Source of the DNA: Halorussus rarus
GTDB lineage: Archaea; Halobacteriota; Halobacteria; Halobacteriales; Haladaptataceae
Reading direction: 5' to 3'
NCBI RefSeq assembly: GCF_003369835.1
Contig: NZ_QPMJ01000002.1
Span: forward strand, 1,364,001 to 1,428,000
DNA: 64,000 nt
Shown here: one piece after another, positions 1 through 64,000 of the stretch
Position numbering within the stretch: position 1 is the stretch's first letter
Layout of the letters: the number at the start of each line of letters is the position of its first letter
The notes under the pieces: generated by a model
The model's input: the letters and a program-made list of their open reading frames with translations, nothing else
What the model was told of the DNA's origin: nothing
Database searches by the model: none
Program-made: the position numbers and the translations under genes

Positions 1-955
1 GGTCCCGGATCACGTCGTTGACCCGGTTGAGTCGCTCCAGGGTGGCGACGTGGTCCTCGAGTTCGGCGGCGCGGTCACGGAGGTCCGCCTCGCGCTCGAC
101 CCGGTCGAGCGCGGTCTCGACGTCGGCCGCGAGCAGCGAGAGGACGCGCACGTCGTCGCGGTCGAAGGCGTCGGGCGCGGTCGCGCCGCTCACGATCACG
201 CCGTACGAGCCGACCGGGATGGCGACGAGGCTCCCCAGCGGCGTCCCCGAGTCGGCCGCGGCCGGGTCGGACCGGGTGTCGTCGCAGACGAGGCGCTCCT
301 GGGTCTGGTAGACGTCCCACAGGACCGTCCGGTCGTCCGGGAACAGCGAGCCGGAGTCGGCGGCGACCTGTGGCACGTCGGGCGTGTGGGAGACGGGCGA
401 GAGCCGCCCCTCGTCGGAGTCGTAGAGGTACGCGGTCGTGTGAAGGTGCGGGAGCACGTCGTCCGCGGTCGCCATCGCGAGGTGGCAGACGCCGTCCGCG
501 GTCTCGACGGCGGTGAGCGACTGGGCGAACCGGTGGAGCGCGGACAGCCGCCGCTCCTGACGCTGGCGGTCGGAGACGTCCCGGAGGATGCCGGTGAAGA
601 ACCGCTCGCCGTTCGCGGTGAACTCGCTGAACGAGACGCTCAGCGGCACCGCCGAGCCGTCCTTCCGCTCGCCGGGGAGCCGGGCGTCGGTCCAGTCGAG
701 GGCGCGCTCGCCGGTCTCCAGGTAGTCGGCCAACCCCTCGCGGTGTCGGTCGGCGAATTCGGCGGACATGATCAGCGATAGCGGCTCGCCCTCGAGTTCG
801 TCGGGCGAGTAGCCGAGGATCGACTCGACCGCCGGGTTCGCGAACCGGACGGTGCTCTCGGCGTCGATGGTGAGGATGCCGTCCGACGTGGTGTTCGCGA
901 GCGCTCGCAGCTGGGCGCTCGCGGGAGGGGCGACCGAGCGCGTTGTCCGTTCCAT
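1..955 (-). CDS. Bat-like PAS/GAF sensor regulator (3' end beyond window)
   Basis: The frame runs from an ATG at 955 off the left edge, so only the N-terminal ~318 residues are present. Residues ~12-125 form a PAS domain (ILTIDAESTVRFANPAVESI, then GYSPDELEG and a closing FTGILRDVSDRQ). Residues ~140-290 look like a GAF domain, followed by a heptad-like helix. This order matches the haloarchaeal bacterio-opsin activator (Bat) family, whose members normally end in a BAT domain and an HTH_10 DNA-binding domain; those would lie outside the window. A TATA-like patch lies at about 970-979. The role would be a cytoplasmic sensor controlling transcription; the signal is unknown. Confidence 0.8.
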   Translation of the reverse strand, partial: MERTTRSVAPPASAQLRALANTTSDGILTIDAESTVRFANPAVESILGYSPDELEGEPLSLIMSAEFADRHREGLADYLETGERALDWTDARLPGERKDGSAVPLSVSFSEFTANGERFFTGILRDVSDRQRQERRLSALHRFAQSLTAVETADGVCHLAMATADDVLPHLHTTAYLYDSDEGRLSPVSHTPDVPQVAADSGSLFPDDRTVLWDVYQTQERLVCDDTRSDPAAADSGTPLGSLVAIPVGSYGVIVSGATAPDAFDRDDVRVLSLLAADVETALDRVEREADLRDRAAELEDHVATLERLNRVNDVIRD

Positions 956-1185
956 CGTATCGCAGCGCTGTTATTTACCGTAGGGGACGTCGATAGAAAA
1001 AGCACACGGCCGAGGAACGCGAGTCCGACCCCGCCGGCGAGCGGGACGGCCCGTCGGTGAGCGCGTCCGACCGCTCTTTGCAGGCGGGCAGGACGGTCTC
1101 TTCGGGGCCGAGCGACGGGGCGTTCGAGCGAGCCAACGGCGCGCCGTCGGCTCGTCGCTCTCACACGCGCACGCGCCCGAACGGG

Positions 1186-1197
1186 TCTTTTTTATGC
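1186..1197 (+). promoter_or_regulatory. TATA-like promoter element of pcn
   Basis: A T-rich stretch (tcttttttatg) is centred about 30 bases before the pcn ATG at 1222, in an otherwise GC-rich region. The spacing suits a leaderless or near-leaderless archaeal transcript. Confidence 0.55.
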
Positions 1198-1221
1198 CGG
1201 GGGTTCGTACCTCCGGCCAAG

Positions 1222-1965
1222 ATGTTTAAGGCTATCGTGAGCGCCGACACGCTCAAGGACACTATCGACTCCGTGAGCGTGCTGGTGGACGAGTGCAAGA
1301 TCCACCTCGAAGAGGACGGGCTGGCTATCCGGGCGGTCGACCCCGCCAACGTGGGGATGGTGGACCTCGAACTCGACGCGGCCGCTTTCGAGTCCTACGA
1401 GGCCGACGGCGGCATCATCGGCGTGAACCTCGACCGGCTCGAGGACATCGCGGGGATGGCGAGCGGCGACCAGCCGGTCCACCTCGAGCTCGACGAGGAG
1501 ACCCGCAAGCTCCACATCCAGATCGACGGGCTGGAGTACACCCTGGCGCTCATCGACCCCGACTCCATCCGGCAGGAGCCCGACATCCCGGACCTCGACC
1601 TCCCGGCCGAGATCGTCGTCGAGGGCAAGGACATCGACCGCTCGGTGACGGCCGCCGACATGGTCAGCGACCACATCGCGCTGGCGGTCGACGCCGACGC
1701 CGAGACGTTCGTCGTCGAGGCCGAGGGCGACACCGACGACGTCCGGCTCGAACTCGACCGCGAGGACCTGGTGGACCTCCAGGCCGGCCCCGCCCGGTCG
1801 CTGTTCAGCCTCGACTACCTCAAGGACATGAACAAGGCCATCCCGAAGGACGCCGAGGTCACCATCGAACTCGGCGAGGAGTTCCCGGTCAAGCTCCACT
1901 TCGACATCGCCGAGGGCCAGGGCAACGTCACGTTCATGCTGGCGCCCCGCATCCAGAACAACTGA
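1222..1965 (+). CDS. pcn: DNA polymerase sliding clamp (PCNA)
   Basis: A 247-residue protein of normal archaeal PCNA length. It begins [20 protein letters not shown] and carries the characteristic PCNA stretch with [15 protein letters not shown], then [11 protein letters not shown] near the interdomain region and a C-terminal [14 protein letters not shown] forms a trimeric ring that tethers replicative polymerase and other DNA enzymes to DNA. The frame is open upstream to 1057, but the ATG at 1222 gives the conserved N-terminus and sits 30 bases after a TATA box. The protein is very acidic, as expected for a halophile. It appears monocistronic. Confidence 0.97.
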
Positions 1966-2065
1966 GCGCGCCCGCTCGGACTCTCTCCTTCCGACCGACT
2001 CCCGACTCTCGCCGGCTGTCCAAGCAACAGAACTATCACGATTTCGGCCGTCGGGGGCGCCAAGC

Positions 2066-2299
2066 ATGGACGAGAGCGAATTCGACGAGCTCGTCTCGTC
2101 GCTGACGCCGTACGAATCGGCCGACACGGTGAACACGTACCGCAACACGGTCAGCATCGCGTGTCCGGCCTGCGAGGAACCGTTCGACGACCTGGTCGTC
2201 TGCGAGGGCGAGTACGACAGCCTCGAGCTGAGCAAGGTGCTCGACCTCTGCGTGACGACCGTCGACGACGACGTGCTGCTGTTCACCCACCAGCACTGA
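2066..2299 (+). CDS. Small haloarchaeal zinc-finger-like protein
   Basis: A 77-residue acidic protein with a CPAC pair near residue 32 and single cysteines later (VVC near 45, LDLC near 60), so a metal site is possible but incomplete. The HQH end adds potential ligands. It resembles short conserved haloarchaeal proteins of unknown function. It lies 100 bases after pcn in the same direction, separated by its own AT-richer patch, so it is probably transcribed separately. No function is assigned. Confidence 0.7.
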   Translation: MDESEFDELVSSLTPYESADTVNTYRNTVSIACPACEEPFDDLVVCEGEYDSLELSKVLDLCVTTVDDDVLLFTHQH

Positions 2300-2346
2300 T
2301 CGCAGAATCGTCGTCGGTCCCGCGGAGTCGGCACCGAGCCGCCGCG

Positions 2347-2937
2347 CTACAGGCTCCGGTCGATGACCGCCTTCGCGGCCTCGGCCTTCTCCTTCCAGCC
2401 GTAGCCCGACTCGTAGACGTGGCGCTTGCGGTTGACGAGCTCCTGGGGCGAGGCCTCCTCGAACCCGCCCCGGGTCCACGTCCCGGTGTCCCGGAGCCAG
2501 TCGACGACGCGCTCGCGGGTCTCCTCCCACGAGAGGCCGACCATCTCGTACCAGGCGATCATCGCGAACACCGCGTTGTCGTGGGCGCCCGGCACCGACC
2601 CCTTCTCGGCGACGGTCTTGATGGGCTCGACGGTCGGGTCGGTGACGTGCTCCTTGTACTCGGCGGCGGTCAGCAGTTCGAGCTGGCCGTCCTCGGTCTC
2701 CAGCACCCGCTGCTCGTGTCGGAGCCGGTCGAGCGCGGACTTGTGGAGGCTCGACCACCGGCCGTGGACCGCCTCGGGGAGCGCGTCCTCCGGCAGCGCG
2801 GTGCCCGACAGCACCGCCAGGACGTCGGTGTAGGCCTTCTCGATGTCGGCCCGCGACGCGCCCTCGAACCCGCAGTCGGGGCCGTGGAGGCTCGTCGTGG
2901 TCCGGCAGTCGGGGCAGGGGTAGTCGAACCGCGGCAC
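2347..2937 (-). CDS. Conserved haloarchaeal protein with N-terminal Cys motif
   Basis: I do not recognise a named family. The protein begins with a CPDC motif (PRFDYPCPDCRTTTSLHGPD) and a second cysteine in DCGFEG, suggesting a small metal-binding head, followed by an alpha-helical ~150-residue body without clear membrane segments. I chose the GTG at 2937 (196 aa) over the ATG at 2988 because the conserved-looking sequence starts there and a TATA-like patch (agttttgta on the coding strand) lies roughly 25-30 bases upstream. The alternative start adds 17 residues. It is convergent with the small gene ending at 2299. Confidence 0.65.
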   Translation of the reverse strand: MPRFDYPCPDCRTTTSLHGPDCGFEGASRADIEKAYTDVLAVLSGTALPEDALPEAVHGRWSSLHKSALDRLRHEQRVLETEDGQLELLTAAEYKEHVTDPTVEPIKTVAEKGSVPGAHDNAVFAMIAWYEMVGLSWEETRERVVDWLRDTGTWTRGGFEEASPQELVNRKRHVYESGYGWKEKAEAAKAVIDRSL

Positions 2938-3030
2938 GACTGGGAGTGTGTCGCCGGTGGTACAAAACTGGTCTGATTCGGCTCGCACGGGAGCCGTGGA
3001 TGGAGAAACCTGGGCCCCGGCAGCGACGAG

Positions 3031-3663
3031 TCAGGCCCGGACCAGCGCCCGCACCAGCGCGAGACCGTCCGAGAGCGGCAGGGCGGTCGTCGGCGCGTCG
3101 GTGCGCTCGGCCCACCGCCGGTAGGCGTCCCCGTCGGGGAAGGCGTGGACGTAGGGGCAGAGCGCCCCGTAGGTCGCCTCCGGCGTCACGGCGGCGTCCG
3201 GGTCGGTCTCGGCGACACCGAACGACAGCACGGCGTCGGCGGGGTCGGTCTCGATGCGCTCCCGGGTCACCCGCGAGGCGACCGTCTCGCCCGTCTCCGG
3301 CCCTTCGGAGCGCACCGCGACCGTTCGGTCGCCGTCACCGCGCACCTCGGGCAGGAACGGGAGCATGAACGCGTCGAGGACGCAGACGAACCGGTAGGTC
3401 TCGGTCCCGGTCGCCGCCTCGACCTCGGCGCGGTGGCGCCCCTCGTCGTCGTGGCAGAGGTCGGCGAGGGCCGGCGGCCAGTCGTCGCCGAACGCCGCGG
3501 CGACCGCGTCGGTCCACTCGCCGAGCGTCTCGGGCCGGTCGTCGGTCCCGAACAGCGACCGGAGGTTGTCGGCGATCTCGGACGGGAGTCGTCGGTCGAG
3601 GACCGCGTCGCCGTCCGCCGTCTCGGTACTCGCGTCGGCAGCGGTGGAATCGGATTCCGACAT
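3031..3663 (-). CDS. MerB-like (alkylmercury lyase family) protein
   Basis: This 210-residue protein resembles organomercurial lyases. It has RFVCVLDAFMLPF with Cys94 and Asp97, the same Cys-x-x-Asp spacing as MerB Cys96/Asp99, and a later CPYVHAFPD with Cys169, corresponding to MerB Cys159. The central RTVAVRSEGPETGE strand also fits. In known MerB these residues cleave the C-Hg bond. The first ~25 residues are an Asp/Thr-rich tail. A GTG at 3666 could also start it. It is transcribed divergently from an HxlR-type regulator. No mercuric reductase or transporter is next to it, so the substrate is uncertain. Confidence 0.7.
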   Translation of the reverse strand: MSESDSTAADASTETADGDAVLDRRLPSEIADNLRSLFGTDDRPETLGEWTDAVAAAFGDDWPPALADLCHDDEGRHRAEVEAATGTETYRFVCVLDAFMLPFLPEVRGDGDRTVAVRSEGPETGETVASRVTRERIETDPADAVLSFGVAETDPDAAVTPEATYGALCPYVHAFPDGDAYRRWAERTDAPTTALPLSDGLALVRALVRA

Positions 3664-3680
3664 CACTCTTGCTTTGAATA

Positions 3681-3736
3681 CCGAAGTTCTTATACTGTCG
3701 AGTCCGAAGTAATAGACCGACTTCGAGGAACCGAAG
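3681..3736. promoter_or_regulatory. Divergent promoter with CCGAAG repeats
   Basis: The 75-base gap between the MerB-like gene and the HxlR gene contains a minus-strand TATA box (agtataagaa, 3687-3696, ~28 bases before the 3663 start) and a plus-strand AT patch (gtaatag, ~3709-3715, ~27 bases before 3739). CCGAAG occurs at 3681, 3704 and 3731. The last copy pairs with CTTCG at 3721-3725 as an inverted repeat directly before the regulator start. This is a candidate operator. Confidence 0.45.
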
Positions 3737-3738
3737 CT

Positions 3739-4098
3739 ATGGCCGACGAATCACCGGAGTTCGACCCCGCGGACGACCCCGCCTGCTACTGCCGCCTGGG
3801 CGGCGTGATGGACCTGCTGAGCAGCAAGTACGCGATGCAGGTGCTCTGCGTCGTGCACGCGACCGGGCCCGCCCGGTTCCGGGAGATAGAGTCGCTGCTG
3901 GGCGACGCCAGCACGTCCACGCTGTCGGCGCGGCTCGACGACCTGGTCGCGGCCGACCTGCTGACCCGGACCCAGTACGACGAGATTCCGCCCCGGGTCG
4001 AGTACGACCTGACCGCCGACGGCCGGGAGCTCGCCGAGCGACTCGGTCCGGTGCTGGAGTGGGTCGACGAGCGTGAGGGGTCCGTCGGGGAGAATTAA
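3739..4098 (+). CDS. HxlR-family winged-helix regulator
   Basis: This 119-residue protein has the HxlR layout: CYCRLGGVMDLLSSKYAMQV (helix 1, with a Cys pair), then RFREIESLLGDASTSTLSAR as the recognition helix region, then VEYDLTADGRELAERL in the wing and C-terminal helix. HxlR proteins bind DNA as dimers and often sense reactive or thiol-modifying compounds through N-terminal cysteines. It is divergent from the MerB-like gene and overlaps its promoter, so control of that gene and of itself is likely. Start chosen at the ATG 27 bases after the TATA-like patch. Confidence 0.9.
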   Translation: MADESPEFDPADDPACYCRLGGVMDLLSSKYAMQVLCVVHATGPARFREIESLLGDASTSTLSARLDDLVAADLLTRTQYDEIPPRVEYDLTADGRELAERLGPVLEWVDEREGSVGEN

Positions 4099-4122
4099 GG
4101 GCCGGGGTTGCGTGGTCCGACC

Positions 4123-4563
4123 ATGGACGGAACCGGAACCATCGAGGCCATCCACCTCGCGCCCGAGTCGGGCGAAGCCGTCGAGCCGGTCGAATCGGTC
4201 GAGGCGCTCGCCGGCCGGGGGCTGCGCGGCGACCGCCACTTCGGCGGCGACGGCGGCGACCTGACCCTCATCGAGGCCGAGGCGGTCGAGGCCGCGGCCG
4301 AGGACGCGGACATCGACCTGGGCGACGGCGCACACCGCCGGAACCTCACCACCCGCGACGCCGCGCTCAACCACCTCGTCGGCGAGAGGTTTCGAATCGG
4401 CGAGGTCGTCTGCGAGGGCGTCGAGCTCTGCGAACCCTGTAGCCACCTCGAATCGCTCACCGCGGACGGCGCGGTGTCGGCGCTGCTCCACCGCGGCGGC
4501 CTCCGCGCCGACGTCGTGGAGTCGGGCGAGATCTCGGAGGGCGACGCGCTCGAACCGCTCTAA
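4123..4563 (+). CDS. MOSC domain protein
   Basis: A 146-residue stand-alone MOSC domain: GRGLRGDRHFGG near residue 32, GDLTLIEAEAVEA, the RRNLTTRD segment, and the sulfur-carrier cysteine region ELCEPCSHLESL near residue 105. MOSC domains bind molybdenum cofactor or transfer sulfur. An in-frame TTG at 4108 exists, but the ATG at 4123 is preceded by an AATTAAG box ~28 bases upstream. It lies 24 bases after the HxlR gene with its own promoter, and is convergent with the reductase gene that follows. Confidence 0.85.
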   Translation: MDGTGTIEAIHLAPESGEAVEPVESVEALAGRGLRGDRHFGGDGGDLTLIEAEAVEAAAEDADIDLGDGAHRRNLTTRDAALNHLVGERFRIGEVVCEGVELCEPCSHLESLTADGAVSALLHRGGLRADVVESGEISEGDALEPL

Positions 4564-4592
4564 GGCAGTCCTGCGGCGGTCCGCCGACTACA

Positions 4593-5642
4593 CTACCCGT
4601 ACCCCTCGCTCTCGACCCACCGTTCGGGTACGCCGACGCTCCGGACCGCGTCGAGCAGGCCCTCGACCATGACGTTGGTCCCGCAGGCGTACACCTCGAC
4701 GTTGTCGGGGTCGATGCGGGCGTCGACGTCGTAGTTGGGCGAGCGCTCGGCGACCTGCCGCATCCCGGGCGGGAGGTCGGCGTCCGCGACCGCGTCGTCC
4801 GCGACGTACTTCAGCAGGGTCTGCTGGACGTAGGCGGTCTCGCCCTCCCAGTCGGTGAGGTACTCCTCGCGGGAGAGGGTGGGCACGAAGTGGAAGTTGT
4901 CGCGCTCGTCGTCGAGGCGCTCGAACTCCTCTCGGTAGGCCACGTCGTCCTTCCACCCCGTGCCGAGGAACAGCCAGAGGTCCCGCTCGGCGCCGCCGAC
5001 CTCGTCGCGGCCCTCCTCGAAGGTGTAGTCGATCATGCTCCGGAACGGCGCGACCCCGGTCCCGGTGCAGAGGAACACCATGTCGCGCTCGGAGGGCTCC
5101 TGGAGCGTGAAGTCGCCGTTCGGCCCGCGGAGCGTCACGTCCTGGCCGACGTCGACGTCGTCGCAGAGGTCGCTGGTCAGCGTGCCGCCGGGCACCCGCC
5201 GGACGCACATCTCGATGGCGTCGTCGTTCGGCGAGCAGGCCACCGAGTAGGGCCGGGGCGTGTCGTCGTACCGGAGCGTGACGTACTGGCCTGGCGCGAA
5301 CTCGATGTCGGTCTCGTCCTCCTGGAACCGGACCCGCATCAGCGACGGGAACTCGCGCTGGGCCCGCCGCCGGAGCGTCGAGATCTTCTCGGTCAGCGCG
5401 TTCGAGGGGTCGTGGCCGTCCCACGCCTCCCGGAGTCGCCCCCAGTCGATGCCCTCCGCGTCTCCGGCCTCGTCCAGGAGTCCGTCCTCGTCGAGGTTCC
5501 GCAGCGTCTCGCGGACCTCCTCGGCGACCGCCGCCCGCCGGTCGCGGTCCATCGGCTCGGCCACCACGACCTCCGCCCCCTCCGTGATCATCGGTAGCGT
5601 CTCGGCCGCCTCGTGCTGAGAATTGTGCTCCCGAGTGGTCAC
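4593..5642 (-). CDS. FAD-dependent ferredoxin/NAD(P)H oxidoreductase
   Basis: A 349-residue flavoprotein of the ferredoxin-NADP reductase superfamily. The N-terminal ~95 residues are family-specific and acidic. The FAD-binding beta barrel shows RPYSVACSPN near residue 130 and GPNGDFTL. The nucleotide-binding half shows FLCTGTGVAPFRSMID near residue 190, LFLGTGWKDD, and the C-terminal EVYACGTNVMVEGLLDAV. It should pass electrons between NAD(P)H and a soluble carrier. The start is a GTG; a CTTAATC box lies ~27 bases upstream, which fits a leaderless message. Confidence 0.85.
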   Translation of the reverse strand: MTTREHNSQHEAAETLPMITEGAEVVVAEPMDRDRRAAVAEEVRETLRNLDEDGLLDEAGDAEGIDWGRLREAWDGHDPSNALTEKISTLRRRAQREFPSLMRVRFQEDETDIEFAPGQYVTLRYDDTPRPYSVACSPNDDAIEMCVRRVPGGTLTSDLCDDVDVGQDVTLRGPNGDFTLQEPSERDMVFLCTGTGVAPFRSMIDYTFEEGRDEVGGAERDLWLFLGTGWKDDVAYREEFERLDDERDNFHFVPTLSREEYLTDWEGETAYVQQTLLKYVADDAVADADLPPGMRQVAERSPNYDVDARIDPDNVEVYACGTNVMVEGLLDAVRSVGVPERWVESEGYG

Positions 5643-5726
5643 ACCGGGTAGTAGGGTCCCAGCCGATTAAGTCGGGCGGCGGGGCCCGGAGCGGCCCGCA
5701 TCGGTTCGCCGACGCCGGCGCGCCGG

Positions 5727-6527
5727 TCAGTTCCAGGCCGCGCCGTCGGGGTCGACCAGCCGCTCGCGCTCCTCGATTGCGTCGATGCGGGCGACCTCCT
5801 CGGCCGAGAGGTCGGGCGGGTCGAAGTTGGCCCGGAGGTGGGCCTCGCCGGTCGCCTTCGGGATCGGGACCACGCCGTCGCGCTGGCGGAGCCACGCCAG
5901 GCTGACCGCCTCCGGCGTGGTGCCGCGGTCGGCCGCGATGTCGGCCAGTACGTCGACGTCGCCCGCCTCGCCCTGCATCAGCGGCGCGTACGCGACGACG
6001 GTGACGTCGCGCTCGCGGCAGTACGCCAGCAGGTCTTCCTGCGGGAGCAGCGGGTGCATCTCGACCTGGTTGGCGACGACGGGCGCGTCCAGGATCTCGC
6101 GGGCCTCCTCGAGCAGGTCGGTCGTGAAGTTGCTGACCGCGACGTGCCGGGTCTTGCCCGCCTCGCGCAGTTCGTCGAAGACCGGCAGGGTCGCCTCGGC
6201 GTCGTAGGCGTGCGTGGGCCAGTGAACGTAGAGCAGGTCCACGGCGTCCGCGCCGAGGCGTTCGAGGCTCCGGTCGGTCGTCTCGCGGACGTCATCGGGC
6301 GCCAGATTCGAGGGGTGGACCTTCGTCGCCAGGAAGACGTCCTCGCGGGGCGCGTCGCTCGTCGCGATGCCCTCGCCGACCGCGGCCTCGTTGTCGTACA
6401 TCTGGGCGGTGTCGAGGTGGCGGTAGCCGATTTCGAGGGCGGTTCGGACCGTCTCGGCGCACCGGTCGGGGTCGTCGTTGCCGGACGTGCCGAGGCCGGG
6501 ACTCGGGATCGCGGCGGTCTCGTCCAT
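5727..6527 (-). CDS. Aldo/keto reductase
   Basis: A 266-residue AKR. The motifs in order are GYRHLDTAQMYDNEAAVGEG (catalytic Asp/Tyr), FLATKVHPSN (Lys), DLLYVHWPTH (His), VAVSNFTTDLL, NQVEMHPLLPQ, and VVPIPKATGEAHLRANF for NADPH binding. These are the complete tetrad and cofactor signatures. It reduces carbonyls with NADPH; the physiological substrate is unknown. The ATG at 6527 is preferred to one 13 codons upstream because it starts at the conserved N-terminal strand. The gap to the next gene holds divergent promoters. Confidence 0.93.
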   Translation of the reverse strand: MDETAAIPSPGLGTSGNDDPDRCAETVRTALEIGYRHLDTAQMYDNEAAVGEGIATSDAPREDVFLATKVHPSNLAPDDVRETTDRSLERLGADAVDLLYVHWPTHAYDAEATLPVFDELREAGKTRHVAVSNFTTDLLEEAREILDAPVVANQVEMHPLLPQEDLLAYCRERDVTVVAYAPLMQGEAGDVDVLADIAADRGTTPEAVSLAWLRQRDGVVPIPKATGEAHLRANFDPPDLSAEEVARIDAIEERERLVDPDGAAWN

Positions 6528-6625
6528 ACCCCGACCACCGGCCAGACGGTGAAAAGCGTTGGTCAAGGGGAACGCGTCCCCGGTGAGAAGGCAACATTTG
6601 AATACGGGGGCCGCGACGAGGGGGT

Positions 6626-6775
6626 ATGGCAGACGAGGTGGCCGCTATCGAACGCTGTGCCTACTGTCGCGGGTACGTCCCGGTGACGCACGTCGACATC
6701 CCGGCGCGGCGGACGGACGCCCCGCTCCGGGCGCGGGTCGCGGTCTGCGAGAACTGCTTCGGAGACGGTCGCTGA
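6626..6775 (+). CDS. 49-residue zinc-finger microprotein
   Basis: A short gene from ATG 6626 to TGA 6775. The protein has two CxxC pairs (ERCAYCRGYVP near residue 11 and AVCENCFGDGR near the C-terminus) separated by a basic linker, the layout of a single zinc knuckle. A TATA-like ATTTGAATAC lies ~25 bases before the ATG. Haloarchaea encode many such microproteins; a few in this class affect regulation and swarming, but nothing here indicates the function. Confidence 0.75.
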   Translation: MADEVAAIERCAYCRGYVPVTHVDIPARRTDAPLRARVAVCENCFGDGR

Positions 6776-6841
6776 CACCGTCTCCGGGCTGTCGAGCGGT
6801 CGGGCGCGGCGCGTCCGGGCGCCGTTGCCGCGCGCCGACCG

Positions 6842-7135
6842 CTACTGGGTCACTTCGATCTCGTCCGTGACGTACTCCGCCTCCCACTCTCGGCGGGACT
6901 CGATCTCGCGCTCGCCGCGGTTGTTCAGGGTGTAGAAGTTGGTCCGACGGTCGCGCTGGCCCTTCTCGACGAGCCCCTTGTCCACGAGCGTGTCCAGGTT
7001 GGGGTAGAGCCGCCCGTGGTGGATCTCCTTCTCGTAGTAACCCTCGAGTTCGTCCTTGATGGCGAGGCCGTGCGGGTCGTCCAACCCCGCGACGACGTAC
7101 AGGAGGTCGCGTTGGAAGCCGGTAAGGTCGTGCAA
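6842..7135 (-). CDS. PadR-family transcriptional regulator
   Basis: A PadR winged helix of 97 residues: HDLTGFQRDLLYVVAGLDDP, then HGLAIKDELEGYYEKEIHHG (recognition helix), RLYPNLDTLVDKGLVEKG and RRTNFYTLNNRGEREIE (wing). I chose the TTG at 7135 because the conserved N-terminus starts there and a TATA-like ttattagattatgg lies ~27 bases upstream on the coding strand. An ATG at 7222 would add 29 residues that read like promoter sequence. It probably controls its own promoter or a distant target; no neighbour is an obvious target. Confidence 0.88.
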   Translation of the reverse strand: MHDLTGFQRDLLYVVAGLDDPHGLAIKDELEGYYEKEIHHGRLYPNLDTLVDKGLVEKGQRDRRTNFYTLNNRGEREIESRREWEAEYVTDEIEVTQ

Positions 7136-7485
7136 GGTTATCTCCCTCTTCTTCAAAGAGAAGCCATAATCTAATAAGTGTTCGGGCGGAGCTGAAATAA
7201 TTCCTCGCGTGATAGAGTGCAAGAAGTGTCAGACACACATTTGGTATTCGTCATTTACCGATTCGAATTGTTTGGTCGCGGGGGCGATTAGATCGGTACT
7301 CGACCGCTCACTCCGGAAATCGGCGGTAGCACGTAGCATCAGTGGTCGCTCTCGACCGGTGCCGACCTGCGAGCGACGGGACCGGCGGGGACCGCGAGTC
7401 GGTGAACTGCCCCGGCCGGGTAGCGCACTCACCAGTTGGCGAATCGACTATTATCCGCCGGAGACGGATTCATTCGACTCGAGGA

Positions 7486-8829
7486 CTACCCCGACGTCGG
7501 CCCCGACTCCCGCCCGTCGACCGGCGAGGCGACCGCCCGGACCGCCGCGACGGCGGCGAGGAAGACGCCGCCGAGGACGCCGACCGCGACCAGCGCGGTG
7601 GTCGCGTCGGCCACTGCGCCCCCGAGCAGGTACAGCGGGAGTCTGACCAGCGCGTAGGCCATCGACGCCGCGCTCAGGACCGTGGCGCGGCCGACCGACC
7701 TCACCTCGTCGTTGAGGTGGTGGGTGACGATGGGGTGGAGGAGCGACCGCGACCCCTTCAGGACGAAGAACGCCGGGAACGCGAGCAGCGGCCACGCGAG
7801 CGGCGCGACCAGCGCGACGCCGAGGACGACCGGGACCGCGAGCACCGCGCCGCGGACGCCGAGGCGGTCCCGCACCGCGCCGGCGTAGTAGGCCGCCATC
7901 GCCGAGACGCCCGCGAACGCGGCGTACAGCAGCCCCATCGACGCGACAGGGACGCCGAGCGCCCGGGTGCTGACCGGCTGGACGTAGGTGTCGACCGCCC
8001 CGACGACGCCGAAGAACAGCGCGGCGTACGCGACGAACCACCGGAGTCCCGGGCGAGTCAACTGCTCGCGGAGCACGGGCAGCGCCTCGCGGACGGTGAA
8101 GGTGTCGTCGCCGGCGTCGCCCGTCGCACCGTCGTCCATCTCGTCGCCTTTCGGTCTGGCGCTATTCGTCGCACCGTCATTCGTCCCGTCGCCGGCGCCG
8201 CCCACATCGCCCGTCCGGTCGCGGTCGGCGTACTGCGGGTTCTTCGGGAACGTCAGCAGGACCAGCACGCCCGCGCCGTTGAGGACGCCGGAGGCGAGGA
8301 ACGGGTAGACCGGGTCGAGGCTGTAGAGGACGCCCCCGGCGAGCATGGTGAGCACCGTCACGGCCCGGTTGACCGACTCGCCCCGGCCGCGGACGTGCGC
8401 GAAGCGGTCGGCCGCGAGCCGGGCGTCGAGCGTCTCGTAGAGCCAGGCGTCGCCCGTCCCCGACCGGAACACCAGCGAGAGCGTCCAGAGGACGTACAGC
8501 GCGGCGAGCCCGAGGTACGAGCCGACGACCGCGAATCCGAGGATGGAGAGGGTCATGAACGCGGAGCTCGCCAGCAGGCTGGCCCGCCGACCGATGCGGT
8601 CGCCGAGGTAGCCGGTGGGGATCTCGCCGACCACGGTCAGCACGGCGTACAGCACGCTCAGCGACGCGATGGCGGTGTAGTCGAGGCCGCGGTCGAGCAG
8701 GAAGAGGGTGAAGATCGGCGAGAAGAAGCCGAACGAGACGGTCGCCTGGTAGCAGTAGTACTGCAGGACCGGCGAGTCCGGAAGCCGGTCGAGCGCGAGC
8801 GACGGGGGCCTGGGCGCGCGGTCGGGCAC
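7486..8829 (-). CDS. Major facilitator superfamily transporter
   Basis: A ~447-residue membrane protein with about 12 hydrophobic segments. The loop after TM2 carries the MFS motif A, GEIPTGYLGDRIGRR, and an equivalent GAVRDRLGVRGAV sits in the second half. A long Asp/Gly-rich cytoplasmic loop separates the halves (roughly residues 215-265). I prefer the GTG at 8829, which is ~27 bases after a CTTTTCC patch and begins close to TM1. A TTG at 8901 would add 24 low-complexity residues. Substrate unknown. Confidence 0.85.
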   Translation of the reverse strand: MPDRAPRPPSLALDRLPDSPVLQYYCYQATVSFGFFSPIFTLFLLDRGLDYTAIASLSVLYAVLTVVGEIPTGYLGDRIGRRASLLASSAFMTLSILGFAVVGSYLGLAALYVLWTLSLVFRSGTGDAWLYETLDARLAADRFAHVRGRGESVNRAVTVLTMLAGGVLYSLDPVYPFLASGVLNGAGVLVLLTFPKNPQYADRDRTGDVGGAGDGTNDGATNSARPKGDEMDDGATGDAGDDTFTVREALPVLREQLTRPGLRWFVAYAALFFGVVGAVDTYVQPVSTRALGVPVASMGLLYAAFAGVSAMAAYYAGAVRDRLGVRGAVLAVPVVLGVALVAPLAWPLLAFPAFFVLKGSRSLLHPIVTHHLNDEVRSVGRATVLSAASMAYALVRLPLYLLGGAVADATTALVAVGVLGGVFLAAVAAVRAVASPVDGRESGPTSG

Positions 8830-8935
8830 GGCTCGCCCGGGAGTTGTGCCGGGGCCGGGAAAAGCGCTCCCTGAACCAGATTCCTGTTTGTCGTCGGACA
8901 AAAGAGCGAAAGGGCGCGCCCGTCAACACGGAACC

Positions 8936-9160
8936 GTGACCGAACGCGACGTCCCGTGGCGACTGCTCGGCATCGGCGGCGCGGCGAGCCTCTGCTGCGT
9001 CGGCACCAGCGCGGTCGGCGGCGCGGCGCTGGCGGGCGGCGTGGTTGCGGGCGGTGCGGGCGCGAGCGTCGTGCAAGTGGCGGTGACCGTGCTGACGGTC
9101 GCGCTGCTCGGGACGGCGTGGCGGCGGTTCGGCCCCGACCCGGCCTGCGAGCGCGAGTAG
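8936..9160 (+). CDS. Small Ala/Gly-rich membrane protein
   Basis: A 74-residue protein with two hydrophobic helices. The first contains a CC pair (GGAASLCCVGTSAVGG), the second is VVQVAVTVLTVALLG, followed by a charged end. The paired cysteines inside a membrane helix recall small metal-transport proteins such as MerF/MerT, but length and the rest of the sequence do not establish that. The start is a GTG; the frame is open upstream to 8846. It is divergent from the MFS gene and shares a ~106-base promoter gap with it. Confidence 0.55.
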   Translation: MTERDVPWRLLGIGGAASLCCVGTSAVGGAALAGGVVAGGAGASVVQVAVTVLTVALLGTAWRRFGPDPACERE

Positions 9161-9243
9161 CGAAGACCGAGCGACAGCGCGGACCGGTCGAGAGCCCGCG
9201 CGAGTGGAACGGTGGCTCCGGGTACGCACCCGATTAAAACCTT

Positions 9244-9344
9244 CCGAACGCGTTCGGGGCCGAAATCCGGAATTCCGGCCGCTGACCCGTTTTTAGCCCG
9301 ACCTAAATCTATTTCGAGCACCGGTACTCTTAAATGAAGTACCG
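9244..9344. promoter_or_regulatory. Palindrome-rich control region of the ferredoxin gene
   Basis: Three symmetric sites precede the ferredoxin: a perfect 14-base palindrome (ccgaacgcgttcgg, 9244-9257), a perfect 12-base palindrome (ccggaattccgg, 9267-9278), and an inverted repeat with 7-base arms cggtact/agtaccg (9322-9328 and 9338-9344). The 9-base spacer of the last is itself TATA-like (cttaaatga), a classic position for a repressor that competes with TBP. A second AT-rich box (gatttaag) is at 9346-9353. Confidence 0.45.
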
Positions 9345-9384
9345 TGATTTAAGTGGCTCGTCGCCGAACGGGTGAGGTAGGTGA

Positions 9385-9711
<327 letters not shown>

Positions 9712-9920
9712 CGGAGCTTCCTGGTTTTTTACTCTCGTAGACCGTCGCGCCGCGAGCGACCGCACCGCGAGCGGCGCGAACCGGCGCCCGGTGCCGCTCC
9801 TCGCCCGCCTCGTTCGCGTCGCTGGCGGCGTCTTCGTGGCCTGCTATCGGAACGAGAGGGGTACTGGCGGTGGGAACCGGAGGGTGCGCGGTGCGCCCTG
9901 CGCCGCGCTGTTCCGCCGCG

Positions 9921-10085
9921 CTACTGCGGACGGTCGACATCGAGTTCCTGTCGGAGGTAGGCCAGCGCGTCCGTCTCCGCGAGGTGCTCGAACTGCTCGC
10001 GGAAGTGGGTCTCGCAGAGGCCGACCCGGACGCCGTTCAGTTCGGGGGCGAACGACGCGTCGCGGTCGCAGTAGTGACACTGCAT
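9921..10085 (-). CDS. 54-residue Cys-containing small protein (DUF6757-like)
   Basis: ATG at 10085, TAG at 9921. The protein starts MQCHYCDRDASFAPELNG and continues VGLCETHFREQFEHLAETDA, so a CxxC plus a C-x-x-H pair form a plausible zinc site, followed by a helical tail. The length and pattern match my memory of the haloarchaeal DUF6757 family; that name is unverified. Convergent with the ferredoxin gene. Function unknown. Confidence 0.75.
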   Translation of the reverse strand: MQCHYCDRDASFAPELNGVRVGLCETHFREQFEHLAETDALAYLRQELDVDRPQ

Positions 10086-10158
10086 AGCAGGGAGTACCCG
10101 GTCACGGGATTTAACGTCTGCGTTCGGGGCGGCGACTCGCCGGGCGCGTCCGGCCGTC

Positions 10159-10950
10159 TCAGAGGTTCACCGCCGACCGGAAGTGGCGGTACTCCGGCTT
10201 CGACAGCCCGGCCCGGCCGAGCGCGTCGTCGTGGGCGTCGCTCCCGCCGGTCGGGATCAGGTCGTAGTCGGCGATGGCGCGCTCGACCGGCCGGGCGTCG
10301 ACGTCCCCGTCGTAGGGGTAGTACCGCTCGACCGCGTCGAGGTAGCGGGTCAGCTCCAGCGCGGACTCGGGGTCGTCGTAGCGGTACGGGTGGGCCAGCC
10401 CGACCAGCCCGCAGGCGTCCGAGAGCAGGTCGACGCCGCGCTCGAACCCCGTGACGTCGCGGGCGACGAAGCACGGCCCGTCGTTGCCGATGAGGTCGTC
10501 GAACACGGCGCCGACGTCGTCGTAGTCGGTCTCGGGGTGGTCGACGACCGCGCGGGCGACGTGGGGCCGGCCGAGGCCCTCGCGGGCTTCGACGTCGAGG
10601 TCGACGCCGAGGCGGTCCTCGACGTTCTCGATGATGCGCCGGCCCCGCTCCTTCCGGTCGGTCTGGATGCGGTCGAGTTCGTCGACGAGGTCCTGCGTCG
10701 GCGTGACGCCGTAGCCCAGCAGGTCCACGCGCTCGCCCGACCGCGGTTCGACCCGGAGCTCGATGCCGTGAACCACGGTCACGCCCTCGAAGGCGGTGAC
10801 CGGCGTGGGGAGTTCGGGGTGGAGCCGGTCGTGGTCGGTGACGGCCACGACCGAGACGCCCGCGTCGCGGGCGGCCTCGGGGATCTCCGACAGGCGCATC
10901 TCGCCGTCGGAGTTGGTCGTGTGGACGTGGAGGTCCGCGAAGACGCTCAT
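10159..10950 (-). CDS. PHP-domain metal-dependent phosphoesterase
   Basis: A 263-residue PHP protein. Metal ligands are visible in order: DLHVHTTNSDGEM at the N-terminus, VAVTDHDRL near residue 40, HGIELRV near 65, LAHPYRYDD near 195, and GGSDAHDDALG near 240. PHP proteins hydrolyse phosphoester bonds of nucleotides or small phosphates. The ATG at 10950 begins exactly at the first motif strand; a start 13 codons upstream is open but unlikely. It lies 73 bases upstream of the small Cys protein and may share its transcript. Confidence 0.9.
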   Translation of the reverse strand: MSVFADLHVHTTNSDGEMRLSEIPEAARDAGVSVVAVTDHDRLHPELPTPVTAFEGVTVVHGIELRVEPRSGERVDLLGYGVTPTQDLVDELDRIQTDRKERGRRIIENVEDRLGVDLDVEAREGLGRPHVARAVVDHPETDYDDVGAVFDDLIGNDGPCFVARDVTGFERGVDLLSDACGLVGLAHPYRYDDPESALELTRYLDAVERYYPYDGDVDARPVERAIADYDLIPTGGSDAHDDALGRAGLSKPEYRHFRSAVNL

Positions 10951-11093
10951 ACCTCCAGAACGCGGGGGGCCGCCGAAAGCGCTTCGCAATCGAACCGGCC
11001 GACGGCGCAGCGACAGGTCTCCTTAGATACCTTATATTCTGGAATGTCCTACCGCAGGAAGGTTTATCATCATCTTTGGTGTACGTACTGTCG

Positions 11094-11378
11094 ATGTCAC
11101 TGAAGCAGGCGACGCGACTCGTCCGCCAGCACGACTACCCCGCGACGACCGACCAGCTCGCCGACACCTACGGCGACTACGAGCTCGACCACCCCAACGG
11201 CTCGGAGACGCTCGGCGAGGTGCTCGGCCGCGTCGGGTCGGAGACGTTCTCGTCGCCCAACGAGGCCGAGGAGATGCTCTACTCGGCGGTCAGCAGCGAG
11301 GCCATCGGCCGGAAAGGGTACAGCGACCGCGACCCGACGACCCTCGGCACGGTGGGGCCGAGCCAGGTCAGCTTCTAG
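11094..11378 (+). CDS. Conserved haloarchaeal protein (DUF5789-like)
   Basis: A 94-residue soluble acidic protein beginning MSLKQATRLVRQHDYPATTD, followed by GSETLGEVLGRVGSETF and a C-terminal KGYSDRDPTT. It matches my recollection of the DUF5789 family, found across haloarchaea with no known role; the name needs a profile check. A TTTATC box lies ~27 bases before the ATG, so it is likely leaderless. An in-frame start 6 codons upstream is open but falls too near the box. Confidence 0.8.
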   Translation: MSLKQATRLVRQHDYPATTDQLADTYGDYELDHPNGSETLGEVLGRVGSETFSSPNEAEEMLYSAVSSEAIGRKGYSDRDPTTLGTVGPSQVSF

Positions 11379-11477
11379 AACGACGCCGCTTTTTCTTCCG
11401 GCAGTCGGTACTCGGACGGCACGCGACGAGATCGGCAGCAATCGCGAACTACATGATGCATCCTTAGCATCGGATTC

Positions 11478-11747
11478 CTATCTCTGGCTACCGTATCTCT
11501 CTTTGAATCCTCGATAGAGTTCATAGGAACCGAATACAAATGCACTAGCGCAAAAGAGGGCAAGAAAACAGGTCATCAACCATGCAAACGTATTTCGTGC
11601 TAACAAGACGCCGGGAATCAGGGAAGGGTCATCCCGCAACAAGTCGAATAGATACTCGATAATTCTCCAGTCGAGATTACTGGCGGCTATGACGCCCAGT
11701 AAGGCTGTGATGTAGCCAAGATAAATCGTCTGACACTCACGCCCCAT
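11478..11747 (-). CDS. Orphan two-helix membrane protein in AT-richer patch
   Basis: An 89-residue protein with two hydrophobic segments (IYLGYITALLGVIAA and FAWLMTCFLALFCASAFVFG) and a basic C-terminus (YRGFKERYGSQR). It resembles nothing I know. Unlike almost every other gene here it has no strong third-position GC bias and is not acidic. The surrounding ~400 bases (11380-11800) share this composition, pointing to foreign or fast-drifting DNA. It could be a recent acquisition or a chance frame; the continuous hydrophobic pattern favours a real gene. Confidence 0.5.
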   Translation of the reverse strand: MGRECQTIYLGYITALLGVIAASNLDWRIIEYLFDLLRDDPSLIPGVLLARNTFAWLMTCFLALFCASAFVFGSYELYRGFKERYGSQR

Positions 11748-11865
11748 AACAGAAAATGCACATAGTCGGACATAAGACTGGGTGGTTCTACTGCTCGAGA
11801 CACGTTCTGTATCACCCGTAGAGTTACAGATGCGACGCTGGTATCGAAACTGCTCCCCGCTACCG

Positions 11866-12879
11866 TCACACCCACTCGACGGCGCCGCCGAGGTCCAGCG
11901 GTAGCGACCCCTTGCGGTAGGCCTCGACGTGGCCGGAGGGCCGCGCCCGGAAGACGACCGCGGGTCGGTGGCGCACCTCGGGCTGCTCGCCCTTGACCGC
12001 GGCCCACTCGTCGTCGCGGAACCCCGAGCAGTCGACGAACAGCACCGCGCCGCCGCCGTGGTGCTGGAGCTGGCCCGAGGTCTTGGTCTCGGCAGTCTCG
12101 CGCACAGCGGCGACCGGCGTGTCGGCGGCCCGGCGAGTCGGCGGGCGCGGCCGGGTGACCTCGACCAGCGGGGACTCGCCGCCGCCGGGCGGCTCCGCCC
12201 GGAAGTCCAGCGAGTGACCCGTCGTCACCTCGATCTCGGGCGTCACGTCGTAGCCGGCGTCGGTCAGCAGCTTCGCGGCGGTGAACTCGCTCATCGCCGA
12301 CGCCATCCGAACGGGGTCGACCTGCGGGCTGGTGCCGAGCTTCGACGCCATCTCGTAGCGGTAGTCGTCGAGCGCGCCCGTCCGGAGGAACTGCTCGTAG
12401 AACGACAGTCCCTCGTCGCGGGTCGCGTCCGGGAACCCCGCGGCGTGCTCCCGGAAGAAGGTCCGCGTGGAGTGGCGACCGTCCTTCGAGAACAGGACCG
12501 GCAGGAAGAACCACGAAAGGTGGGTGTAGTCGGCCAGCCAGGGGTCCTCGGTACGGAGGTCGGCCAGCAGTTCGCGCTGGGCCCACCGGGCGACGGGGTA
12601 GGGAATCTCGTCGAAGGTGTACTTCTCGGTGCGCCAGAGCGCGGAGGGCGTCTCGGTGTTGCCGAGCCAGAATGCCTCCCCGTCGGGGGTCCAGCAGAAC
12701 AGCGCCACGTCGCCGTTGCCCATCTCGAGCCGCCGGGTCTCGTACCCCGACGGCCCGACGTAGTGGGGCGCCAGCAGTTGCGCGCCGAACTTCTCGTCCA
12801 GGGGGTCGTACAGGTCGCGTTCGACCCTGTCGTCGGTCCACCGCTCCGTGGAGCGGCGAAAGCGGAGCGGGCTTGCCAC
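11866..12879 (-). CDS. DUF5784-like protein, possible nuclease fold
   Basis: A 337-residue protein starting at a GTG (VASPLRFRRSTERWTDDRVE); a TATA-like GGTAAATTC lies ~25 bases upstream, so the 53 extra codons open upstream are rejected. I believe it corresponds to haloarchaeal DUF5784. Near residues 205-255 it reads EFTAAKLLTDAGYDV, then GHSLDFRAE, then PLVEVTRP, an E...D...E-x-T pattern in helix-strand-strand order that resembles PD-(D/E)XK nucleases with the lysine replaced. Function is not established. Confidence 0.75.
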   Translation of the reverse strand: MASPLRFRRSTERWTDDRVERDLYDPLDEKFGAQLLAPHYVGPSGYETRRLEMGNGDVALFCWTPDGEAFWLGNTETPSALWRTEKYTFDEIPYPVARWAQRELLADLRTEDPWLADYTHLSWFFLPVLFSKDGRHSTRTFFREHAAGFPDATRDEGLSFYEQFLRTGALDDYRYEMASKLGTSPQVDPVRMASAMSEFTAAKLLTDAGYDVTPEIEVTTGHSLDFRAEPPGGGESPLVEVTRPRPPTRRAADTPVAAVRETAETKTSGQLQHHGGGAVLFVDCSGFRDDEWAAVKGEQPEVRHRPAVVFRARPSGHVEAYRKGSLPLDLGGAVEWV

Positions 12880-13218
12880 GTTCGGGTGTTGACGACCGAG
12901 GAATTTACCTCTTGTGTCGCGGACGCCGGAGTTCCGCGGGCGAGTCGGCGGGGCGAACGCCGCGACTACGCCGTCGCGGCACCGTCGAGGCGGCGAGTCG
13001 GTACGTGAACGAACACTCTCCGCGGACCGAAACGTCAAGCAGCCCGAACCACGACTTTAGGCCGTTGCCGCCGCCGACGCACCGCGCGACTGCGGCTCGG
13101 AACCGGCCCCGACCCGACCGTAGGGCCGCGAATTTTGACCTGGTTTCGAGGAACGAAACGAACGTGATTATCCGTTACATTCATTACGGGGCGAAGCCTA
13201 CCCATGAGTGTGGTTGTC
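12880..13218. other. Intergenic region with one inverted repeat
   Basis: 339 bases with no convincing gene; a 61-codon minus frame (13035-13220) lacks any recognisable pattern. It holds the promoter of the DUF5784-like gene at its left end and that of the DUF5786-like gene at its right end (AT-rich gtgattatcc...cattacgg, ~13165-13187). An inverted repeat gtttcg-aggaa-cgaaac lies at 13143-13159. Its core ttcgaggaac also occurs beside the HxlR gene at 3722-3731. Confidence 0.5.
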
Positions 13219-13395
13219 ATGTCAATGGGTGCCTATGATGAAGACGAACACGAACGCCGTGAGCGCAAGAACAACACGGTCGACGTCAGCGAGGACGACG
13301 ACCGGACGACGTATCACGGCTCCGTAGAATACGACTCGGGCGACTCCGCGGAAGCGCTCCTCGACAAGTTCGAGGAGATCAAGTCCGGCAAGTAG
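13219..13395 (+). CDS. Small haloarchaeal protein (DUF5786-like)
   Basis: A 58-residue highly charged protein, MSMGAYDEDEHERRERKNNT, ending SAEALLDKFEEIKSGK. The opening MGAYDEDEHERRE and the closing ALLDKFEEIK match what I recall of DUF5786, a haloarchaeal family with no known role. Starts at 13204, 13219 and 13225 are all in frame; 13219 gives the usual form. The only predicted structure is a short C-terminal helix. Confidence 0.8.
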   Translation: MSMGAYDEDEHERRERKNNTVDVSEDDDRTTYHGSVEYDSGDSAEALLDKFEEIKSGK

Positions 13396-13515
13396 CCCGT
13401 TCTGGTTCTGCTCGGCGGTCGCACGAGGATTCTTCTCGTTGTGATTCCGCTCGGCCCCAGTAGTCGCCAGCGCTCCGCTCGCGTCCGCCGAGAGGCGGGG
13501 CGGTCGGAATGCCAG

Positions 13516-14433
13516 TCAATTGTCCCACCCGGGCGTGCCGGGCGCGCCGCGGTCGTCCTCGACGCGCTCGGCCACCGCCGGGTCCGGAGCCGGCGTCCCC
13601 TCCTCGCCGGCCCGGGCGGTCCAGTCGGCGACCGCACGGCCGGCCCACGAGTCGGCCTGGCGGGCCGCGTCGAGCGCCGACTCGAACTTGTCGGGGTTCG
13701 CGGTCGTCGTGCCGGGCGCGGACGCGACGGCGGCCGCGACGAACAGCGCGCGGTCGTCGGCGGTGAGGTCGCCGGACTCGGCGCGACCGACGACGCCGTC
13801 CAGGCGGTCCGGGTCGGGGAAGACGAACACCTTCTGGCCGAGCGCCTGCGGGCCGAGCAGGAACCCCCGGAGCTCCTCGGGCGGGTCGCCGTCGAGCAGT
13901 CGCTCGCCGCCGAACGCCGCCTCGACGCGCTCGCACTCGGTCTCCTCCTCCAGCGCGAGGTTGTGGCCGGGGTAGTCGGCGCACTCCTCGGGGTAGGTGT
14001 CGGCGTCGTGGATGCGACACTGGAGGGTCGTCGGGTCGAGGAAGACGCAGGTCGGGAGCCAGGTCGAGTCTGCGCCGTCGGAATCCGGCCGGTTCCGGCG
14101 AGCCGACGAACCGTCCGATTCGTCGACACCGAAGGGTGCCACCGGCTTCGGCGGCTTGCGGAGGCCGAGGAAGAACGCGGGCCTGCCGTCGACGGCCGAC
14201 ACCGGCACGCCGTCGATCTCGACGCCCGACTCGTCGCGCCAGAGCCGCGGGGTCAGCGCGTCGGCCAGCCCCGCGTCGAGGAAGTTCCGGGCGTCGTCGC
14301 GGGTCAGCGGCACGAGGTTGTGGACGTCGTCCAGGGGCTCGCGCGGCCCGCGGCGCTCGTGGTCGCTCGGCTCCGGCGCGACCGCCCGCCAGTCGATGCA
14401 GCAGCCGGCGCACCCCTCGCAGTTCACCTCCAT
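13516..14433 (-). CDS. YkgJ-family cysteine cluster protein
   Basis: A 305-residue protein with an N-terminal CEGCAGCCIDWR motif and a later TCVFLDP...QCRIHDADTYPEECADYPG segment, the CxxCxxCC plus Cx(n)CxIYxxRPxxC pattern of the YkgJ (PF03692-type) putative metal-chelating family. The C-terminal ~130 residues are acidic and specific to haloarchaea. An Asp/Ser-rich insert sits near residues 100-125. Function unknown; Fe-S or zinc binding is inferred only from the cysteines. Confidence 0.85.
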   Translation of the reverse strand: MEVNCEGCAGCCIDWRAVAPEPSDHERRGPREPLDDVHNLVPLTRDDARNFLDAGLADALTPRLWRDESGVEIDGVPVSAVDGRPAFFLGLRKPPKPVAPFGVDESDGSSARRNRPDSDGADSTWLPTCVFLDPTTLQCRIHDADTYPEECADYPGHNLALEEETECERVEAAFGGERLLDGDPPEELRGFLLGPQALGQKVFVFPDPDRLDGVVGRAESGDLTADDRALFVAAAVASAPGTTTANPDKFESALDAARQADSWAGRAVADWTARAGEEGTPAPDPAVAERVEDDRGAPGTPGWDN

Positions 14434-14541
14434 GGCTGTCGCGGGGAGGTAGGCGGTCGAGTGGCATAAGGAGACGGGGCGGCGCGCCGAGCCCTGGTTT
14501 CCCGCGACGCCGTTGTCCGAAGACGGGGACGGCCGGCGCGG

Positions 14542-14862
14542 TCAGGCCGTCCGCCGGACGAGGACCTGACCGCCGGCGTGGACGTCGACCCTGAAGGCGC
14601 CGACGGAGAACGAGACGCGGCCGGCGTCGCGGCGCGGACCGTTGCGGGTCGGTCGGAAGATGGCCTCGAGCGCGTCCGGGTCGACGGCGTCGTAGAGCCG
14701 GACGGTCGGCTCCTCGCCCGGGTCCGCGGCGTCGTCCAGCGCCTCCAGGATGGTCTGAACGAGCGTGGCGTCGCCTTCCGGGTCGTGGAAGGCCCGCGTG
14801 ACGCCCGACGATTGGTTTCCAGGTTCGACTACAGGGGTTGCGGGCGATTCTGATTCGTGCAT
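14542..14862 (-). CDS. HalOD1 output-domain protein
   Basis: A 106-residue protein. After a 30-residue polar N-terminus comes TLVQTILEALDDAADPGEEP, LYDAVDPDALEAIFRP and VSFSVGAFRVDVHAGGQVLV, the pattern of the haloarchaeal HalOD1 domain, found as the output of response regulators or alone. It probably takes part in signal transduction by protein contact. It is the only domain here; no receiver domain is attached. The ATG at 14862 is the natural start although the frame stays open upstream. Confidence 0.82.
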   Translation of the reverse strand: MHESESPATPVVEPGNQSSGVTRAFHDPEGDATLVQTILEALDDAADPGEEPTVRLYDAVDPDALEAIFRPTRNGPRRDAGRVSFSVGAFRVDVHAGGQVLVRRTA

Positions 14863-15007
14863 TAGTTCTCTCCCACGTCGGCCGAGCCGACTTTGATACA
14901 GATTCGCACGACAAACTAGGATAAATACGGTTCGGAATCGCTCCACGCGGACCGGGTGACGACGACCCGGCGGCAGCGCTTTGTCGCTGGGGACGCTGGG
15001 TCCGGTC

Positions 15008-15217
15008 ATGGCCACCGACACCTGCGACGGCTGCGGCGAGCAGGTCAAGATCGCGGGCGGCATCGCCAACCTCTGGACGCTCGAGCACGACGCGACCGGC
15101 GGGATGACCCTGGAGTTCGACGGCGACGGCACCGAGCACTTCCTCTGCTTCGACTGCATCGACCGGCTTCCGGACGACCCGAGCGCCGCGGACGTGGACG
15201 CGCTCGGAGAGTCGTAG
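15008..15217 (+). CDS. Small CxxC zinc-finger protein
   Basis: A 69-residue protein: TDTCDGCGEQVKIAGGIANL, then TLEFDGDGTEHFLCFDCIDR, with two CxxC pairs (residues ~6-9 and ~46-49) that would form one zinc site around a beta-rich middle, and an acidic tail. I chose ATG 15008; a start at 14981 is in frame but adds promoter-like sequence. It is one of several zinc microproteins in this window. No function assigned. Confidence 0.75.
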   Translation: MATDTCDGCGEQVKIAGGIANLWTLEHDATGGMTLEFDGDGTEHFLCFDCIDRLPDDPSAADVDALGES

Positions 15218-15340
15218 GTCCGGCATCGGGACGGTCCGGCCGGTCGTCGGCACCGCGACCGGCCGTCGTCCCCTTCCCACCGCCGACCCAATCGCCGGAA
15301 CCAACAGCCTTTATCCGGTCGACCGTCGTGACTCCGGGTA

Positions 15341-17194
15341 GTGAACCCCGACCGGATTTTCGACGAGTTCCCCGCGCCCTCCTACCGGGGCAACCAGCGC
15401 GAGGCGCTGGGCGACGTCCGGGACGCCTTCGCCGCGGGCAACGACGTGGTGCTGGTGCGGGCCCCCACCGGCAGCGGCAAGTCGCTGCTCGCGCGGGCCA
15501 TCGCCGGGTGCGCCCGGACCCCCGACGAGGCCGCGCCCAGCGACGCGACGGGCGCGTACTACACCACGCCGCAGGTGTCCCAGCTCGACGACGTGGCCGA
15601 GGACGACCTCCTGGACGACCTCAAGATAATCCGGGGCAAGCGCAACTACTCGTGCATCCTGCCGGGCGAGACCGACACGCCGGTCGACCGCGCGCCCTGC
15701 GCCCGCGAGAAGGGGTACGACTGCTCGGTCAAGCACCGGTGCCCGTACTTCTCGGACCGGGCCATCGCCTCCAACCGGGAGATCGCGGCGATGACGCTGG
15801 CCTACTTCATGCGGACCGCCGGCTCGGAGGTGTTCCGCAAGCGCGACGCGGTGGTCATCGACGAGGCCCACGGTCTCGCGGAGTGGGCCGAGATGTACGC
15901 CGCCATCGACCTCGACCCCCGGACGGTGCCCATCTGGGACGACATCGAGGTGCCCGACCTGGCTGAAGCGGGCCTCGACCGCGCGGTCGAGTACGCCGAC
16001 CGGCTCCAGAACGTCTGCCGCCGACACAAGGACGACCTCATCGCCAAGCCGGAGCTCGACCCCCACGAGGCCGCCGAGCGCGACCGCCTCCAGGAGCTCA
16101 TCGGCGAACTCGACTGGTTCGTCGAGGACTACCGCGATTCGGAGAGCGCGACGACCTGGGTCGTCGACCAGCCCGACGGGAAGGGCGGCGCCATCACCAT
16201 CAAGCCGATGAACCCAGAGCGCTACCTGGCCCACACCGTCTGGGACCGGGGCAACAAGTTCGCGCTGCTCTCCGCCACGATTCTGAACAAGGAGGCGTTC
16301 TGCCGGCAGGTCGGCCTCGACCCCGCGAACGTCGCGCTGGTCGACGTGGGCCACACCTTCCCGGTCGATCACCGCCCGCTGTACGACGTCACGCAGGGCA
16401 AGATGACCTACGAGCACCGCGACGAGACGCTGCCGGACATCGCCCGCACGGTGGTCCGGGTCATGCAGGCTCACCGCGAGGAAAAGGGAATAATTCACGC
16501 CCATTCATACGCCATCCAGGAGCGGCTCGCCGACATGCTCTCGGACTTCGGGGTGGGCGACCGCGTCCGGACCCACGACAAGGACGACCGCGACGCCCAG
16601 CTCGAGGCCTGGAAGGCGACCGACGGCGAGGAGGTGTTCCTCTCGGTCAAGATGGAGGAGGCCCTCGACCTGAAGGGCGACCTCGCGCGGTGGCAGGTCA
16701 TCTGCAAGGCGCCGTTCCTCAACACCGGCGACTCCCGGGTCGCCCACCGGCTCGAACAGGGCCAGTGGGCGTGGTACTACCGGGCCGCGCTCCGGACGGT
16801 CATCCAGGCCTGCGGCCGGGTGGTCCGGTCGCCCGACGACCGCGGCGCGACCTACCTCGCGGACTCGAGCCTGCTCCAGGTGTTCGACCGGGCCAAGAGC
16901 GACACGCCCGACTGGTTCACCGAGCAGGTCGACCGGATGAGCGAGCCGGACCTGCCCGCGTTCGACCCGCAGAGCGCGAGCCAGTCGGCGGCCGGAGCGG
17001 GCGCGCGCGGTGGCCGGAACCGAAGCCAATCGCGTTCCGGCAACAAGTCGCGTAACGGGACCGGAGGACGCTCGGCGGGCGGAACCTCGTCCGATGGGCA
17101 GTCCGCGAGCGGAGACTCCGCGGGAAGCTCGTCCGGCGGCTCCTCGACCGGCCGGAAGAGCCCGATGGCGGACGTCTGGGACGACAGCGTGTAG
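15341..17194 (+). CDS. XPD/Rad3-type SF2 DNA helicase
   Basis: A 617-residue helicase starting at a GTG ~28 bases after a TTTATCC box. The motifs in order: Q-motif region YRGNQREAL, Walker A APTGSGKS (residues ~41-48), four cysteines of the XPD Fe-S cluster (YSCIL, APCARE, YDCSV, RCPYF, residues ~105-135), DEAH box VVIDEAHG, motif III FALLSATIL, motif VI QACGRVVRSPDDRG. It unwinds DNA 5'-3' in repair. The last ~75 residues are a Gly/Ser-rich disordered tail ending in MADVWDDSV. Confidence 0.92.
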   Translation: MNPDRIFDEFPAPSYRGNQREALGDVRDAFAAGNDVVLVRAPTGSGKSLLARAIAGCARTPDEAAPSDATGAYYTTPQVSQLDDVAEDDLLDDLKIIRGKRNYSCILPGETDTPVDRAPCAREKGYDCSVKHRCPYFSDRAIASNREIAAMTLAYFMRTAGSEVFRKRDAVVIDEAHGLAEWAEMYAAIDLDPRTVPIWDDIEVPDLAEAGLDRAVEYADRLQNVCRRHKDDLIAKPELDPHEAAERDRLQELIGELDWFVEDYRDSESATTWVVDQPDGKGGAITIKPMNPERYLAHTVWDRGNKFALLSATILNKEAFCRQVGLDPANVALVDVGHTFPVDHRPLYDVTQGKMTYEHRDETLPDIARTVVRVMQAHREEKGIIHAHSYAIQERLADMLSDFGVGDRVRTHDKDDRDAQLEAWKATDGEEVFLSVKMEEALDLKGDLARWQVICKAPFLNTGDSRVAHRLEQGQWAWYYRAALRTVIQACGRVVRSPDDRGATYLADSSLLQVFDRAKSDTPDWFTEQVDRMSEPDLPAFDPQSASQSAAGAGARGGRNRSQSRSGNKSRNGTGGRSAGGTSSDGQSASGDSAGSSSGGSSTGRKSPMADVWDDSV

Positions 17195-17349
17195 GTGCGC
17201 CTGGTGCTGCAGCTTACCTGTCCGGTCGGGGCTTTCGGGACGTTTTCCGTCGATAACACCACCATTCTACAACCGGGAATCTCCACGAAGCCGACTCACT
17301 GAATCGAGGAGTAGCTTTATTGACACCCGCGATGAACCGCGCCCGGACC

Positions 17350-18282
17350 ATGGGGGATTCCACCGGCGACACGACCGACCGAGACGAATCGACCGAGAGA
17401 ACGGACGCCGCACCGAGCGCCCGGCGACGGAACGTCCTGCGCGCGCTCGGGGGCGCGGGCGCGCTGGGCGCGTTCGCGGGGACGGGCGCGGCTCGCGGAC
17501 TCGCGAGTGCCGCGGACTCGGCAGCGACGGACGCGAGCACGCCCGCGGAGGCCCGCGAGCGCGCCAGGCAGGACGGGGAGATCGACCCGGTGTGGGGGTT
17601 CCCGGCGCTCTCGGACGACGCCGAGCCGCCGACCAGCCCGCAGCACGAGGTCGAGTTGCAGATTCGGCCCCGCGACGCGCCGATTCCCGAGTTCGTCTTC
17701 GAGCCGACCGGGCTCTACGTCGAGCCGGGCGACACCGTGCGGTTCAGCTACGAGTCGCCACATCACACCGTGACCGCCTACCACCCCGCGTTCGGGTACG
17801 TCCAGCGCGTCCCCGACGACGTGCCGCCGTTCTCCGCGCCGGCGCTCCCGCAGGGCGGCTACTGGCTCTACACCTTCGACCAGTCCGGCGTGTACGAGCT
17901 CCACTGCGCGCCCCACGAGATATTCGGCCACGCGATGCGCGTCGTGGTCGGGTCGCCCAGCGGCCCGGCGGCCGACCCGCTGCCGGACCTCTGCGCCGGA
18001 CGGGGGACGGCGACCGAGATGGGTGAGCAGACAGCCACCGAGACCGCGACGGCGGAGGCGGCGACGACGATGCCAGCCGGCGGGGAGGCCGGTGGCGGCG
18101 AGGGCGGACAGGAGGGCGGCCCACCGGAGCCGGAACCGCCGCGGCTCGGCGCGTACGCCGTCCTCACGGACCCCGCGCTCGACCCAGAGGCCATCGTCGA
18201 GGAGCGCCGTGTGTCGTGGGACGACCTGGCGCCCGAGAGCAAGCAGCTGTTCGTCCAGATTCGGGGCTTCCCGCCGTGCTGA
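17350..18282 (+). CDS. Tat-exported halocyanin-like blue copper protein
   Basis: A 310-residue protein. The Tat signal is near residues 25-55 (SARRRNVLRALGGAGALGAF). The cupredoxin domain (~residues 95-215) has the full ligand set: SPHHTVTAYH for the first His, then ELHCAPHEIFGHAM for Cys, His and Met. It would carry electrons outside the membrane. A Thr/Glu/Gly-rich linker follows (~residues 225-270), then a ~45-residue C-terminal module ending RGFPPC. ATG 17350 is ~33 bases after a TTTATT box; ATG 17332 is possible. Confidence 0.88.
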   Translation: MGDSTGDTTDRDESTERTDAAPSARRRNVLRALGGAGALGAFAGTGAARGLASAADSAATDASTPAEARERARQDGEIDPVWGFPALSDDAEPPTSPQHEVELQIRPRDAPIPEFVFEPTGLYVEPGDTVRFSYESPHHTVTAYHPAFGYVQRVPDDVPPFSAPALPQGGYWLYTFDQSGVYELHCAPHEIFGHAMRVVVGSPSGPAADPLPDLCAGRGTATEMGEQTATETATAEAATTMPAGGEAGGGEGGQEGGPPEPEPPRLGAYAVLTDPALDPEAIVEERRVSWDDLAPESKQLFVQIRGFPPC

Positions 18283-18405
18283 CTGGCTGGGGCTGACTCG
18301 ACCGCGACCGCCTGTCCGCGACCGACCGACTACGGCGACGAGACCGGCTGGCCGTCGATCGCGGCGCGACAGCGACGATGCGGCGCGACGGTCGCCCGCC
18401 GCCGC

Positions 18406-18498
18406 TCAGAAGAACGACGCCGCGTACGCGACGCCCGAGGTGAGCATCAGCATCACGAAGAAGATCGAGATCAGCTTCTGGCGCGTGCTATCGTCCAT
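18406..18498 (-). CDS. 30-residue single-pass membrane microprotein
   Basis: ATG at 18498, TGA at 18406. The peptide MDDSTRQKLISIFFVMLMLT then SGVAYAASFF has a charged N-terminal head and one membrane helix. It lies downstream of and convergent with the copper protein gene. The codon use fits the genome (GC-rich third positions outside the hydrophobic core). Single-helix proteins of this size are often subunits of respiratory or transport complexes, but no partner is visible. Confidence 0.6.
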   Translation of the reverse strand: MDDSTRQKLISIFFVMLMLTSGVAYAASFF

Positions 18499-18585
18499 AC
18501 GAGACCGGAGCGGAGGGACCGAAATAATGGTTTGGGTCGCTGGCGACGGGTCGCCCTTCGAGACGCGGAAAACCGCGCCCCGGCC

Positions 18586-18762
18586 TCAGTCGGCCGCCAG
18601 CGTCCCGAGGACCGCGTCGCAGGCCGGGCACAGCACCATCCAGTACTGCTTGGCCGTGGTCGCGGTGACGGTGACGCCCTCGCGGTCGGCGGAGGGTTCG
18701 ACGCGACGCTTGCGGTAGTTCGGCTCGTCGGCCTCGGCCCCGCAGGACGGGCAGGTCGGCAT
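18586..18762 (-). CDS. 58-residue zinc-ribbon protein
   Basis: ATG at 18762, TGA at 18586. It has MPTCPSCGAEADEPNYRKRR at the N-terminus and MVLCPACDAVLG near the C-terminus, i.e. two CPxC knuckles 38 residues apart, a typical zinc ribbon. It sits 30 bases downstream of the taw2 stop on the same strand, so it may be the last gene of the nmd3-taw2 transcript. Function unknown. Confidence 0.78.
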   Translation of the reverse strand: MPTCPSCGAEADEPNYRKRRVEPSADREGVTVTATTAKQYWMVLCPACDAVLGTLAAD

Positions 18763-18792
18763 ACGCGAGCGTCCGACGGACGGGACTTAAAT

Positions 18793-19878
18793 TTACTCGA
18801 CGCGGGCGTCCACGACGACGTGCCAGACGCCCTCGCTGTGGCTCTTGACCTTGCGACGGTCCAGCACCTCGACTTCGCGGTCGACCCCGGCTGCCGCGTC
18901 CCGGAGTCGAGAGACCGGGCGGTCCCAGAGCAGGTCCTCCGGGGTGGCCTCGTGCATGTGGACGACGCCGCCGGGTTTCAGCGCCGCCAGCGCCGCGTCG
19001 AGGTACTCGTAGGACGCGTCGGCCGGCGCCCGACTGTCCTCCGAGCGCGGTTCGGACGCGTCGTAGTAACCCATCACCACGCGGTCGGCCGGCGGTTCGA
19101 CCTCCACCTCGCGACAGTCGGAGCGGAACGCCGAGATCCGGTCGGAGACGTCGTTGAGCATCGCGTTCTCGATCAGGAACCGGAACGCGGCGGGGTTGCG
19201 CTCGACCGCGGTCACCTCGGCGCCGGCGCGGGCCATCGGCAGGGCGAAGTAGCCGATGCCGGCGAACATGTCGAAGACGCGCTCGCCGGCGTCGACCGCC
19301 TCGCCCATCCGGGCGCGCTCGGCCTTGTTGCCCGGCGAGAACATGACCTCCGCGAGGTCCAGCGCGTACTGGGTGCCGTGTTCGGTGTGGACCGTCTCGG
19401 TGTCGCCGGCGCCCGCCACGACCGAGACCGAGGGCTCGCGGTGGGCGCCCGAGACGCCCTCGTTGGCGAGGACGGTGTCGGCCTCGCCGTGGAGGTCGAG
19501 CAGCGCCTCGCCGAACGCCTCGCGGTCGAGGTCCGCGTCCGAAGCGGTCCCGCTTTCGTCGCCGAAGGTGACGAGCACGACGCTGCCGACCACCGCCCAC
19601 GACCCCGGCGCGCGGGCGATCTCCTCCTCGGTCCACCCGCGCTCCCGGAGGTGGGCGTCGAGGTCGGGGAGGCGTCGCTCGGGGTCGACCTGCTCGACGA
19701 CGTCGCGGACCCGGGTCTCGCTCGGCGGGCCGGTCACCGGGAGTTCGACGTACTCGTCGCCGCGCTCCCGGACCTTCCGGGTCACGTCGTAGACGCCCTC
19801 CTCGCGCAGCGCCGCGATGGTCGCCTCGCTCTCTGGCTTGCGGACGACCGCCGCGAGGTCGCTCGCCGCGTCGGTCAT
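18793..19878 (-). CDS. taw2: Trm5/TYW2-family enzyme, probably Taw2
   Basis: A 361-residue class I SAM-binding enzyme. The N-terminal ~150 residues match the archaeal Trm5/Taw2 D1-D2 region (RERGWTEEEIARAPGSWAVV; MFSPGNKAERARM). The SAM site is RVFDMFAGIGYFALPMARAG and TAVERNPAAFRFLIENAMLN. In place of the NPPY/NLP methyltransferase motif of Trm5 it has ADRVVMGYYD and HMHEATPE, as in Taw2, which transfers an aminocarboxypropyl group during wyosine synthesis on tRNA-Phe. Assignment to Taw2 rather than Trm5 is by motif only. Its ATG overlaps the nmd3 stop by four bases. Confidence 0.78.
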   Translation of the reverse strand: MTDAASDLAAVVRKPESEATIAALREEGVYDVTRKVRERGDEYVELPVTGPPSETRVRDVVEQVDPERRLPDLDAHLRERGWTEEEIARAPGSWAVVGSVVLVTFGDESGTASDADLDREAFGEALLDLHGEADTVLANEGVSGAHREPSVSVVAGAGDTETVHTEHGTQYALDLAEVMFSPGNKAERARMGEAVDAGERVFDMFAGIGYFALPMARAGAEVTAVERNPAAFRFLIENAMLNDVSDRISAFRSDCREVEVEPPADRVVMGYYDASEPRSEDSRAPADASYEYLDAALAALKPGGVVHMHEATPEDLLWDRPVSRLRDAAAGVDREVEVLDRRKVKSHSEGVWHVVVDARVE

Positions 19879-21017
19879 GCGTCCTCGCCGGCGGCGTCGT
19901 CGGGCACCACGTGGAGGCCGGCGCGGCTCTTCAGCACCCGCACGGTCTCGGCGTCGGGGTCCACGAAGTCGGGGCGCGCGATGGTCTCGGTCCGGTAGGT
20001 CTCGGGGTCGAGCACCTGGACCGCGCGCTCGTCCTCGACCGCGACCAGGGTGGTCTCCTCGGCGTCCTCGGCGCGACCCAGTCGCCGGGCCTCGGGCGCG
20101 TCGCCCTCCTCGAAGCGGGCCTCGTACTGCTCGCCGGTGGTGAGCCGCGTCCCCTTGAGGTTGCCCCGGACGCTCCGAACGAGGACGGGGCCGTCGCCGT
20201 CCTCGGGGTCGATTATCTCGCCGGGCGAGTACGGCGGCAGGCGCACCGCGTAGGTCACCCGGTAGACCTCCTCGCCGTCCTCGTCCTCGGTGACGAGGGT
20301 CTCGGAGTCGGAGTAGCTCCCGCCGAACTCCTCGACGACCTTGGCGGCGATCTTCTTGCCGATGTTGGTGGTCGAGACCTTGATGTTCACGCCGTCGTCG
20401 GTCTCCTTGGCCTCGGTGACGAAGGCGTCGCGGTCGCCGGTCGCCTCCATCTCGGCGACGATCTCGTCGGCGATAGCTTGAGCGCGCTCGACCTCCTCGC
20501 CGGTGGGCGTGCGCTCGGCGGCCCGGACCTGGACCGTGCTGGCGTAGTAGTCGCCGTTGATGCGGCCGCAGCGCGTGCAGGTCTGGCGCGAGATCTTGAC
20601 GGGGACGACGACCTCCTCCTCGACGAACGTGTCCCGGACGATTCCCGAGAAGGTGCAGTGCATCCGGATGGTGTTCTGGTCGACCTGCTCGGGGTCGACC
20701 CGCCACGAGACGTCGCGGGCGTCGAGGTGGACGCCCAGCGACTCGCTGACCTCCTCGATGGCGACGTCGGTGTAGTCGCGGGCGTCGACGTCGACCCAGC
20801 GGTTGCCCCGGTGGACCGCCCCGCACTGCGAGCAGACACGGACCTCGATGCGGTCGGGCGCGTCGACCAGGTCGAACCGGTCGAAGTAACAGGCGTCGCA
20901 GAGCTTCTGCTCCCTGCCGCGCTTGCCGGCCGCCTCGGGGAGGGGCGTCCGCTCGGCGGGGTCGGCCTCGATGGGGTCCCCGCAGTTCGGACAGAACTCG
21001 CGGGCTTCCATAGTCAT
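19875..21017 (-). CDS. nmd3: NMD3-related 60S/50S biogenesis protein
   Basis: A 380-residue protein with the archaeal NMD3 layout. There are four N-terminal zinc pairs (REFCPNCGDP; KLCDACYFDR; VRVCSQCGAVH; TCTRCGRINGDYYAS), then an EVERAQAIADEIVAEME helix, a KxSTTNIGKKIAAKVVEEFGG segment, and beta-rich C-terminal domains. Eukaryotic NMD3 is the large-subunit export adapter; the archaeal homologue is presumed to act in ribosome assembly. It overlaps taw2 by ATGA, so the two are probably translated together. Confidence 0.93.
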   Translation of the reverse strand: MTMEAREFCPNCGDPIEADPAERTPLPEAAGKRGREQKLCDACYFDRFDLVDAPDRIEVRVCSQCGAVHRGNRWVDVDARDYTDVAIEEVSESLGVHLDARDVSWRVDPEQVDQNTIRMHCTFSGIVRDTFVEEEVVVPVKISRQTCTRCGRINGDYYASTVQVRAAERTPTGEEVERAQAIADEIVAEMEATGDRDAFVTEAKETDDGVNIKVSTTNIGKKIAAKVVEEFGGSYSDSETLVTEDEDGEEVYRVTYAVRLPPYSPGEIIDPEDGDGPVLVRSVRGNLKGTRLTTGEQYEARFEEGDAPEARRLGRAEDAEETTLVAVEDERAVQVLDPETYRTETIARPDFVDPDAETVRVLKSRAGLHVVPDDAAGEDA

Positions 21018-21089
21018 GAGTCGGGATAGGGGTTTCGAGGGTTTAAGTCTGAAGAAGCGGCGGGCGGCCGTGACCGTCGCACGGATTCG

Positions 21090-21542
21090 CTATCCCCTTA
21101 ACACGAGAATCCCGACGCCGAGTATCAGCAAGCTCGCGCCTACCCAGTGGGGATTGAACGCCAGGGTCCCGTGGACCGCGTCGTGGACGTTCAGCACGTA
21201 GTGATCAACGATACCGTCGAGGAGGTTGAACAGGCCAACGCCGGCCAGGAGACCGCCGACGGCTCGCACCGCGGAGCGGGGTTCGGCCGACCGGTTCAAC
21301 GTCCGCCAGAGCAGGCCCGCCCCGGCCAGCATGACGCCGACCATCGCGAGCGAGAACACGCCGTCGTAGTAGATGTTCGCCCGCAGGCCGACGAGGCTCC
21401 CCGTCGAGATGCGGTCCGAGAGCAGGTGGTGCCACTGGAGCACCAGGTGGAAGAGGAGGACGTCGAGCAGCGCGCCGAACCCGAAGCCGAGCGTCGCGCT
21501 CCCGAGCAGGAGCGACCGCGAGCGGCCGGAACGTGAGTTCAC
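21090..21542 (-). CDS. DUF2243 membrane protein
   Basis: A 150-residue membrane protein with four hydrophobic segments. The first contains GFGFGALLDVLLFHLVLQWH, matching the DUF2243 signature (Gly-rich helix, Asp, HxxLQWHHLLS), and later NLLDGIVDHYVLNVHDA repeats the Asp/His pattern. The conserved His and Asp in the helices suggest metal or proton binding, but no activity is known. The start is GTG. Confidence 0.85.
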   Translation of the reverse strand: MNSRSGRSRSLLLGSATLGFGFGALLDVLLFHLVLQWHHLLSDRISTGSLVGLRANIYYDGVFSLAMVGVMLAGAGLLWRTLNRSAEPRSAVRAVGGLLAGVGLFNLLDGIVDHYVLNVHDAVHGTLAFNPHWVGASLLILGVGILVLRG

Positions 21543-21623
21543 GGGCGGAGTTCGCGCGCCGGGGCGAAAACGTCCGCGGCCGACCAGTTCCCGCCGACGC
21601 GCTCGAAAAGGTCGTCTACGAAC

Positions 21624-22949
21624 TCAGCCGAACACCGACTCGATAGCGTCGTCGAGCACGCCGACGGCCTCCCGCACGTCGTCCTCGTCGGCGCACAGCG
21701 GCGGGGCGACGATGAGCTGGAACCCCGGCCGGCCGCCGCCGACTAACACGCCCTCGTCGGCCGCCGTATCGACGACCTCCGAGACCGGGTTGTCGCCCTC
21801 GTCGCCCGCCCACGGGTCGACGAAGGGCTCGTCCGTCTCGGGGTCGGCGAACTCGACCGCCCAGAGGAACCCGCGGCCGCGGACGTCGCAGACCGCGTCG
21901 TGAGCGTCGAGCCCGCGGAGTTCGGATTCGAGCGTCGGGGCGATGGCCCGGACGTTGTCGAGCAGTCGGTCCTCGTAGGCGTCCATCGCGGCGACCCCGG
22001 CGGCGCACGCGACCGGGTGGCCCGCGAACGTCTGGCCGACCTCGATGCCCTCCTCGCGGAGCGACGCGCCGAGCGACTCGTCGACGAGGACGCCCGCCAG
22101 CGGGGCGTACGCGCTGGTGACGCCCTTCGCGAAGGTTATCATGTCGGGCTCGACGCCCTCGGTCTCGATGCCGAACCACTCGCCGCAGCGGCCGAAGCCG
22201 GCGATGACCTCGTCGGAGATGAGGAGAATGTCGTACTCGTCGCAGAGCTCGCGGACGCGCTCGAAGTAGCCCGGCGGCGCGGGGTAGGCGCCGCTGGTAC
22301 CCCCGACCGGCTCCATCAGGACGGCCGCGATGGCGTCCGGACCCTCGTTTCTGATGACGAACTCGAGGTGGTCGGCCGCCTTCTCGGCAAGCTCCTCGGG
22401 CGTCTCGGCGTCGAACGCGCCGGGGAGCGGCGGGAGGAACTTCGCGGAGCCGGAGGTGGCGGCGTAGCGCTCGACCGTGGCGCGGGTGCTCGGGTCGCCG
22501 GTGAGCGCGGCCGCGCCGTAGGTCCCGCCGTGGTACGACCGCCACCGGGTGAGCACCTTCGGGGCGTCCTGCTCGGCGCGGGCGAACTGGGCCGCCGCCT
22601 CGTTGGCCTCGCTGCCGGAGATCGAGAAGTAGACGTCCGAGAGGTCGCCGGGCGCGACCTCGCCGAGTCGGTCGGCCAGTTCCGTCCGGGCGTCGTTGTG
22701 CTTCGAGGAGGAGACGTACGGGATCCGGCGGGCCTGCTCGGTCATCGCGTCGACGATCGACTCCTCGCTGTGGCCGGCGTTGACGCAGTACAGTTGCGAG
22801 GCGAAGTCGAGGTACTCGGTGCCCTCGTCGTCGTAGACGCGGACGCCCTCGCCGCGGGTGAGGGTCGGCACCTCGCCGTCGCCGTCGTACCAGTGGGGGA
22901 GGTTGCCGCCCGCCTCCCCGACCGTCGCGGGTCGCTCGCTGTCGGTCAT
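21624..22949 (-). CDS. Class III PLP-dependent aminotransferase
   Basis: A 441-residue fold-type I aminotransferase. GSEANEAAAQFAR binds the PLP phosphate, YHGGTYGAAALTG follows, ILLISDEVIAGFGRCGEWFG contains the cofactor Asp, and ITFAKGVTSAYAPLAGVLV holds the Schiff-base Lys. The second half has the GHPVACAAG motif. The overall pattern is closest to omega-amino acid or taurine/beta-alanine:pyruvate transaminases, but the substrate cannot be fixed from sequence. It stands alone, flanked by unrelated genes. Confidence 0.9.
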   Translation of the reverse strand: MTDSERPATVGEAGGNLPHWYDGDGEVPTLTRGEGVRVYDDEGTEYLDFASQLYCVNAGHSEESIVDAMTEQARRIPYVSSSKHNDARTELADRLGEVAPGDLSDVYFSISGSEANEAAAQFARAEQDAPKVLTRWRSYHGGTYGAAALTGDPSTRATVERYAATSGSAKFLPPLPGAFDAETPEELAEKAADHLEFVIRNEGPDAIAAVLMEPVGGTSGAYPAPPGYFERVRELCDEYDILLISDEVIAGFGRCGEWFGIETEGVEPDMITFAKGVTSAYAPLAGVLVDESLGASLREEGIEVGQTFAGHPVACAAGVAAMDAYEDRLLDNVRAIAPTLESELRGLDAHDAVCDVRGRGFLWAVEFADPETDEPFVDPWAGDEGDNPVSEVVDTAADEGVLVGGGRPGFQLIVAPPLCADEDDVREAVGVLDDAIESVFG

Positions 22950-23017
22950 ACTCGCCCGTCAGTGCGGCGCGTGATAAACGTTCCCGACCCGACAGTGGAG
23001 TGTGCGGGAGCCGATTC

Positions 23018-23767
23018 TCAGAGCGGCGTCGACGCGGCCATCTCCACCATCCCCGAGGAGAGCGCCCAGTACGCCAGCCCGAAGATGAGCGCGTCGTAGA
23101 ACCCGTGGACCAGCACCGGCACGACCAGGTTGTCGGTCCAGGCGTAGAGGTAGCCCAGGAGGAGCGACAGGCCGAACAGGATGACCAGGGTCACGCTCAC
23201 CGCGACGACGTCGGGCGTCGCGATGACCGTGGTCGGGACGTGGACCAGCGCGAACAGCACGCTCGTGAGCACGACGGCGGGCGCAGTCGAGAGCGCGTCG
23301 TCGAGGTACCGCTGGATGATGCCGCGGAACAGCAGTTCCTCGGCCGGGCCGACGACGAGTACGGACAGCGGAACGAGCAGCAGCAGGGTCAGCAGGTAGC
23401 CCTCCTCGGCGAGTTGCGTGACGGAGTTGCCGGCCAGCGGGAGGCCGAGCGCCTGCGCCGCCAGGATCGCGACGAGGCGGAAGGCGAACAGCGCGACGGT
23501 CCCGCCGACGACGATGCCGAGCGCGCGGGCGTCGGGCGCCCTGATCCGGAGGTAGTCGACGCCGCGGCTCGTCGCCCGCAGGAAGACGAGCGCGGCGGCG
23601 ACGAACCCCAGTTCCGAGAGGACGAACGAGGCGACGAACTGCGTCAGCGCGTCGAACTGGACGAAGACGACCGGGAGCGACAGCAGGACGCTCAGCACGA
23701 CGCCGAGCACGGTGAGCCCGGTGGCGACCCCGACGCGGCGGAGCGGGCTGGCCGTTGAGTGTGACAT
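23018..23767 (-). CDS. CPBP-family intramembrane metalloprotease
   Basis: A 249-residue membrane protein with about seven helices. The CPBP/Abi motifs are complete: AEELLFRGIIQRYL (motif 1, catalytic Glu-Glu and Arg), LFALVHVPT (motif 2, His), and VLVHGFYDALIFG (motif 3, His and Asn/Asp equivalent). In other organisms members process prenylated proteins or confer self-protection to bacteriocins. No peptide or prenyltransferase gene is next to it. Confidence 0.9.
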   Translation of the reverse strand: MSHSTASPLRRVGVATGLTVLGVVLSVLLSLPVVFVQFDALTQFVASFVLSELGFVAAALVFLRATSRGVDYLRIRAPDARALGIVVGGTVALFAFRLVAILAAQALGLPLAGNSVTQLAEEGYLLTLLLLVPLSVLVVGPAEELLFRGIIQRYLDDALSTAPAVVLTSVLFALVHVPTTVIATPDVVAVSVTLVILFGLSLLLGYLYAWTDNLVVPVLVHGFYDALIFGLAYWALSSGMVEMAASTPL

Positions 23768-23910
23768 TACGAGGAGCTGACAACCCCCGAGGGGAAATAG
23801 ATTAGCAAAGCGACGGATCGTCGAACGGCGGATCGCCCCGCACTGGTGCGGTTCCCCGGTGGCGAATCGGACGACGAACGTTTAAACCGTCTGAGACCCT
23901 ACGGTCGCGC

Positions 23911-24768
23911 ATGAAGTGGAAGGCAGACTGGGGACTTCGCGGCCGCATGGCCCTGACGATGTTCCTGCTGTTCGCGCTGTACATCGTCTTCATCGGCGTG
24001 CTCTCCCAGTTCGCGAGTCTGTTTGCGATAGTCCTGATCATGGGGAGTTTCTCGCTCGCCCAGTTCTTCTTCAGCGACAAGATCACGCTGTGGAGCATGG
24101 GCGCCAAGAAGGTCAGCGAGGAGGAGTACCCCGACCTCCACCGGACGGTCGGCCGGCTGAGCCAGCAGGCCGACCTGCCCAAGCCCACGGTCGCGGTCTC
24201 GGACAGCCGGGTCCCGAACGCCTTCGCGACCGGGCGCTCGCAGAAGAGCGCGGCGGTCTGCGTGACGACCGGCCTGCTGAAGACCCTCGACGACGACGAG
24301 CTGGAGGGCGTGCTCGCCCACGAGCTCGCCCACGTCAAGAACCGCGACGTGATGGTGATGACCATCGCGTCGTTCCTCTCGACCATCGCGTTCCTGGTGG
24401 TCCGGTGGGGCTGGTGGTTCGGCGGCGGCGACGACGACAGCCCGCAGGTCTGGGTCGCCATCCTGGCCTCGCTCGTGGTGTGGATTCTCAGCTTCCTGCT
24501 CATCCGGACGCTCTCGCGCTACCGCGAGTACGCGGCCGACCGGGGCGGCGCGACCATCACCGGCAAGCCCGCCGCGCTCGCGTCGGCGCTGATGACCATC
24601 GACAGCGGCATGAGCAAGGTCCCGAAGGAGGACTTCCGCGAGCAGTCGGAGATGAACGCGTTCTTCATCATCCCGCTCAAGTCCGACTTCATCGGGAAGA
24701 TATTCAGCACCCACCCCAGTACCGAGGCCCGCGTCGAGCGCCTCCGCGAACTCGAACGCCAGATGTAG
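23911..24768 (+). CDS. htpX: HtpX-type membrane zinc metalloprotease
   Basis: A 285-residue M48B protease. Two N-terminal helices (residues ~13-52), the NAFATGRS motif, the zinc site HELAHVKNRD (His137, Glu138, His141), two further helices, and the third ligand region YREYAADRGGA. It ends with a conserved STHPSTEARVERLRELE. HtpX degrades damaged membrane proteins. A TTTAAA-like box lies ~30 bases before the ATG. The pspAB gene follows 104 bases later in the same direction, a pairing seen widely. Confidence 0.95.
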   Translation: MKWKADWGLRGRMALTMFLLFALYIVFIGVLSQFASLFAIVLIMGSFSLAQFFFSDKITLWSMGAKKVSEEEYPDLHRTVGRLSQQADLPKPTVAVSDSRVPNAFATGRSQKSAAVCVTTGLLKTLDDDELEGVLAHELAHVKNRDVMVMTIASFLSTIAFLVVRWGWWFGGGDDDSPQVWVAILASLVVWILSFLLIRTLSRYREYAADRGGATITGKPAALASALMTIDSGMSKVPKEDFREQSEMNAFFIIPLKSDFIGKIFSTHPSTEARVERLRELERQM

Positions 24769-24872
24769 GTCGCCGGGCGACCGGCGGCCCCGACGCCCGA
24801 ACATCACTGACCGTCTCGTCGTACCGCCCGGAGGGAGCCGACCTTTTTATCGGAGCGCGCGAAGGGAGAGAC

Positions 24873-25478
24873 ATGGGACTGTTCGACGGACTGCGGGAAG
24901 TGCTGGGCATCCGCGCGGAGGCCGACGCCACCCGGAAGGCCGACCCCGAAGACCTGTTCGGGATGAGCACGGCCTACGTCACGATGGAGGCCGAACTGGG
25001 CTACGAGTCGGTCGGCGAGGCCGCGCTCTGCTTCTCGGAGGTCGACAGCGCCGACTTCTCGGACGCGGTCGAGGAGGTCCACGAGATACTGGAGGTCGGG
25101 GCCGAGGAGACCGGCACCGAGACCGAGGCCCGCACCGACGACTACGGCTACTCGTGGGTCGTCCTCGACGATCCGGACTTCGAGGACCTCGTCACCAGCC
25201 TCAACTTCGCCGCCGACACGCTGATGGAGCGGGGATACGGCTCGCGGCTCCTGGCCGCCCTCTTCGCCTTCGAGAAGGACAATCAGTACGCCTACTGGGT
25301 GTACTCGTTCCGGCGGGGCGCGTACTACCCCCTCGTGCCGAAGGGGACCAGCGACCGCGACTCCAGCGCCGAGTTCAAGCTCGAGAGCAACCTCGACGGC
25401 GAGCTCGACATCGAGGAGAACAAGGAGTACTGGTACGCGCTCCTCCCGAGTACGGCAGGCCGCCACCCCTGGGAGTGA
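24873..25478 (+). CDS. pspAB: PspA-associated protein PspAB
   Basis: A 201-residue soluble protein beginning MGLFDGLREVLGIRAEADAT, with DLFGMSTAYVTMEAELGYES, DDYGYSWVVLDDPDFEDLVT and YYPLVPKGTSDRD. This is the PspAB family, named for gene linkage with PspA/HtpX in actinobacteria and archaea; its biochemical role is unproven. It has its own CTTTTTATC box ~25 bases before the ATG, so it can be expressed apart from htpX. Probable role: membrane-stress response together with HtpX. Confidence 0.88.
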   Translation: MGLFDGLREVLGIRAEADATRKADPEDLFGMSTAYVTMEAELGYESVGEAALCFSEVDSADFSDAVEEVHEILEVGAEETGTETEARTDDYGYSWVVLDDPDFEDLVTSLNFAADTLMERGYGSRLLAALFAFEKDNQYAYWVYSFRRGAYYPLVPKGTSDRDSSAEFKLESNLDGELDIEENKEYWYALLPSTAGRHPWE

Positions 25479-25520
25479 CGGGCGGGCCGCTCGACGTCCG
25501 GAACGGCTTGTTCACCGGCG

Positions 25521-26153
25521 TCAGAGGTGGTGACCCAGCAGATTCCGCTCGGCGCGCTGCAGGTGCTCGGCGACCGTCGACGAGTCGACGCCGACGGCGG
25601 CCGCGACCTCCTCGGTCGTCGCCTCGCGGGGCACCTCGTAGTACCCCATGTCGTAGGCGGTCCGGAGCGTCTCGGTCTGGCGGTCGGTCAGCGCGTCCAG
25701 CGGCCGGTCGCCGCCCTCGTACGCGCCGAGCCGTTCGAGGCCCGGCGACACGCCGGCGGTCTCGTACCCGTCGACGGCGTCGGCGATGGCCTCCTGCGGT
25801 CCCACCAGCGACAGGGTGGCGCCGCGCTCGTCGACCGCCGGATCGCAGGTGCCGACCAGGTCGGCGGTCGCGTCCGCGAGGCGCTCGGGGAGTCGCGGTG
25901 CGGTGAACGCGACGACGTAGAGGTGGGCGTCAGCGAGGTCGGCGACGCGCTCCCACCGGTCGACGCAGTCGAGCGACGAGAGTCGCGCCTCGTCGAGCGG
26001 CGTCGCCACCTCGACCTGGACCACGGCGCCGGTCCCCCGACACGCGAGTTCCTCGACGCCCCGGAGCCCCGCCTCCCGACACAGCGACACGAGCCCCGCG
26101 ATACCCATCGCGTCGAACTCCGGGTCGCGTATCGTCACGCGGGCTTCGCGCAT
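25521..26153 (-). CDS. Bat-type HTH_10 regulator
   Basis: A 210-residue protein with a ~140-residue N-terminal BAT-like sensing region (MREARVTIRDPEFDAMGIAG...) and a C-terminal HTH_10 domain: LDALTDRQTETLRTAYDMGY, YEVPREATTEEVAAAVGVDS, TVAEHLQRAERNLLGHHL. It is transcribed away from an ABC transporter operon and shares a 151-base promoter gap with it, so that operon is its likely target. The ATG at 26153 is chosen; longer in-frame starts reach into the promoter. Confidence 0.85.
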   Translation of the reverse strand: MREARVTIRDPEFDAMGIAGLVSLCREAGLRGVEELACRGTGAVVQVEVATPLDEARLSSLDCVDRWERVADLADAHLYVVAFTAPRLPERLADATADLVGTCDPAVDERGATLSLVGPQEAIADAVDGYETAGVSPGLERLGAYEGGDRPLDALTDRQTETLRTAYDMGYYEVPREATTEEVAAAVGVDSSTVAEHLQRAERNLLGHHL

Positions 26154-26304
26154 GGCATCCCGTATCACGCTCCGAGCGCCCAAAAAGGATGTAGGTCCGA
26201 CGCGGAGCCGGTCGAGACGACAATTCCGCCGGTCGCCGACGTATAAATCGTCCCAGCATGTTCGGAGAACGGGCCTTGGTCCGCGCCGCGGTACGGCCAC
26301 GGCG

Positions 26305-27261
26305 ATGACCGCTATCGAAACCGACGACCTCACGAAGCGCTTCGACGGAGACGTCGTGGCCGTCGACGGCCTCGACCTGCGGGTCCCGGAGGGCGAGGTG
26401 TTCGGCTTCCTCGGCCCGAACGGCGCCGGCAAGTCCACGACCATCGACGTGCTGCTGGACTACGTCCGCCCCACCGCGGGGAGCGCGACGGTCCTGGGGA
26501 TGGACGCGCAGGCGGAGTCGGAGGCGCTCCGGGAGCGCGTCGGCGTCCTCCCGGAGGGGTTCGGCCTCTACGACCGGCTGTCGGGACGCCGCCACCTCGA
26601 GTTCGCGACCGAGTGGAAAGACGCCGCCGACGACCCCGACGCGGTGCTGGACCGGGTCGGGCTGGACGCCGACGACGCCGGTCGACCGGTCGGCGACTAC
26701 TCGAAGGGGATGGCCCGGCGGCTCGCGCTCGGGATGGCGCTGGTCGGCGACCCCGACCTCCTCGTGCTCGACGAACCCGCCGCGGGGCTCGACCCGCACG
26801 GCGTCCGCCGGATGCGCGAACTCGTCCGGGAGGAGGCCGCGGCCGGGACGACGGTGTTCTTCTCCAGCCACGTCCTCGGGCAGGTCGAGGCGGTCTGCGA
26901 TCGCGTCGGCATCCTCCACGACGGCGAACTGGTGGCCGTCGACACCGTCGAGGGGCTGCGTCGGACTGTGGGTGCGGGCTCGGAACTGCACCTCCGCGTG
27001 AGCGGCGGGGTCGACGTCGACGTGACCGACGTGGCGGGCGTCGAGTCGACGGAGTCGGCCGGCGGCATCCTCCGGGTCGAGTGCTCGGACTCCCGAGCGA
27101 AGGCGCGGGTCGTCGCGCGCCTCGCGAACGCCGGCGTGGACGTCCTCGACGTCGACTCCGAGGAGCCCTCGCTGGAGGACGTGTTCACGGCGTACACGAC
27201 GGACGACGCGCCGGAAGCGGACGGTCGAGACGCCGTCGCGGTCGAGGGGGTGTCGGCGTGA
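26305..27261 (+). CDS. ABC-2 type exporter ATPase
   Basis: A 318-residue ATPase. Walker A is GPNGAGKST (residues ~37-45), the Q-loop region is VGVLPEGFGLYDRLSG, the signature is YSKGMARRL (variant of LSGGQ usual in ABC-2 drug/Nos-type exporters), Walker B is DLLVLDEPAAGLDP, and the switch is SSHVLGQ. The C-terminal ~85 residues form the accessory domain of this subclass. Its TGA lies inside the GTG of the permease gene (four-base overlap), so the two are co-translated. Confidence 0.93.
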   Translation: MTAIETDDLTKRFDGDVVAVDGLDLRVPEGEVFGFLGPNGAGKSTTIDVLLDYVRPTAGSATVLGMDAQAESEALRERVGVLPEGFGLYDRLSGRRHLEFATEWKDAADDPDAVLDRVGLDADDAGRPVGDYSKGMARRLALGMALVGDPDLLVLDEPAAGLDPHGVRRMRELVREEAAAGTTVFFSSHVLGQVEAVCDRVGILHDGELVAVDTVEGLRRTVGAGSELHLRVSGGVDVDVTDVAGVESTESAGGILRVECSDSRAKARVVARLANAGVDVLDVDSEEPSLEDVFTAYTTDDAPEADGRDAVAVEGVSA

Positions 27262-28160
27262 CGGCGACGTGGGCGGACGTGGCCCGCAAGGACTTCGAGG
27301 ACGCCGCGCGCTCGAAGCTGCTCTGGGGGCTCATCGCGGTCTTCGTCGCCTTCCTGACGATGGCGCTGCTCTCGGCCGAACAGCTCTTTCCCGACTCGGT
27401 GACCGTCGACGCCGCCACGGCACTGGCGGGCGTGGCGATGCTGGCCCAGCTGTTCGTGCCGGGCATCGCGCTGGTCGCCGGCTACGTGTCCGTGGTCGGC
27501 GAGCGCCGTTCGGGCAGCCTGCGGGTGCTGCTGAGCTACCCGTTCTCCAGGTTCGACGTCGTCGCCGGCAAGCTCGTCGGGCGAGGGCTCGTCACCGGAA
27601 CGGCGCTGGCGGTGGGATTCGCCGCGGCGAGCGTCCTCGTCGTGGCGCTGTACGGGGCGCCCGACCCCGCGGCGTTCGCCGGGTTCGTCGCCGCCGGCGC
27701 GCTGGTCGGTCTGACGTTCACCGGGCTGGCCGTCGGCGGGTCCGCCGCGGCGCCGACCCGGGGCCGGGCGAGGACGCTCACCATCGGGTCGTTCGTCGGA
27801 ATGGTGTTCTTCTGGAAGCCGGCCGCCGTCGGGCTCTACTACGCGGTCACCGGGTCGCTGCCCGGTCTGCGCGCCGAGCCGTGGTACTTCCTCCTGAAGC
27901 GACTCAATCCCCTGGAGGCGTACCGCGTCCTCGCCGGCGCCGCGCTCGATCGGCGGGTGAGCGAGGTCCCGAATCTGCCCCTGGAAGACGTGCCGATGAC
28001 CGTCGCGGCCGCGCCCGAGCGACTGGACCTCGCCAACCGGCTCGCCGGCGAGGTCCCGTTCTACCTCGCGGACTGGTTCTCGGCGGTCGTGCTGCTCGTC
28101 TGGGGGACGATACCGGTCGTCGCGGGCTACCGGTGGTTCGAGAGCGCCGACCTCGAGTGA
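27258..28160 (+). CDS. ABC-2 type permease
   Basis: A 300-residue membrane protein starting at a GTG. VARKDFEDAARSKLLWGL at the N-terminus is the typical cytoplasmic entry of NosY/ABC-2 permeases. Six hydrophobic segments follow, with the conserved GERRSGSLRVLLSYPFSRFD coupling loop. A large loop near residues 200-270 contains YRVLAGAALDRRVSEVPNLP. It forms the membrane channel for the preceding ATPase. Substrate unknown. Confidence 0.9.
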   Translation: MTATWADVARKDFEDAARSKLLWGLIAVFVAFLTMALLSAEQLFPDSVTVDAATALAGVAMLAQLFVPGIALVAGYVSVVGERRSGSLRVLLSYPFSRFDVVAGKLVGRGLVTGTALAVGFAAASVLVVALYGAPDPAAFAGFVAAGALVGLTFTGLAVGGSAAAPTRGRARTLTIGSFVGMVFFWKPAAVGLYYAVTGSLPGLRAEPWYFLLKRLNPLEAYRVLAGAALDRRVSEVPNLPLEDVPMTVAAAPERLDLANRLAGEVPFYLADWFSAVVLLVWGTIPVVAGYRWFESADLE

Positions 28161-28301
28161 CCCGGGCGGAGCCCCGAACCGTCGGACGACGCGAGCCGGA
28201 TACCACCCTCCGAGGGCGGTCCGACCGCCCCGAATCTTCCCACTTTAAATCCCGCCAGATGTCCCTCGTCAACCCGTTTCCTTCCCGCATTTTCACTTCC
28301 A

Positions 28302-28327
28302 CCACGGGGTTAACGTGGGTTTATATG
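28302..28327 (+). promoter_or_regulatory. radA promoter with adjacent inverted repeat
   Basis: A clear TATA box (tttatat, ~28320-28326) lies ~29 bases before the radA ATG at 28353. Immediately upstream is an inverted repeat ccacg-gggttaa-cgtgg (28302-28318), a possible operator or factor-B-adjacent regulatory site. Confidence 0.5.
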
Positions 28328-28352
28328 ATGGGCGGCACAAGCCAGGCTTACG

Positions 28353-29387
28353 ATGGCAGCAGACGCAGACCTCGAAGAACTGCCGGGCGTCGGCCCGGCG
28401 ACGGCAGAGAAGCTCCGAGACGCAGGATTCGACTCCTACGAGGGCCTCGCGGTCGCGGCCCCGAGCGAGCTCTCGAACACCGCGGACGTGGGCGACTCGA
28501 CCGCCTCCGACATCGTCCAGGCCGCCCGCGAGGCCGCCGACGTGGGCGGGTTCGAGACCGGCGCGGCCGTGCTGGAGCGCCGCGAGAAGATCGGGAAGCT
28601 CAAGTGGAAGATCGACGAGGTCGACGACCTGCTCGGGGGCGGGGTCGAGACCCAGTCGATCACCGAGGTGTACGGCGAGTTCGGCGCCGGCAAGTCCCAG
28701 GTCACCCACCAGCTCGCGGTCAACGTCCAGCTCCCCCGCGAACACGGCGGGCTCGGCGGCAGCGCCATGTTCGTCGACTCCGAGGACACGTTCCGTCCCG
28801 AGCGCATCGACGACATGGTCCGGGGGCTCCCGGATGAGGCCATCCAGGCCGCGATGGACGAGCGCGAGATCGAGGGGACGCCGGACGACGACGAGGCGAT
28901 GGACGCCCTCATCGAGGACTTCCTCGACAAGATCCACGTCGCCAAGGCGTTCAACTCCAACCACCAGATGCTGCTGGCCGAGAAGGCCCAGGAGCTCGCC
29001 AACGAGACCCAGGACGACGAGTACCCCGTCCGCCTGCTCTGCGTCGACTCGCTGACCGCCCACTTCCGCGCGGAGTACGTCGGCCGGGGCGAGCTCGCCG
29101 AGCGCCAGCAGAAGCTCAACAAGCACCTCCACGACCTCGACAAGGTCGGCAACCTCCACAACACCGCGGTCGTCGTCACGAACCAGGTCGCGTCGAACCC
29201 CGACTCGTTCTTCGGCGACCCGACCCAGCCCATCGGCGGCAACATCCTGGGCCACAAGTCGACGTTCCGCATCTATCTCCGGAAGTCGAAGGGCGACAAG
29301 CGCATCGTCCGGCTCGTCGACGCGCCGAACCTCGCCGACGGCGAGGCCGTCATGCGCGTCGAGGACGCCGGCCTGAAGCCCGAGTAA
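28353..29387 (+). CDS. radA: DNA repair and recombination protein RadA
   Basis: A 344-residue archaeal RecA/Rad51 protein with no intein. The N-terminal HhH domain is [20 protein letters not shown]. Walker A is GEFGAGKS (residues ~108-115), Walker B is [16 protein letters not shown]2 is [15 protein letters not shown], and the C-terminal ATP-cap region is [12 protein letters not shown]. It forms filaments on single-stranded DNA and catalyses strand exchange. A halophile-type acidic insert lies near residues 165-175. Monocistronic with its own strong promoter. Confidence 0.97.
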
Positions 29388-29682
29388 GCGACTCGTACAC
29401 GCTCTCCCTCTGTACCTGCGGTCTCGCTTTCGGTCACCCCGTTCGACTCCTATCTCTGTTCGACTTCCGTCGTCCGACCCGAGTGCTCGCGAGCCCCGCG
29501 GTCGGGACGGAGGCGTCGGCGGACGGGGAAAGCGGCGTCGGCGTCGGGACCGTCGGGAATTTGCCACGAGCGCCCGCGGCGATACGTCGCCGGAGCCGCC
29601 GTGTGAGTGCGTGACGCGCCGGGGAGCGGCGCCGCGTCTCGGCCGCTTGCCCTTTACGCCGGGATAGTCTCTAGTCGGAGGT

Positions 29683-30672
29683 ATGAAGGCGCGGACCGCG
29701 TTCGCGGCCATCCTGGTCGGGGTGCTTGCGGTGCTGTCGGTGCTGGTCGTCAGGCCCTTCCTCGACTACGTCCTCGGAGCCATGCTGCTGGCGTTCGTCC
29801 TCACCCCGGCCCAGCGCCGGCTCGCGCCGGAGGTCGGCTCGCGGCTCTCGGCGCTCGGGCTCGTCGCGCTGACCGTCGTGCTGTTTCTCGGCCCGGTCGG
29901 ACTGTTCCTGCAGGTCGCGCTGTCGGACCTCGGCGAGCTCCCGACCAGCCTGAGCGACCTGCCGACCTACCGGTCGGTCGTCCTGGTCGTCGAGCGCACC
30001 TTCGGCGTCCAGTTCGGGCCGCGCCTGGAACAGCTCCTCGGGAGCCTCACGTCCGCGTTCGCCGGGTGGAGTTCGGGACTGGCGAGCGCCGGCGTCCACT
30101 TCACGCTGGGGATTCTCCTACTGCTGTTCCTTTTGTACTACCTGCTCAAGGACGGCGACACCCTGGTCCGGTGGGTCAGGGGCATCACGCCGCTCCCTCC
30201 GACGGTCCAGGACGACCTCTACGCCGAGGCCGAAGAGGCGACGTGGGCGGTGCTGAAGGGTCACGTCCTCGTCGCCGCCCTGCAGGGGTTCGTCTCGGGG
30301 CTCGGCCTCGTCGCACTCGGCGTGCCCGACGCGTGGTTCTGGACCGTGGTGATGATGTTCCTCGCGATGGTCCCCATCGTCGGCGTCGCGCCGGTGCTCG
30401 GCGGTGCGACGATATTCCTCGTGGCGAACGGTCGGCTGCTCGCGGCCGGGCTGCTGGTGGTCTACGGGATGACGGTGGTCGCGGTCACCGACGACTACCT
30501 CCGGGCGCTGGTCATCGACAAGGAGTCGTCGCTCCACTCGGGGGTCATCCTGCTCGGCGTGTTCGGCGCGGCCTACTTCCTCGGCGCCATCGGCATCTTC
30601 GTCGGCCCCATCATACTCGCGCTGTTCAAGGAGACCATCGAGGTGTTCTCGGCGTACTACGACCTCGGATAG
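29683..30672 (+). CDS. AI-2E family transporter
   Basis: A 329-residue protein with about eight membrane helices: two at the N-terminus (residues ~5-55), one near 60-85, a cytoplasmic stretch, then a cluster from ~135. The family (PF01594, formerly UPF0118) contains TqsA-like and PerM-like proteins and Na+/H+ antiporters. The DDYLRALVIDKESSLHSGVI loop and LGVFGAAYFLGAIGIFVGPI helix are the usual conserved C-terminal pair. Substrate not determinable. Confidence 0.9.
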   Translation: MKARTAFAAILVGVLAVLSVLVVRPFLDYVLGAMLLAFVLTPAQRRLAPEVGSRLSALGLVALTVVLFLGPVGLFLQVALSDLGELPTSLSDLPTYRSVVLVVERTFGVQFGPRLEQLLGSLTSAFAGWSSGLASAGVHFTLGILLLLFLLYYLLKDGDTLVRWVRGITPLPPTVQDDLYAEAEEATWAVLKGHVLVAALQGFVSGLGLVALGVPDAWFWTVVMMFLAMVPIVGVAPVLGGATIFLVANGRLLAAGLLVVYGMTVVAVTDDYLRALVIDKESSLHSGVILLGVFGAAYFLGAIGIFVGPIILALFKETIEVFSAYYDLG

Positions 30673-30701
30673 GCGCGTCGCTACAGAAACGAAAAATCAG
30701 T

Positions 30702-31130
30702 CTACTCGTCGTCGTCTTCGGTCGTCGTCTTGTCCAGTTCCTTCTCGCCCTCGTAGATGTCCGCGCCGTCCTGGACGACCTTCTCGGCGAGCACCGCGCA
30801 CTTGACCCGCATCGGGCTGATGTCGACCCCGAGCATGTCGATGACGTCGTCGCGGTCGAGCCCCCGCATCTCCGCGACGCTCATCCCCCGGAGCTCGCCG
30901 GTCAGCATGCTCGCGCTCGCCTGGCTGATAGCGCAGCCGTCGCCGCGGAAGGCGACGCGCTCGATGGTCTCGTCGTCCTCGTCCAGCTGGACGTCGATCG
31001 TGATCTCGTCGCCGCACATCGGGTTCTCGCCAGCGTGGGAGAAGGTCGGCTCCTCCAGTTCCCCGTAGTTGCGGGGGTTCTTGTAGTGGTCGAGGATCTG
31101 CTGGCGATACATGTCCGAGCCCATGCCCAT
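30702..31130 (-). CDS. sufU: SufU/IscU-type iron-sulfur scaffold
   Basis: A 142-residue scaffold protein: MYRQQILDHYKNPRNYGELE, GENPMCGDEITIDV (Cys1 with Asp), FRGDGCAISQASASMLTGEL (Cys2) and MRVKCAVLAEKVV (Cys3). The spacing between the second and third cysteines is long, as in SufU rather than IscU. It would assemble or relay sulfur for Fe-S clusters with a cysteine desulfurase; sufS is 3.4 kb away on the same strand. Starts at 31130, 31124 and 31112 are possible. The tail is very acidic. Confidence 0.9.
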   Translation of the reverse strand: MGMGSDMYRQQILDHYKNPRNYGELEEPTFSHAGENPMCGDEITIDVQLDEDDETIERVAFRGDGCAISQASASMLTGELRGMSVAEMRGLDRDDVIDMLGVDISPMRVKCAVLAEKVVQDGADIYEGEKELDKTTTEDDDE

Positions 31131-31189
31131 TGTTACTGCAGGGTAGGCGAGTCCGCCCTAAAAGGATTGCGCAGGCGGATTCGGCCGGT

Positions 31190-31636
31190 TCAGACCGCGT
31201 AGCCGATGAGCGCGGCGTCGACCACGAGCAGGGTCGCGACCAGCGAGTTCGTCCGGAACGCCATCTTGAGCCGGGTCGGCAGTTCCCGGACGCCGTCCTC
31301 GCGGGCGGTCTTCGTCTCGTACCACGCCCAGACGCTCGTCAGCGCGAAGACGCCGTAGAGGGTCATCATGGCGATGAGGGCCGCCCCGCGTCCGCCCTCG
31401 GGGAGGTTGTTGTTGTACAGATACCACAGCGCCGCGCCGCCCGACGCGCCCATGATGACGATGCCGCCGAACGCGAACCACTTCAGCGAGTCGAGCACGT
31501 CCAGCGCGAACTCGGGCGCGTCGTTGCGCCGGGCCGCCGGCAGGACGACCATCCCGGTCACGAGGTAGCCGCCGGTCCAGAGGACGGCCATCAGCACGTG
31601 CGCCGACATCACGGCCGCGAGTGTCCAATTTACCAT
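31190..31636 (-). CDS. Four-helix membrane protein, CopD-like
   Basis: A 148-residue protein with four hydrophobic segments. The first, AAVMSAHVLMAVLWTGGYLV, has the His-x(7)-W-x-G pattern seen in CopD and related copper or haem-linked membrane proteins. It is therefore placed only loosely in that group. The ATG at 31636 is preferred to an upstream GTG-type start at 31663. Function unknown; it is not linked to a copper chaperone here. Confidence 0.7.
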   Translation of the reverse strand: MVNWTLAAVMSAHVLMAVLWTGGYLVTGMVVLPAARRNDAPEFALDVLDSLKWFAFGGIVIMGASGGAALWYLYNNNLPEGGRGAALIAMMTLYGVFALTSVWAWYETKTAREDGVRELPTRLKMAFRTNSLVATLLVVDAALIGYAV

Positions 31637-31871
31637 GTCGGGAGCGTGTGACGCAACTGCCAAAAAGCGGCCGGTTCGGTCCCAGACCCCGGCACTCGTC
31701 GCCCGATTTCCCGACTCGTCGCGGGCCGGGAATGCAGGAGTTTTATCATGTTCGCTCGCTCACCCTCGGAGGAGATGACGCCTCGTTTCCCCGCGACTGC
31801 GCCGTCCTCCGCGACCACGGCCGTACCACCCTCCACGACCGCGACCCGACCGGCCCGAGGTCGGTGAACCG

Positions 31872-33389
31872 ATGCGACGACGCAGTTACCTCCGGAGCGT
31901 CGGCGCCGTCGGCGCGTGCGCCCTCGCCCCGACCGTCGCGTCCGCCCGCGGCGACGACCGCACCGGCAGTTCGATGTCGCCGTCCAGCGTCTCGCTGACC
32001 GGGGCGCTCGAAGCGGTGGTCGGCGACGACGGGACGACCGTCTACGTCGCGGCCCACGACGGGTTCGGCGTCGTGGACGCGAGCGACTTCGCGAACCCGG
32101 AAGTGGTGGCCGAGCGCCGCGGCCTGCTCGCCGACCGGGAGTTCGGTCCCCTGCGCGAGATCTACGACGTGTCGGTCTCGGGCGACCGCCTGCTCGTCGC
32201 CGGCCCCCGGACGGGCCTGTACAACGAGGAACTCGGCGGATTCCTGCTGTACGACGTGAGCGACCCCGCGGACCCGAAGCAGGTCGCGTTCTTCGAGACC
32301 GACCACGGCATCCACAACGCCTTCCTCGACGGCGACACCGCCTACCTCACCGGGACCGGCCTCGACGCCGAACCGCTGGTCGTCGTCGACCTCGCGGGCG
32401 ACCGACCGGAGGAGGTAGCCCGGTGGTCGGTCGTCGACGAGAACGAGGCCTGGCGCGACGTCGAGAGCGTCGTCCGCTCCTGTCACGACGTGTACGTGCA
32501 GGACGGCACGGCCTACGTCGCCTACTGGGACGCGGGGACGTGGCTGCTCGACGTGAGCGACCCCGCGAACCCGACGCCGGAGCTCCACCTCGGCGGTCGG
32601 AAGCCGGCGGCGATCCACGACGCCGGCGAGAGGTCGGTCATCGAGGCCCTCGAACTCCCGGGCAACAGCCACTACGTCGCGCCCAACGAGGACGGGTCGC
32701 TGCTCGCGGTGGGCCGGGAGGCGTGGGACAACGGCGACACCGACCGCACCGGCGGCCCGGGCGGCATCACCCTCTGGGACGTCGCGGACCGCTCGTCGCC
32801 CGAGCGACTCGTCCGGCTCGCGCCGCCGACCTTCGAGGACCGCTCCGAGTACCTCAACCGGACGTCGCACAACTTCGCCTTCCGCGGGGACCGGCTGTAC
32901 ACCTCGTGGTACGGCGGCGGCGTCAGGGTGTACGACGTGAGCGCGCCGGCCGAGCCGACGCTCCTCGACGCGTGGGCGAAGCCGGACAGGACCACCTTCT
33001 GGACCGCCCAGCCGGCCGACGGCGGGTTCGTCGCGTCGAGCCGGTTCGACCCGACGAAGCGCGAACAGCTGAGCCGGAAGGAGAAGCGCAAGCCGGCCGA
33101 GTCGGCGAAGCTGTTCACCTTCCCGGAGCCGTCCGGGGAGGACCCCCGACCCGCCCGAACCGAGCCGGCCCCCGTTCGCCCGTCGGAGACGACCGGGGCC
33201 CCGGCGACGACGACCGCGACCGAAGCGACAGAGACGACAGCCACGACCACCACTGCGGAGACGACGACCGGCGACCGGACCGACACCACAACCGAGTCGA
33301 CCGGCGTCGGGACGCCCGGCTTCGGCGTCGGCACGGCCCTCGTCGGCGGCGGGCTGGCGCTCGCCCGGCTACTCCGGAAGCAGTCCTGA
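31872..33389 (+). CDS. LVIVD-repeat surface protein with PGF-CTERM anchor
   Basis: A 505-residue exported protein. The signal is RRRSYLRSVGAVGACALAPT (Tat-like twin arginine). The middle (~residues 40-415) consists of repeats with a LYDVSDPADPK / LLDVSDPANPT / VYDVSAPAEPT pattern (LVIVD repeats, beta-propeller). A Thr/Glu/Pro-rich stalk follows (~420-475). It ends with PGF, a hydrophobic helix and LLRKQS, the PGF-CTERM signal processed by archaeosortase A for lipid anchoring. An upstream TTTTATC box at ~31741 would imply a ~100-base leader. Confidence 0.88.
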   Translation: MRRRSYLRSVGAVGACALAPTVASARGDDRTGSSMSPSSVSLTGALEAVVGDDGTTVYVAAHDGFGVVDASDFANPEVVAERRGLLADREFGPLREIYDVSVSGDRLLVAGPRTGLYNEELGGFLLYDVSDPADPKQVAFFETDHGIHNAFLDGDTAYLTGTGLDAEPLVVVDLAGDRPEEVARWSVVDENEAWRDVESVVRSCHDVYVQDGTAYVAYWDAGTWLLDVSDPANPTPELHLGGRKPAAIHDAGERSVIEALELPGNSHYVAPNEDGSLLAVGREAWDNGDTDRTGGPGGITLWDVADRSSPERLVRLAPPTFEDRSEYLNRTSHNFAFRGDRLYTSWYGGGVRVYDVSAPAEPTLLDAWAKPDRTTFWTAQPADGGFVASSRFDPTKREQLSRKEKRKPAESAKLFTFPEPSGEDPRPARTEPAPVRPSETTGAPATTTATEATETTATTTTAETTTGDRTDTTTESTGVGTPGFGVGTALVGGGLALARLLRKQS

Positions 33390-33426
33390 GCGACGACGGA
33401 AGAGCCGAGTGACGGCCCCCGTCCGG

Positions 33427-34104
33427 TCAGGCGTCGCCGGCGACCTCGCGCTCGAACCGCTCGGCGAACTCGGCGACGTAGGCGGCGCGCTCCTCGGCGA
33501 GTCGGCGGCCCGCCTCGGTGTACATCCGGTCGGGGAGCGCGAGCAGTTTCTTGTGGAGGTGGTTGAACTGGGTCGCGCCGGCAGCGGTGTCGTCGGCCTC
33601 GGGCGGCAGGTCGGGGTCGTGCAGCGGGCTCCCGTGCTCGCCGCCGTAGGAGAAGCAGCGGGCGACCCCGACCGCGCCGAGCGCGTCGAGGTTGTCGGCG
33701 TCGCAGAGGAGTTCGGCCTCGCGAGTTCCGGGTTCGACGTCGTTCGAGAAGCGGTGGGCCCGGATGCAGTGCTGCACGGCGTCGATGGTCTCGGCGCCGG
33801 CGCCGAGGTCCGCGAGGATGTCGTCGGCTTCCTCGGCGCCCCACTCGGCGTGGTCGTCGATCTCGCCGCGGTCCTCCTTCGGCCGGCCGACGTCGTGGAG
33901 CCACACCGCCGCGAACAGCACGTCCTCGTCGACGTCGTACTCGGCGGCGAGCGTCTCGGCCAGGCTGGCCACGCGCTCGACGTGATGCCAGTCGTGGGCC
34001 GGCGATACGCCGTCAGAGCTTCGCTCTGACGAGCCTCGTCTCTCTGCGTTCGACGAGACTTCGTCGAAGTAAGTCTCGGCGCGCTTGCGGACCTCGTCTC
34101 TCAT
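33427..34104 (-). CDS. HD-domain hydrolase with in-frame hairpin insert
   Basis: A 225-residue HD phosphohydrolase. The metal/phosphate motifs are SPAHDWHHVERV (H...H), AAVWLHDVGRP (HD), DDHAEWGAEEAD, IRAHRFSND and LLCDADNLDALGAVG (Asp). Members act on nucleotides. Between the N-terminal helix (RKRAETYFDE) and SPAHDW is a ~18-residue Ser/Arg-rich stretch encoded by two back-to-back hairpins (34012-34068), absent from the family as I know it. The frame is kept. It is convergent with the surface-protein gene. Confidence 0.87.
   Translation of the reverse strand: MRDEVRKRAETYFDEVSSNAERRGSSERSSDGVSPAHDWHHVERVASLAETLAAEYDVDEDVLFAAVWLHDVGRPKEDRGEIDDHAEWGAEEADDILADLGAGAETIDAVQHCIRAHRFSNDVEPGTREAELLCDADNLDALGAVGVARCFSYGGEHGSPLHDPDLPPEADDTAAGATQFNHLHKKLLALPDRMYTEAGRRLAEERAAYVAEFAERFEREVAGDA
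34012..34068. repeat. Two tandem hairpins inside the HD gene
   Basis: gtcagagc-ttc-gctctgac (34012-34030, eight-base arms, three-base loop) and ttcgacga-gact-tcgtcgaa (34049-34068, eight-base arms, four-base loop), both perfect. They encode the extra Ser/Arg-rich stretch of the HD protein. Confidence 0.8.
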
Positions 34105-34149
34105 GGACGAAGCGACAGAGCAGGAGAGCAAAAAGGAAACGGAGCGAAT

Positions 34150-35394
34150 CTACGCGAACAGTTCGCGGGCGTCTTCCAGCCCCTCCATCAGGGCGTCGAT
34201 TTCGTCGGTCGTGTTGTAGAGGTAGAACGACGCGCGGGCCGACGCCGCGACGCCGAGTTTGTCGTGGAGCGGCTGGGTGCAGTGGTCGCCCGCCCGGATG
34301 GCGACCGCGTGGTCGTTCAGGATGGAGGCGAGGTCGTGGGCGTGGACGCCGTCGAGGTTGAAGCCGACCAGGCCGCCGCGCTCGGTCGGGTCGGTCGGGC
34401 CGTAGATCTCGACGTCGTCGAACTCGGCCAGCCGGTCGAGGGCGTACTCGGTGAGGTGCTCCTCGTGGCGCCGGATGTTGTCGAGGCCGATCTCGTCGGT
34501 GTACTCGGCCGCCTCGGCGAACGCGATGCCCTGGGCGATGGAGGGCGTGCCGGCCTCGAACTTCCACGGCAGGTCGTTCCAGGTCGACTCCTCGTAGGTG
34601 ACCTTCCGGATCATGTCGCCGCCGTAGAGGTACGGCTCCATCTCCTCGAGGATCTCCTCCTTGCCGTAGAGGCCGCCGATGCCGGTCGGCCCAGCCATCT
34701 TGTGGCCCGAGAACGCGTAGAAGTCGACGTCGAGGTCCTTCACGTCGACCGGGCGGTTCGGCACGGCCTGGGCGCCGTCGCCGAAGATCAGCGCGTCGTG
34801 GTCGTGGGCGATGTCCGCGAGTTCCGCGAGCGGGTTGACGGTACCCAGCGAGTTCGAGACGTGGACCGCGCTCACCAGCTTCGTGTCGTCGGTGATGAGC
34901 TCCTTCGCGGCCGCCATGTCGAGGTGGCCCTCGTCGGTGATGGGGATGTACTTCACGTCCGCGCCGGTCTTCTTGGCGGTCTGCTGCCAGGTGACCAGCG
35001 AGGCGTGGTGCTCCATCTCGGTGAGGACGACCTCGTCGCCCGGCCCGAGCTCGTTCAGCCCCCACGAGTAGGCGACGAGGTTCTCGGCCTCGGTGGTGTT
35101 CTTGGTGAACACCATCTCCTCGCGGCCGTCGGCGCCGACGAAGTCCGCGAGCGTGTCGTGGGCCTCCTCGTAGGCGATGGAGGCCTCCTGGCTCAGCTGG
35201 TGGATGCCCCGGTGGACGTTGGCGTTGTACTCGTAGTAGTACTCGGTGATGGCCTCGACGACCCGTTTAGGGGTCTGGGTCGTCGCGGCGTTGTCGAGGT
35301 AGACGACTTGCTGGCCGTCGAACTCCCGCTGGAGAACGGGGAAGTCCTCCCGGATGCGCTCGACGTCGAGCGCCTCGGATTCTTGTAGTCCCAT
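34150..35394 (-). CDS. sufS: SufS-type cysteine desulfurase
   Basis: A 414-residue class V aminotransferase-fold enzyme: VYLDNAATTQTPKRVVEAI, NANVHRGIHQLS, TEMEHHASLVTWQQ (PLP His), the Schiff-base Lys in YAFSGHKMAGPTGIG, and the catalytic loop with IRAGDHCTQPLH (active-site Cys). This is the SufS/CsdA group. It removes sulfur from cysteine for Fe-S cluster assembly. The ATG at 35394 starts at the conserved N-terminus; an upstream extension of 17 codons is rejected. The HD gene lies 45 bases downstream. Confidence 0.95.
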   Translation of the reverse strand: MGLQESEALDVERIREDFPVLQREFDGQQVVYLDNAATTQTPKRVVEAITEYYYEYNANVHRGIHQLSQEASIAYEEAHDTLADFVGADGREEMVFTKNTTEAENLVAYSWGLNELGPGDEVVLTEMEHHASLVTWQQTAKKTGADVKYIPITDEGHLDMAAAKELITDDTKLVSAVHVSNSLGTVNPLAELADIAHDHDALIFGDGAQAVPNRPVDVKDLDVDFYAFSGHKMAGPTGIGGLYGKEEILEEMEPYLYGGDMIRKVTYEESTWNDLPWKFEAGTPSIAQGIAFAEAAEYTDEIGLDNIRRHEEHLTEYALDRLAEFDDVEIYGPTDPTERGGLVGFNLDGVHAHDLASILNDHAVAIRAGDHCTQPLHDKLGVAASARASFYLYNTTDEIDALMEGLEDARELFA

Positions 35395-35536
35395 TGGTCG
35401 CGGGTAGGAGTTCGAGCAAGAACATTCCTTCGGTCCGACCGACATTCCGTAACTGAAACCGGTTTCGTCGGCCGACGAAGAGAGCCGGCGAGGCTCCCGG
35501 GAACGAGGTTAAGACGTTCGACCCCCTGGCCACGGT

Positions 35537-35746
35537 ATGGTCTCGAAACGACGACTCGGCGCGAGCCTGCTCCTCGTGGGCCTCGCGTTCGTCGGCGCGT
35601 TCCACGCGGTGGCGGCGGTGGCGTTCGACACGGGGTTGGCCTCGGTGGGCGCGGGGCTGGCCGGCATCTCGGTGCTGTCGCTGATGGTCGTCAACCTCCC
35701 GGCGCTGGGCGAGGGGAGCGGAGACGGCGGAGAAGGCGCGGACTGA
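35537..35746 (+). CDS. Small two-helix membrane protein
   Basis: A 69-residue protein with two hydrophobic segments (LGASLLLVGLAFVGAFHAVA and GLAGISVLSLMVVNL) joined by a short turn and ending in a Gly/Asp tail. The codon use matches neighbours. A GTTAAG box lies ~30 bases before the ATG. Haloarchaeal membrane microprotein of unknown function; convergent with the DUF424 gene. Confidence 0.65.
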   Translation: MVSKRRLGASLLLVGLAFVGAFHAVAAVAFDTGLASVGAGLAGISVLSLMVVNLPALGEGSGDGGEGAD

Positions 35747-35792
35747 ACCTCGATTCGCCGGGACCGGTCGGGCTTCTATCCGAAGAACGGGG

Positions 35793-36083
35793 TCACATCC
35801 GGAGGAACTGGGCGTGGCGGGTCGACCCGACGTCGAGGACGTTGGCCTCGTCGACGAACCCCTCGCTGACCGCGAGGTCGACCGCCTCGGCCCCCACGAT
35901 GTTGGCGACCGACGCGCGGGCGAGGCTGTCGGCGACCGCCTGCTCGTCGACCGACTCGCCGCCGTAGAACTCCTCGGTGACGGTCAGCGAGACGTCGCCG
36001 TTCTCGAACGTCTCGCCCAGCACGTCCTCGTCGCAGACCGCGACCAGCAGCCCCTCGTCGGTCTCGCGCTCCTTGAGTATCAT
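35793..36083 (-). CDS. DUF424 domain protein
   Basis: A 96-residue archaeal protein: MILKERETDEGLLVAVCDED, VLGETFENGDVSLTV, EFYGGESVDEQAVADSL, VANIVGAEAVDLAVSEGFVD. This is the DUF424 pattern. Members are universal in archaea and often sit beside translation genes; the activity is unknown. Its ATG overlaps the TGA of the TPR gene by four bases, so the two are translationally coupled. Confidence 0.88.
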   Translation of the reverse strand: MILKERETDEGLLVAVCDEDVLGETFENGDVSLTVTEEFYGGESVDEQAVADSLARASVANIVGAEAVDLAVSEGFVDEANVLDVGSTRHAQFLRM

Positions 36084-36835
36084 CGCTGCTGGCGCTGCTC
36101 CTGCTCCTGGTCGATGAGCTCCTGCTCGGCCTGCTCGCGGAGCTCCTCGGCCTCCTCGGCGATCTCCTCTGCCTCGTCGTACTGGCCCAGTTCCTCGAGC
36201 GCGCGGGCCTTCTCGTCGAGCACCTGGGAGTTGCGGTGGCCCAGCCGGATGGCGTTCTCCAGGCTGTTGAGCGCGTCCTCGGCCAGCCCGCGCTCCAGCA
36301 GGAAGAACCCGCGGTTGAACCACGCCTCGGCGAACCGCTCGTCGATCTCGACCGCTCGCTCGGCGTGTTCGAGGGCCTGTTCGCTCCGGCCCGACTCCCA
36401 GAGCGCGTAGGCCAGGTTCGTCTCGGCGGTCGCGGCGTGCTCGCTGTCCTCGTCGATGTTGATGGCCTCGCGGTACGCGCCGATGGCGGCGTCCCACTCG
36501 TCGAGTTCGGCGTGGGCCGCGCCCTTGTTGGTCCAGGCCTCCTGTTCGAGCTTGCTGCCGTCGGGGGCGAACTGGGCCGCGCGCTCGAAGGTGTCGGCGG
36601 CCTGCTCGAACCGGTTGATGCGCATGTAGTTCAGCCCCACGTCGACGAGCTCCTCGACGTCGACGTCGTCGTTGGCGACGGTCTCGTCGTCGAGCAGGTC
36701 GGCGACGACGCGGGAGTCGACCGGGTCGACCTTGTCGGGGTCGACGTCCAGTTCGGGCGGGTCGAGGTCGAACCCCTCGTAGGGGTCGTCGAACCGCTCG
36801 TCCTCGGAGAAGTCGTGGTCCTCGGGGTCGCTCAT
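36080..36835 (-). CDS. Tetratricopeptide repeat protein
   Basis: A 251-residue protein. An acidic N-terminal ~60 residues (SDPEDHDFSEDERFDDPYEG) precedes about four TPR units from residue ~70: NYMRINRFEQAADTFERAAQ, ...WDAAIGAYREAINI, ALWESGRSEQALEHAERAVE, AWFNRGFFLLERGLAEDALN, and a fifth partial. It ends in a Gln/Glu-rich helix. TPRs mediate protein contacts. The ATG at 36835 is the natural start. Coupled to DUF424 by overlap. Confidence 0.9.
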   Translation of the reverse strand: MSDPEDHDFSEDERFDDPYEGFDLDPPELDVDPDKVDPVDSRVVADLLDDETVANDDVDVEELVDVGLNYMRINRFEQAADTFERAAQFAPDGSKLEQEAWTNKGAAHAELDEWDAAIGAYREAINIDEDSEHAATAETNLAYALWESGRSEQALEHAERAVEIDERFAEAWFNRGFFLLERGLAEDALNSLENAIRLGHRNSQVLDEKARALEELGQYDEAEEIAEEAEELREQAEQELIDQEQEQRQQR

Positions 36836-36968
36836 GTGAACCGGTTTGGCGTTCAGCGGTGTTAAGGACTGCGCCATGGAGATTCCGGCGCCGATGACGA
36901 GTCGGTTTCCGCGGGTGCGCGGCGGGCCAGCCCCAAAGGTCAACTGTCCCGGTCCCGGAGACAGACTG

Positions 36969-37109
36969 ATGCCTGAGTGTCAGAACTGCGGCGCGTTCAT
37001 CACGCAGGAGTTCCAGCGCGTGTTCGCCGGCCGCGACGGCGAAGTCCACGGCTGCTACGAGTGCAAGCAGAAGACCGATATCAAGAACGGCGCGGCCGCG
37101 GAGACCTGA
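36969..37109 (+). CDS. 46-residue zinc microprotein (DUF7563-like)
   Basis: MPECQNCGAFITQEFQRVFA then GRDGEVHGCYECKQKTDIKN. It has two CxxC knuckles around a short beta hairpin. I recall a haloarchaeal family named DUF7563 with the same MPECQNCG start; the name is unverified. The frame stays open upstream, but the ATG at 36969 gives the family start. It is divergent from the TPR gene. Confidence 0.75.
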   Translation: MPECQNCGAFITQEFQRVFAGRDGEVHGCYECKQKTDIKNGAAAET

Positions 37110-37205
37110 CCAGACGGCGACCCCAGCGCGACGAGCGACGGATCCGCGGTCTGCGCCCGGGCATCGTCCCGAACGACTATACTCGCCCGACCCGTTCGTC
37201 GGGCC

Positions 37206-37478
37206 GTGTCGACGGAAACGGACGACGTTCGGGTCTGGCTCGTCGAGCGCGGGTACAACAACCGCGACCTCATCGTTCTCAAGTACGCGACGCCGGAGGG
37301 AGACCGGATCTTCCGGCGGGAGCTCGCGGCCCAGGCAGTGGACACGGACAGCGTGACCGCCGCCAGGGACGTCTCGTCCGACGACCTCGAAGCGGTCGGC
37401 GAGGCCGACGTCCGGGAGCGGTACGCGACCGAGGCCGCGCGGATGGCCGACGAGCACGATCCCGACGACACGGTGTAG
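37206..37478 (+). CDS. Conserved haloarchaeal small protein
   Basis: A 90-residue protein from a GTG (VSTETDDVRVWLVERGYNNR), continuing DLIVLKYATPEGDRIFRREL and a helical acidic C-terminus. It is mixed alpha/beta with no cysteines. A TATA-like ctatact at ~37178-37185 lies ~25 bases before the GTG, supporting a leaderless start. I do not recognise the family; the conserved-looking first 45 residues suggest a small DNA- or RNA-binding fold, which is only a guess. Confidence 0.65.
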   Translation: MSTETDDVRVWLVERGYNNRDLIVLKYATPEGDRIFRRELAAQAVDTDSVTAARDVSSDDLEAVGEADVRERYATEAARMADEHDPDDTV

Positions 37479-37602
37479 TCGGTGCGATCTGCCCTCGTCG
37501 GCAGTCGCACCGGGACGGTCGCGTTCCGGCGACCTCCGCCGGCACTCGCGGCTCGTTCGGACCCCGCACCTTCAAGCCCGCGTCCGACGAACGCCGAGAC
37601 GA

Positions 37603-38160
37603 ATGAGACTCTTCGTGAGCGTCGACCTGCCCGACGAGCTCGCCGACGACGTCGCGGACCTCCAGGAGCAGTTCGCGGGCGCCTCGGGGCTGAGCTTCGT
37701 CGACCCCGCACAGGCCCACGTCACCGTCAAGTTCCTCGACGAGGTCAACCGGGGCGAGCTCCCGCGGGTGAAGAACGCCCTCCGGCGCGCGGTCGAGGAG
37801 GCCGGTGTCGACCCCTTCGAGGCGACCTACGAGGGGCTGGGCGTGTTCCCCGACATCGGCTACATCCAGGTGGTCTGGCTCGGCGTGAGCGACGGCGGCG
37901 ACGAGCTGACCGCGCTCCACGAGGCCGTCGAGCGCGAGGTGACGCGGCTGGGGTTCGACCCGGAGGACCACGAGTTCACGCCCCACGTCACCATCGCCCG
38001 GATGGAACACGCCGGCGGCAAGGAGCTGGTCCAGGAGAACGTCGAGGAGCTGGACCCGACCGTGGGGACGACCGGGGTCGAGGAGCTCCGGCTCACCGAG
38101 AGCGTGCTGACCGACGAGGGTCCCGAGTACTCGACGGTCGAGTCGTTCCCGCTGGAGTGA
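37603..38160 (+). CDS. thpR: RNA 2',3'-cyclic phosphodiesterase (ThpR)
   Basis: A 185-residue 2H phosphoesterase. It begins MRLFVSVDLPDELADDVADL and has the two H-x-T/S motifs AHVTVKFLDEV (near residue 47) and PHVTIARMEHA (near residue 128). Family members hydrolyse 2',3'-cyclic phosphates of RNA and were once described as 2'-5' RNA ligases. The acetyltransferase gene follows 15 bases later, so the two are probably one transcript. Confidence 0.93.
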   Translation: MRLFVSVDLPDELADDVADLQEQFAGASGLSFVDPAQAHVTVKFLDEVNRGELPRVKNALRRAVEEAGVDPFEATYEGLGVFPDIGYIQVVWLGVSDGGDELTALHEAVEREVTRLGFDPEDHEFTPHVTIARMEHAGGKELVQENVEELDPTVGTTGVEELRLTESVLTDEGPEYSTVESFPLE

Positions 38161-38175
38161 GGTCGGGACGGAGAC

Positions 38176-38835
38176 ATGAAGATTCGACTCGCCCGCGAAG
38201 CCGACGCGGCCGGGATTCGAGCCGTCTACGCGCCGATAGTCGAGCACACGGTCGTCTCCTTCGAGGCCGACCCGCCGAGCGAGGCGGAGGTGGCCGACCG
38301 GGTCGCGGACACGCTCGCCGAGTACCCGTGGCTGGTCTGCGAGATAGAAGATAGCGGGTCCGAGAGCGAGACCGCGGATAGCGAGTCCGAGATCGCCGGC
38401 TACGCCTACGCCGGCCGGCACCGCAAGCGCGAGGCCTACCGCTGGTCGGTCGACGTGTCGGTGTACGTCGCCGAGCGCCACCGCCGGCAGGGGGTCGGCC
38501 GCGGGCTCTACGAGTCGCTGTTCGAGGTGCTGCGGCTACAGAGGTTCTACAACGCCTACGCCGGCATCGCGCTCCCTAACGCGGCCAGCGTCGGGCTCCA
38601 CGAGTCGCTGGGCTTCGAACCGGTCGGCGTCTACGAGTCGGTGGGGTACAAGCGGGGCGCGTGGCGCGACGTCGGGTGGTGGCAGCTGGCGCTGCGGGAC
38701 CGGTCCGAAGGAGGCGACGCCGACCCGTCGGACGCGGTCGACTCGCCCGCGGAGCCGCGACCGCTCCCCGACGTCCGGGGAACGCCGGCGTTCGAGACCG
38801 CGGTCTCGGCGGGCGAGTCGGCCGTCGAACCCTGA
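38176..38835 (+). CDS. GNAT-family N-acetyltransferase
   Basis: A 219-residue protein. The N-terminal ~165 residues are a phosphinothricin-acetyltransferase-type GNAT: IRLAREADAAGIRAVYAPIV, SVYVAERHRRQGVGRGLYES (acetyl-CoA P-loop Q-x-x-G-x-G/A), GIALPNAASVGLHESLGFEP and RDVGWWQLAL. An acidic Ser/Glu insert is near residues 58-75. The last ~50 residues are a disordered Asp/Pro tail. Substrate unknown. Confidence 0.9.
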   Translation: MKIRLAREADAAGIRAVYAPIVEHTVVSFEADPPSEAEVADRVADTLAEYPWLVCEIEDSGSESETADSESEIAGYAYAGRHRKREAYRWSVDVSVYVAERHRRQGVGRGLYESLFEVLRLQRFYNAYAGIALPNAASVGLHESLGFEPVGVYESVGYKRGAWRDVGWWQLALRDRSEGGDADPSDAVDSPAEPRPLPDVRGTPAFETAVSAGESAVEP

Positions 38836-38895
38836 CCCGGCGGCCGCCCGCAAAGGAACAAGATTTTAAGCCGCGGTGGGGAAGTACGTGGTACC

Positions 38896-39048
38896 ATGAG
38901 CAAGAAATCGAAGGGCAAGAAGAAGCGCCTCTCGAAGCTCGACCGACAGAACAGCCGCGTCCCGGCGTGGGTCATCATGAAGACCGACCGGGACACGATG
39001 CAGAACCCGAAGCGTCGTAACTGGCGGCGGCAGGACACCGACGAATAA
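38896..39048 (+). CDS. rpl39e: Ribosomal protein L39e (eL39)
   Basis: A 50-residue very basic protein, [20 protein letters not shown], then [11 protein letters not shown] and [14 protein letters not shown], the complete eL39 signature. Basicity is notable in a genome of acidic proteins. An ATTTTAAG box lies ~28 bases before the ATG. Its TAA overlaps the ATG of rpl31e (taatg), so the pair is translationally coupled. It is the first gene of the ribosomal string. Confidence 0.96.
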
Positions 39049-39326
39049 TGAGCGCCAACGACTTCGAGGAGCGCGTCATCACGGTGCCGCTCCGCGACGC
39101 CAAGGCCGCGGCGAAGCACGAGCGCGCCGACAAGGCGATGTCGCTCGTCCGCGACCACCTCGCCCAGCACTTCAAGGTCGAGGACGACGAGGTCCGGCTG
39201 GACCCCTCCATCAACGAGGCCGTCTGGTCGCAGGGCCGCAAGAAGCCCCCGAGCAAGCTCCGCGTCCGCGCCGCCCGATTCGAGGAAGAGGGCGAGACCA
39301 TCGTCGAAGCGGAACACGCCGAGTAG
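39048..39326 (+). CDS. rpl31e: Ribosomal protein L31e (eL31)
   Basis: A 92-residue protein: [80 protein letters not shown]. This is full-length archaeal eL31, located near the peptide exit tunnel. It overlaps the stop of rpl39e and is followed by eif6 after four bases. Confidence 0.96.
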
Positions 39327-39330
39327 AGCT

Positions 39331-39996
39331 TTGCTCCGCGCCGCTTTCGTCGGGTCGTCCTACGTCGGCGTTTTCGCGACCACCACCGACGAGTACCTGC
39401 TGGTCCGGCCGGACCTGGAGGACGACGTCGTCGCCGACGTGGCCGACGAACTCGGCGTCGAAGCCATCGCGACCACGGTCGGCGGGTCGTCGACCGTCGG
39501 CGCGCTGGCGGTCGGCAACGAGAACGGTCTGCTGGTCAGCAGTCGCATCACCGACCGCGAGCGCGAGCGCATCGCCGACGCCGCGGAGGCCGACGTGACC
39601 GAACTCCCGGGCAAGATAAACGCCGCCGGCAACGTCGTCCTCGCCAACGACAGCGGGGCCTACGTCCACCCGGACCTCTCGCGCGACGCGATGCGGGCTG
39701 TCGAGAAGGCGCTCGAGGTGGACGTCGAGCGCGGCGAGCTCGCCGACGTCCGGACGGTCGGCACCGCCGCGGTCGCCACGAACGAGGGCGTGCTCTGCCA
39801 CCCGAAGGCGACCGACGCCCAGCTCGACCGGCTGGAGGAGGTGCTGGGCGTGCCCGCCGACATCGGCACCATCAACTACGGCGCGCCGCTGGTCGGGTCG
39901 GGGCTGCTCGCCAACAGGCGCGGCTACGTCGTGGGCCAGGAGACGACCGGGCCGGAGCTCGGCCGCATCGACCAGGCGCTCGGGTACATCGAGTAG
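39331..39996 (+). CDS. eif6: Translation initiation factor 6 (aIF6)
   Basis: A 221-residue protein from a [23 protein letters not shown], then five related ~43-residue modules (pentein fold) with [60 protein letters not shown] and [20 protein letters not shown]. It binds the large subunit and prevents premature joining. Spacing of four bases from rpl31e confirms the operon. In many archaea rpl18a/rplX follows directly; here it is ~7 kb away. Confidence 0.95.
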
Positions 39997-40114
39997 CGCG
40001 GGACGTCTCGCTCTCTCCGTCGGTCAGTCTCGGCCTCGAAAAAGGAGTTCGTCGCTCTTCCTCGAAACGGTCGGTGGCTCTCGGCTCGACTCATCGCCGA
40101 GCCGCGCCCGTCGC

Positions 40115-40279
40115 TCAGTCGCCGTCGCCGTTCTCTCGTCGCTCGCTCAGGTGCTCCCAGATCTCGGTGCAGCCGGCGCCGTCCTCGACGTCGGTCAGGT
40201 GACTGCGGTCGCCGTCGCTGTCCTCCTCGGTCGTGTCCTCGGTCGCGGACGGGTCGGCGCGACGCTTCTCTGCGGTCAT
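40115..40279 (-). CDS. 54-residue acidic microprotein
   Basis: ATG at 40279, TGA at 40115. A disordered Asp/Glu/Thr N-terminal half precedes a compact end, HLTDVEDGAGCTEIWEHLSE. The DGAGCTEIWEHLSE end looks conserved and carries the only cysteine. A cttatctg box lies ~27 bases upstream on the coding strand. Convergent with eif6. Function unknown. Confidence 0.65.
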   Translation of the reverse strand: MTAEKRRADPSATEDTTEEDSDGDRSHLTDVEDGAGCTEIWEHLSERRENGDGD

Positions 40280-40526
40280 CGACGCATCGTACGCAGACGA
40301 CGCAGATAAGGCCGCGCTCGCCCGTAATCGCTACCGATGCTCGGACACCGGGGCGAGTCTCTCCGGTACCGGCGACGCCGGGCGAGCTCCCGAACGGCCG
40401 CCAGGCCGGCGTACCCGCCCGGAGGCACGGCGTCAGCCCGCATCGCGACCGTCACCGAATCTCTCGACAGTCGGCAAGCGTGGCGAGCGACGACACCCTT
40501 ACCGCCGGACCGGTACTCGTAGCGGT

Positions 40527-40862
40527 ATGGTCGTGTCAGTACACCAGCTCGACGACGGGGCGTGGCTCAGCGTCAACGACTCGCGGGAGGTGCCCGTGAG
40601 CGACCTGTGGCTGCTGGCGCGCCACGACTTCTGCGACTGCGAGCCGGCCGACGTGCTCACCGAGGGATTCGTTGAGGTGGGGGTCGACTGGCCGGCCGTC
40701 GAGGGCCGCGTCGCGGGCCAGTGCGTCGCGTGCGGCGCCAGCGGCGTCACCGACTGGCTCACGATGGGTCGGGTCGACCGCGACACCGGGGAGTTCCGGA
40801 GCGTGGTGCCGTCGAGCGTCCACGTCCCCCGGCGGCGGACGAAGCTGGCGACTCCGGAGTAG
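40527..40862 (+). CDS. Haloarchaeal Cys-containing protein, ~111 aa
   Basis: A 111-residue protein starting MVVSVHQLDDGAWLSVNDSR, with LARHDFCDCEPADVL and a GQCVACGASGVTDWL knuckle, so four cysteines (CxC and CxxC) could bind one zinc. A basic C-terminal tail (PRRRTKLATPE) follows. It lies between eif6 and the nitrite/sulfite reductase, oriented with both. I do not recognise the family. Confidence 0.68.
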   Translation: MVVSVHQLDDGAWLSVNDSREVPVSDLWLLARHDFCDCEPADVLTEGFVEVGVDWPAVEGRVAGQCVACGASGVTDWLTMGRVDRDTGEFRSVVPSSVHVPRRRTKLATPE

Positions 40863-41004
40863 GCCGACCGACTCGGAGAACGCCGGCGCCACGGGCGGCC
40901 GACCCGCCGTCCCAGGTTCCCGCAATTCCCGCCGGTTCGTCGGAGCGGCGGGGAACATTGACGGGGCAACCGCCGCTTTATCCGTGGACTGCGATGGAAT
41001 GGCT

Positions 41005-42780
41005 ATGCCGAGTAAGGTCGAAGGCTGGAAGGACGAGGTCTACGGAACGGAGATCCGGGACCACCTCGAACGGTTCGCCGAAGAGGGGTGGGACGCCATC
41101 CCCGAGGACGAGCACGACGCGTGGTTCGAGCGGTTCAAGTGGTGGGGGCTGTACCACCAGCGGAAGGGCCAGGAGAGCTACTTCATGATGCGGGTCGGCG
41201 TCCCGATGGGCCGGCTCACTCCCGAGCAGTTGCGGGTCGTCGGCGAGATCGCACAGGAGCACGCGACCGGGCCGGTCGACAACCCCGAGTTCGGCGCGGC
41301 GTACGCCGACTTCACGACCCGCCAGTCGATCCAGCTCCACTGGATCAAGGTCGAGGACGTCCCCGACATCTTCGAGAAGCTAGAATCTGTCGGTCTCTCT
41401 ACCATCCAGGCCTGCGGCGACTCGTGGCGCAACATCGTCGGCTCGCCGATGGCGGGCCGCGACGCCGACGAACTCCTCGACGTGTGGCCCATCGCCCGGG
41501 ACCTCCACGAGGAGTTCAAGGGCAACGACCTCTACGAGAACCTGCCCCGGAAGTGGAAGGTCGCGGTCACCGGCGACACCCGCGGCGCCGGCCAGGGCGA
41601 CATCAACGACATGGCGTTCGAGCCGGCGGTCAAGGAGGAAAATGGCGAGCAAATAAAGGGCTTCAACGTCCGGGTCGGCGGCGGGCTCGCCCGCAAAGAG
41701 CCGCGGTTCGCCCGGAGCATCGACGTGTTCTGCGAGCCCGACGACGTCGAGGACGTGGCCGCCGGCCTCTCGGGGCTGTTCCGGGACTACGGCGACCGCG
41801 AGGACCGCTTCAGCGCCCGGATGAAGTTTCTGGTCGACGAGTGGGGCACCGAGAAAGTTCGGGACGTCCTGCAGGAGGAGTACGTCGACTACGAGCTGCC
41901 GACCGCCGGCGAGAACCTGCGCGAGCAGTACGACTACAACGCCGGCCGGACCGACTCGCCCGGCGACTACGTCGGCGTCCACGAGCAGAACGACGGCGAC
42001 CACTTCGTCGGCCTGTCGGTGCTTGTCGGCCGGATGGCCGCCGCTGACGTCGTCGAGCTCGCCGACCTCGCCGACGACTACGGCTCGGAGATGATCGGGC
42101 TGACCCAGCGCCAGAACGTCATCGTCGGCGACATCTCGCCGGACGACCTCGACGAGTTCCTCGCCGAACCGCTGCTCGACGAGCACTCGCCCGACCCGCA
42201 CCCGTTCATGCGCGGGTCCATCGCCTGCACCGGAACCGAGTACTGCTCGCTGTCCATCGTCGAGACCAAGAACCGGATGGTCCGGTACGCCCGCTGGCTG
42301 AAGGAGAACGTCCAGGTACCCGAGGGCGTCGAGGACTTCCACATCCACCTCTCGGGCTGCACGGCCTCGTGCGCCCAGCCCCAGATCGCCGACATCTCGC
42401 TCCGCGGGATGAAGGCCCGCAAGGACGGCGAACCGGTCGAGGCGTTCGACGTCGGCCTGGGCGGCGGCCTGGGCGAGAACCCCGAGTTCGCCGACTGGGT
42501 CGAGATGCGCGTGCCCGCCGACGAGATTCCGGGCTACATCCGGAACCTGCTCGAGACCTACGAGGCCGAGCGCGACGAGTACGAGAGCTTCCGGGAGTTC
42601 GTCCAGGCCCGCGACGAGGACGAGGTCCAGGCGCTGGCCGACCCCGAGGAGACCGACTACGAGGACCCCTACATGCACAACACGAAGATGACGTGGTACC
42701 CCTACGCCGACGACGACGCCATGGACGCCTCGCCGGCGCCGACCGACGCCCGCGGCGACCCCATCACGAGCGACGACTGA
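41005..42780 (+). CDS. nirA: Sirohaem nitrite/sulfite reductase, ferredoxin-type
   Basis: A 591-residue enzyme with two ferredoxin-like half domains and two sirohaem-reductase domains. The [4Fe-4S]-sirohaem cysteines are C-x5-C at ~408/414 (ACTGTEYCSLSIVETK) and C-x3-C at ~452/456 (SGCTASCAQPQIADI). Substrate-side basic residues lie in FTTRQSIQLHWIK and LTQRQNVIVGD. It performs the six-electron reduction of nitrite (or sulfite) using ferredoxin. The assignment to nitrite rests on overall resemblance to haloarchaeal NirA. A TTTATCC box lies ~26 bases before the ATG; 40999 is an alternative start. Confidence 0.9.
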   Translation: MPSKVEGWKDEVYGTEIRDHLERFAEEGWDAIPEDEHDAWFERFKWWGLYHQRKGQESYFMMRVGVPMGRLTPEQLRVVGEIAQEHATGPVDNPEFGAAYADFTTRQSIQLHWIKVEDVPDIFEKLESVGLSTIQACGDSWRNIVGSPMAGRDADELLDVWPIARDLHEEFKGNDLYENLPRKWKVAVTGDTRGAGQGDINDMAFEPAVKEENGEQIKGFNVRVGGGLARKEPRFARSIDVFCEPDDVEDVAAGLSGLFRDYGDREDRFSARMKFLVDEWGTEKVRDVLQEEYVDYELPTAGENLREQYDYNAGRTDSPGDYVGVHEQNDGDHFVGLSVLVGRMAAADVVELADLADDYGSEMIGLTQRQNVIVGDISPDDLDEFLAEPLLDEHSPDPHPFMRGSIACTGTEYCSLSIVETKNRMVRYARWLKENVQVPEGVEDFHIHLSGCTASCAQPQIADISLRGMKARKDGEPVEAFDVGLGGGLGENPEFADWVEMRVPADEIPGYIRNLLETYEAERDEYESFREFVQARDEDEVQALADPEETDYEDPYMHNTKMTWYPYADDDAMDASPAPTDARGDPITSDD

Positions 42781-42782
42781 CC

Positions 42783-43178
42783 ATGGCCGACCGCATCCTG
42801 AAGGTCAACGCGTACACGACCCTCGACCTCGTGGAGGCCCGCGCCGAGGGCCACGGCTTCGAGGAGTCGGCGTACGCCACCGTGAACGTGACCGCGCCTC
42901 GCAACGACCCCGACGAGGTCGAGCTCCAGTTCGAACTGGACAACACCGGACTCGACGCGGTCCCGGCCCACGCCGACCGGGCGAGCCTCTCGCCCGACCA
43001 GGCCCGGGCGCTCGCCGCCGACCTCGAGAAGTACGCCGCGAAGGTCGAGGCGGCCCGGGAGGACGGGGGCGACGGAGACCGAGAGGCAGGTGTGGGCGGT
43101 AGTAACATGGGTGATGACCGCGAAGAGACGGACGATTACACCGAAGACGCCGACGCGACCGAGACCACCGATGACTGA
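42783..43178 (+). CDS. DUF6360-like protein
   Basis: A 131-residue protein, MADRILKVNAYTTLDLVEAR, with GHGFEESAYATVNVTAPRND, VELQFELDNTGLDAVPAHAD and LSPDQARALAADLEKYAAKV, then an acidic disordered tail from ~residue 92. I recall this as the haloarchaeal DUF6360 family; the name is unverified. It begins two bases after the reductase stop and overlaps the CbiX-fusion start by eight bases, so it is an integral member of the operon. A role in assembly or regulation of the reductase is a guess from position. Confidence 0.82.
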   Translation: MADRILKVNAYTTLDLVEARAEGHGFEESAYATVNVTAPRNDPDEVELQFELDNTGLDAVPAHADRASLSPDQARALAADLEKYAAKVEAAREDGGDGDREAGVGGSNMGDDREETDDYTEDADATETTDD

Positions 43179-44793
43179 CCAGGCGCTGATCATCGCGGGC
43201 CACGGCTCGCACCGCAACCCCGACTCGGCGACGCCGACCCGCGTCGCGGTCGACGCCGCCCGCGAGCGCGGGGCGTTCGCGGAGGTCCGCCCGGCGTTCT
43301 GGAAGGAGGCGCCCTCCTTCCGGGAGGTCTGCCACACCGTCGACGCCGACGAGGCCGTCGTCGTCCCGCTGTTCGTTAGCGAGGGCTACTTCGTCGAGCA
43401 GGTGCTCCCCCGGGAGTTCGCGCTGGGCGAGCGCGACCGCGGCGAAGACGGCCCGACCTTCAGGTACGCAGATCCGGTCGGCACCCACCCCGCGATGACC
43501 GACGTCATCGCAGAGCGCGCCGAGCGCCTGCTGGCGGGCGAGGCCGCCGACGCGACCGCCGACGACGCCGGACCGGTCGCGCCGGAGGACGCCGCGCTGG
43601 CGGTCGTGGGCCACGGCACCGAGCGCAACCCCAACAGCGCCGACGCCGTCTACCAGCACGTCGAGGCCCTGCGCGAGCGGAGCGACTTCGCGGAGGTCGA
43701 CGCGCTGTTCATGGACGAGGCCCCCTACGTCGAGGACGTCCGCGAGGAGTTCGACGCCGACGAGATCGCGGTCGTCCCGCTGTTCGTCGCCGACGGCTTC
43801 CACACGCAGGACGAGATTCCCGAACTGCTCGGCCTGACCGACGACCCGCGGTCGGGCTACCCCGTCCCGGCGACCGTCGAGGACCGGCGCATCTGGTACG
43901 CCTCGGCGGTCGGAACCGACCCGCTGGTCGTCGACGTGGTGCTGGAGCGCGCCGCGGAGGCCGGCGCGGACGTCGAGGCGACCGCCGAGACCGACCGACC
44001 CGTCCGGGCCGACGCAGCCGCGGCGTTCCTCGACTGGGTCCAGAGCGCCGGCGACGCCTCCGACGACGAGGGCGAGACGCGCGTGTGGGGCGAACTCGCC
44101 GTCACCGCGACCGGCGAGGGGTACGACCTGCGCCACCGCGACGACCGCGGGACGCCGGCGGTCGACCTCGACGCGCGGTCGGTCGGCGACCTGCGCGAGA
44201 CGGTCCGGTTCGCCGAGGACGGCCGGTACCGCCCGTTCGCGGGCGAGGCGAGCCTGCCGACCGGGTGGGGCCTCTCGGGACTCGACCGCGAGGGGCTGCT
44301 TCGCGCCGCGGCGACCGTCTACCCGGCCGGCGTCGAGCACTGGGCCGCCGACCGCGCGGGCGACCTCGACACCGTCCCGTTCCGGGCGGTCGCCGACCGC
44401 CAGACCGGCATCTACGAGTGCGTCGGCGACTGCACGCCCGCGGAGATGGCCGGCGCCGTCGAGGCGTGCTGCGGCAACTGCGCGAAGCGCCGGGAGTGGG
44501 ACGCGGACGACGCCGAGGCTGGGACGTCGGACGCCCGCGACTCGCCGACCGGCGACGGCGGCGCGATTCCCTGCCGGGAGCCGTGTTCGTTCCTCGTCGC
44601 GGCGGCCCGCGAGTTCCACCTGCACGAAGGAGAACCGACGGCAAGCGGGGAGGCGGACGCAACCGAGCCAGACCCGACCGTCTCGCGGGGCGACCTGACC
44701 GACCCCGCGAACGTCTACCGGGCCCGCTACCGGCGGACCCGGGCGGACGCACAGCAGTCGACCGACCCGACCGAGACCGAATCACGACCATGA
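43171..44793 (+). CDS. cbiX: CbiX/SirB chelatase fused to DR2241-like Fe-S domain
   Basis: A 540-residue fusion. Two tandem CbiX domains: ALIIAGHGSHRNPDSATPTR (catalytic His) with VVVPLFVSEGYFVEQVLP, and ALAVVGHGTERNPNSADAVY with VVPLFVADGFHTQDEIP. Together they insert Fe2+ (or Co2+) into sirohydrochlorin. From ~residue 280 follows a DR2241-like region with IYECVGDCTPAEM, VEACCGNCAKR and IPCREPCSFLVAA, six or more cysteines likely holding an Fe-S cluster. Its TGA overlaps the cobA ATG. Confidence 0.88.
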   Translation: MTDQALIIAGHGSHRNPDSATPTRVAVDAARERGAFAEVRPAFWKEAPSFREVCHTVDADEAVVVPLFVSEGYFVEQVLPREFALGERDRGEDGPTFRYADPVGTHPAMTDVIAERAERLLAGEAADATADDAGPVAPEDAALAVVGHGTERNPNSADAVYQHVEALRERSDFAEVDALFMDEAPYVEDVREEFDADEIAVVPLFVADGFHTQDEIPELLGLTDDPRSGYPVPATVEDRRIWYASAVGTDPLVVDVVLERAAEAGADVEATAETDRPVRADAAAAFLDWVQSAGDASDDEGETRVWGELAVTATGEGYDLRHRDDRGTPAVDLDARSVGDLRETVRFAEDGRYRPFAGEASLPTGWGLSGLDREGLLRAAATVYPAGVEHWAADRAGDLDTVPFRAVADRQTGIYECVGDCTPAEMAGAVEACCGNCAKRREWDADDAEAGTSDARDSPTGDGGAIPCREPCSFLVAAAREFHLHEGEPTASGEADATEPDPTVSRGDLTDPANVYRARYRRTRADAQQSTDPTETESRP

Positions 44794-45641
44794 GCCATCC
44801 GAACCAGAACCCGACCACCGGAACCGCGTACCTCGTCGGCGCGGGGCCGGGCGACCCCGACCTGCTGACCGTCAAGGCCCGGCGCCTGCTCGACGAGGCC
44901 GACGTCGTCCTCCACGACAACCTCGTGGGCGACGACCTCGTGGCATCGATTCCAGAGTGCACGACCGTCGAGAACGTGGGCAAGCGCCCCGGCGGCGAGC
45001 GGACGCCCCAGGCCGAGATCAACGACATGCTCGTCCGGGAGGCCCGCGCGGGCCGCGACGTCGTCCGGCTCAAGGGGGGCGACCCGACACTGTTCGGCCG
45101 GGGCGGCGAGGAGGCCGAGCACCTCGCGCGCCACGGCGTCCCCTTCGAGTTCGTCCCCGGCGTCACCAGCGCCATCGCGGGGCCGAGCGCCGGGGGCATC
45201 CCGGCGACCCACCGCGACCACGCCTCGGCACTCGCGGTGGTCACGGGCCACGAGGACCCGACCAAGCCCGACAGCGCCATCGACTGGGAGGCGCTGGCCG
45301 ACATCGTCTCGGCCGGCGGCACGCTCGTCGTCCTGATGGGCGTGGGCCGGCTCCCGGACAACGTCGCGGCGCTCGACGAGCGCGGCGTGGCCGAGGAGAC
45401 GCCGGTCGCGATGGTCGAGCGCGCGACGCTCCCCTCGGAACGGACCGTGACCGGGACGCTCGACACCATCGTCGAGCGCGCCCGGGCCGCCGAGATCGAA
45501 CCGCCGGCGGTCACCGTGGTCGGCGAGGTGGTGAACGTCCGCGAGACGGTCGCGAACTGCCTCGGCGGCGCCGCGGGCGAGACGGGACCGGCGGTCGGTC
45601 TCGGCCCGGTCGAGGAGGAGATCGAGGTGAACCAGCGGTGA
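44790..45641 (+). CDS. cobA: Uroporphyrinogen-III C-methyltransferase
   Basis: A 283-residue SAM-dependent methyltransferase with the CobA/SUMT motifs: GTAYLVGAGPGDPDLLTVKA, VVLHDNLVGDDLV, VRLKGGDPTLFGRGGEEAEH, FVPGVTSAIAGPSAGGIPAT (SUMT signature 2) and TLVVLMGVGRL. It makes precorrin-2, the precursor of sirohaem. It overlaps both neighbours (ATGA with cbiX; GTGA with the TrpD2-like gene), so all three are coupled. No precorrin-2 dehydrogenase is in the window. Confidence 0.94.
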   Translation: MSHPNQNPTTGTAYLVGAGPGDPDLLTVKARRLLDEADVVLHDNLVGDDLVASIPECTTVENVGKRPGGERTPQAEINDMLVREARAGRDVVRLKGGDPTLFGRGGEEAEHLARHGVPFEFVPGVTSAIAGPSAGGIPATHRDHASALAVVTGHEDPTKPDSAIDWEALADIVSAGGTLVVLMGVGRLPDNVAALDERGVAEETPVAMVERATLPSERTVTGTLDTIVERARAAEIEPPAVTVVGEVVNVRETVANCLGGAAGETGPAVGLGPVEEEIEVNQR

Positions 45642-46756
45642 GCAGCGAGCGAGCCGCGGGCGGCGGGTCTGGCGGCGACGACCCGACCGACGGCGAGTGG
45701 CCGCTCCGACGCCTCCTGACCGAGGTGATCGGCTCGGGCCCGAAGACCGCCGACGACATGAGCTACGACCAGGCCCGCGAGGGGTTCGCCCGCGTGCTGG
45801 CCGGCGACCCCGACCCGGAGACGCTCGGGGCGTTCCTGCTGGCGAACCGCTGGAAGGAGAGCACCCCCGAGGAACTGGCCGGGTTCGTCGACGCGATGCG
45901 CGACCTGTCGGTCGAATCCGCGGCGCCCGACGCCGACCCGGTCGACTGCGGCGGTAACTACGACGGCAAGCAGAAGACCGCGGTGCTCGGCGTCGCCTCG
46001 GGGCTGGTCGCCGCGGCCGCGGGGACGCCCGTGGTCGCTCACAGCGGACCGGCGCTGCCCGCCAAGTACGGCACGACTTACGGCGACGTGCTCGACGAAC
46101 TGGGCGTCCCCACTGACCTCGCACCGGCCGAGAGCGCGGCGATGGTCGACGAGGTCGGCTTCGGCTACTACGCCCAGTCGCGGTTCAATCCGCTGGTCGA
46201 CGAACGCCGGCCCGCCCGGGAGTCGGTCGGCGTCCGGACCTCGATCAACACGGTCGAGACGCTGGCGAACCCCGCCGACGCCCGCGTCCACTTCGGGAGC
46301 TTCTACCACCTCTCGTACGCCGAGCGCATCGCGGGCACCGTCCGCGAGAGCCGCGAACTCCCGTTCGAGCGCGTCGTGATGGCCCAGGGCATCGAGGGGT
46401 ACGACGACGTCCGGCCGGGGTCGACCCGGACCGCGGAGTGGCGGGCCGACTCGGGGACCGAGGGCGGCAACATCGAGGACGACACCGTCGAGACCGAGGC
46501 CCTCGGCGTCGCGTTCGAGCGCGAGGACCTCCGGGTCGACGACCTCCCGGCCGACTCCGTCCGGGTCACCGAGGACGTGCTGTCGGGCGAGCGCGACGGG
46601 CCGGTCGCCGACGCGGTCGCGCTCAACGCGGGCTTCCGCATCTACGCCGGCGGCGGCGCCGACTCGGTCGGCGAGGGGGTCGACCGCGCCCGCGACGCGC
46701 TGGCCGACGGGAGCGCGGCCACGCGACTGGAGGCGCTCCGGGCGTTCGAGCCGTAG
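45638..46756 (+). CDS. TrpD2-like (anthranilate phosphoribosyltransferase family) protein
   Basis: A 372-residue protein starting at a GTG inside the cobA stop. It has the class IV phosphoribosyltransferase layout: N-terminal helices (WPLRRLLTEVIGSGPKTADD; LGAFLLANRWKESTPEELAG), then a Gly-rich loop region CGGNYDGKQKTAVLGVASGL, VVAHSGPALPAKYGTTYGDV and VGVRTSINTVETLANPADA. The canonical DxxGTGGD and KHG motifs of TrpD are altered (VDCGGNYDGK; VAHSGP), so it probably lacks TrpD activity. It resembles TrpD2/YbiB proteins. Its place in a sirohaem operon is unexplained. Confidence 0.85.
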   Translation: MSSERAAGGGSGGDDPTDGEWPLRRLLTEVIGSGPKTADDMSYDQAREGFARVLAGDPDPETLGAFLLANRWKESTPEELAGFVDAMRDLSVESAAPDADPVDCGGNYDGKQKTAVLGVASGLVAAAAGTPVVAHSGPALPAKYGTTYGDVLDELGVPTDLAPAESAAMVDEVGFGYYAQSRFNPLVDERRPARESVGVRTSINTVETLANPADARVHFGSFYHLSYAERIAGTVRESRELPFERVVMAQGIEGYDDVRPGSTRTAEWRADSGTEGGNIEDDTVETEALGVAFEREDLRVDDLPADSVRVTEDVLSGERDGPVADAVALNAGFRIYAGGGADSVGEGVDRARDALADGSAATRLEALRAFEP

Positions 46757-46961
46757 AACGGGAGTTCGAGGTGGTCGGGTCGGCAGTCGACGTTCTCTCT
46801 CGGCAGGCGGGCTCATTTCATATAGCACTTTTTGATTTATAACCTGATTTCGTCTTCAATCGCGCCGAGCCCGCCGGAGTCCCCGAGAACCGCCAGCCCG
46901 GGGCTCGCCGGGCCGTCCCCGAGTAGGAAGATTCTTCCCTCCGCGCGTCCCAGATTCCCCC

Positions 46962-47138
46962 ATGAGTGAGTTTACTGTTCGCGGCAAGTTCCAGGCCAGA
47001 GACGGCTGGCAGGAGTTCGAGACGAGCGTCGAGGCCGACAACGAGAACGTGGCCGAAGAGCGGGCCTACGCCAACTTCGGCGGTCGTCACGGCCTGAAGC
47101 GCACCCAGGTCGAGGTCGAGGAGGTCGAGGGGCGATGA
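46962..47138 (+). CDS. rpl18a: Ribosomal protein L18Ae/LX (eL20)
   Basis: A 58-residue protein: SEFTVRGKFQARDGWQEFET, SVEADNENVAEERAYANFGG, RHGLKRTQVEVEEVEGR, the compact archaeal LX form. It overlaps pfdA by four bases. It restarts the ribosome/secretion string interrupted after eif6. The region upstream (46810-46860) is markedly AT-rich for this genome and carries two TATA-like boxes. Confidence 0.94.
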   Translation: MSEFTVRGKFQARDGWQEFETSVEADNENVAEERAYANFGGRHGLKRTQVEVEEVEGR

Positions 47139-47599
47139 TGGGCGGCGGCGGCAACCCCGAACTCCAGGAGCTCTCCCAGCAGCTCCAGGAACTCGAGGAG
47201 CAGCAGCAGGAGCTGGAGACAGAGATCGAGAGCCTCCGCGAGGAGAAGAACGACATCGGCGAGGCCATCGAGACCATCGGCGCCCTCGAGACCGGCTCGA
47301 CCGTACAGGTGCCGCTCGGCGGCGGCGCGCACGTCCGTGCGGAGGTCCAGAGCCTCGACGAGATCGTCGTGGAGCTCGGCGGCGGCTACGCGGCCGAGCG
47401 CGACGAGGAGTCGGCGGTCGAGACGCTCGAGAACAAGCAGGACACGCTCGACGAGCGCATCGACGACCTCGAGGACGAGGTCAGCGACGTCGAGGCGGAG
47501 AGCGCCGAACTGGAGCAGAAGGCCCAGCAGCTCCAGCAGCAACAGATGCAGCAGCAGATGCAGCAGATGCAGGGCCAGCAGAACGACGAGGACGAGTAA
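47135..47599 (+). CDS. pfdA: Prefoldin alpha subunit
   Basis: A 154-residue protein with the prefoldin alpha layout: an N-terminal coiled coil (LQELSQQLQELEEQQQELET), a beta hairpin core with TGSTVQVPLGGGAHVRAEV and DEIVVELGGGYAAERD, and a C-terminal coiled coil ending in a Gln/Met-rich tail. With the beta subunit it forms a hexameric chaperone that captures unfolded proteins. Coupled to rpl18a by ATGA; a start three bases later is equally possible. Confidence 0.94.
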   Translation: MMGGGGNPELQELSQQLQELEEQQQELETEIESLREEKNDIGEAIETIGALETGSTVQVPLGGGAHVRAEVQSLDEIVVELGGGYAAERDEESAVETLENKQDTLDERIDDLEDEVSDVEAESAELEQKAQQLQQQQMQQQMQQMQGQQNDEDE

Positions 47600-47605
47600 T
47601 CGGCG

Positions 47606-48787
47606 ATGTTCGACAGCCTGAAGGACAAACTCGGGAGTTTCCGGAAGGACGTCGAGGAGACGACCGAGGAGAAGGCCGAGGAAGCCGAGGCTGAAGCGGA
47701 AGCCGAGGCCGACGCTGCTGCGGAGGCGGAAGCAGAAGCCGACGCGCAGGCGGAGGCCGCGCCGGACGCCGAGGCGGAGGCCGAGGCCGCAGCCGAAACC
47801 GCGGCGACCGCCGGTGCCGAGGCGGAGACGGCGGCCGAACCTGAAACGGCGGAGCCCGAACCCGAGGAGGACGAGGAGGCGAGCGCCTCGTCGGGTCGGA
47901 GCTTCGCCCAGAAGGCCAAGTCGTTCGCCAAGGGCGAGATCGTCATCGAGGAGCAGGACGTCGAGGACCCGCTGTGGGAGCTGGAGATGGCGCTGCTCGA
48001 GAGCGACGTGGAGATGAGCGTCGCCAAGGAGATCCTGGAGAGCATCCGGGAGGACCTCGTCGGCGCGACCCGGTCGTTCAACAGCGAGACCGCCGACGTG
48101 GTCGAGGAGGCGCTCCACGACTCGCTTTTGAAGGTCATCTCGGTCGGCCAGTTCGACTTCGACCGGCGCATCGCCGAGGCCGACAAGCCCGTGACCATCA
48201 TCTTCACGGGCGTCAACGGCGTCGGCAAGACGACCACCATCGCGAAGCTCGCGAAGTACTTCGAGGACCGCGGGCTCTCGACGGTGATGGCCAACGGCGA
48301 CACCTACCGCGCCGGGGCCAACGAGCAGATCCAGGAGCACGCCGACAACCTCGACGAGCGGGTCATCACCCACGAGCAGGGCGGCGACCCCGCGGCGGTC
48401 ATCTACGACGCCGTCGAGTACGCCCAGTCCCACGACGTCGACGTCGTGCTGGGCGACACCGCCGGCCGGCTCCACACCAACGAGGGGCTGATGGACCAGC
48501 TCGAGAAGATCGGCCGGGTCGTCGACCCGGACATGACGCTGTTCGTCGACGAGGCCGTGGCCGGCCAGGACGCGGTCCAGCGCGCCAAGCAGTTCAACGA
48601 GGCCGCCGAGATCGACGGCGCCGTCCTGACGAAGGCCGACGCCGACTCCCAGGGCGGCGCGGCCATCTCCATCGCCCACGTGACGGGCAAGCCCATCCTC
48701 TTCCTGGGCGTCGGCCAGGGCTACGACGACATCGAGCAATTCGACCCGGAGTGGCTGGTCGACCAGCTCCTCGGCGAGGAGGAGTAG
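47606..48787 (+). CDS. ftsY: Signal recognition particle receptor FtsY
   Basis: A 393-residue SRP GTPase. The first ~95 residues are an Ala/Glu repeat tract (EAEAEAEAEADAAAEAEAEA), an acidic extension expected to contact membrane or ribosome. The NG domain follows: VNGVGKTTTIAKLAKYF (G1), GDTYRAGANEQIQEHAD (G2), LGDTAGRLHTNEGLM (G3), LTKADADSQGGAAIS (G4) and PILFLGVGQGYDDI (G5). It docks SRP-bound ribosomes at the membrane. It is six bases after pfdA. Confidence 0.96.
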   Translation: MFDSLKDKLGSFRKDVEETTEEKAEEAEAEAEAEADAAAEAEAEADAQAEAAPDAEAEAEAAAETAATAGAEAETAAEPETAEPEPEEDEEASASSGRSFAQKAKSFAKGEIVIEEQDVEDPLWELEMALLESDVEMSVAKEILESIREDLVGATRSFNSETADVVEEALHDSLLKVISVGQFDFDRRIAEADKPVTIIFTGVNGVGKTTTIAKLAKYFEDRGLSTVMANGDTYRAGANEQIQEHADNLDERVITHEQGGDPAAVIYDAVEYAQSHDVDVVLGDTAGRLHTNEGLMDQLEKIGRVVDPDMTLFVDEAVAGQDAVQRAKQFNEAAEIDGAVLTKADADSQGGAAISIAHVTGKPILFLGVGQGYDDIEQFDPEWLVDQLLGEEE

Positions 48788-48915
48788 CCCGACGCCCGGC
48801 CGGCGTTCTCATGGGGTCGGTCGTACCTCTGTTCGGCACTGGTTCTCCACTACCGGCGTATCGAGCGTGACACGGTCCGACGGCCGGACCCGGGGCGGAG
48901 CTACAACCGACCCTG

Positions 48916-49188
48916 TCACGCGTGCCAGCGGCGCACCGCCACCACGACGTTGACGGCGATGAGCGCGGAGGTCACCAGACCGAGCGTGAACAGTTCCGCC
49001 GGGAGGTTCCGGAACAGGGCGTAGTAGGCTATCGAGAGGCAGACGAGCGCGACGACGATGTTGTACGCGTCGGCCGCCAGTTCGCCCGCCAGGTCCGAGG
49101 TCGTTCGCGCGGAGTCGCCGGCCACGTTCGATCGTTCGGCGTTCGTTCCGACCGAGTTATCGCGTGCCTTGTTTAAATCGCGTGCCAT
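48916..49188 (-). CDS. Small two-helix membrane protein
   Basis: A 90-residue protein with a polar N-terminal ~35 residues (MARDLNKARDNSVGTNAERS) and two hydrophobic segments (YNIVVALVCLSIAYYALF and LFTLGLVTSALIAVNVVVAV), ending in RRWHA. The ATG at 49188 is chosen; the longer frame runs through promoter DNA, where a TATATC box lies ~35 bases upstream. It sits between ftsY and srp54 but on the opposite strand. Function unknown. Confidence 0.68.
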   Translation of the reverse strand: MARDLNKARDNSVGTNAERSNVAGDSARTTSDLAGELAADAYNIVVALVCLSIAYYALFRNLPAELFTLGLVTSALIAVNVVVAVRRWHA

Positions 49189-49462
49189 GCATTGAAGGTA
49201 TGCGAGCGAGGGTTTCCGCGAAGTCGATATAAGTCTACCGGCCCGTAGCGGGCGAAACGAACCTCGGGCGCGTCGGTTGCCTGGGGACCTGGCAAGCGAG
49301 CGCGAACGCAACGGGGCGACCCGGGCGTGAGCGCACGGCCGGCCGGAGACGACCGTCGCGTCTCGCCGGGAGACCGCTCGCCCTCCCGCCGGGAGAGGAG
49401 AGAAAGGGAGACGAAGGGTAGAAAAAGCCTTTAACGGCCGCGCGGTCTACCCTACGGTAAGA

Positions 49463-50851
49463 ATGGTACTCGACGACCTCGGAAACTCCCTCCGCGACTC
49501 CCTCGGGAAACTCAGCGGGCAGTCCCGCGTTACCGAGGAGGACGTGGAGGACATCGTCAAGGAGATCCAGCGGTCGCTCCTCCAGGCCGACGTCGAAGTC
49601 AGCCTGGTGATGGACCTCTCGGACTCCATCAAGGAGCGCGCTCTGGAGGAGGAGTCGCCCGGCGGGACCTCCGCCCGGGACCACGTCCTCCGCATCGTCT
49701 ACGAGGAGATGGTGGGGCTGGTCGGCGACAGCACCGACATCCCGCTCGAGGAGCAGACCATCCTGCTCGCCGGCCTCCAGGGGTCGGGGAAGACGACCAC
49801 CGCGGCCAAGATGGCGTGGTGGTTCTCGAAGAAGGGGCTGCGGCCGGCCATCGTCCAGACCGACACCTTCCGGCCCGGCGCGTACGACCAGGCCAAGGAG
49901 ATGGCCGGGCGCGCCGAGGTCGACTTCTACGGCGACCCCGACGAGGAGGACCCCGTCAAGATCGCCCGCGACGGCCTCGAAGCTACCAGCGACGCCGACG
50001 TCCACATCGTCGACACCGCGGGTCGCCACGCGCTCGAGGACGACCTCATCGACGAGATCGAGGACATCGAGCGCGCGGTCGACCCCGACCGCAACCTGCT
50101 CGTGCTCGACGCCGCCATCGGCCAGGGTGCGAAGGACCAGGCCCGCCAGTTCGACGACTCCATCGGCATCGAGGGGGTCATCGTCACGAAGCTCGACGGG
50201 ACCGCGAAAGGTGGCGGGGCGCTCACGGCGGTCAACGAGACCGACTCCTCGATCGCGTTCCTGGGCACCGGTGAGGAGGTCAAGAACATCGAGCGGTTCG
50301 AGCCCTCCGGGTTCATCTCGCGGCTGCTCGGGATGGGCGACCTCAAGCAGCTCACCGAGCGCGTCGAGCGCGCGATGGAGGAGACCCAGGAGGAGGACGA
50401 GGACTGGGACCCCGAGGACATGCTCAAGGGGGATTTCACCCTGAAGGACATGCGCCGCCAGATGCAGGCGATGAACAACATGGGGCCGCTCGACCAGGTG
50501 ATGGACATGATTCCGGGGATGGGCGGCGGCCTGATGGACGAACTCCCGGACGACGCCATGGACGTGACCCAGGACCGGATGCGGTCGTTCGAGGTCATCA
50601 TGGACTCGATGACCGAGATGGAGCTCGAGAACCCCCGCGCCATCGGCGCGAGCCAGGTCGAGCGCATCGCGAAGGGCAGCGGCAAGCCCGAGGAGCGCGT
50701 CCGCGAGCTGCTCGAACAGCACAAGATGATGGCCCAGACGCTCAAGCAGTTCCAGGGGATGGGCCAGGGCAACATGGAGCGCATGATGAAGAAGATGGAG
50801 GGCGGCGGCGGTGGCGGCGGCGGAATGGGCGGGATGGGCCCGTTCGGATAG
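49463..50851 (+). CDS. srp54: Signal recognition particle 54 kDa protein
   Basis: A 462-residue SRP54/Ffh. The N domain is [20 protein letters not shown]. The GTPase motifs are [18 protein letters not shown] (G1), [10 protein letters not shown] (G2), [14 protein letters not shown] (G3), [11 protein letters not shown] (G4) and [14 protein letters not shown] (G5). The Met-rich M domain follows ([40 protein letters not shown] binds 7S RNA), then a Gly/Met tail. It binds signal sequences. A CTTTAAC box lies ~28 bases before the ATG, so it is transcribed apart from ftsY. A hairpin repeat starts four bases after its stop. Confidence 0.97.
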
Positions 50852-50855
50852 AGCC

Positions 50856-51113
50856 TTTTGCTGCGTCCTCGTGAGCGCAGCGAACGAGGGTCGGGACGGC
50901 GAAGCCGTCCCGGCGGTCGGGCGCATGAACGCGCCCTGCCTGGCAAAACGTTCATGAAAACACCGGGAGAGCTTCGCTCTCCCGAGCCTGCGTTCACTCC
51001 GTTCACGCAGACACGGCGTCACCCCTCCCTCACGCCCTCACGTCGTTCGGGCGTTCAGTCGAGGGTTCCTTGGTCCGCTCGCTCCTCGCTACGTTCGTCG
51101 CTCGCGGTAGAAC
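50856..51113 (+). repeat. Hairpin-rich dispersed repeat, copy A
   Basis: About 258 bases running from TTTTGCTGCGTCCTCG, just after the srp54 stop, to TTCGTCGCTCGCGGTAGAAC. It contains a nine-base stem cgggacggc-gaa-gccgtcccg (50892-50912), a six-base stem gggcgc-atgaac-gcgccc, a conserved aaaacgttcatgaaaa block and a second nine-base stem cgggagagc-ttc-gctctcccg (50964-50984). It is collinear with copy B at 56286-56454 apart from extra material in the middle. The region to 51205 contains no gene. Confidence 0.75.
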
Positions 51114-51205
51114 TGCTGGTGCGTCGGTGGAGGACAGCACATTCGCTCGCAGCCCCACCACCCCGACACGCGCCTTTTTTGACGGGGAGCGCAATGGCCC
51201 GGTAG

Positions 51206-51781
51206 ATGCCCGTCCGCGACGTCGCCGCGCAGGCCTATCGGGAAGCCCTCCCCGCGCTGGCCGCGAGCGTGGTCGGCGGCCTGTTCGCCGGCGTCGTCCT
51301 CGGCGGGATGCGAGCGGAACTGCGGGCCGTGCCGGGGCTGCTCGTGCTGGTGCCCGCGCTGCTGGCGACCCGGGGGAACGTCTACGGGTCGCTGGGCGCG
51401 CGGCTCTCGACCGGGCTCCACCAGGGGCTGGTCGAGCCCGCGTTCGAGTTCGACGACCGGGTGGCGTCGGCGGTCGCGGCCGCGCTCGGCAACGGCATCC
51501 TGGCCAGCCTGTTCGCGTCGGTCGCGGCGTTCCTGACGCTCGGCGCGCTCGGCGAGCCGGTCGCGCCGCTGGCGACGCTCGTGGCCGTCGCGTTGGTCGC
51601 GGGGCTGCTGTCGGGGGTCGCGCTGACCGTCGCGGTCGTCTCGGTCGTGTTCGCGGGGTTCCGTCGGGGGTACAACCCCGACACGCTGGTCGGCCCGCTG
51701 GTGACGACGACCGGCGACGTGTTCGGGGTCGCCTTCCTCCTGCTCGCGGTCCGGTTCGTGCTCGCGCTGGGAGGGATGTAG
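51206..51781 (+). CDS. MgtE/SLC41-type transporter, first half
   Basis: A 191-residue membrane protein with five hydrophobic segments. It corresponds to one MgtE integral-membrane repeat: LVLVPALLATRGNVYGSLGA in helix 2 and VGPLVTTTGDVFGVAFLLLA in the last helix. The N-terminal CBS/N domains of bacterial MgtE are absent. The next gene encodes the matching second half, with no bases between stop and GTG. The two presumably form a heterodimeric divalent-cation channel. Confidence 0.88.
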   Translation: MPVRDVAAQAYREALPALAASVVGGLFAGVVLGGMRAELRAVPGLLVLVPALLATRGNVYGSLGARLSTGLHQGLVEPAFEFDDRVASAVAAALGNGILASLFASVAAFLTLGALGEPVAPLATLVAVALVAGLLSGVALTVAVVSVVFAGFRRGYNPDTLVGPLVTTTGDVFGVAFLLLAVRFVLALGGM

Positions 51782-52342
51782 GTGCAGACCGAGTGGTCCG
51801 TCGAGGCCATCACTCGGGCCACGCTGCCGGTCCTGCTCGCGCTGACCGTGGTCGAGATCGGGAGCGGGCTGGTGCTGGGGTCGTTCGAGGCGACCCTGCT
51901 GACCTACCCCTCGCTGCTGACGCTGGTCCCCGTCACCATCGGGACCGCCGGGAATCTGGGGAGCGTGCTCGCCGCGCGGCTCTCGACCGCGTTCCACCTC
52001 GGGACGCTCTCGTTCGACCCGACCGACGACCAGCTCGCGGGCAACGCGGTTGCGACCGTCGCGCTGGCGCTCACCGTCTTCCCGGTTGTCGGTGCGGGCG
52101 CGTGGGCGCTGTCGCTCGCGCTCGGGAGCGCCCGACTCCCCCTGTTCACGGTGGTCGCGGTGGCGCTGACAAGCGGCGCGGCGCTCGCGGTGGTCGCCGT
52201 CGCGGTGACGCTGGCGGCGACCTACGCGGCCTACCGCTTCGAACTCGACCCCGACGACGTGGTGATTCCGGTCGTGACCAACGTCTGCGACGTGCTGGGC
52301 GTGGTCGTGCTGTTCGCGGTGGTGCAGGTGCTGGTCTCCTGA
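51782..52342 (+). CDS. MgtE/SLC41-type transporter, second half
   Basis: A 186-residue membrane protein starting at a GTG directly after the previous TAG. Five helices contain LTLVPVTIGTAGNLGSVLAA and DDVVIPVVTNVCDVLGVVVL, paralogous to the first half (VPALLATRGN / VTTTGDVFG). The conserved Asp in the last helix corresponds to the ion-pathway acidic residue of MgtE. Substrate likely Mg2+ or another divalent cation. Confidence 0.88.
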   Translation: MQTEWSVEAITRATLPVLLALTVVEIGSGLVLGSFEATLLTYPSLLTLVPVTIGTAGNLGSVLAARLSTAFHLGTLSFDPTDDQLAGNAVATVALALTVFPVVGAGAWALSLALGSARLPLFTVVAVALTSGAALAVVAVAVTLAATYAAYRFELDPDDVVIPVVTNVCDVLGVVVLFAVVQVLVS

Positions 52343-52373
52343 GCGGCCGGGTGCGGGCCCGGGAAGAAGGAGA

Positions 52374-53669
52374 TCAGGTTACGCCGCCGCCGCGCCCCGC
52401 GAACTGCTCGAACTCCTCGTTCTCGACGACCCGCCGCAACTGCTCGACGACCTCCCAGACGTCCTCGTAGCCCGTGTAGAGGGGCGACGGGCAGATGCGA
52501 ACCACGTTCGGCGGTCGGAAGTCGACGACCACGCCCCGATCCTTGAGTGCCTCGCTGACCCGGTACGCCTCGGGGTGCTCGACCGCGACGTGGCCGCCCC
52601 GGCGGTCAGGGTCGCGGGGCGTCCCGACCTCGTAGTCGGGCAGGCGCTCGTCCACGAGGAATATCAGGTACTCGGTGAGCGAGACGGACTTCTCGCGGAC
52701 CGCCCCGATGCCGGTCGCGAGAGTTCCATCACCGGCGTCCTCGAACACGTCGAGCGACCCCGCGAGCGGGGCGGCCGAGAGTATCGGAATCGTGCCGATT
52801 TGGTAGGCGCCCGCCGAGTCGGCGGGGATGTACGTCGGGTTCATCTCGAACTGGGTCTCCTTCTCGTGGCCCCACCAGCCCGCGAGCGCGGGCCGGGCGC
52901 CGAAGTGGTCCTCGCTGACGTAGAGGCCGGCGATGGCGCCCGGGCCGGCGTTGAGGTACTTGTAGCTGCACCAGACCGCGAAGTCGACGCCGAGGGCCGA
53001 GAGGTCGTGCGGGACGACCCCGACCGAGTGGGCGAGGTCGAACCCCGCGAGGGCGTCGTGCTCGTGGGCGGCCACGGTGATCGCCTCGACGTCGAGCAGC
53101 TGGCCGCTCCGGTAGAGCACCGAGGGGAGGAAGACGACGGCGGTGTCGTCGTCGATTGCGTCCACGACGTCCGCGGTCTCGACGGTCCGACCGTCGCGGC
53201 TCTCGACCACGGTCAGCGCCTCGTCGGGGTCCGCACCGCGCTGGCGCAGTTGGGCGCGGACCGCGTAGTGGTCGGTCGGGAAGTCGAGTTCGTCCACGAC
53301 GATTTTCGTCCCCTCCGCCCGCTCGTAGAACGTCCCGACCAGCGTGTGGATGTTGACGGTCGTGGAGTTGGCGACGACCACCTCCTCCTCGTTCGCGCCG
53401 ACCAGGGGCGCGAGTCGGTCGCCCAGCCGCTCGCCGTAGTAGAACCACGGCGGGTCGGCGTCGGTCCACCCCCGGATGGCGAGGTCGCGCCACTCCTCGA
53501 CCGCCCGGTCGAGCGCGTCTTCGGCGTCTTCCGACAGCAGGCCGAGCGAGTTGCCGTCGACGTACCACCCGTCGTCGGGGTCGTAGAACCGGTCGGCGAG
53601 GTGGCCGAGGGGGTCGGCCTCGTCGCGCCGGGCGGCGTAGTCGGCCCCGAGTTCGAAGTCGGCGTCCAT
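52374..53669 (-). CDS. kynU: Kynureninase
   Basis: A 431-residue PLP enzyme: YVDGNSLGLLSEDAEDALDR, VVVANSTTVNIHTLVGTFYE, FPTDHYAVRAQL, FDLAHSVGVVPHDLSALGVD (PLP Asp/His), the Schiff-base Lys in VWCSYKYLNAGPGAIAGLYV, and GWWGHEKETQFEM. These are kynureninase signatures; the enzyme splits kynurenine or 3-hydroxykynurenine to (hydroxy)anthranilate and alanine. The ATG at 53669 is chosen; the frame continues upstream only as antisense to the hydrolase gene. Confidence 0.92.
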   Translation of the reverse strand: MDADFELGADYAARRDEADPLGHLADRFYDPDDGWYVDGNSLGLLSEDAEDALDRAVEEWRDLAIRGWTDADPPWFYYGERLGDRLAPLVGANEEEVVVANSTTVNIHTLVGTFYERAEGTKIVVDELDFPTDHYAVRAQLRQRGADPDEALTVVESRDGRTVETADVVDAIDDDTAVVFLPSVLYRSGQLLDVEAITVAAHEHDALAGFDLAHSVGVVPHDLSALGVDFAVWCSYKYLNAGPGAIAGLYVSEDHFGARPALAGWWGHEKETQFEMNPTYIPADSAGAYQIGTIPILSAAPLAGSLDVFEDAGDGTLATGIGAVREKSVSLTEYLIFLVDERLPDYEVGTPRDPDRRGGHVAVEHPEAYRVSEALKDRGVVVDFRPPNVVRICPSPLYTGYEDVWEVVEQLRRVVENEEFEQFAGRGGGVT

Positions 53670-53783
53670 GCGCGAGTCGAACGGCGGAACCGGGTTAGTA
53701 GTTCGGTCTCGCAGCGGTCGGCCGGTCGGTCGCCTCGACGTCGGCCACCCACGCCTTTCTCGCTCGCCTCCCAACTCGAACCC

Positions 53784-54758
53784 ATGACCGAACCCCTGCG
53801 AACCGAACTGGACCCCGAAGTCGCCGCGGTCGTCGCGGACATCGAAGCCGAGGGCGTCCCCGAATGGTCGTCCCTGTCCGTCGAGTCGGCCCGGCGCATC
53901 GAGGACGGAGTGTTCTCGGGCAGCGACCCGCCCGAGGTCGGGTTCGTCCGCAATCTCTCGATCCCCGGCCCGGACGCGTCGGCGGCGGAAACCGGTCCGG
54001 CGAGCGAGATTCCGATTCGGGTCTACCGCCACGCCGACCTCGACGGCGCCGAACCCGCGCCGGTCCTCGTCTACTACCACGGCGGCGGGTGGGTGCTGGG
54101 CACGCTCGACTCCATCGACGGGGTGTGTCGCCGCCTCGCGCGCCGCGGAGAGTGCGTCGTCGTGTCGGTGGACTACCGGCTCGCGCCCGAGCACCCCTTC
54201 CCCGCCGCGGTAGACGACGCCTCCGCCGCCCTCCGGTGGGTCGCAGAGCACGCCGACGCGTTCGGCGGCGACCCCGGCCGACTCGCGGTCGGCGGCACGA
54301 GCGCGGGCGGGAACCTGGCCGCGGTGACGGCGCTGCGGGCGAGAGAGCTCGAAGACCTCGTGTTGTCCCGTCAGCTCCTCCTCTACCCCATCACCGACCA
54401 CGCGTTCGACACCGACTCGTACGCCGAGAACGGCGACGGCCCGCTGCTGACCGAGGCCGACATGCGGTGGTTCTGGGACCACTACCTGCGGAGCGCGGTC
54501 GACGGCGCGAACCCCTACGCGTCGCCGCTCCGGACGCCGGACCTCTCGGGGCTCCCGCCCGCGACCGTGTCGACCTGCGGGTTCGACCCCCTGCGAGACG
54601 AGGGCGTCGCGTACGCCGAGCGACTCGCGGACGCCGGAGTCGAGGTTCGCCACGACCACCACCCCGACATGCCCCACGGCTTCCTGAGCACGAGCGAGGA
54701 CGTCGCGGCCGCGGACGAGGCACTGGACGAACTCGGCGCCGAGCTGCGGTCGCTGTAG
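53784..54758 (+). CDS. Alpha/beta hydrolase, HSL-type esterase
   Basis: A 324-residue hydrolase of the hormone-sensitive lipase group: the oxyanion motif VLVYYHGGGWVLGTLDS, VSVDYRLAPEHPFPAAVDDA, the nucleophile elbow GGTSAGGNLAAV (Ser), DPLRDEGVAYAERL (Asp) and MPHGFLS (His). All catalytic residues are present. It is divergent from kynU across 114 bases, so an activity such as kynurenine formamidase is possible; the HGGGW motif is shared by both enzyme groups. Confidence 0.9.
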   Translation: MTEPLRTELDPEVAAVVADIEAEGVPEWSSLSVESARRIEDGVFSGSDPPEVGFVRNLSIPGPDASAAETGPASEIPIRVYRHADLDGAEPAPVLVYYHGGGWVLGTLDSIDGVCRRLARRGECVVVSVDYRLAPEHPFPAAVDDASAALRWVAEHADAFGGDPGRLAVGGTSAGGNLAAVTALRARELEDLVLSRQLLLYPITDHAFDTDSYAENGDGPLLTEADMRWFWDHYLRSAVDGANPYASPLRTPDLSGLPPATVSTCGFDPLRDEGVAYAERLADAGVEVRHDHHPDMPHGFLSTSEDVAAADEALDELGAELRSL

Positions 54759-54814
54759 CGGGTGGCGACGGTTGAGCGCGGCGGACACAGAAGAAGCGAC
54801 GCGGTCCGGGCGCG

Positions 54815-55234
54815 CTACTCGAAGTCGTCGGGCGTGACCGGTTGGCCCTCCTCGGTCGGCGGGGCGACGTGGTCGACGAACTCCTCGACGCCGGGCTCCT
54901 CGACCCGGACCCGGACGTGGATGTCGCCGAGCTCGTCGGGGTTGCCCACCGCGAAGTTGACGACGCCCTCGAAGGCGGCCTGCTTCTTCAGGTCGAACGC
55001 GAGGGTGTTCCCGCGCCGGCTCCCGAAGAACTCCCCGCGGGCGGTGTCGAGTATCTCCTGGCGGTGGAGCAGTTCCGAGAAGTGGTCGAGCGAGTGGGCC
55101 TCGGCGGCGATCTCGCCGTGCTGGTCCGCGACGTCGGCGCCGGGGAAGATGTTCGTGACGGCGGTCGCGACTCGGTCGGCGATCTCGGTGTCGGCGACGG
55201 GGGCCGTGATCTGGACGTCGATGCTGTATATCAT
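54815..55234 (-). CDS. UPF0201-type RNA-binding domain protein
   Basis: A 139-residue protein: IYSIDVQITAPVADTEIADR, AVTNIFPGADVA, LDHFSELLHRQEILDTARGE, FFGSRRGNTLAFDLKKQAAF, GDIHVRVRVEEPGVEEFVDH. This is the archaeal COG1325/UPF0201 family (RNA-binding-like L5 fold). It lies 54 bases downstream of the UPF0200 gene on the same strand, an arrangement conserved in archaea. Function unproven. Confidence 0.88.
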   Translation of the reverse strand: MIYSIDVQITAPVADTEIADRVATAVTNIFPGADVADQHGEIAAEAHSLDHFSELLHRQEILDTARGEFFGSRRGNTLAFDLKKQAAFEGVVNFAVGNPDELGDIHVRVRVEEPGVEEFVDHVAPPTEEGQPVTPDDFE

Positions 55235-55288
55235 CGGTGTCGGGTGAATCGTCGGGTGTTCATCGGTTCTGGTCGGAGCGTCGGGCGA

Positions 55289-55867
55289 TCACGCTTCGTT
55301 GGCGGGTCGCTCGCCGTCGAGCGCCTCGACGCCCTCGGTCAGCAGGGCGCGGATCTGCTCGTGGAACGCCTCCAGCGTGCCGGTGTTGTCGATGCGGACC
55401 TCGGCGCGCGCGATGGCCTCGTCCATGCCGAAGCCGCGCTCGCGCTCGTCGCGCTCGCGCAGCGACTCGCCGTCGTCGGTGTTGTCCCGGCCGCGGGACT
55501 CGACGCGGTCGGCCCGGACCTCGAACGGCGCCTCGATGCTCACCAGCGTGAACGCGTCGCCGAACGCCTCCTCGAAGCGCTCGACCTCGACGCCCGCCCG
55601 GATGCCGTCGACGAGCACGGCGTCGCTTTCCTCTAGGGCCTCCTCGACGACCGGCAGCGAGCGCTGGGCGATGGCGTCGGGACCGTTCTCCTCCCGGAGC
55701 GCGCCGGCGATCTCGCCGTGGTGCTCGGCCGGGTCGAGCCCCCGGTCGCGGCACTCCCGGCGGATGACGTCGCCCATGGTGACGACGGGAATGGCGAGGT
55801 CCTCGGCCACGGTCGCGGCCTCGCCCTTCCCGCTCCCCGGCAGGCCGACGGTTCCGATAACTCTCAT
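55289..55867 (-). CDS. UPF0200-type nucleotide kinase-like ATPase
   Basis: A 192-residue P-loop protein: RVIGTVGLPGSGKGEAATVA (Walker A), VVTMGDVIRRECRDRGLDPA, AVLVDGIRAGVEVERFEEAF and SRGRDNTDDGESLRERDERE. It is related to dephospho-CoA and adenylate kinases (COG0237/UPF0200), but archaeal dephospho-CoA kinase activity has been assigned to a different family, so the substrate is uncertain. It is followed by its usual partner UPF0201. Confidence 0.9.
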   Translation of the reverse strand: MRVIGTVGLPGSGKGEAATVAEDLAIPVVTMGDVIRRECRDRGLDPAEHHGEIAGALREENGPDAIAQRSLPVVEEALEESDAVLVDGIRAGVEVERFEEAFGDAFTLVSIEAPFEVRADRVESRGRDNTDDGESLRERDERERGFGMDEAIARAEVRIDNTGTLEAFHEQIRALLTEGVEALDGERPANEA

Positions 55868-55999
55868 TGGGTTTCGATAGTGGTGAGTGGTGCATAAGCG
55901 CTGTGTTCCGGGCGTACGCCCAGCGGAACCGTCGTCTCCCGCGTCCAGCCGGGAGAAATCCTAAGGTCTTTTGTCGAGGCCGTCCGAACGAAGCGGTGA

Positions 56000-56154
56000 G
56001 GGCACGTAGCTCAGTCTGGATAGAGCGTCGGACTTCTATCTCGGTCGGTGGCTGCTCGCGGTTTCACCGCTCGCGCTGGCGAGGCGCGTCGCGCCTCGCG
56101 TCTCCGGTCGGGGAAGACATCCGACGGTCGTGGGTTCAAATCCCATCGTGCCCG
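56000..56154 (+). tRNA. tRNA-Arg (TCT anticodon), intron-containing
   Basis: Acceptor GGGCACG (56000-56006) pairs with CGTGCCC (56147-56153), discriminator G at 56154, no encoded CCA. D arm GCTC...GAGC, anticodon stem TCGGA/TCCGA, loop CT-TCT-A plus A after splicing, T arm GTGGG-TTCAAAT-CCCAT. Exons are 56000-56038 and 56119-56154, giving a 75-base tRNA; the intron lies at the canonical 37/38 position. TCT reads AGA/AGG codons, rare in this GC-rich genome. Confidence 0.95.
56039..56118 (+). other. 80-base archaeal tRNA intron
   Basis: The junctions form a perfect bulge-helix-bulge: bulge TAT, four-base helix CTTC/GAAG and bulge ACA. It is enclosed by the anticodon stem on one side and a nine-pair intron helix (CTCGGTCGG with CCGGTCGGG, including G-U pairs) on the other. 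Cleavage after the second base of each bulge (TA|T and AC|A) gives the exons above. The interior holds a hairpin gcgaggcg-cgtcg-cgcctcgc at 56080-56100. Confidence 0.9.
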
Positions 56155-56155
56155 T
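56139..56155 (+). repeat. tRNA 3'-end direct repeat, left copy
   Basis: AATCCCATCGTGCCCGT at the 3' end of tRNA-Arg is repeated exactly at 56264-56280, 125 bases downstream, an attachment-site-like arrangement. Confidence 0.75.
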
Positions 56156-56199
56156 GCAACGAGGAGCGCCGGAGGCGCGACGAGTGAACCGGCGCGAAA

Positions 56200-56211
56200 G
56201 GGGATTTGAAC
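56200..56211 (-). repeat. Inverted T-arm fragment
   Basis: Between the two tRNA 3'-end copies lies ggggatttgaac, of which 11 bases are the exact reverse complement of the T-arm segment gttcaaatccc of the same tRNA. It is flanked by hairpins gcgcc-gga-ggcgc (~56166-56178) and ctcgcc-gga-ggcgag (56227-56241). Confidence 0.6.
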
Positions 56212-56263
56212 TACGGAAGAGGCAGTCTCGCCGGAGGCGAGGAAGCGTCTTCAGGTGGTTCAG

Positions 56264-56280
56264 AATCCCATCGTGCCCGT
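56264..56280 (+). repeat. tRNA 3'-end direct repeat, right copy
   Basis: Exact 17-base copy of 56139-56155, without the rest of a tRNA. It directly adjoins repeat copy B. Confidence 0.75.
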
Positions 56281-56285
56281 CGACC

Positions 56286-56454
56286 TTTTACCGCGTCCTC
56301 GCGAGCCCAGCGAGCGAGGGCTCGGGAGAATCGAATTCTCCCGGCGGTCGCGCCCCGAGAGGCGCTCCCTCGTAAAACGTCGATGAAAAGCCTGCGCTCT
56401 TCCCTTCGGTCGTCGCTTGGCCCGCTCGCTCACAGCCGTTCGCTCGCGGTAAAA
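56286..56454 (+). repeat. Hairpin-rich dispersed repeat, copy B, with terminal inverted repeats
   Basis: 169 bases bounded by TTTTACCGCG (56286-56295) and its exact reverse complement CGCGGTAAAA (56445-56454). Inside is a nine-base stem cgggagaat-cga-attctcccg (56323-56343), a gcgcc/ggcgc stem and an aaaacgtcgatgaaaa block, in the same order as copy A. No protein is encoded. The gap from the tRNA to the next gene (56155-56493) holds only repeats. Confidence 0.75.
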
Positions 56455-56493
56455 CAACCTAAACAGTTCCAAAATGTCCTTTGCAGTCGCAGA

Positions 56494-56676
56494 TCAGTCG
56501 CCACCGCCCGCGAGTTTATAGCCGAGAATCATCCCCAGGGTCCCGGCGAGGTTGGCGAGCACGGTCACGCGTAACCGTTCGCCCCCGTCGTCGTGCTTCG
56601 ACAGCGAGCGTCCGGCGACCAGCGACGCGACGAAGCTAATTGCCATCTGCGTGCGGTAACTGACTAGTCGAGCCAT
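56494..56676 (-). CDS. 60-residue membrane microprotein
   Basis: ATG at 56676. MARLVSYRTQMAISFVASLV then AGRSLSKHDDGGERLRVTVL and ANLAGTLGMILGYKLAGGGD. One or two membrane segments flank a charged loop. A TATA-like ctatgaga on the coding strand lies ~26 bases upstream. It is 52 bases downstream of the flippase gene on the same strand. Function unknown. Confidence 0.65.
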   Translation of the reverse strand: MARLVSYRTQMAISFVASLVAGRSLSKHDDGGERLRVTVLANLAGTLGMILGYKLAGGGD

Positions 56677-56728
56677 ACCGAGTTGTCGTCGGGAATTCTC
56701 ATAGTGGTTGTCATCAGCCCGCTCGCCG

Positions 56729-58258
56729 CTAGTTCGATTCGAGGAGGTTCCGGAGGTACGGGAGCTCGATGCCGGCCTTCTGCTCAAAGAAGTCGATGAT
56801 GAGCGTGTCGAGCGGGCGGAAGCAGCCGGCGAAGAACGCGGTCGCGAGCACCAGGATGCCGCAGACGACGAGGAACAGCGGGAGCGTCACGGCCGTGAGG
56901 CTGACGTACTGGGAGAGCGCGTACGTGGCGGGGAGGAAGACCACCGGGAGGACGAAGTACGTCCGGAGCGTGTACCGAGAGATCGGTGTGATTCCGGTCC
57001 GGTACTTGAGGATCGCGTTGAGCGCGAAGTTGCGGTAGACGTAGGAGACGCAGGAGGCGACCGCCGCACCGGGGACCCCGTACGCCGGGATGAGAGCGAG
57101 GTTGATGACGACGTTTGCGGCGAGGGTGGTCACCTCCACGACGAGAATCTCGGTGGTGTGTCCCATCGCCGAGAGCGTCTCGCGGTTGCGGCCGGCCGCC
57201 GCGCTGGTGAAGAAGCCGACCGAGAGGATCATCAGCGCGGTCGCGCCCGACGTGTACTCGCCGCCGAAGAAGATGCGGATGACGTCGGCCGGGAAGACGG
57301 TGAAGACGAGGAACGCCGGGAGCGTGATGAAGAAGCCCCACTTGGTCGTCAGCTCGTATATCTGGCGGACGTCGTCGCGCCGGCCGTCCGAGTCGAGCCG
57401 GGAGGTGAGCGGGAAGTAGAGGTAGCCGAACGCCGAGATGACCATGAGCAGGCTGTTCGAGAGGGGGTAGGCGACGTTGTAGATGCCGGCCGCCTCCGAG
57501 CCGTGGAAGTAGCCCAGCATGAGGGTGTCCGTCCTGGTGAGCAGGACCGCGAGCAGGGTGGTGACCACCAGCGGCGCGGAGTACGAGATCAGCTTCCGGG
57601 GCTGGAGGTCGAACCCGCCGACGATGGCGTAGAGCCGGTTGAGACAGGCGTGGGCCACGACCAGCGAGAGGAGCGTCGCGGCGACGTAGGCGTAGCCGAT
57701 GGCGGCGATGCCCCAGCCCAGCGCGACGAGACCGACGAACAGCGAGATGCGGACGACGGGGTAGAAGACGTTCTTCACGAGGAGCTTGTACTTCGTATCC
57801 TCCATGCCGCGGATCGCGGCCACCGCGACCGTGAACAGCGCCGAGAGCGGGATGGAGAGGATGAACAGTCGGAACAGCGCGAGCGACTCGACGTCGGAGA
57901 ACAGGACGCTCGCGATGGTCGCCGAGTAGCGGTAGAACAGGACGGTCACGACCAGGCTGATGGCGGCCGAGACCACCAGGCCCGTCAGCCAGATGCCGCG
58001 GCGCTCCGCGTCGCTCTCGGCGCGCGAGAGGTACCGCGACACCCCCTGGTTGATGCCGACGAGCGAGATGACCGAGCCGATGGACATGACCGCGAGCCCG
58101 ATGGTGACTTCGCCGTACTTCGCGGGGGTGAACACCCGGGCGACGATGACGCGCTCGACCAGCGTCCCGGCCGACGAGAGGACGATGCCGAGGAGGATGA
58201 GCGCGGTGCTGGAGAACAGGGCCGATACCTCGTCGTCGATGGAGTTCTCTTCGGACAT
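56729..58258 (-). CDS. Wzx-type polysaccharide flippase
   Basis: A 509-residue protein with about 14 hydrophobic segments of the MATE/Wzx (PST) superfamily. The N-terminal VIVARVFTPAKYGEVTIGLA and GINQGVSRYLSRAESDAERR, and the mid-protein LLTRTDTLMLGYFHGSEAAG, are family hallmarks. The haloarchaeal relative AglR is proposed to flip lipid-linked glycans for N-glycosylation. It lies beside an exported beta-helix protein and a glycosyltransferase, so it probably exports a surface glycan. Confidence 0.9.
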   Translation of the reverse strand: MSEENSIDDEVSALFSSTALILLGIVLSSAGTLVERVIVARVFTPAKYGEVTIGLAVMSIGSVISLVGINQGVSRYLSRAESDAERRGIWLTGLVVSAAISLVVTVLFYRYSATIASVLFSDVESLALFRLFILSIPLSALFTVAVAAIRGMEDTKYKLLVKNVFYPVVRISLFVGLVALGWGIAAIGYAYVAATLLSLVVAHACLNRLYAIVGGFDLQPRKLISYSAPLVVTTLLAVLLTRTDTLMLGYFHGSEAAGIYNVAYPLSNSLLMVISAFGYLYFPLTSRLDSDGRRDDVRQIYELTTKWGFFITLPAFLVFTVFPADVIRIFFGGEYTSGATALMILSVGFFTSAAAGRNRETLSAMGHTTEILVVEVTTLAANVVINLALIPAYGVPGAAVASCVSYVYRNFALNAILKYRTGITPISRYTLRTYFVLPVVFLPATYALSQYVSLTAVTLPLFLVVCGILVLATAFFAGCFRPLDTLIIDFFEQKAGIELPYLRNLLESN

Positions 58259-58524
58259 CCTTCGGGGGAGTTGGGCGGTCGTCTCGGTCTGCGCGTCAAC
58301 TACCGAGGACTCGGGGACGCTTTGTTATGTGACGGCTACTCCGCCGTACGGACACCGTGGAAACGCGCCGTTGACGGTGAACCACGAGGAGTACGCTCCG
58401 ACTAACCCGCGGTTCGCGCGATGCCGGACCTTCTACAGCCTTTGGTCCGACTATAAAAATAGCAAAATCCACATTGAAGCCACATCAAAAGCTACTTAAG
58501 ATACCCCTGGTCAGTTGAAGTCGC

Positions 58525-60048
58525 ATGGCACGCGACGAGACGAAACGCGAACGTAACGGGGAGAAATCACTGCTTAACCGCCGAACGTACCTGAAAGGTG
58601 CCGGGGCTGCGGTCGCTTCGCTGGCCGCCTTCCGCGGGGCGAGCGGCGGCGCGGCGGCCGCCGAGTACGAGACGCGGACCGTCTCGGCCGGGGGCTACGA
58701 TAGCGTCACCCTCCGGGACGGCGACACCTTCGAGAACGTCCTCGTGGACATCTCCGCGGACGGCGCGGAGTTCCACGTCGACGCCCACGGCGACGACTGG
58801 GCGATCCGGAACGTCGGCATCAAGGGCCGGCTCGACTCGTCGGGCGGCGCTCCGAACATCATCCGGGCGGACGGTAACGGGGTCATCGAGCACTGCTTCT
58901 TCGGCGACATCGCCGCCCCGAACATCGGCGGCGGGGCCATCGGCATCAAGTCCTACCACGCCGGCCACATCGACATCAAGGAGTGCTACATCGGCGGGTC
59001 GACCGACAACGGCGTCTACGCCGCCCAGCCCGCGGAGAACAACGGCGGGACGATGGCGATCGACACCTGCTACTTCGTCAACAACAACATCACCCACATC
59101 CGGGCCGCCGCCGACGGTACCACCGTGAAGAACTCCGTCCTGACCAACACCAACGACGTCAACCCCAACCACAAGTCCGGCAGCATCAACAGCCGCGGGT
59201 TCTGGGACTTCTACGGCGACGGCGACGAGACCGTCACCATCGAGAACTGCGACATCGACATCACCGACGAGAACACGAACGGGTCGGCCACGGCCGCGGT
59301 CGCGACCGCCGTGACCTACGAGATGCGCAACTGCCAGGTCAAGGGCCAACTCCGGGGCAACGTCACCGAGTCCAACGTCGGCAGCAGCCCGGACACCTCG
59401 GTCCCGGCCGGCGTCCCCACGACGCCCGAGGACGCGGCCGCGGCCACCGCCACCGGCGACACGAGCGGTTCGGGAACGCAGACCCCCGACCAGTCCGGCG
59501 ACGACCAGCCCCAGGGGACCCTCCTCGAACTGATTTCGACCCCGGACCGGGCCAACATCACCTACGAGTTCACGGTCGAGGGGACCGTCGAGAAGCGCAC
59601 CTCCAGCAGCGACGGCGTCGTCGCCGAGGCCAACGACAGCGTGACCGACAACGGCGACGGGACCGTCACAGTCTCGGGCATCTCGGGTAACGGCCACGGC
59701 GACTCCTACCTCGTCCAGGGGTCGATCACCGCGATGGACCTCGACGAGAGCCTCTGGACCATCCGGTACGACGGCGCGGAGGTCGGCGTCGACGACTTCG
59801 TCCTGCCGAACAAGCTGGTCATCGACGGCAGCGACACGCCCCGGGTCCAGAGCACCTACACCTTCTCGGTCGACGGGAAGGTCGAGAAGAGCGGCGACCT
59901 CGGCTCGATAAACGCCCACGACACCGTCGACCAGGGAACCATCAGCGGCCGGGTCATCGGCGGCAGGGACGGCTACCGGTTCTCCGGCGAGATCACCGGC
60001 TTCAAGCTCGACGGTCCCGCCTCGGTCGAGGTTCAGGACGGTTCGTAG
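58525..60048 (+). CDS. Tat-exported parallel beta-helix protein
   Basis: A 507-residue protein. The Tat signal is LNRRTYLKGAGAAVASLAAF. Residues ~50-265 form a right-handed beta-helix with Asn/Gly ladders (IRNVGIKGRL; IEHCFFGDIA; HIDIKECYIGG; AIDTCYFVNNN; VTIENCDIDI), as in pectate-lyase-like or polysaccharide-binding proteins. A Thr/Asp/Gly linker (~280-325) precedes two tandem ~85-residue repeats (ITYEFTVEGTVEKRTSSSDG; STYTFSVDGKVEKSGDLGSI), each ending with a DSYLVQGSIT / DGYRFSGEIT strand. Probably acts on or binds surface polysaccharide. Confidence 0.85.
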   Translation: MARDETKRERNGEKSLLNRRTYLKGAGAAVASLAAFRGASGGAAAAEYETRTVSAGGYDSVTLRDGDTFENVLVDISADGAEFHVDAHGDDWAIRNVGIKGRLDSSGGAPNIIRADGNGVIEHCFFGDIAAPNIGGGAIGIKSYHAGHIDIKECYIGGSTDNGVYAAQPAENNGGTMAIDTCYFVNNNITHIRAAADGTTVKNSVLTNTNDVNPNHKSGSINSRGFWDFYGDGDETVTIENCDIDITDENTNGSATAAVATAVTYEMRNCQVKGQLRGNVTESNVGSSPDTSVPAGVPTTPEDAAAATATGDTSGSGTQTPDQSGDDQPQGTLLELISTPDRANITYEFTVEGTVEKRTSSSDGVVAEANDSVTDNGDGTVTVSGISGNGHGDSYLVQGSITAMDLDESLWTIRYDGAEVGVDDFVLPNKLVIDGSDTPRVQSTYTFSVDGKVEKSGDLGSINAHDTVDQGTISGRVIGGRDGYRFSGEITGFKLDGPASVEVQDGS

Positions 60049-60506
60049 ATTTCGATTCGCTCCGACGACGGTTCTCTCGAACGCGGTACTGCGGTCTCTC
60101 TTCCGTCTGCGGGGTCGTCCGACGACGCGAACGCTATCCTCTCCAGCGACGAGACGGGGTCTCGTCGCGAGTTGTGCCGTCCCGTTCCTGGTAGACGCAG
60201 CTTATTGTCGAAACAGCTACGTGATTCGGCCGGCGGTCGAAGTCGCTGCGCGACCGAGACGGACCGCGCGGACGGTTCGCGACCGGAGACGGGACGACGA
60301 TGGCGATCACTGTCGACGGTCAGTCGTCGCCTGCAGCCGTTCAGTTAAGCCCTACGTGGCGCATTCTGGTCATTCGGGCAACAGGAGCAGGAGCGAGTTA
60401 GCGAAAGTAGGACCGGTCGACCGCCTCGCGGCGGTTCGGTTCTGCCGTCGACTACGGGGATTTACGTAGTTCATTACTATCATCCAGAAACCCATCTGGG
60501 GAAAGT
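60049..60506. other. Intergenic region, 458 bases
   Basis: No convincing gene on either strand. It separates the beta-helix gene from the glycosyltransferase. The right end has AT-richer sequence (gttcattactatc, ~60469-60482) that could be the glycosyltransferase promoter. An inverted repeat ccaga-aaccca-tctgg (60484-60499) lies just before the start codon. Confidence 0.5.
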
Positions 60507-61775
60507 ATGAGACAGAGTACCTCGAGCGCCGAGTCGGGGCCCGAGACCCGACGGGCGTCCGAGAGACACGACCTGCGAGAGTCCGGCGAGTCGCGCGGCG
60601 ACCTCGAGGTCACCATCGGGATGTTCCACCCCTTCGCCGGAACGCGGGACGCCAGCGGCATCGCGGTGTACGCCCAGCGGCTCGTCGAGCACCTGGCGGA
60701 GGACACCCCCACGGTCCTGTACACCAGGGACGGCGAGATAAACCGGCGGCTCCGCGAGTCGTCGGCCGACGTCGTCCGGATTCCCATCCGGCCGGGCGGC
60801 GTCCCGGACCCCGTGTTCCGGCGGGTCCCGAACGTGATGAAGCACGTCCTGAAGAAGTGCCCGACCTACACCGGGCTGCTGACCAGCGGGCAGCGCTCGC
60901 ACATGAACGAGAACCTCGACATCCTGATCACCCACGACGCCCTCGACGACATCCTCCTCTCGCACCTGGTGGACGTCCCGACCATCCGCATCAGTCACGG
61001 GCTCCAGCGGGTCGGCGTCGCCGCGCGGGCCCGGGAGTTCCTCTCGCGGTCGTACCTGACCGTGGCCAACTCCCGGAACACCGCCCGCGAACTCGAGGAG
61101 ACGTTCGGGTACGAGGCCGACGGCATCGTCACGCCCGGGGTCGACACGACGGCGTTCGCGCCGGGCCGGGAGCCGGCGTTCGAGACCGACGGCCCCGCGG
61201 TGCTGTTCGTCGGCCGGATGGTCGAGAATAAGGGCGTCTACGACCTGCTCGATGCGCTGGCCAGGAGCTCCGAGGGCCTGTCGCTCCACCTCGTCGGTCG
61301 CGGGCAGGCCGAGCGAGTCCGGCGCCGCGCCGACGAACTCGGCGTCGGGGACTCGGTCACGCTCCACGGCGTGGTGGACCACGCCGACCTCCCGCGGTAC
61401 TACGCGGCCTGCGACTTCCTCTGCAACCCCTCGCGGTACGAGAGCTTCGGCATGGTGAACCTGGAGGCGATGGCCTGCGGGCGGCCGGTCGTCTCGACCG
61501 ACGTCAACGGCACGACCGAGTACTTCACCCACGGCGAGACCGGGCTGCGCGTGCCGCCCCGCGACCCCGAGCGACTCGCGGCGGCGCTCGACGAACTCGC
61601 CGCGTCGCCCGAGCGGCGCCAGGAGTTCGGTCGGGCCAGCCGCGAGCGCGCGACGGAGTACTCCTGGGAGGCCTCGGCCGAGACGCTCCGGGACCTCTGC
61701 TTCGACTTCTGCGCCACCTACTACGACATGCAGGCGCGCCGGACGGGGGCGCTCGCCGACCGCTACCACCTGTGA
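60507..61775 (+). CDS. GT4-family glycosyltransferase
   Basis: A 422-residue GT-B enzyme. The acceptor half has DASGIAVYAQRLVEHLAED and RISHGLQRVGVAARAREFLS. The donor half has VLFVGRMVENKGVYDLLDAL, LHLVGRGQAERVRRRADELG, NPSRYESFGMVNLEAMACGR (E-x7-E retaining motif) and PVVSTDVNGTTEYFTHGETG. It transfers a sugar from a nucleotide donor with retention, probably for a surface glycan handled by the nearby flippase. A disordered N-terminal ~32 residues is present. Confidence 0.92.
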   Translation: MRQSTSSAESGPETRRASERHDLRESGESRGDLEVTIGMFHPFAGTRDASGIAVYAQRLVEHLAEDTPTVLYTRDGEINRRLRESSADVVRIPIRPGGVPDPVFRRVPNVMKHVLKKCPTYTGLLTSGQRSHMNENLDILITHDALDDILLSHLVDVPTIRISHGLQRVGVAARAREFLSRSYLTVANSRNTARELEETFGYEADGIVTPGVDTTAFAPGREPAFETDGPAVLFVGRMVENKGVYDLLDALARSSEGLSLHLVGRGQAERVRRRADELGVGDSVTLHGVVDHADLPRYYAACDFLCNPSRYESFGMVNLEAMACGRPVVSTDVNGTTEYFTHGETGLRVPPRDPERLAAALDELAASPERRQEFGRASRERATEYSWEASAETLRDLCFDFCATYYDMQARRTGALADRYHL

Positions 61776-61902
61776 GCGCCGCAGGTGACGCGTTCCGATT
61801 CTGAGTCGTGGTCCAGTCGCTCGGCTCGAACGTACCGTAGACTCGACGACGTGACGACCGCGGTGGTGCCGGAGAGAAATCAACAGGGAACCAGACCGCG
61901 AC

Positions 61903-62052
61903 TCAGAACAGTTCGCCGACGTCGGTGATGTCGGAGCGACAGAACGGGCACCGGTAGTTGGTCTGGAAATCGTTGCGCTGGGCAACGGTTCGAGTTTCGA
62001 GTTCGTGCATTGCGATGCTGCGACCACAGTCGGGACACGATACCTTCGTCAC
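61903..62052 (-). CDS. 49-residue zinc-ribbon microprotein
   Basis: GTG at 62052, TGA at 61903. It has TKVSCPDCGRSIAMHELETR and YRCPFCRSDITDVGELF, i.e. two CPxC knuckles 29 residues apart, forming a zinc ribbon. A TTTAAGTG box on the coding strand (62078-62086) lies ~28 bases upstream, supporting a leaderless GTG start. It lies convergently after the glycosyltransferase. Function unknown. Confidence 0.75.
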   Translation of the reverse strand: MTKVSCPDCGRSIAMHELETRTVAQRNDFQTNYRCPFCRSDITDVGELF

Positions 62053-62251
62053 GGAAGTTGACTCTATAGCCCGAACACTTAAATTGCATTGTAAGATAGA
62101 TAGAGAAATCTTACGGCCAGCCCCGACGAGCGCGGTTTCCGTCGGCCGCCCGCGCAGAGCACGTTGGAGAGCGACCCCGCTTCTTCGCCGGGCGTCGCTC
62201 CGACTTTTTCCGTAGATGCCTTCGCTCGAAGTCGAGCGAAAGAGCTACCCT

Positions 62252-62297
62252 TCGAAGCCGTCCTCGAACCGGAACGTCCCGTCGCGCTGGACGACCT
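62252..62297 (-). repeat. Duplicate of the aminopeptidase 3' end
   Basis: A perfect 46-base copy of 62420-62465 (the last 15 codons of the aminopeptidase gene), reading [17 protein letters not shown] and followed by a stop in frame. It lies 168 bases downstream of the real gene end. Confidence 0.85.
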
Positions 62298-62302
62298 GCG
62301 CG

Positions 62303-62407
62303 CACCTTTTCTCTCGCTCGCATCGGAAGACGCGTTGCGTCTTCCGAGCCTTGCCTCGCTCCGCTCGGCAAGACTGCGCTCGCTCGGAAAAGCTGCACCA
62401 AAAGGTG
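62303..62407. mobile_element. MITE-like 105-base element
   Basis: Bounded by CACCTTTT (62303-62310) and the exact inverse AAAAGGTG (62400-62407). Inside is a perfect 11-base stem tcggaagacgc-gtt-gcgtcttccga (62323-62347), plus a cttgcc/ggcaag stem. It sits between the two copies of the aminopeptidase 3' end, starting five bases after the intact gene's stop. No transposase is encoded. A further hairpin ttcgctcg-aagt-cgagcgaa is at 62221-62240. Calling it mobile is inference. Confidence 0.5.
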
Positions 62408-62412
62408 GACGG

Positions 62413-63507
62413 TCAGCCCTCGAAGCCGTCCTCGAACCGGAACGTCCCGTCGCGCTGGACGACCTCGCCGTCGACCTCGATGTACGACTCGTCGCTCATG
62501 TCGACGATCATGTCGACGTGGACCGCGCTCTGGTTGCCCTCCTCGCCCTCCGGCAGGCACTCGTCGTAGGCCCGGCCGACCGCGAGGTGGACGGTGTCGC
62601 CCATCTTCTCGTCGAACAGCATGTTGTAGGTGAACCGGTCGATGTCGCGGTTCATCCCGATGCCGAGCTCGCCGAGCCGGCGCGCGCCCTCGTCGGTGTT
62701 CAGCACCTCGGTCAGCACCGCCTCGTTCTTGCTGGCGGCGTGGTCGACGACCTCGCCGTCCTCGAACGTCAGGGCGGCGTCCTCGACCTCGCGGCCCTGG
62801 TGGATGAGCGGCTTGTCGAACAGGACTTCGCCCTCCACGGAGTCGGCGACCGGCGCGGTGAACACCTCGCCGCCGGGGAGGTTGTTCTTGGCGTGGTCGT
62901 TGACCGTCGACATCCCCTCGACGCTCATCCGGAGGTCGGTCGTGTCGCCCGAGACGATGCGGACCTCCTCGCCCGCGTCGAGGATGTCGACCATCGCCTG
63001 CTGGTGGTCCTTCTGTGCGGCCCAGTCCTTGGTGACGGCGCCGTAGACGAACTCCTCGTACTCGACCGTGCTCATCTCGGCGTTCTGGGCGTTCGCGGGC
63101 GCGGGGAACTGGGTCAGCACCCACGTCGTGTCGAGGATCTCCTCCTGGATGGGCATGTAGGCCGTCTGGAACGCCGCCAGGGTCTCGCTCGCGACCGCGC
63201 TCATGTCGGCGACGTTGTCGTGGGCCCGGACGTGGATCCAGACGTCGGCGGCCTCGGCCAGCGCGAGTTCGTGGTCGGCCACGTCGAGGTCGTCGGCGTC
63301 GACCGCCCGCAGGAACGTCGCGCGGGTCTCGTCGCGCCGGCCGGAGACGTGGAACGGGAACGCGCCGCGCTCGCCGACGACCTCGCAGAGCGCGAGCGTC
63401 AGCTCCTCGGCGGTGGGCGGCGCGCTGACCACGACGTTGTCGCCGGCCTCGACTTCGGTGGAGTGGTCGACGACGATCTCGGCGTGCTCTCTGACTCGGG
63501 GGTCCAT
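62413..63507 (-). CDS. M29-family aminopeptidase
   Basis: A 364-residue protein with the thermophilic metalloprotease (AmpS/PepS, M29) pattern: [29 protein letters not shown]-like [40 protein letters not shown] (metal-site Glu), [60 protein letters not shown] and [20 protein letters not shown] (His, Asp ligands). It removes N-terminal residues in the cytoplasm. Its last 15 codons are duplicated downstream. Divergent from the threonine aldolase gene. Confidence 0.92.
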
Positions 63508-63662
63508 GCCCGCAAATGTTGCCGAGGCGGGGAAACCGCTTTCGGTCCGCCACCGGCGGCGCCCCGCGCCGTCGGGCGTCGGGGCGAATCCGCGCGACGC
63601 CGGGGAGCGGGTCTCCGGCCGGCACCGCGGGGTATTTGACCCGCCGCGGGCAAGTGAGGGCC

Positions 63663-64000
63663 ATGATAGACCTGCGGAGCGACACGGTGACCCGACCCGA
63701 CGAGGCGATGCGCGAGGCGGCCCGCGACGCCGACGTGGGCGACGACGTCTACCGCGAGGACCCGACGGTCAACGAGCTGGAGGCCCGGGCGGCGGACCTC
63801 GTCGGGATGGAGGCGGCCCTCTACGTGCCGAGCGGCACGATGGGCAACCAGATCGCGGTCCGGACCCACACCGACCGCGGCCAGGAGGTGCTGACCGAGC
63901 GCGAGAGCCACGTCGTCAAGTGGGAGCTCGGCGGCATGGCCCAGCTCTCGACCCTCCAGGTGCGGCCGCTCGACGGCGGCGACCGCGGGGTGCCGACCCC
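63663..64000 (+). CDS. ltaE: Low-specificity threonine aldolase (partial)
   Basis: The first 112 residues are present; the gene runs off the right edge. [40 protein letters not shown] and [20 protein letters not shown] are the N-terminal signatures of PLP-dependent L-threonine aldolase, which makes glycine and acetaldehyde. The start ATG is 155 bases from the divergent aminopeptidase start. The Schiff-base Lys region lies outside the window. Confidence 0.92.

Follow-up and report, generated by a model that had tools for sequence, protein, structure and literature searches.

A nested double-hairpin module in Halorussus rarus as a candidate structure-recognised mobile palindromic element of haloarchaea

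The window, by which we mean the whole 64,000-nt stretch of Halorussus rarus DNA that was analysed, holds two related stretches 5.2 kb apart, copy A (50856-51113), which begins at a TTTT four bases after the srp54 stop codon, and copy B (56286-56454), which follows an intron-containing tRNA gene (Table 1). Both are present as the first-pass annotation described; their first 105 nt align at 75.7% identity (blastn, E 2e-11 within the window) and their right ends are alignable too. They had been read as two copies of a single unit, but are instead one base element with differing numbers of an inserted module. Copies A and B are thus a mosaic of two nested elements, an older base hairpin and an inserted 53-nt module, of which the window contains five: two in A, one in B, one within an HD-domain protein gene and one in a third hairpin element. 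The layout given earlier for A is revised accordingly, since that annotation had not matched its second, inverted module to the first. Between the tRNA gene and copy B lies a second stretch resembling a tRNA 3' end (56258-56279). In the surroundings of A and B, Rfam 15 (gathering score or E <=1) returned the tRNA alone, and elsewhere one sub-threshold, chance-level match; a known RNA family is rejected for the lack of any Rfam match to the A and B elements, and a virus origin for the lack of any match among viral contigs.

Table 1. Features of the window, with positions counted from its first letter.
Feature	Position	Strand	Basis and details
HD-domain protein gene	33427..34104	-	Pfam HD, E 1e-15
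In-frame module within HD-domain protein gene, ..TYFDEVSSNAERRGSSERSSDGVSPAHDWHH..	34008..34060	-	61.4 bits to model R1
srp54 gene	49463..50851	+	ORF list, sequence; stop TAG 50849-50851
Base hairpin element of copy A	50856..50948	+	Sequence, family reading, outer-stem covariation; outer pairing TTTTGC 50856-50861 with GCAAAA 50943-50948; inner hairpin GGGCGC 50919-50924 / GCGCCC 50931-50936
Module 1 of copy A	50864..50915	+	60.8 bits to R1; direct repeats GCG 50863-50865 and 50913-50915
Module 2 of copy A, inverted	50961..51013	-	73.9 bits to R1; zero-mismatch pattern match; direct repeats CAC 50961-50963 and 51012-51014
Right-end hairpin of copy A, CCGCTCGCTC..GCTCGCGG	51075..51107	+	Sequence; common to B and other copies
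Intron-containing tRNA gene, upstream of copy B	56000..56154	+	Rfam RF00005, sequence
Base hairpin element of copy B	56280..56383	+	Sequence; outer pairing TCGACcTTTTAC 56280-56291 with GTAAAAcGTCGA 56372-56383; inner hairpin GCGCC 56350-56354 / GGCGC 56361-56365
Module of copy B	56294..56346	+	66.4 bits to R1; direct repeats GCG 56293-56295 and 56344-56346
Right-end hairpin of copy B, CCGCTCGCTC..TCGCTCGCGG	56422..56450	+	Sequence; family comparison
Degenerate module in third hairpin element	62321..62375	-	53.2 bits to R1
Third hairpin element, CACCTTTT..AAAAGGTG			Begins directly past the stop of minus-strand gene 62413-63507

The module reads YGTC, hairpin 1, GGCTC, hairpin 2, GGYG, the YGTC at its 5' end being partly imposed by the search pattern, and spans 53 nt as matched (52 nt in module 1 of copy A, with one base fewer between the hairpins). 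Hairpin 1 is composed of a 5-bp stem, a GA/GA mismatch step, two further base pairs and a 3-nt loop, and hairpin 2 of an 8-bp stem and a 3-nt loop. What had been called the main stem, cgggacggc/gccgtcccg in A and cgggagaat/attctcccg in B, is found and pairs in both copies, and corresponds to hairpin 2. The claim of a dispersed repeat whose stems are altered on both arms yet still pair is borne out by genome and class-wide counts, and neither of the outcomes named in advance as refuting it, a lack of other copies or independent variation of the arms, was observed. H. rarus carries about 100 modules, and the fixed-geometry pattern has 38 matches in this genome as opposed to one for the reversed pattern; a 400-kb stretch served as a sample of the genome. 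Genomes of the genus each contain 5-33 copies of exact geometry, and class-wide the module occurs in 90 of 242 genomes and 37 of 73 genera, with pairing kept. When 84,980 species were scanned with the exact pattern, the 80 stretches among the matches listed were haloarchaeal, one of them labelled only Euryarchaeota. Class-wide, 69/86 and 60/86 arms are fully paired, against approximately 9/86 after shuffling of the arms among copies, and 94% of stem cells are paired (covariation score 0.652, shuffled 0.212). The suggestion that the folded shape is kept therefore stands as regards the pairing, but paired change alone is no proof that function maintains the fold.

Several observations point to the module as an insertion. 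On either side of it stands a direct repeat of 3 bp, with the two copies 51 nt apart, and the net insertion amounts to 48 nt plus one of these copies; the evidence from the repeat is in part imposed by the pattern, which fixes the G letters, with just the Y position and the empty sites free of this constraint. Insertion sites are GYG-like and the module lies in either orientation, both being found within the single base element of copy A. Filled and empty sites occur at the same loci among congeners, at srp54, the tRNA gene and a NAD kinase gene, the sites orthologous to both modules of copy A being empty in genome G024 and that of the copy B module in G147. No insertion was seen between near-identical strains, the congeners compared being at least some 10% apart at srp54. 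The IS200/RAYT transposase Y1_Tnp is absent from the H. rarus genome and also from the module-carrying congeners G162, G024 and G147, and mobilisation by RAYT/IS200 is rejected on these grounds.

Most module copies are intergenic, but the earlier statement that no protein is encoded, while correct for A and B, does not extend to the family, as modules lie in frame inside unrelated proteins including NAD kinase, XPB helicase and HemD, and all 17 sense intragenic copies use a single reading frame. The histidine-kinase copies L014, L018 and L023-L025, which resemble just the hairpin 1 half together with the native N-box, were excluded from counts. Pairing is as good in intragenic copies (a small sample, 11 class-wide and 8 in the H. 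rarus genome) as in intergenic ones, at 4.5/5 and 4.8/5 for hairpin 1 and 7.3/8 and 7.4/8 for hairpin 2, a result in keeping with a constraint that comes from mobility and not from a role in the 3'-UTR. Palindromic insertions in protein-coding genes are known in Rickettsia and some REP-rich bacteria; in the literature searched we found no description of them in archaea.

We propose that the module is probably a non-autonomous, structure-recognised mobile palindromic element of haloarchaea. The observations behind this reading are the copies and their geometry, the stem covariation, the direct repeats, the loci both filled and empty, the nesting and the in-frame insertions. The element would move as folded single-stranded DNA, with a putative enzyme reading its shape together with the fixed unpaired letters. 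Stem letters could then drift with pairing kept, because only copies able to fold would be re-mobilised. In A and B the module rides inside a base element that starts at the T-tract just past a gene and that would probably serve as a bidirectional transcription terminator. We suggest, tentatively and with low confidence, that the mobile element is inherited by shape, such that the stem letters are free and inheritance covers only the fold of two hairpins plus a small number of unpaired letters.

It is unlikely, though the most serious of the alternatives, that the fold belongs to a functional RNA, be it a terminator, a small RNA or a stabiliser of the 3'-UTR, which is under selection wherever it lies and has spread by duplication, with compensatory changes preserving the local structures. 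The base element, a dispersed repeat of the plan CTTTT, GC-rich hairpin, AAAA with its T-tract at the left end, fits this reading, as it starts 3-9 nt past a stop codon in 36 of the 49 copies read, at a T-tract that is a known Haloferax termination signal (PMC7237163). Its outer stem matches bases adjoining the stop codon (149 paired cells, shuffled maximum 125), a paired G-C to A-T change in this stem separates H. rarus from G147 at the tRNA locus, and predicted RNA folding is strong. Against the RNA reading, the base element is missing after srp54 in most congeners and is thus dispensable there. The idea that a terminator RNA maintains the structure of the module is weakened because modules occur in both orientations in one element and in coding genes with equal pairing.

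Improbable, in our estimation, is that pairing is a by-product of mutation, with one arm copied onto the other when replication or repair switches template, so that palindromes in passive repetitive DNA stay perfect in the absence of selection. Both arms do change jointly in intergenic and intragenic copies alike, and the base outer stem matches the sequence beside the stop codon as if copied from there. The unpaired letters GTC, GA..GA, GGCTC and GGYG are nevertheless retained, in copies found without requiring all of them, and therefore something is recognised; furthermore, an old NAD kinase copy (G245) has lost much of hairpin 2 and was left uncorrected. Very remote indeed is the reading of whole A or B as a classical MITE, bounded by terminal inverted repeats of 10 bp and dependent on a transposase supplied in trans, in favour of which the base element is dispersed and exact inverted ends do exist in copy B (TTTTACCGCG 56286-56295 and CGCGGTAAAA 56446-56455, the latter ending one base past the 56454 first reported), but which is rejected because inverted ends are missing from other copies, which begin TTTTGCTGCG or TTTTCCAGCG and end GCGGTGGA, GCGGTTGA, GCGGTACA and others, with the left end tied to stop codons and the module lacking any terminal inverted repeat beyond its hairpins.

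If the mobile element that we favour is indeed inherited by shape, this would imply a haloarchaeal machinery, other than a Y1 transposase, that recognises single-stranded DNA (or RNA) in its folded state and duplicates 3 bp, and that 17-residue Gly/Ser-rich linkers have been repeatedly added to core haloarchaeal proteins. Its fixed geometry, class-wide spread, presence or absence among congeners and many copies per genome make the question of the mobiliser testable in culturable haloarchaea. The family also provides a caution, in that strong stem covariation is usually taken to mark a functional RNA, yet a mobile DNA repeat can show it too, even within genes.

In the literature searched we found no description of the module family or of REP- or RPE-like elements in haloarchaea. 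T-stretch terminators lie beside gene ends, where hairpins can also terminate (Berkemer et al. 2020, PMC7237163); the T-tract of the base element likewise adjoins a gene end, but there the hairpin lies beyond the T-tract and forms base pairs with it, and those terminators are not described as a dispersed repeat. The 3-bp direct repeat of the module agrees with target duplication as in a MITE, but terminal inverted repeats are lacking beyond the hairpins, and the search for a parent transposon covered Y1_Tnp alone. The small mobile repeats (SMRs) of Haloquadratum carry terminal inverted repeats and do not duplicate their target, and neither do PATEs, which derive from IS605-type ends and have near-terminal palindromes (Dyall-Smith et al. 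2011, PMC3119063). Like both, the module is haloarchaeal, has no transposase gene, nests in other mobile elements and is mobilised in an enigmatic manner; unlike a PATE, it is bordered by a direct repeat of 3 bp and has empty sites that correspond. RAYT-mobilised GTAG REPs are also hairpin repeats and are thought to move as single-stranded DNA, but the module has no GTAG tag and its genome no Y1_Tnp gene. CGTC-tagged REPs, found mainly in alpha-Proteobacteria, comprise just one stem (8-9 bp, loop 4-5 nt) plus a CCA-like tail; they lie mostly downstream of genes, with some inside them, and no dedicated transposase is known (Di Nocera et al. 2013, PMC3733652). The module resembles them in being short, dispersed and palindromic, in bearing an unpaired CGTC/TGTC tag, in the variation of its stems from copy to copy, in lying chiefly past gene ends and at times inside genes, and in having no known dedicated transposase, and differs in its two stems (5+2 and 8 bp) in fixed register, 3-nt loops, GGCTC spacer, GGYG end, 3-bp direct repeat and haloarchaeal host. 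Rickettsia palindromic elements (RPE), of about 150 bp (PMC10969869), share with it in-frame palindromic inserts within unrelated housekeeping genes, whereas they are rickettsial and the module is a net 51 nt, haloarchaeal among the matches listed and mostly intergenic. On our best reading, by analogy, the module family may be likened to RPE and CGTC-tagged REPs as their archaeal analogue.

Two separate units, not one, make up the hairpin repeat represented by copies A and B. The first-pass annotation had aligned these as a single element with compensating stem changes, and both copies are real and their mutual alignment is confirmed; the dispersed repeat stands, but reading about 30 more own-genome copies divides it into an older stop-proximal hairpin repeat, the base element, and a 53-nt double-hairpin module inserted into it. 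What had been taken as the main stem of the whole repeat is indeed a stem, namely hairpin 2 (hp2) of the module. Within the window, five matches to the module's covariance model (R1, built from 57 module copies) exceed 50 bits.

Coordinates of the elements and associated features
Feature	Location	Description
Copy A	window 50856-51113	after srp54 stop
Copy B	window 56286-56454	starts at a tRNA-3'-end-like stretch
Intragenic module	window 34008-34060	the one such copy in the window
Intron-bearing tRNA gene plus second tRNA-3'-end-like stretch	window 56000-56279	gene found whole by Rfam; called tRNA-Ala by ARAGORN
Third stop-proximal hairpin element	window 62300-62413	CACCTTTT..AAAAGGTG; holds a degenerate module; overlooked in the first-pass annotation
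Second stop-proximal family	gene ends of stretches L034 (own contig C1), L037 and L042 region; offsets 34962, 132870, 157790, 239933 of 400-kb sample	CCTTTTTTCTTCGTCGGGTGTCC..GGGCACC..CTCGAAAAAA; architecture and right-end hairpin as in base element
Variant modules	L044:19217-19275, L050:5516-5575, L243:6380-6438	GAGCGAAGCGA-type loop, normally of hp1, in hp2

Free of insertions, the base element reads stop codon, 3 to 9 nt, CTTTT-NN-TGC-GG..GC-rich hairpin..CC-YTK-NN-AAAA-(G/C)-NNNN-ATGAAAA, followed by further palindromes and a right-end hairpin of type CCGCTCGCTC..GCTCGCGG. It starts 3-9 nt past the stop codon in 36/49 copies (12/17 in the own genome), and of the 12 genes in a 400-kb sample that have CTTTT between +2 and +9, 9 then show, by reading, the base or a sister hairpin repeat. 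The exact pattern occurs in 21/242 genomes and 9/73 genera of the class sample, with differing inner hairpins. Its outer stem extends beyond TTTT/AAAA into the 3-4 bases 3' of the stop codon, where CGAC is partnered by GTCG or GCTCG, GAAC by GTTC, GGAC by GCTCC, CCAC by GCTGG and TGAAA by TTTCA; over 38 copies 149 outer-stem cells are paired, where shuffling gives 111 on average and 125 at most. A second tRNA-3'-end-like stretch directly downstream of the tRNA gene, found in congeners too, looks like a partial tRNA duplication.

The modules form a family of fixed geometry, YGTC-hp1-GGCTC-hp2-GGYG, whose copies from a tag scan with any paired arms are identical or near-identical in length (8 matches in 400 kb versus 0, 0, 2 and 1 for four permuted-tag controls). 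The sequence pattern matches 38 times in the own genome versus once for its reversed control, and R1 matches at E<=0.01 number 107 there and 30-147 in each of 17 congeners, these E-values being rough and weak matches possibly chance. A scan of 84,980 species matched at least 120 stretches; the 80 matches listed, which exclude own-genome records, come from Halorussus, Haloarcula, Halosimplex, Halococcus, Natrinema, Natronorubrum, Haladaptatus, Halorhabdus and similar haloarchaea, Halobacteria MAGs, and one genome labelled only Euryarchaeota. Tandem pairs in stretches L242, L264 and L275, identical or nearly so and ~100-300 nt apart, point to local duplication, and the variant modules give the impression that the loop unit can itself be exchanged.

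Both stems covary. Class-wide, all five hp1 pairs form in 69 and all eight hp2 pairs in 60 of 86 modules, against 9.4 and 8.8 with arms shuffled between copies, across 36 and 39 distinct 5' arms respectively. In a second set from named genomes (n=57, 56 distinct) 94.4% of cells are paired, both sides change at 14/15 pairs, and the covariation score is 0.652 versus 0.212 shuffled and <=0.135 for slid structures. The search pattern left the arms as N and so did not impose this pairing; it did fix the tags and GA..GA loop letters, and the loop GARCGNAGYGA recurs in copies found without imposing loop letters. Because the inner pair of the hp1 loop alternates between G-C and A-U, we take hp1 to consist of a 5-bp stem followed by a GA/GA mismatch step, two further base pairs and a loop of 3 nt. 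GNA loops and tandem GA steps are generally known for their unusual stability. Both module strands fold well, as DNA and as RNA.

Insertion is recorded by a direct repeat, GYG, flanking the fold at a spacing of 51 nt, whose free Y letter matches in 70/86 and 61/83 copies; in module-free base elements GCG or CAC occurs just once at the corresponding place. Downstream of srp54, the base element is missing wholly from most congeners; congener G024 possesses it, free of both modules. Downstream of the tRNA, the base element is module-free in G147, and in G024 it contains an inverted module at a different position. In NAD kinase the sequence is WRD-GEVLV, or nearly so, in 16 congeners, and the insert is present in the own genome and G245. 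Such empty and filled sites indicate that the module is mobile, or was so at some time since the divergence of these species.

A length of 51 nt, being a multiple of 3, allows modules to lie in coding sequence without shifting the frame. Of the intragenic copies examined, the 17 in sense orientation (10 class-wide, 7 from the own genome) are all read in a single frame, encoding ..G-V-S-x-S-x-A-x-G-G-S-S... None of the other five frames is as rich in Gly/Ser or as poor in Lys/Arg, which makes selection on the peptide a likely reason for its use. The hosts are unrelated (tRNA synthetase, CPSase large subunit, phosphoglycerate mutase, NAD kinase, XPB helicase, HemD, ScpA-like, Hsp20, beta-CASP, HD domain), and arms pair in genes about as well as between them. 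In the beta-CASP nuclease genes of two haloarchaeal MAGs (L209, L223) the module follows an identical motif, DTLKLH, which suggests either an ancient insertion common to both or a favoured site. Histidine-kinase genes (L014, L018, L023, L024, L025; own contigs C5, C4, C1) carry repeats coding EHGSTSPRSQAREDAVEHG that adjoin the N-box motif, and their DNA resembles module hp1 joined to a palindrome of native N-box codons.

We propose that the module would be mobilised as a folded single strand, by a putative enzyme that would read its shape and unpaired letters. Y1_Tnp is absent from the own genome and from module-carrying congeners G162, G024 and G147; a Y1/RAYT transposase is therefore not needed for many copies. 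An RNA function may also keep stems paired, and is more plausible for the base element, in which a T-tract at the end of the gene is consistent with termination in Haloferax (PMC7237163). Template correction within hairpins may do likewise. At the tRNA locus, G147 and the own genome differ in the outer stem by a G-C to A-T replacement on both arms, which is compatible with either.

The literature searched, mostly without subscription papers, holds no description of the module family, which is not proof of novelty, and haloarchaea are absent from the main text of a 2025 REP survey of bacteria and archaea (PMC12306157). The module resembles RPEs and CGTC-tagged REPs in the way it works (PMC3733652, PMC10969869), but it has neither the single stem nor the tail that characterise the latter and differs from the former in size and host, and is accordingly filed under neither. 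Its nearest haloarchaeal analogues are the SMRs and PATEs of Haloquadratum (PMC3119063).
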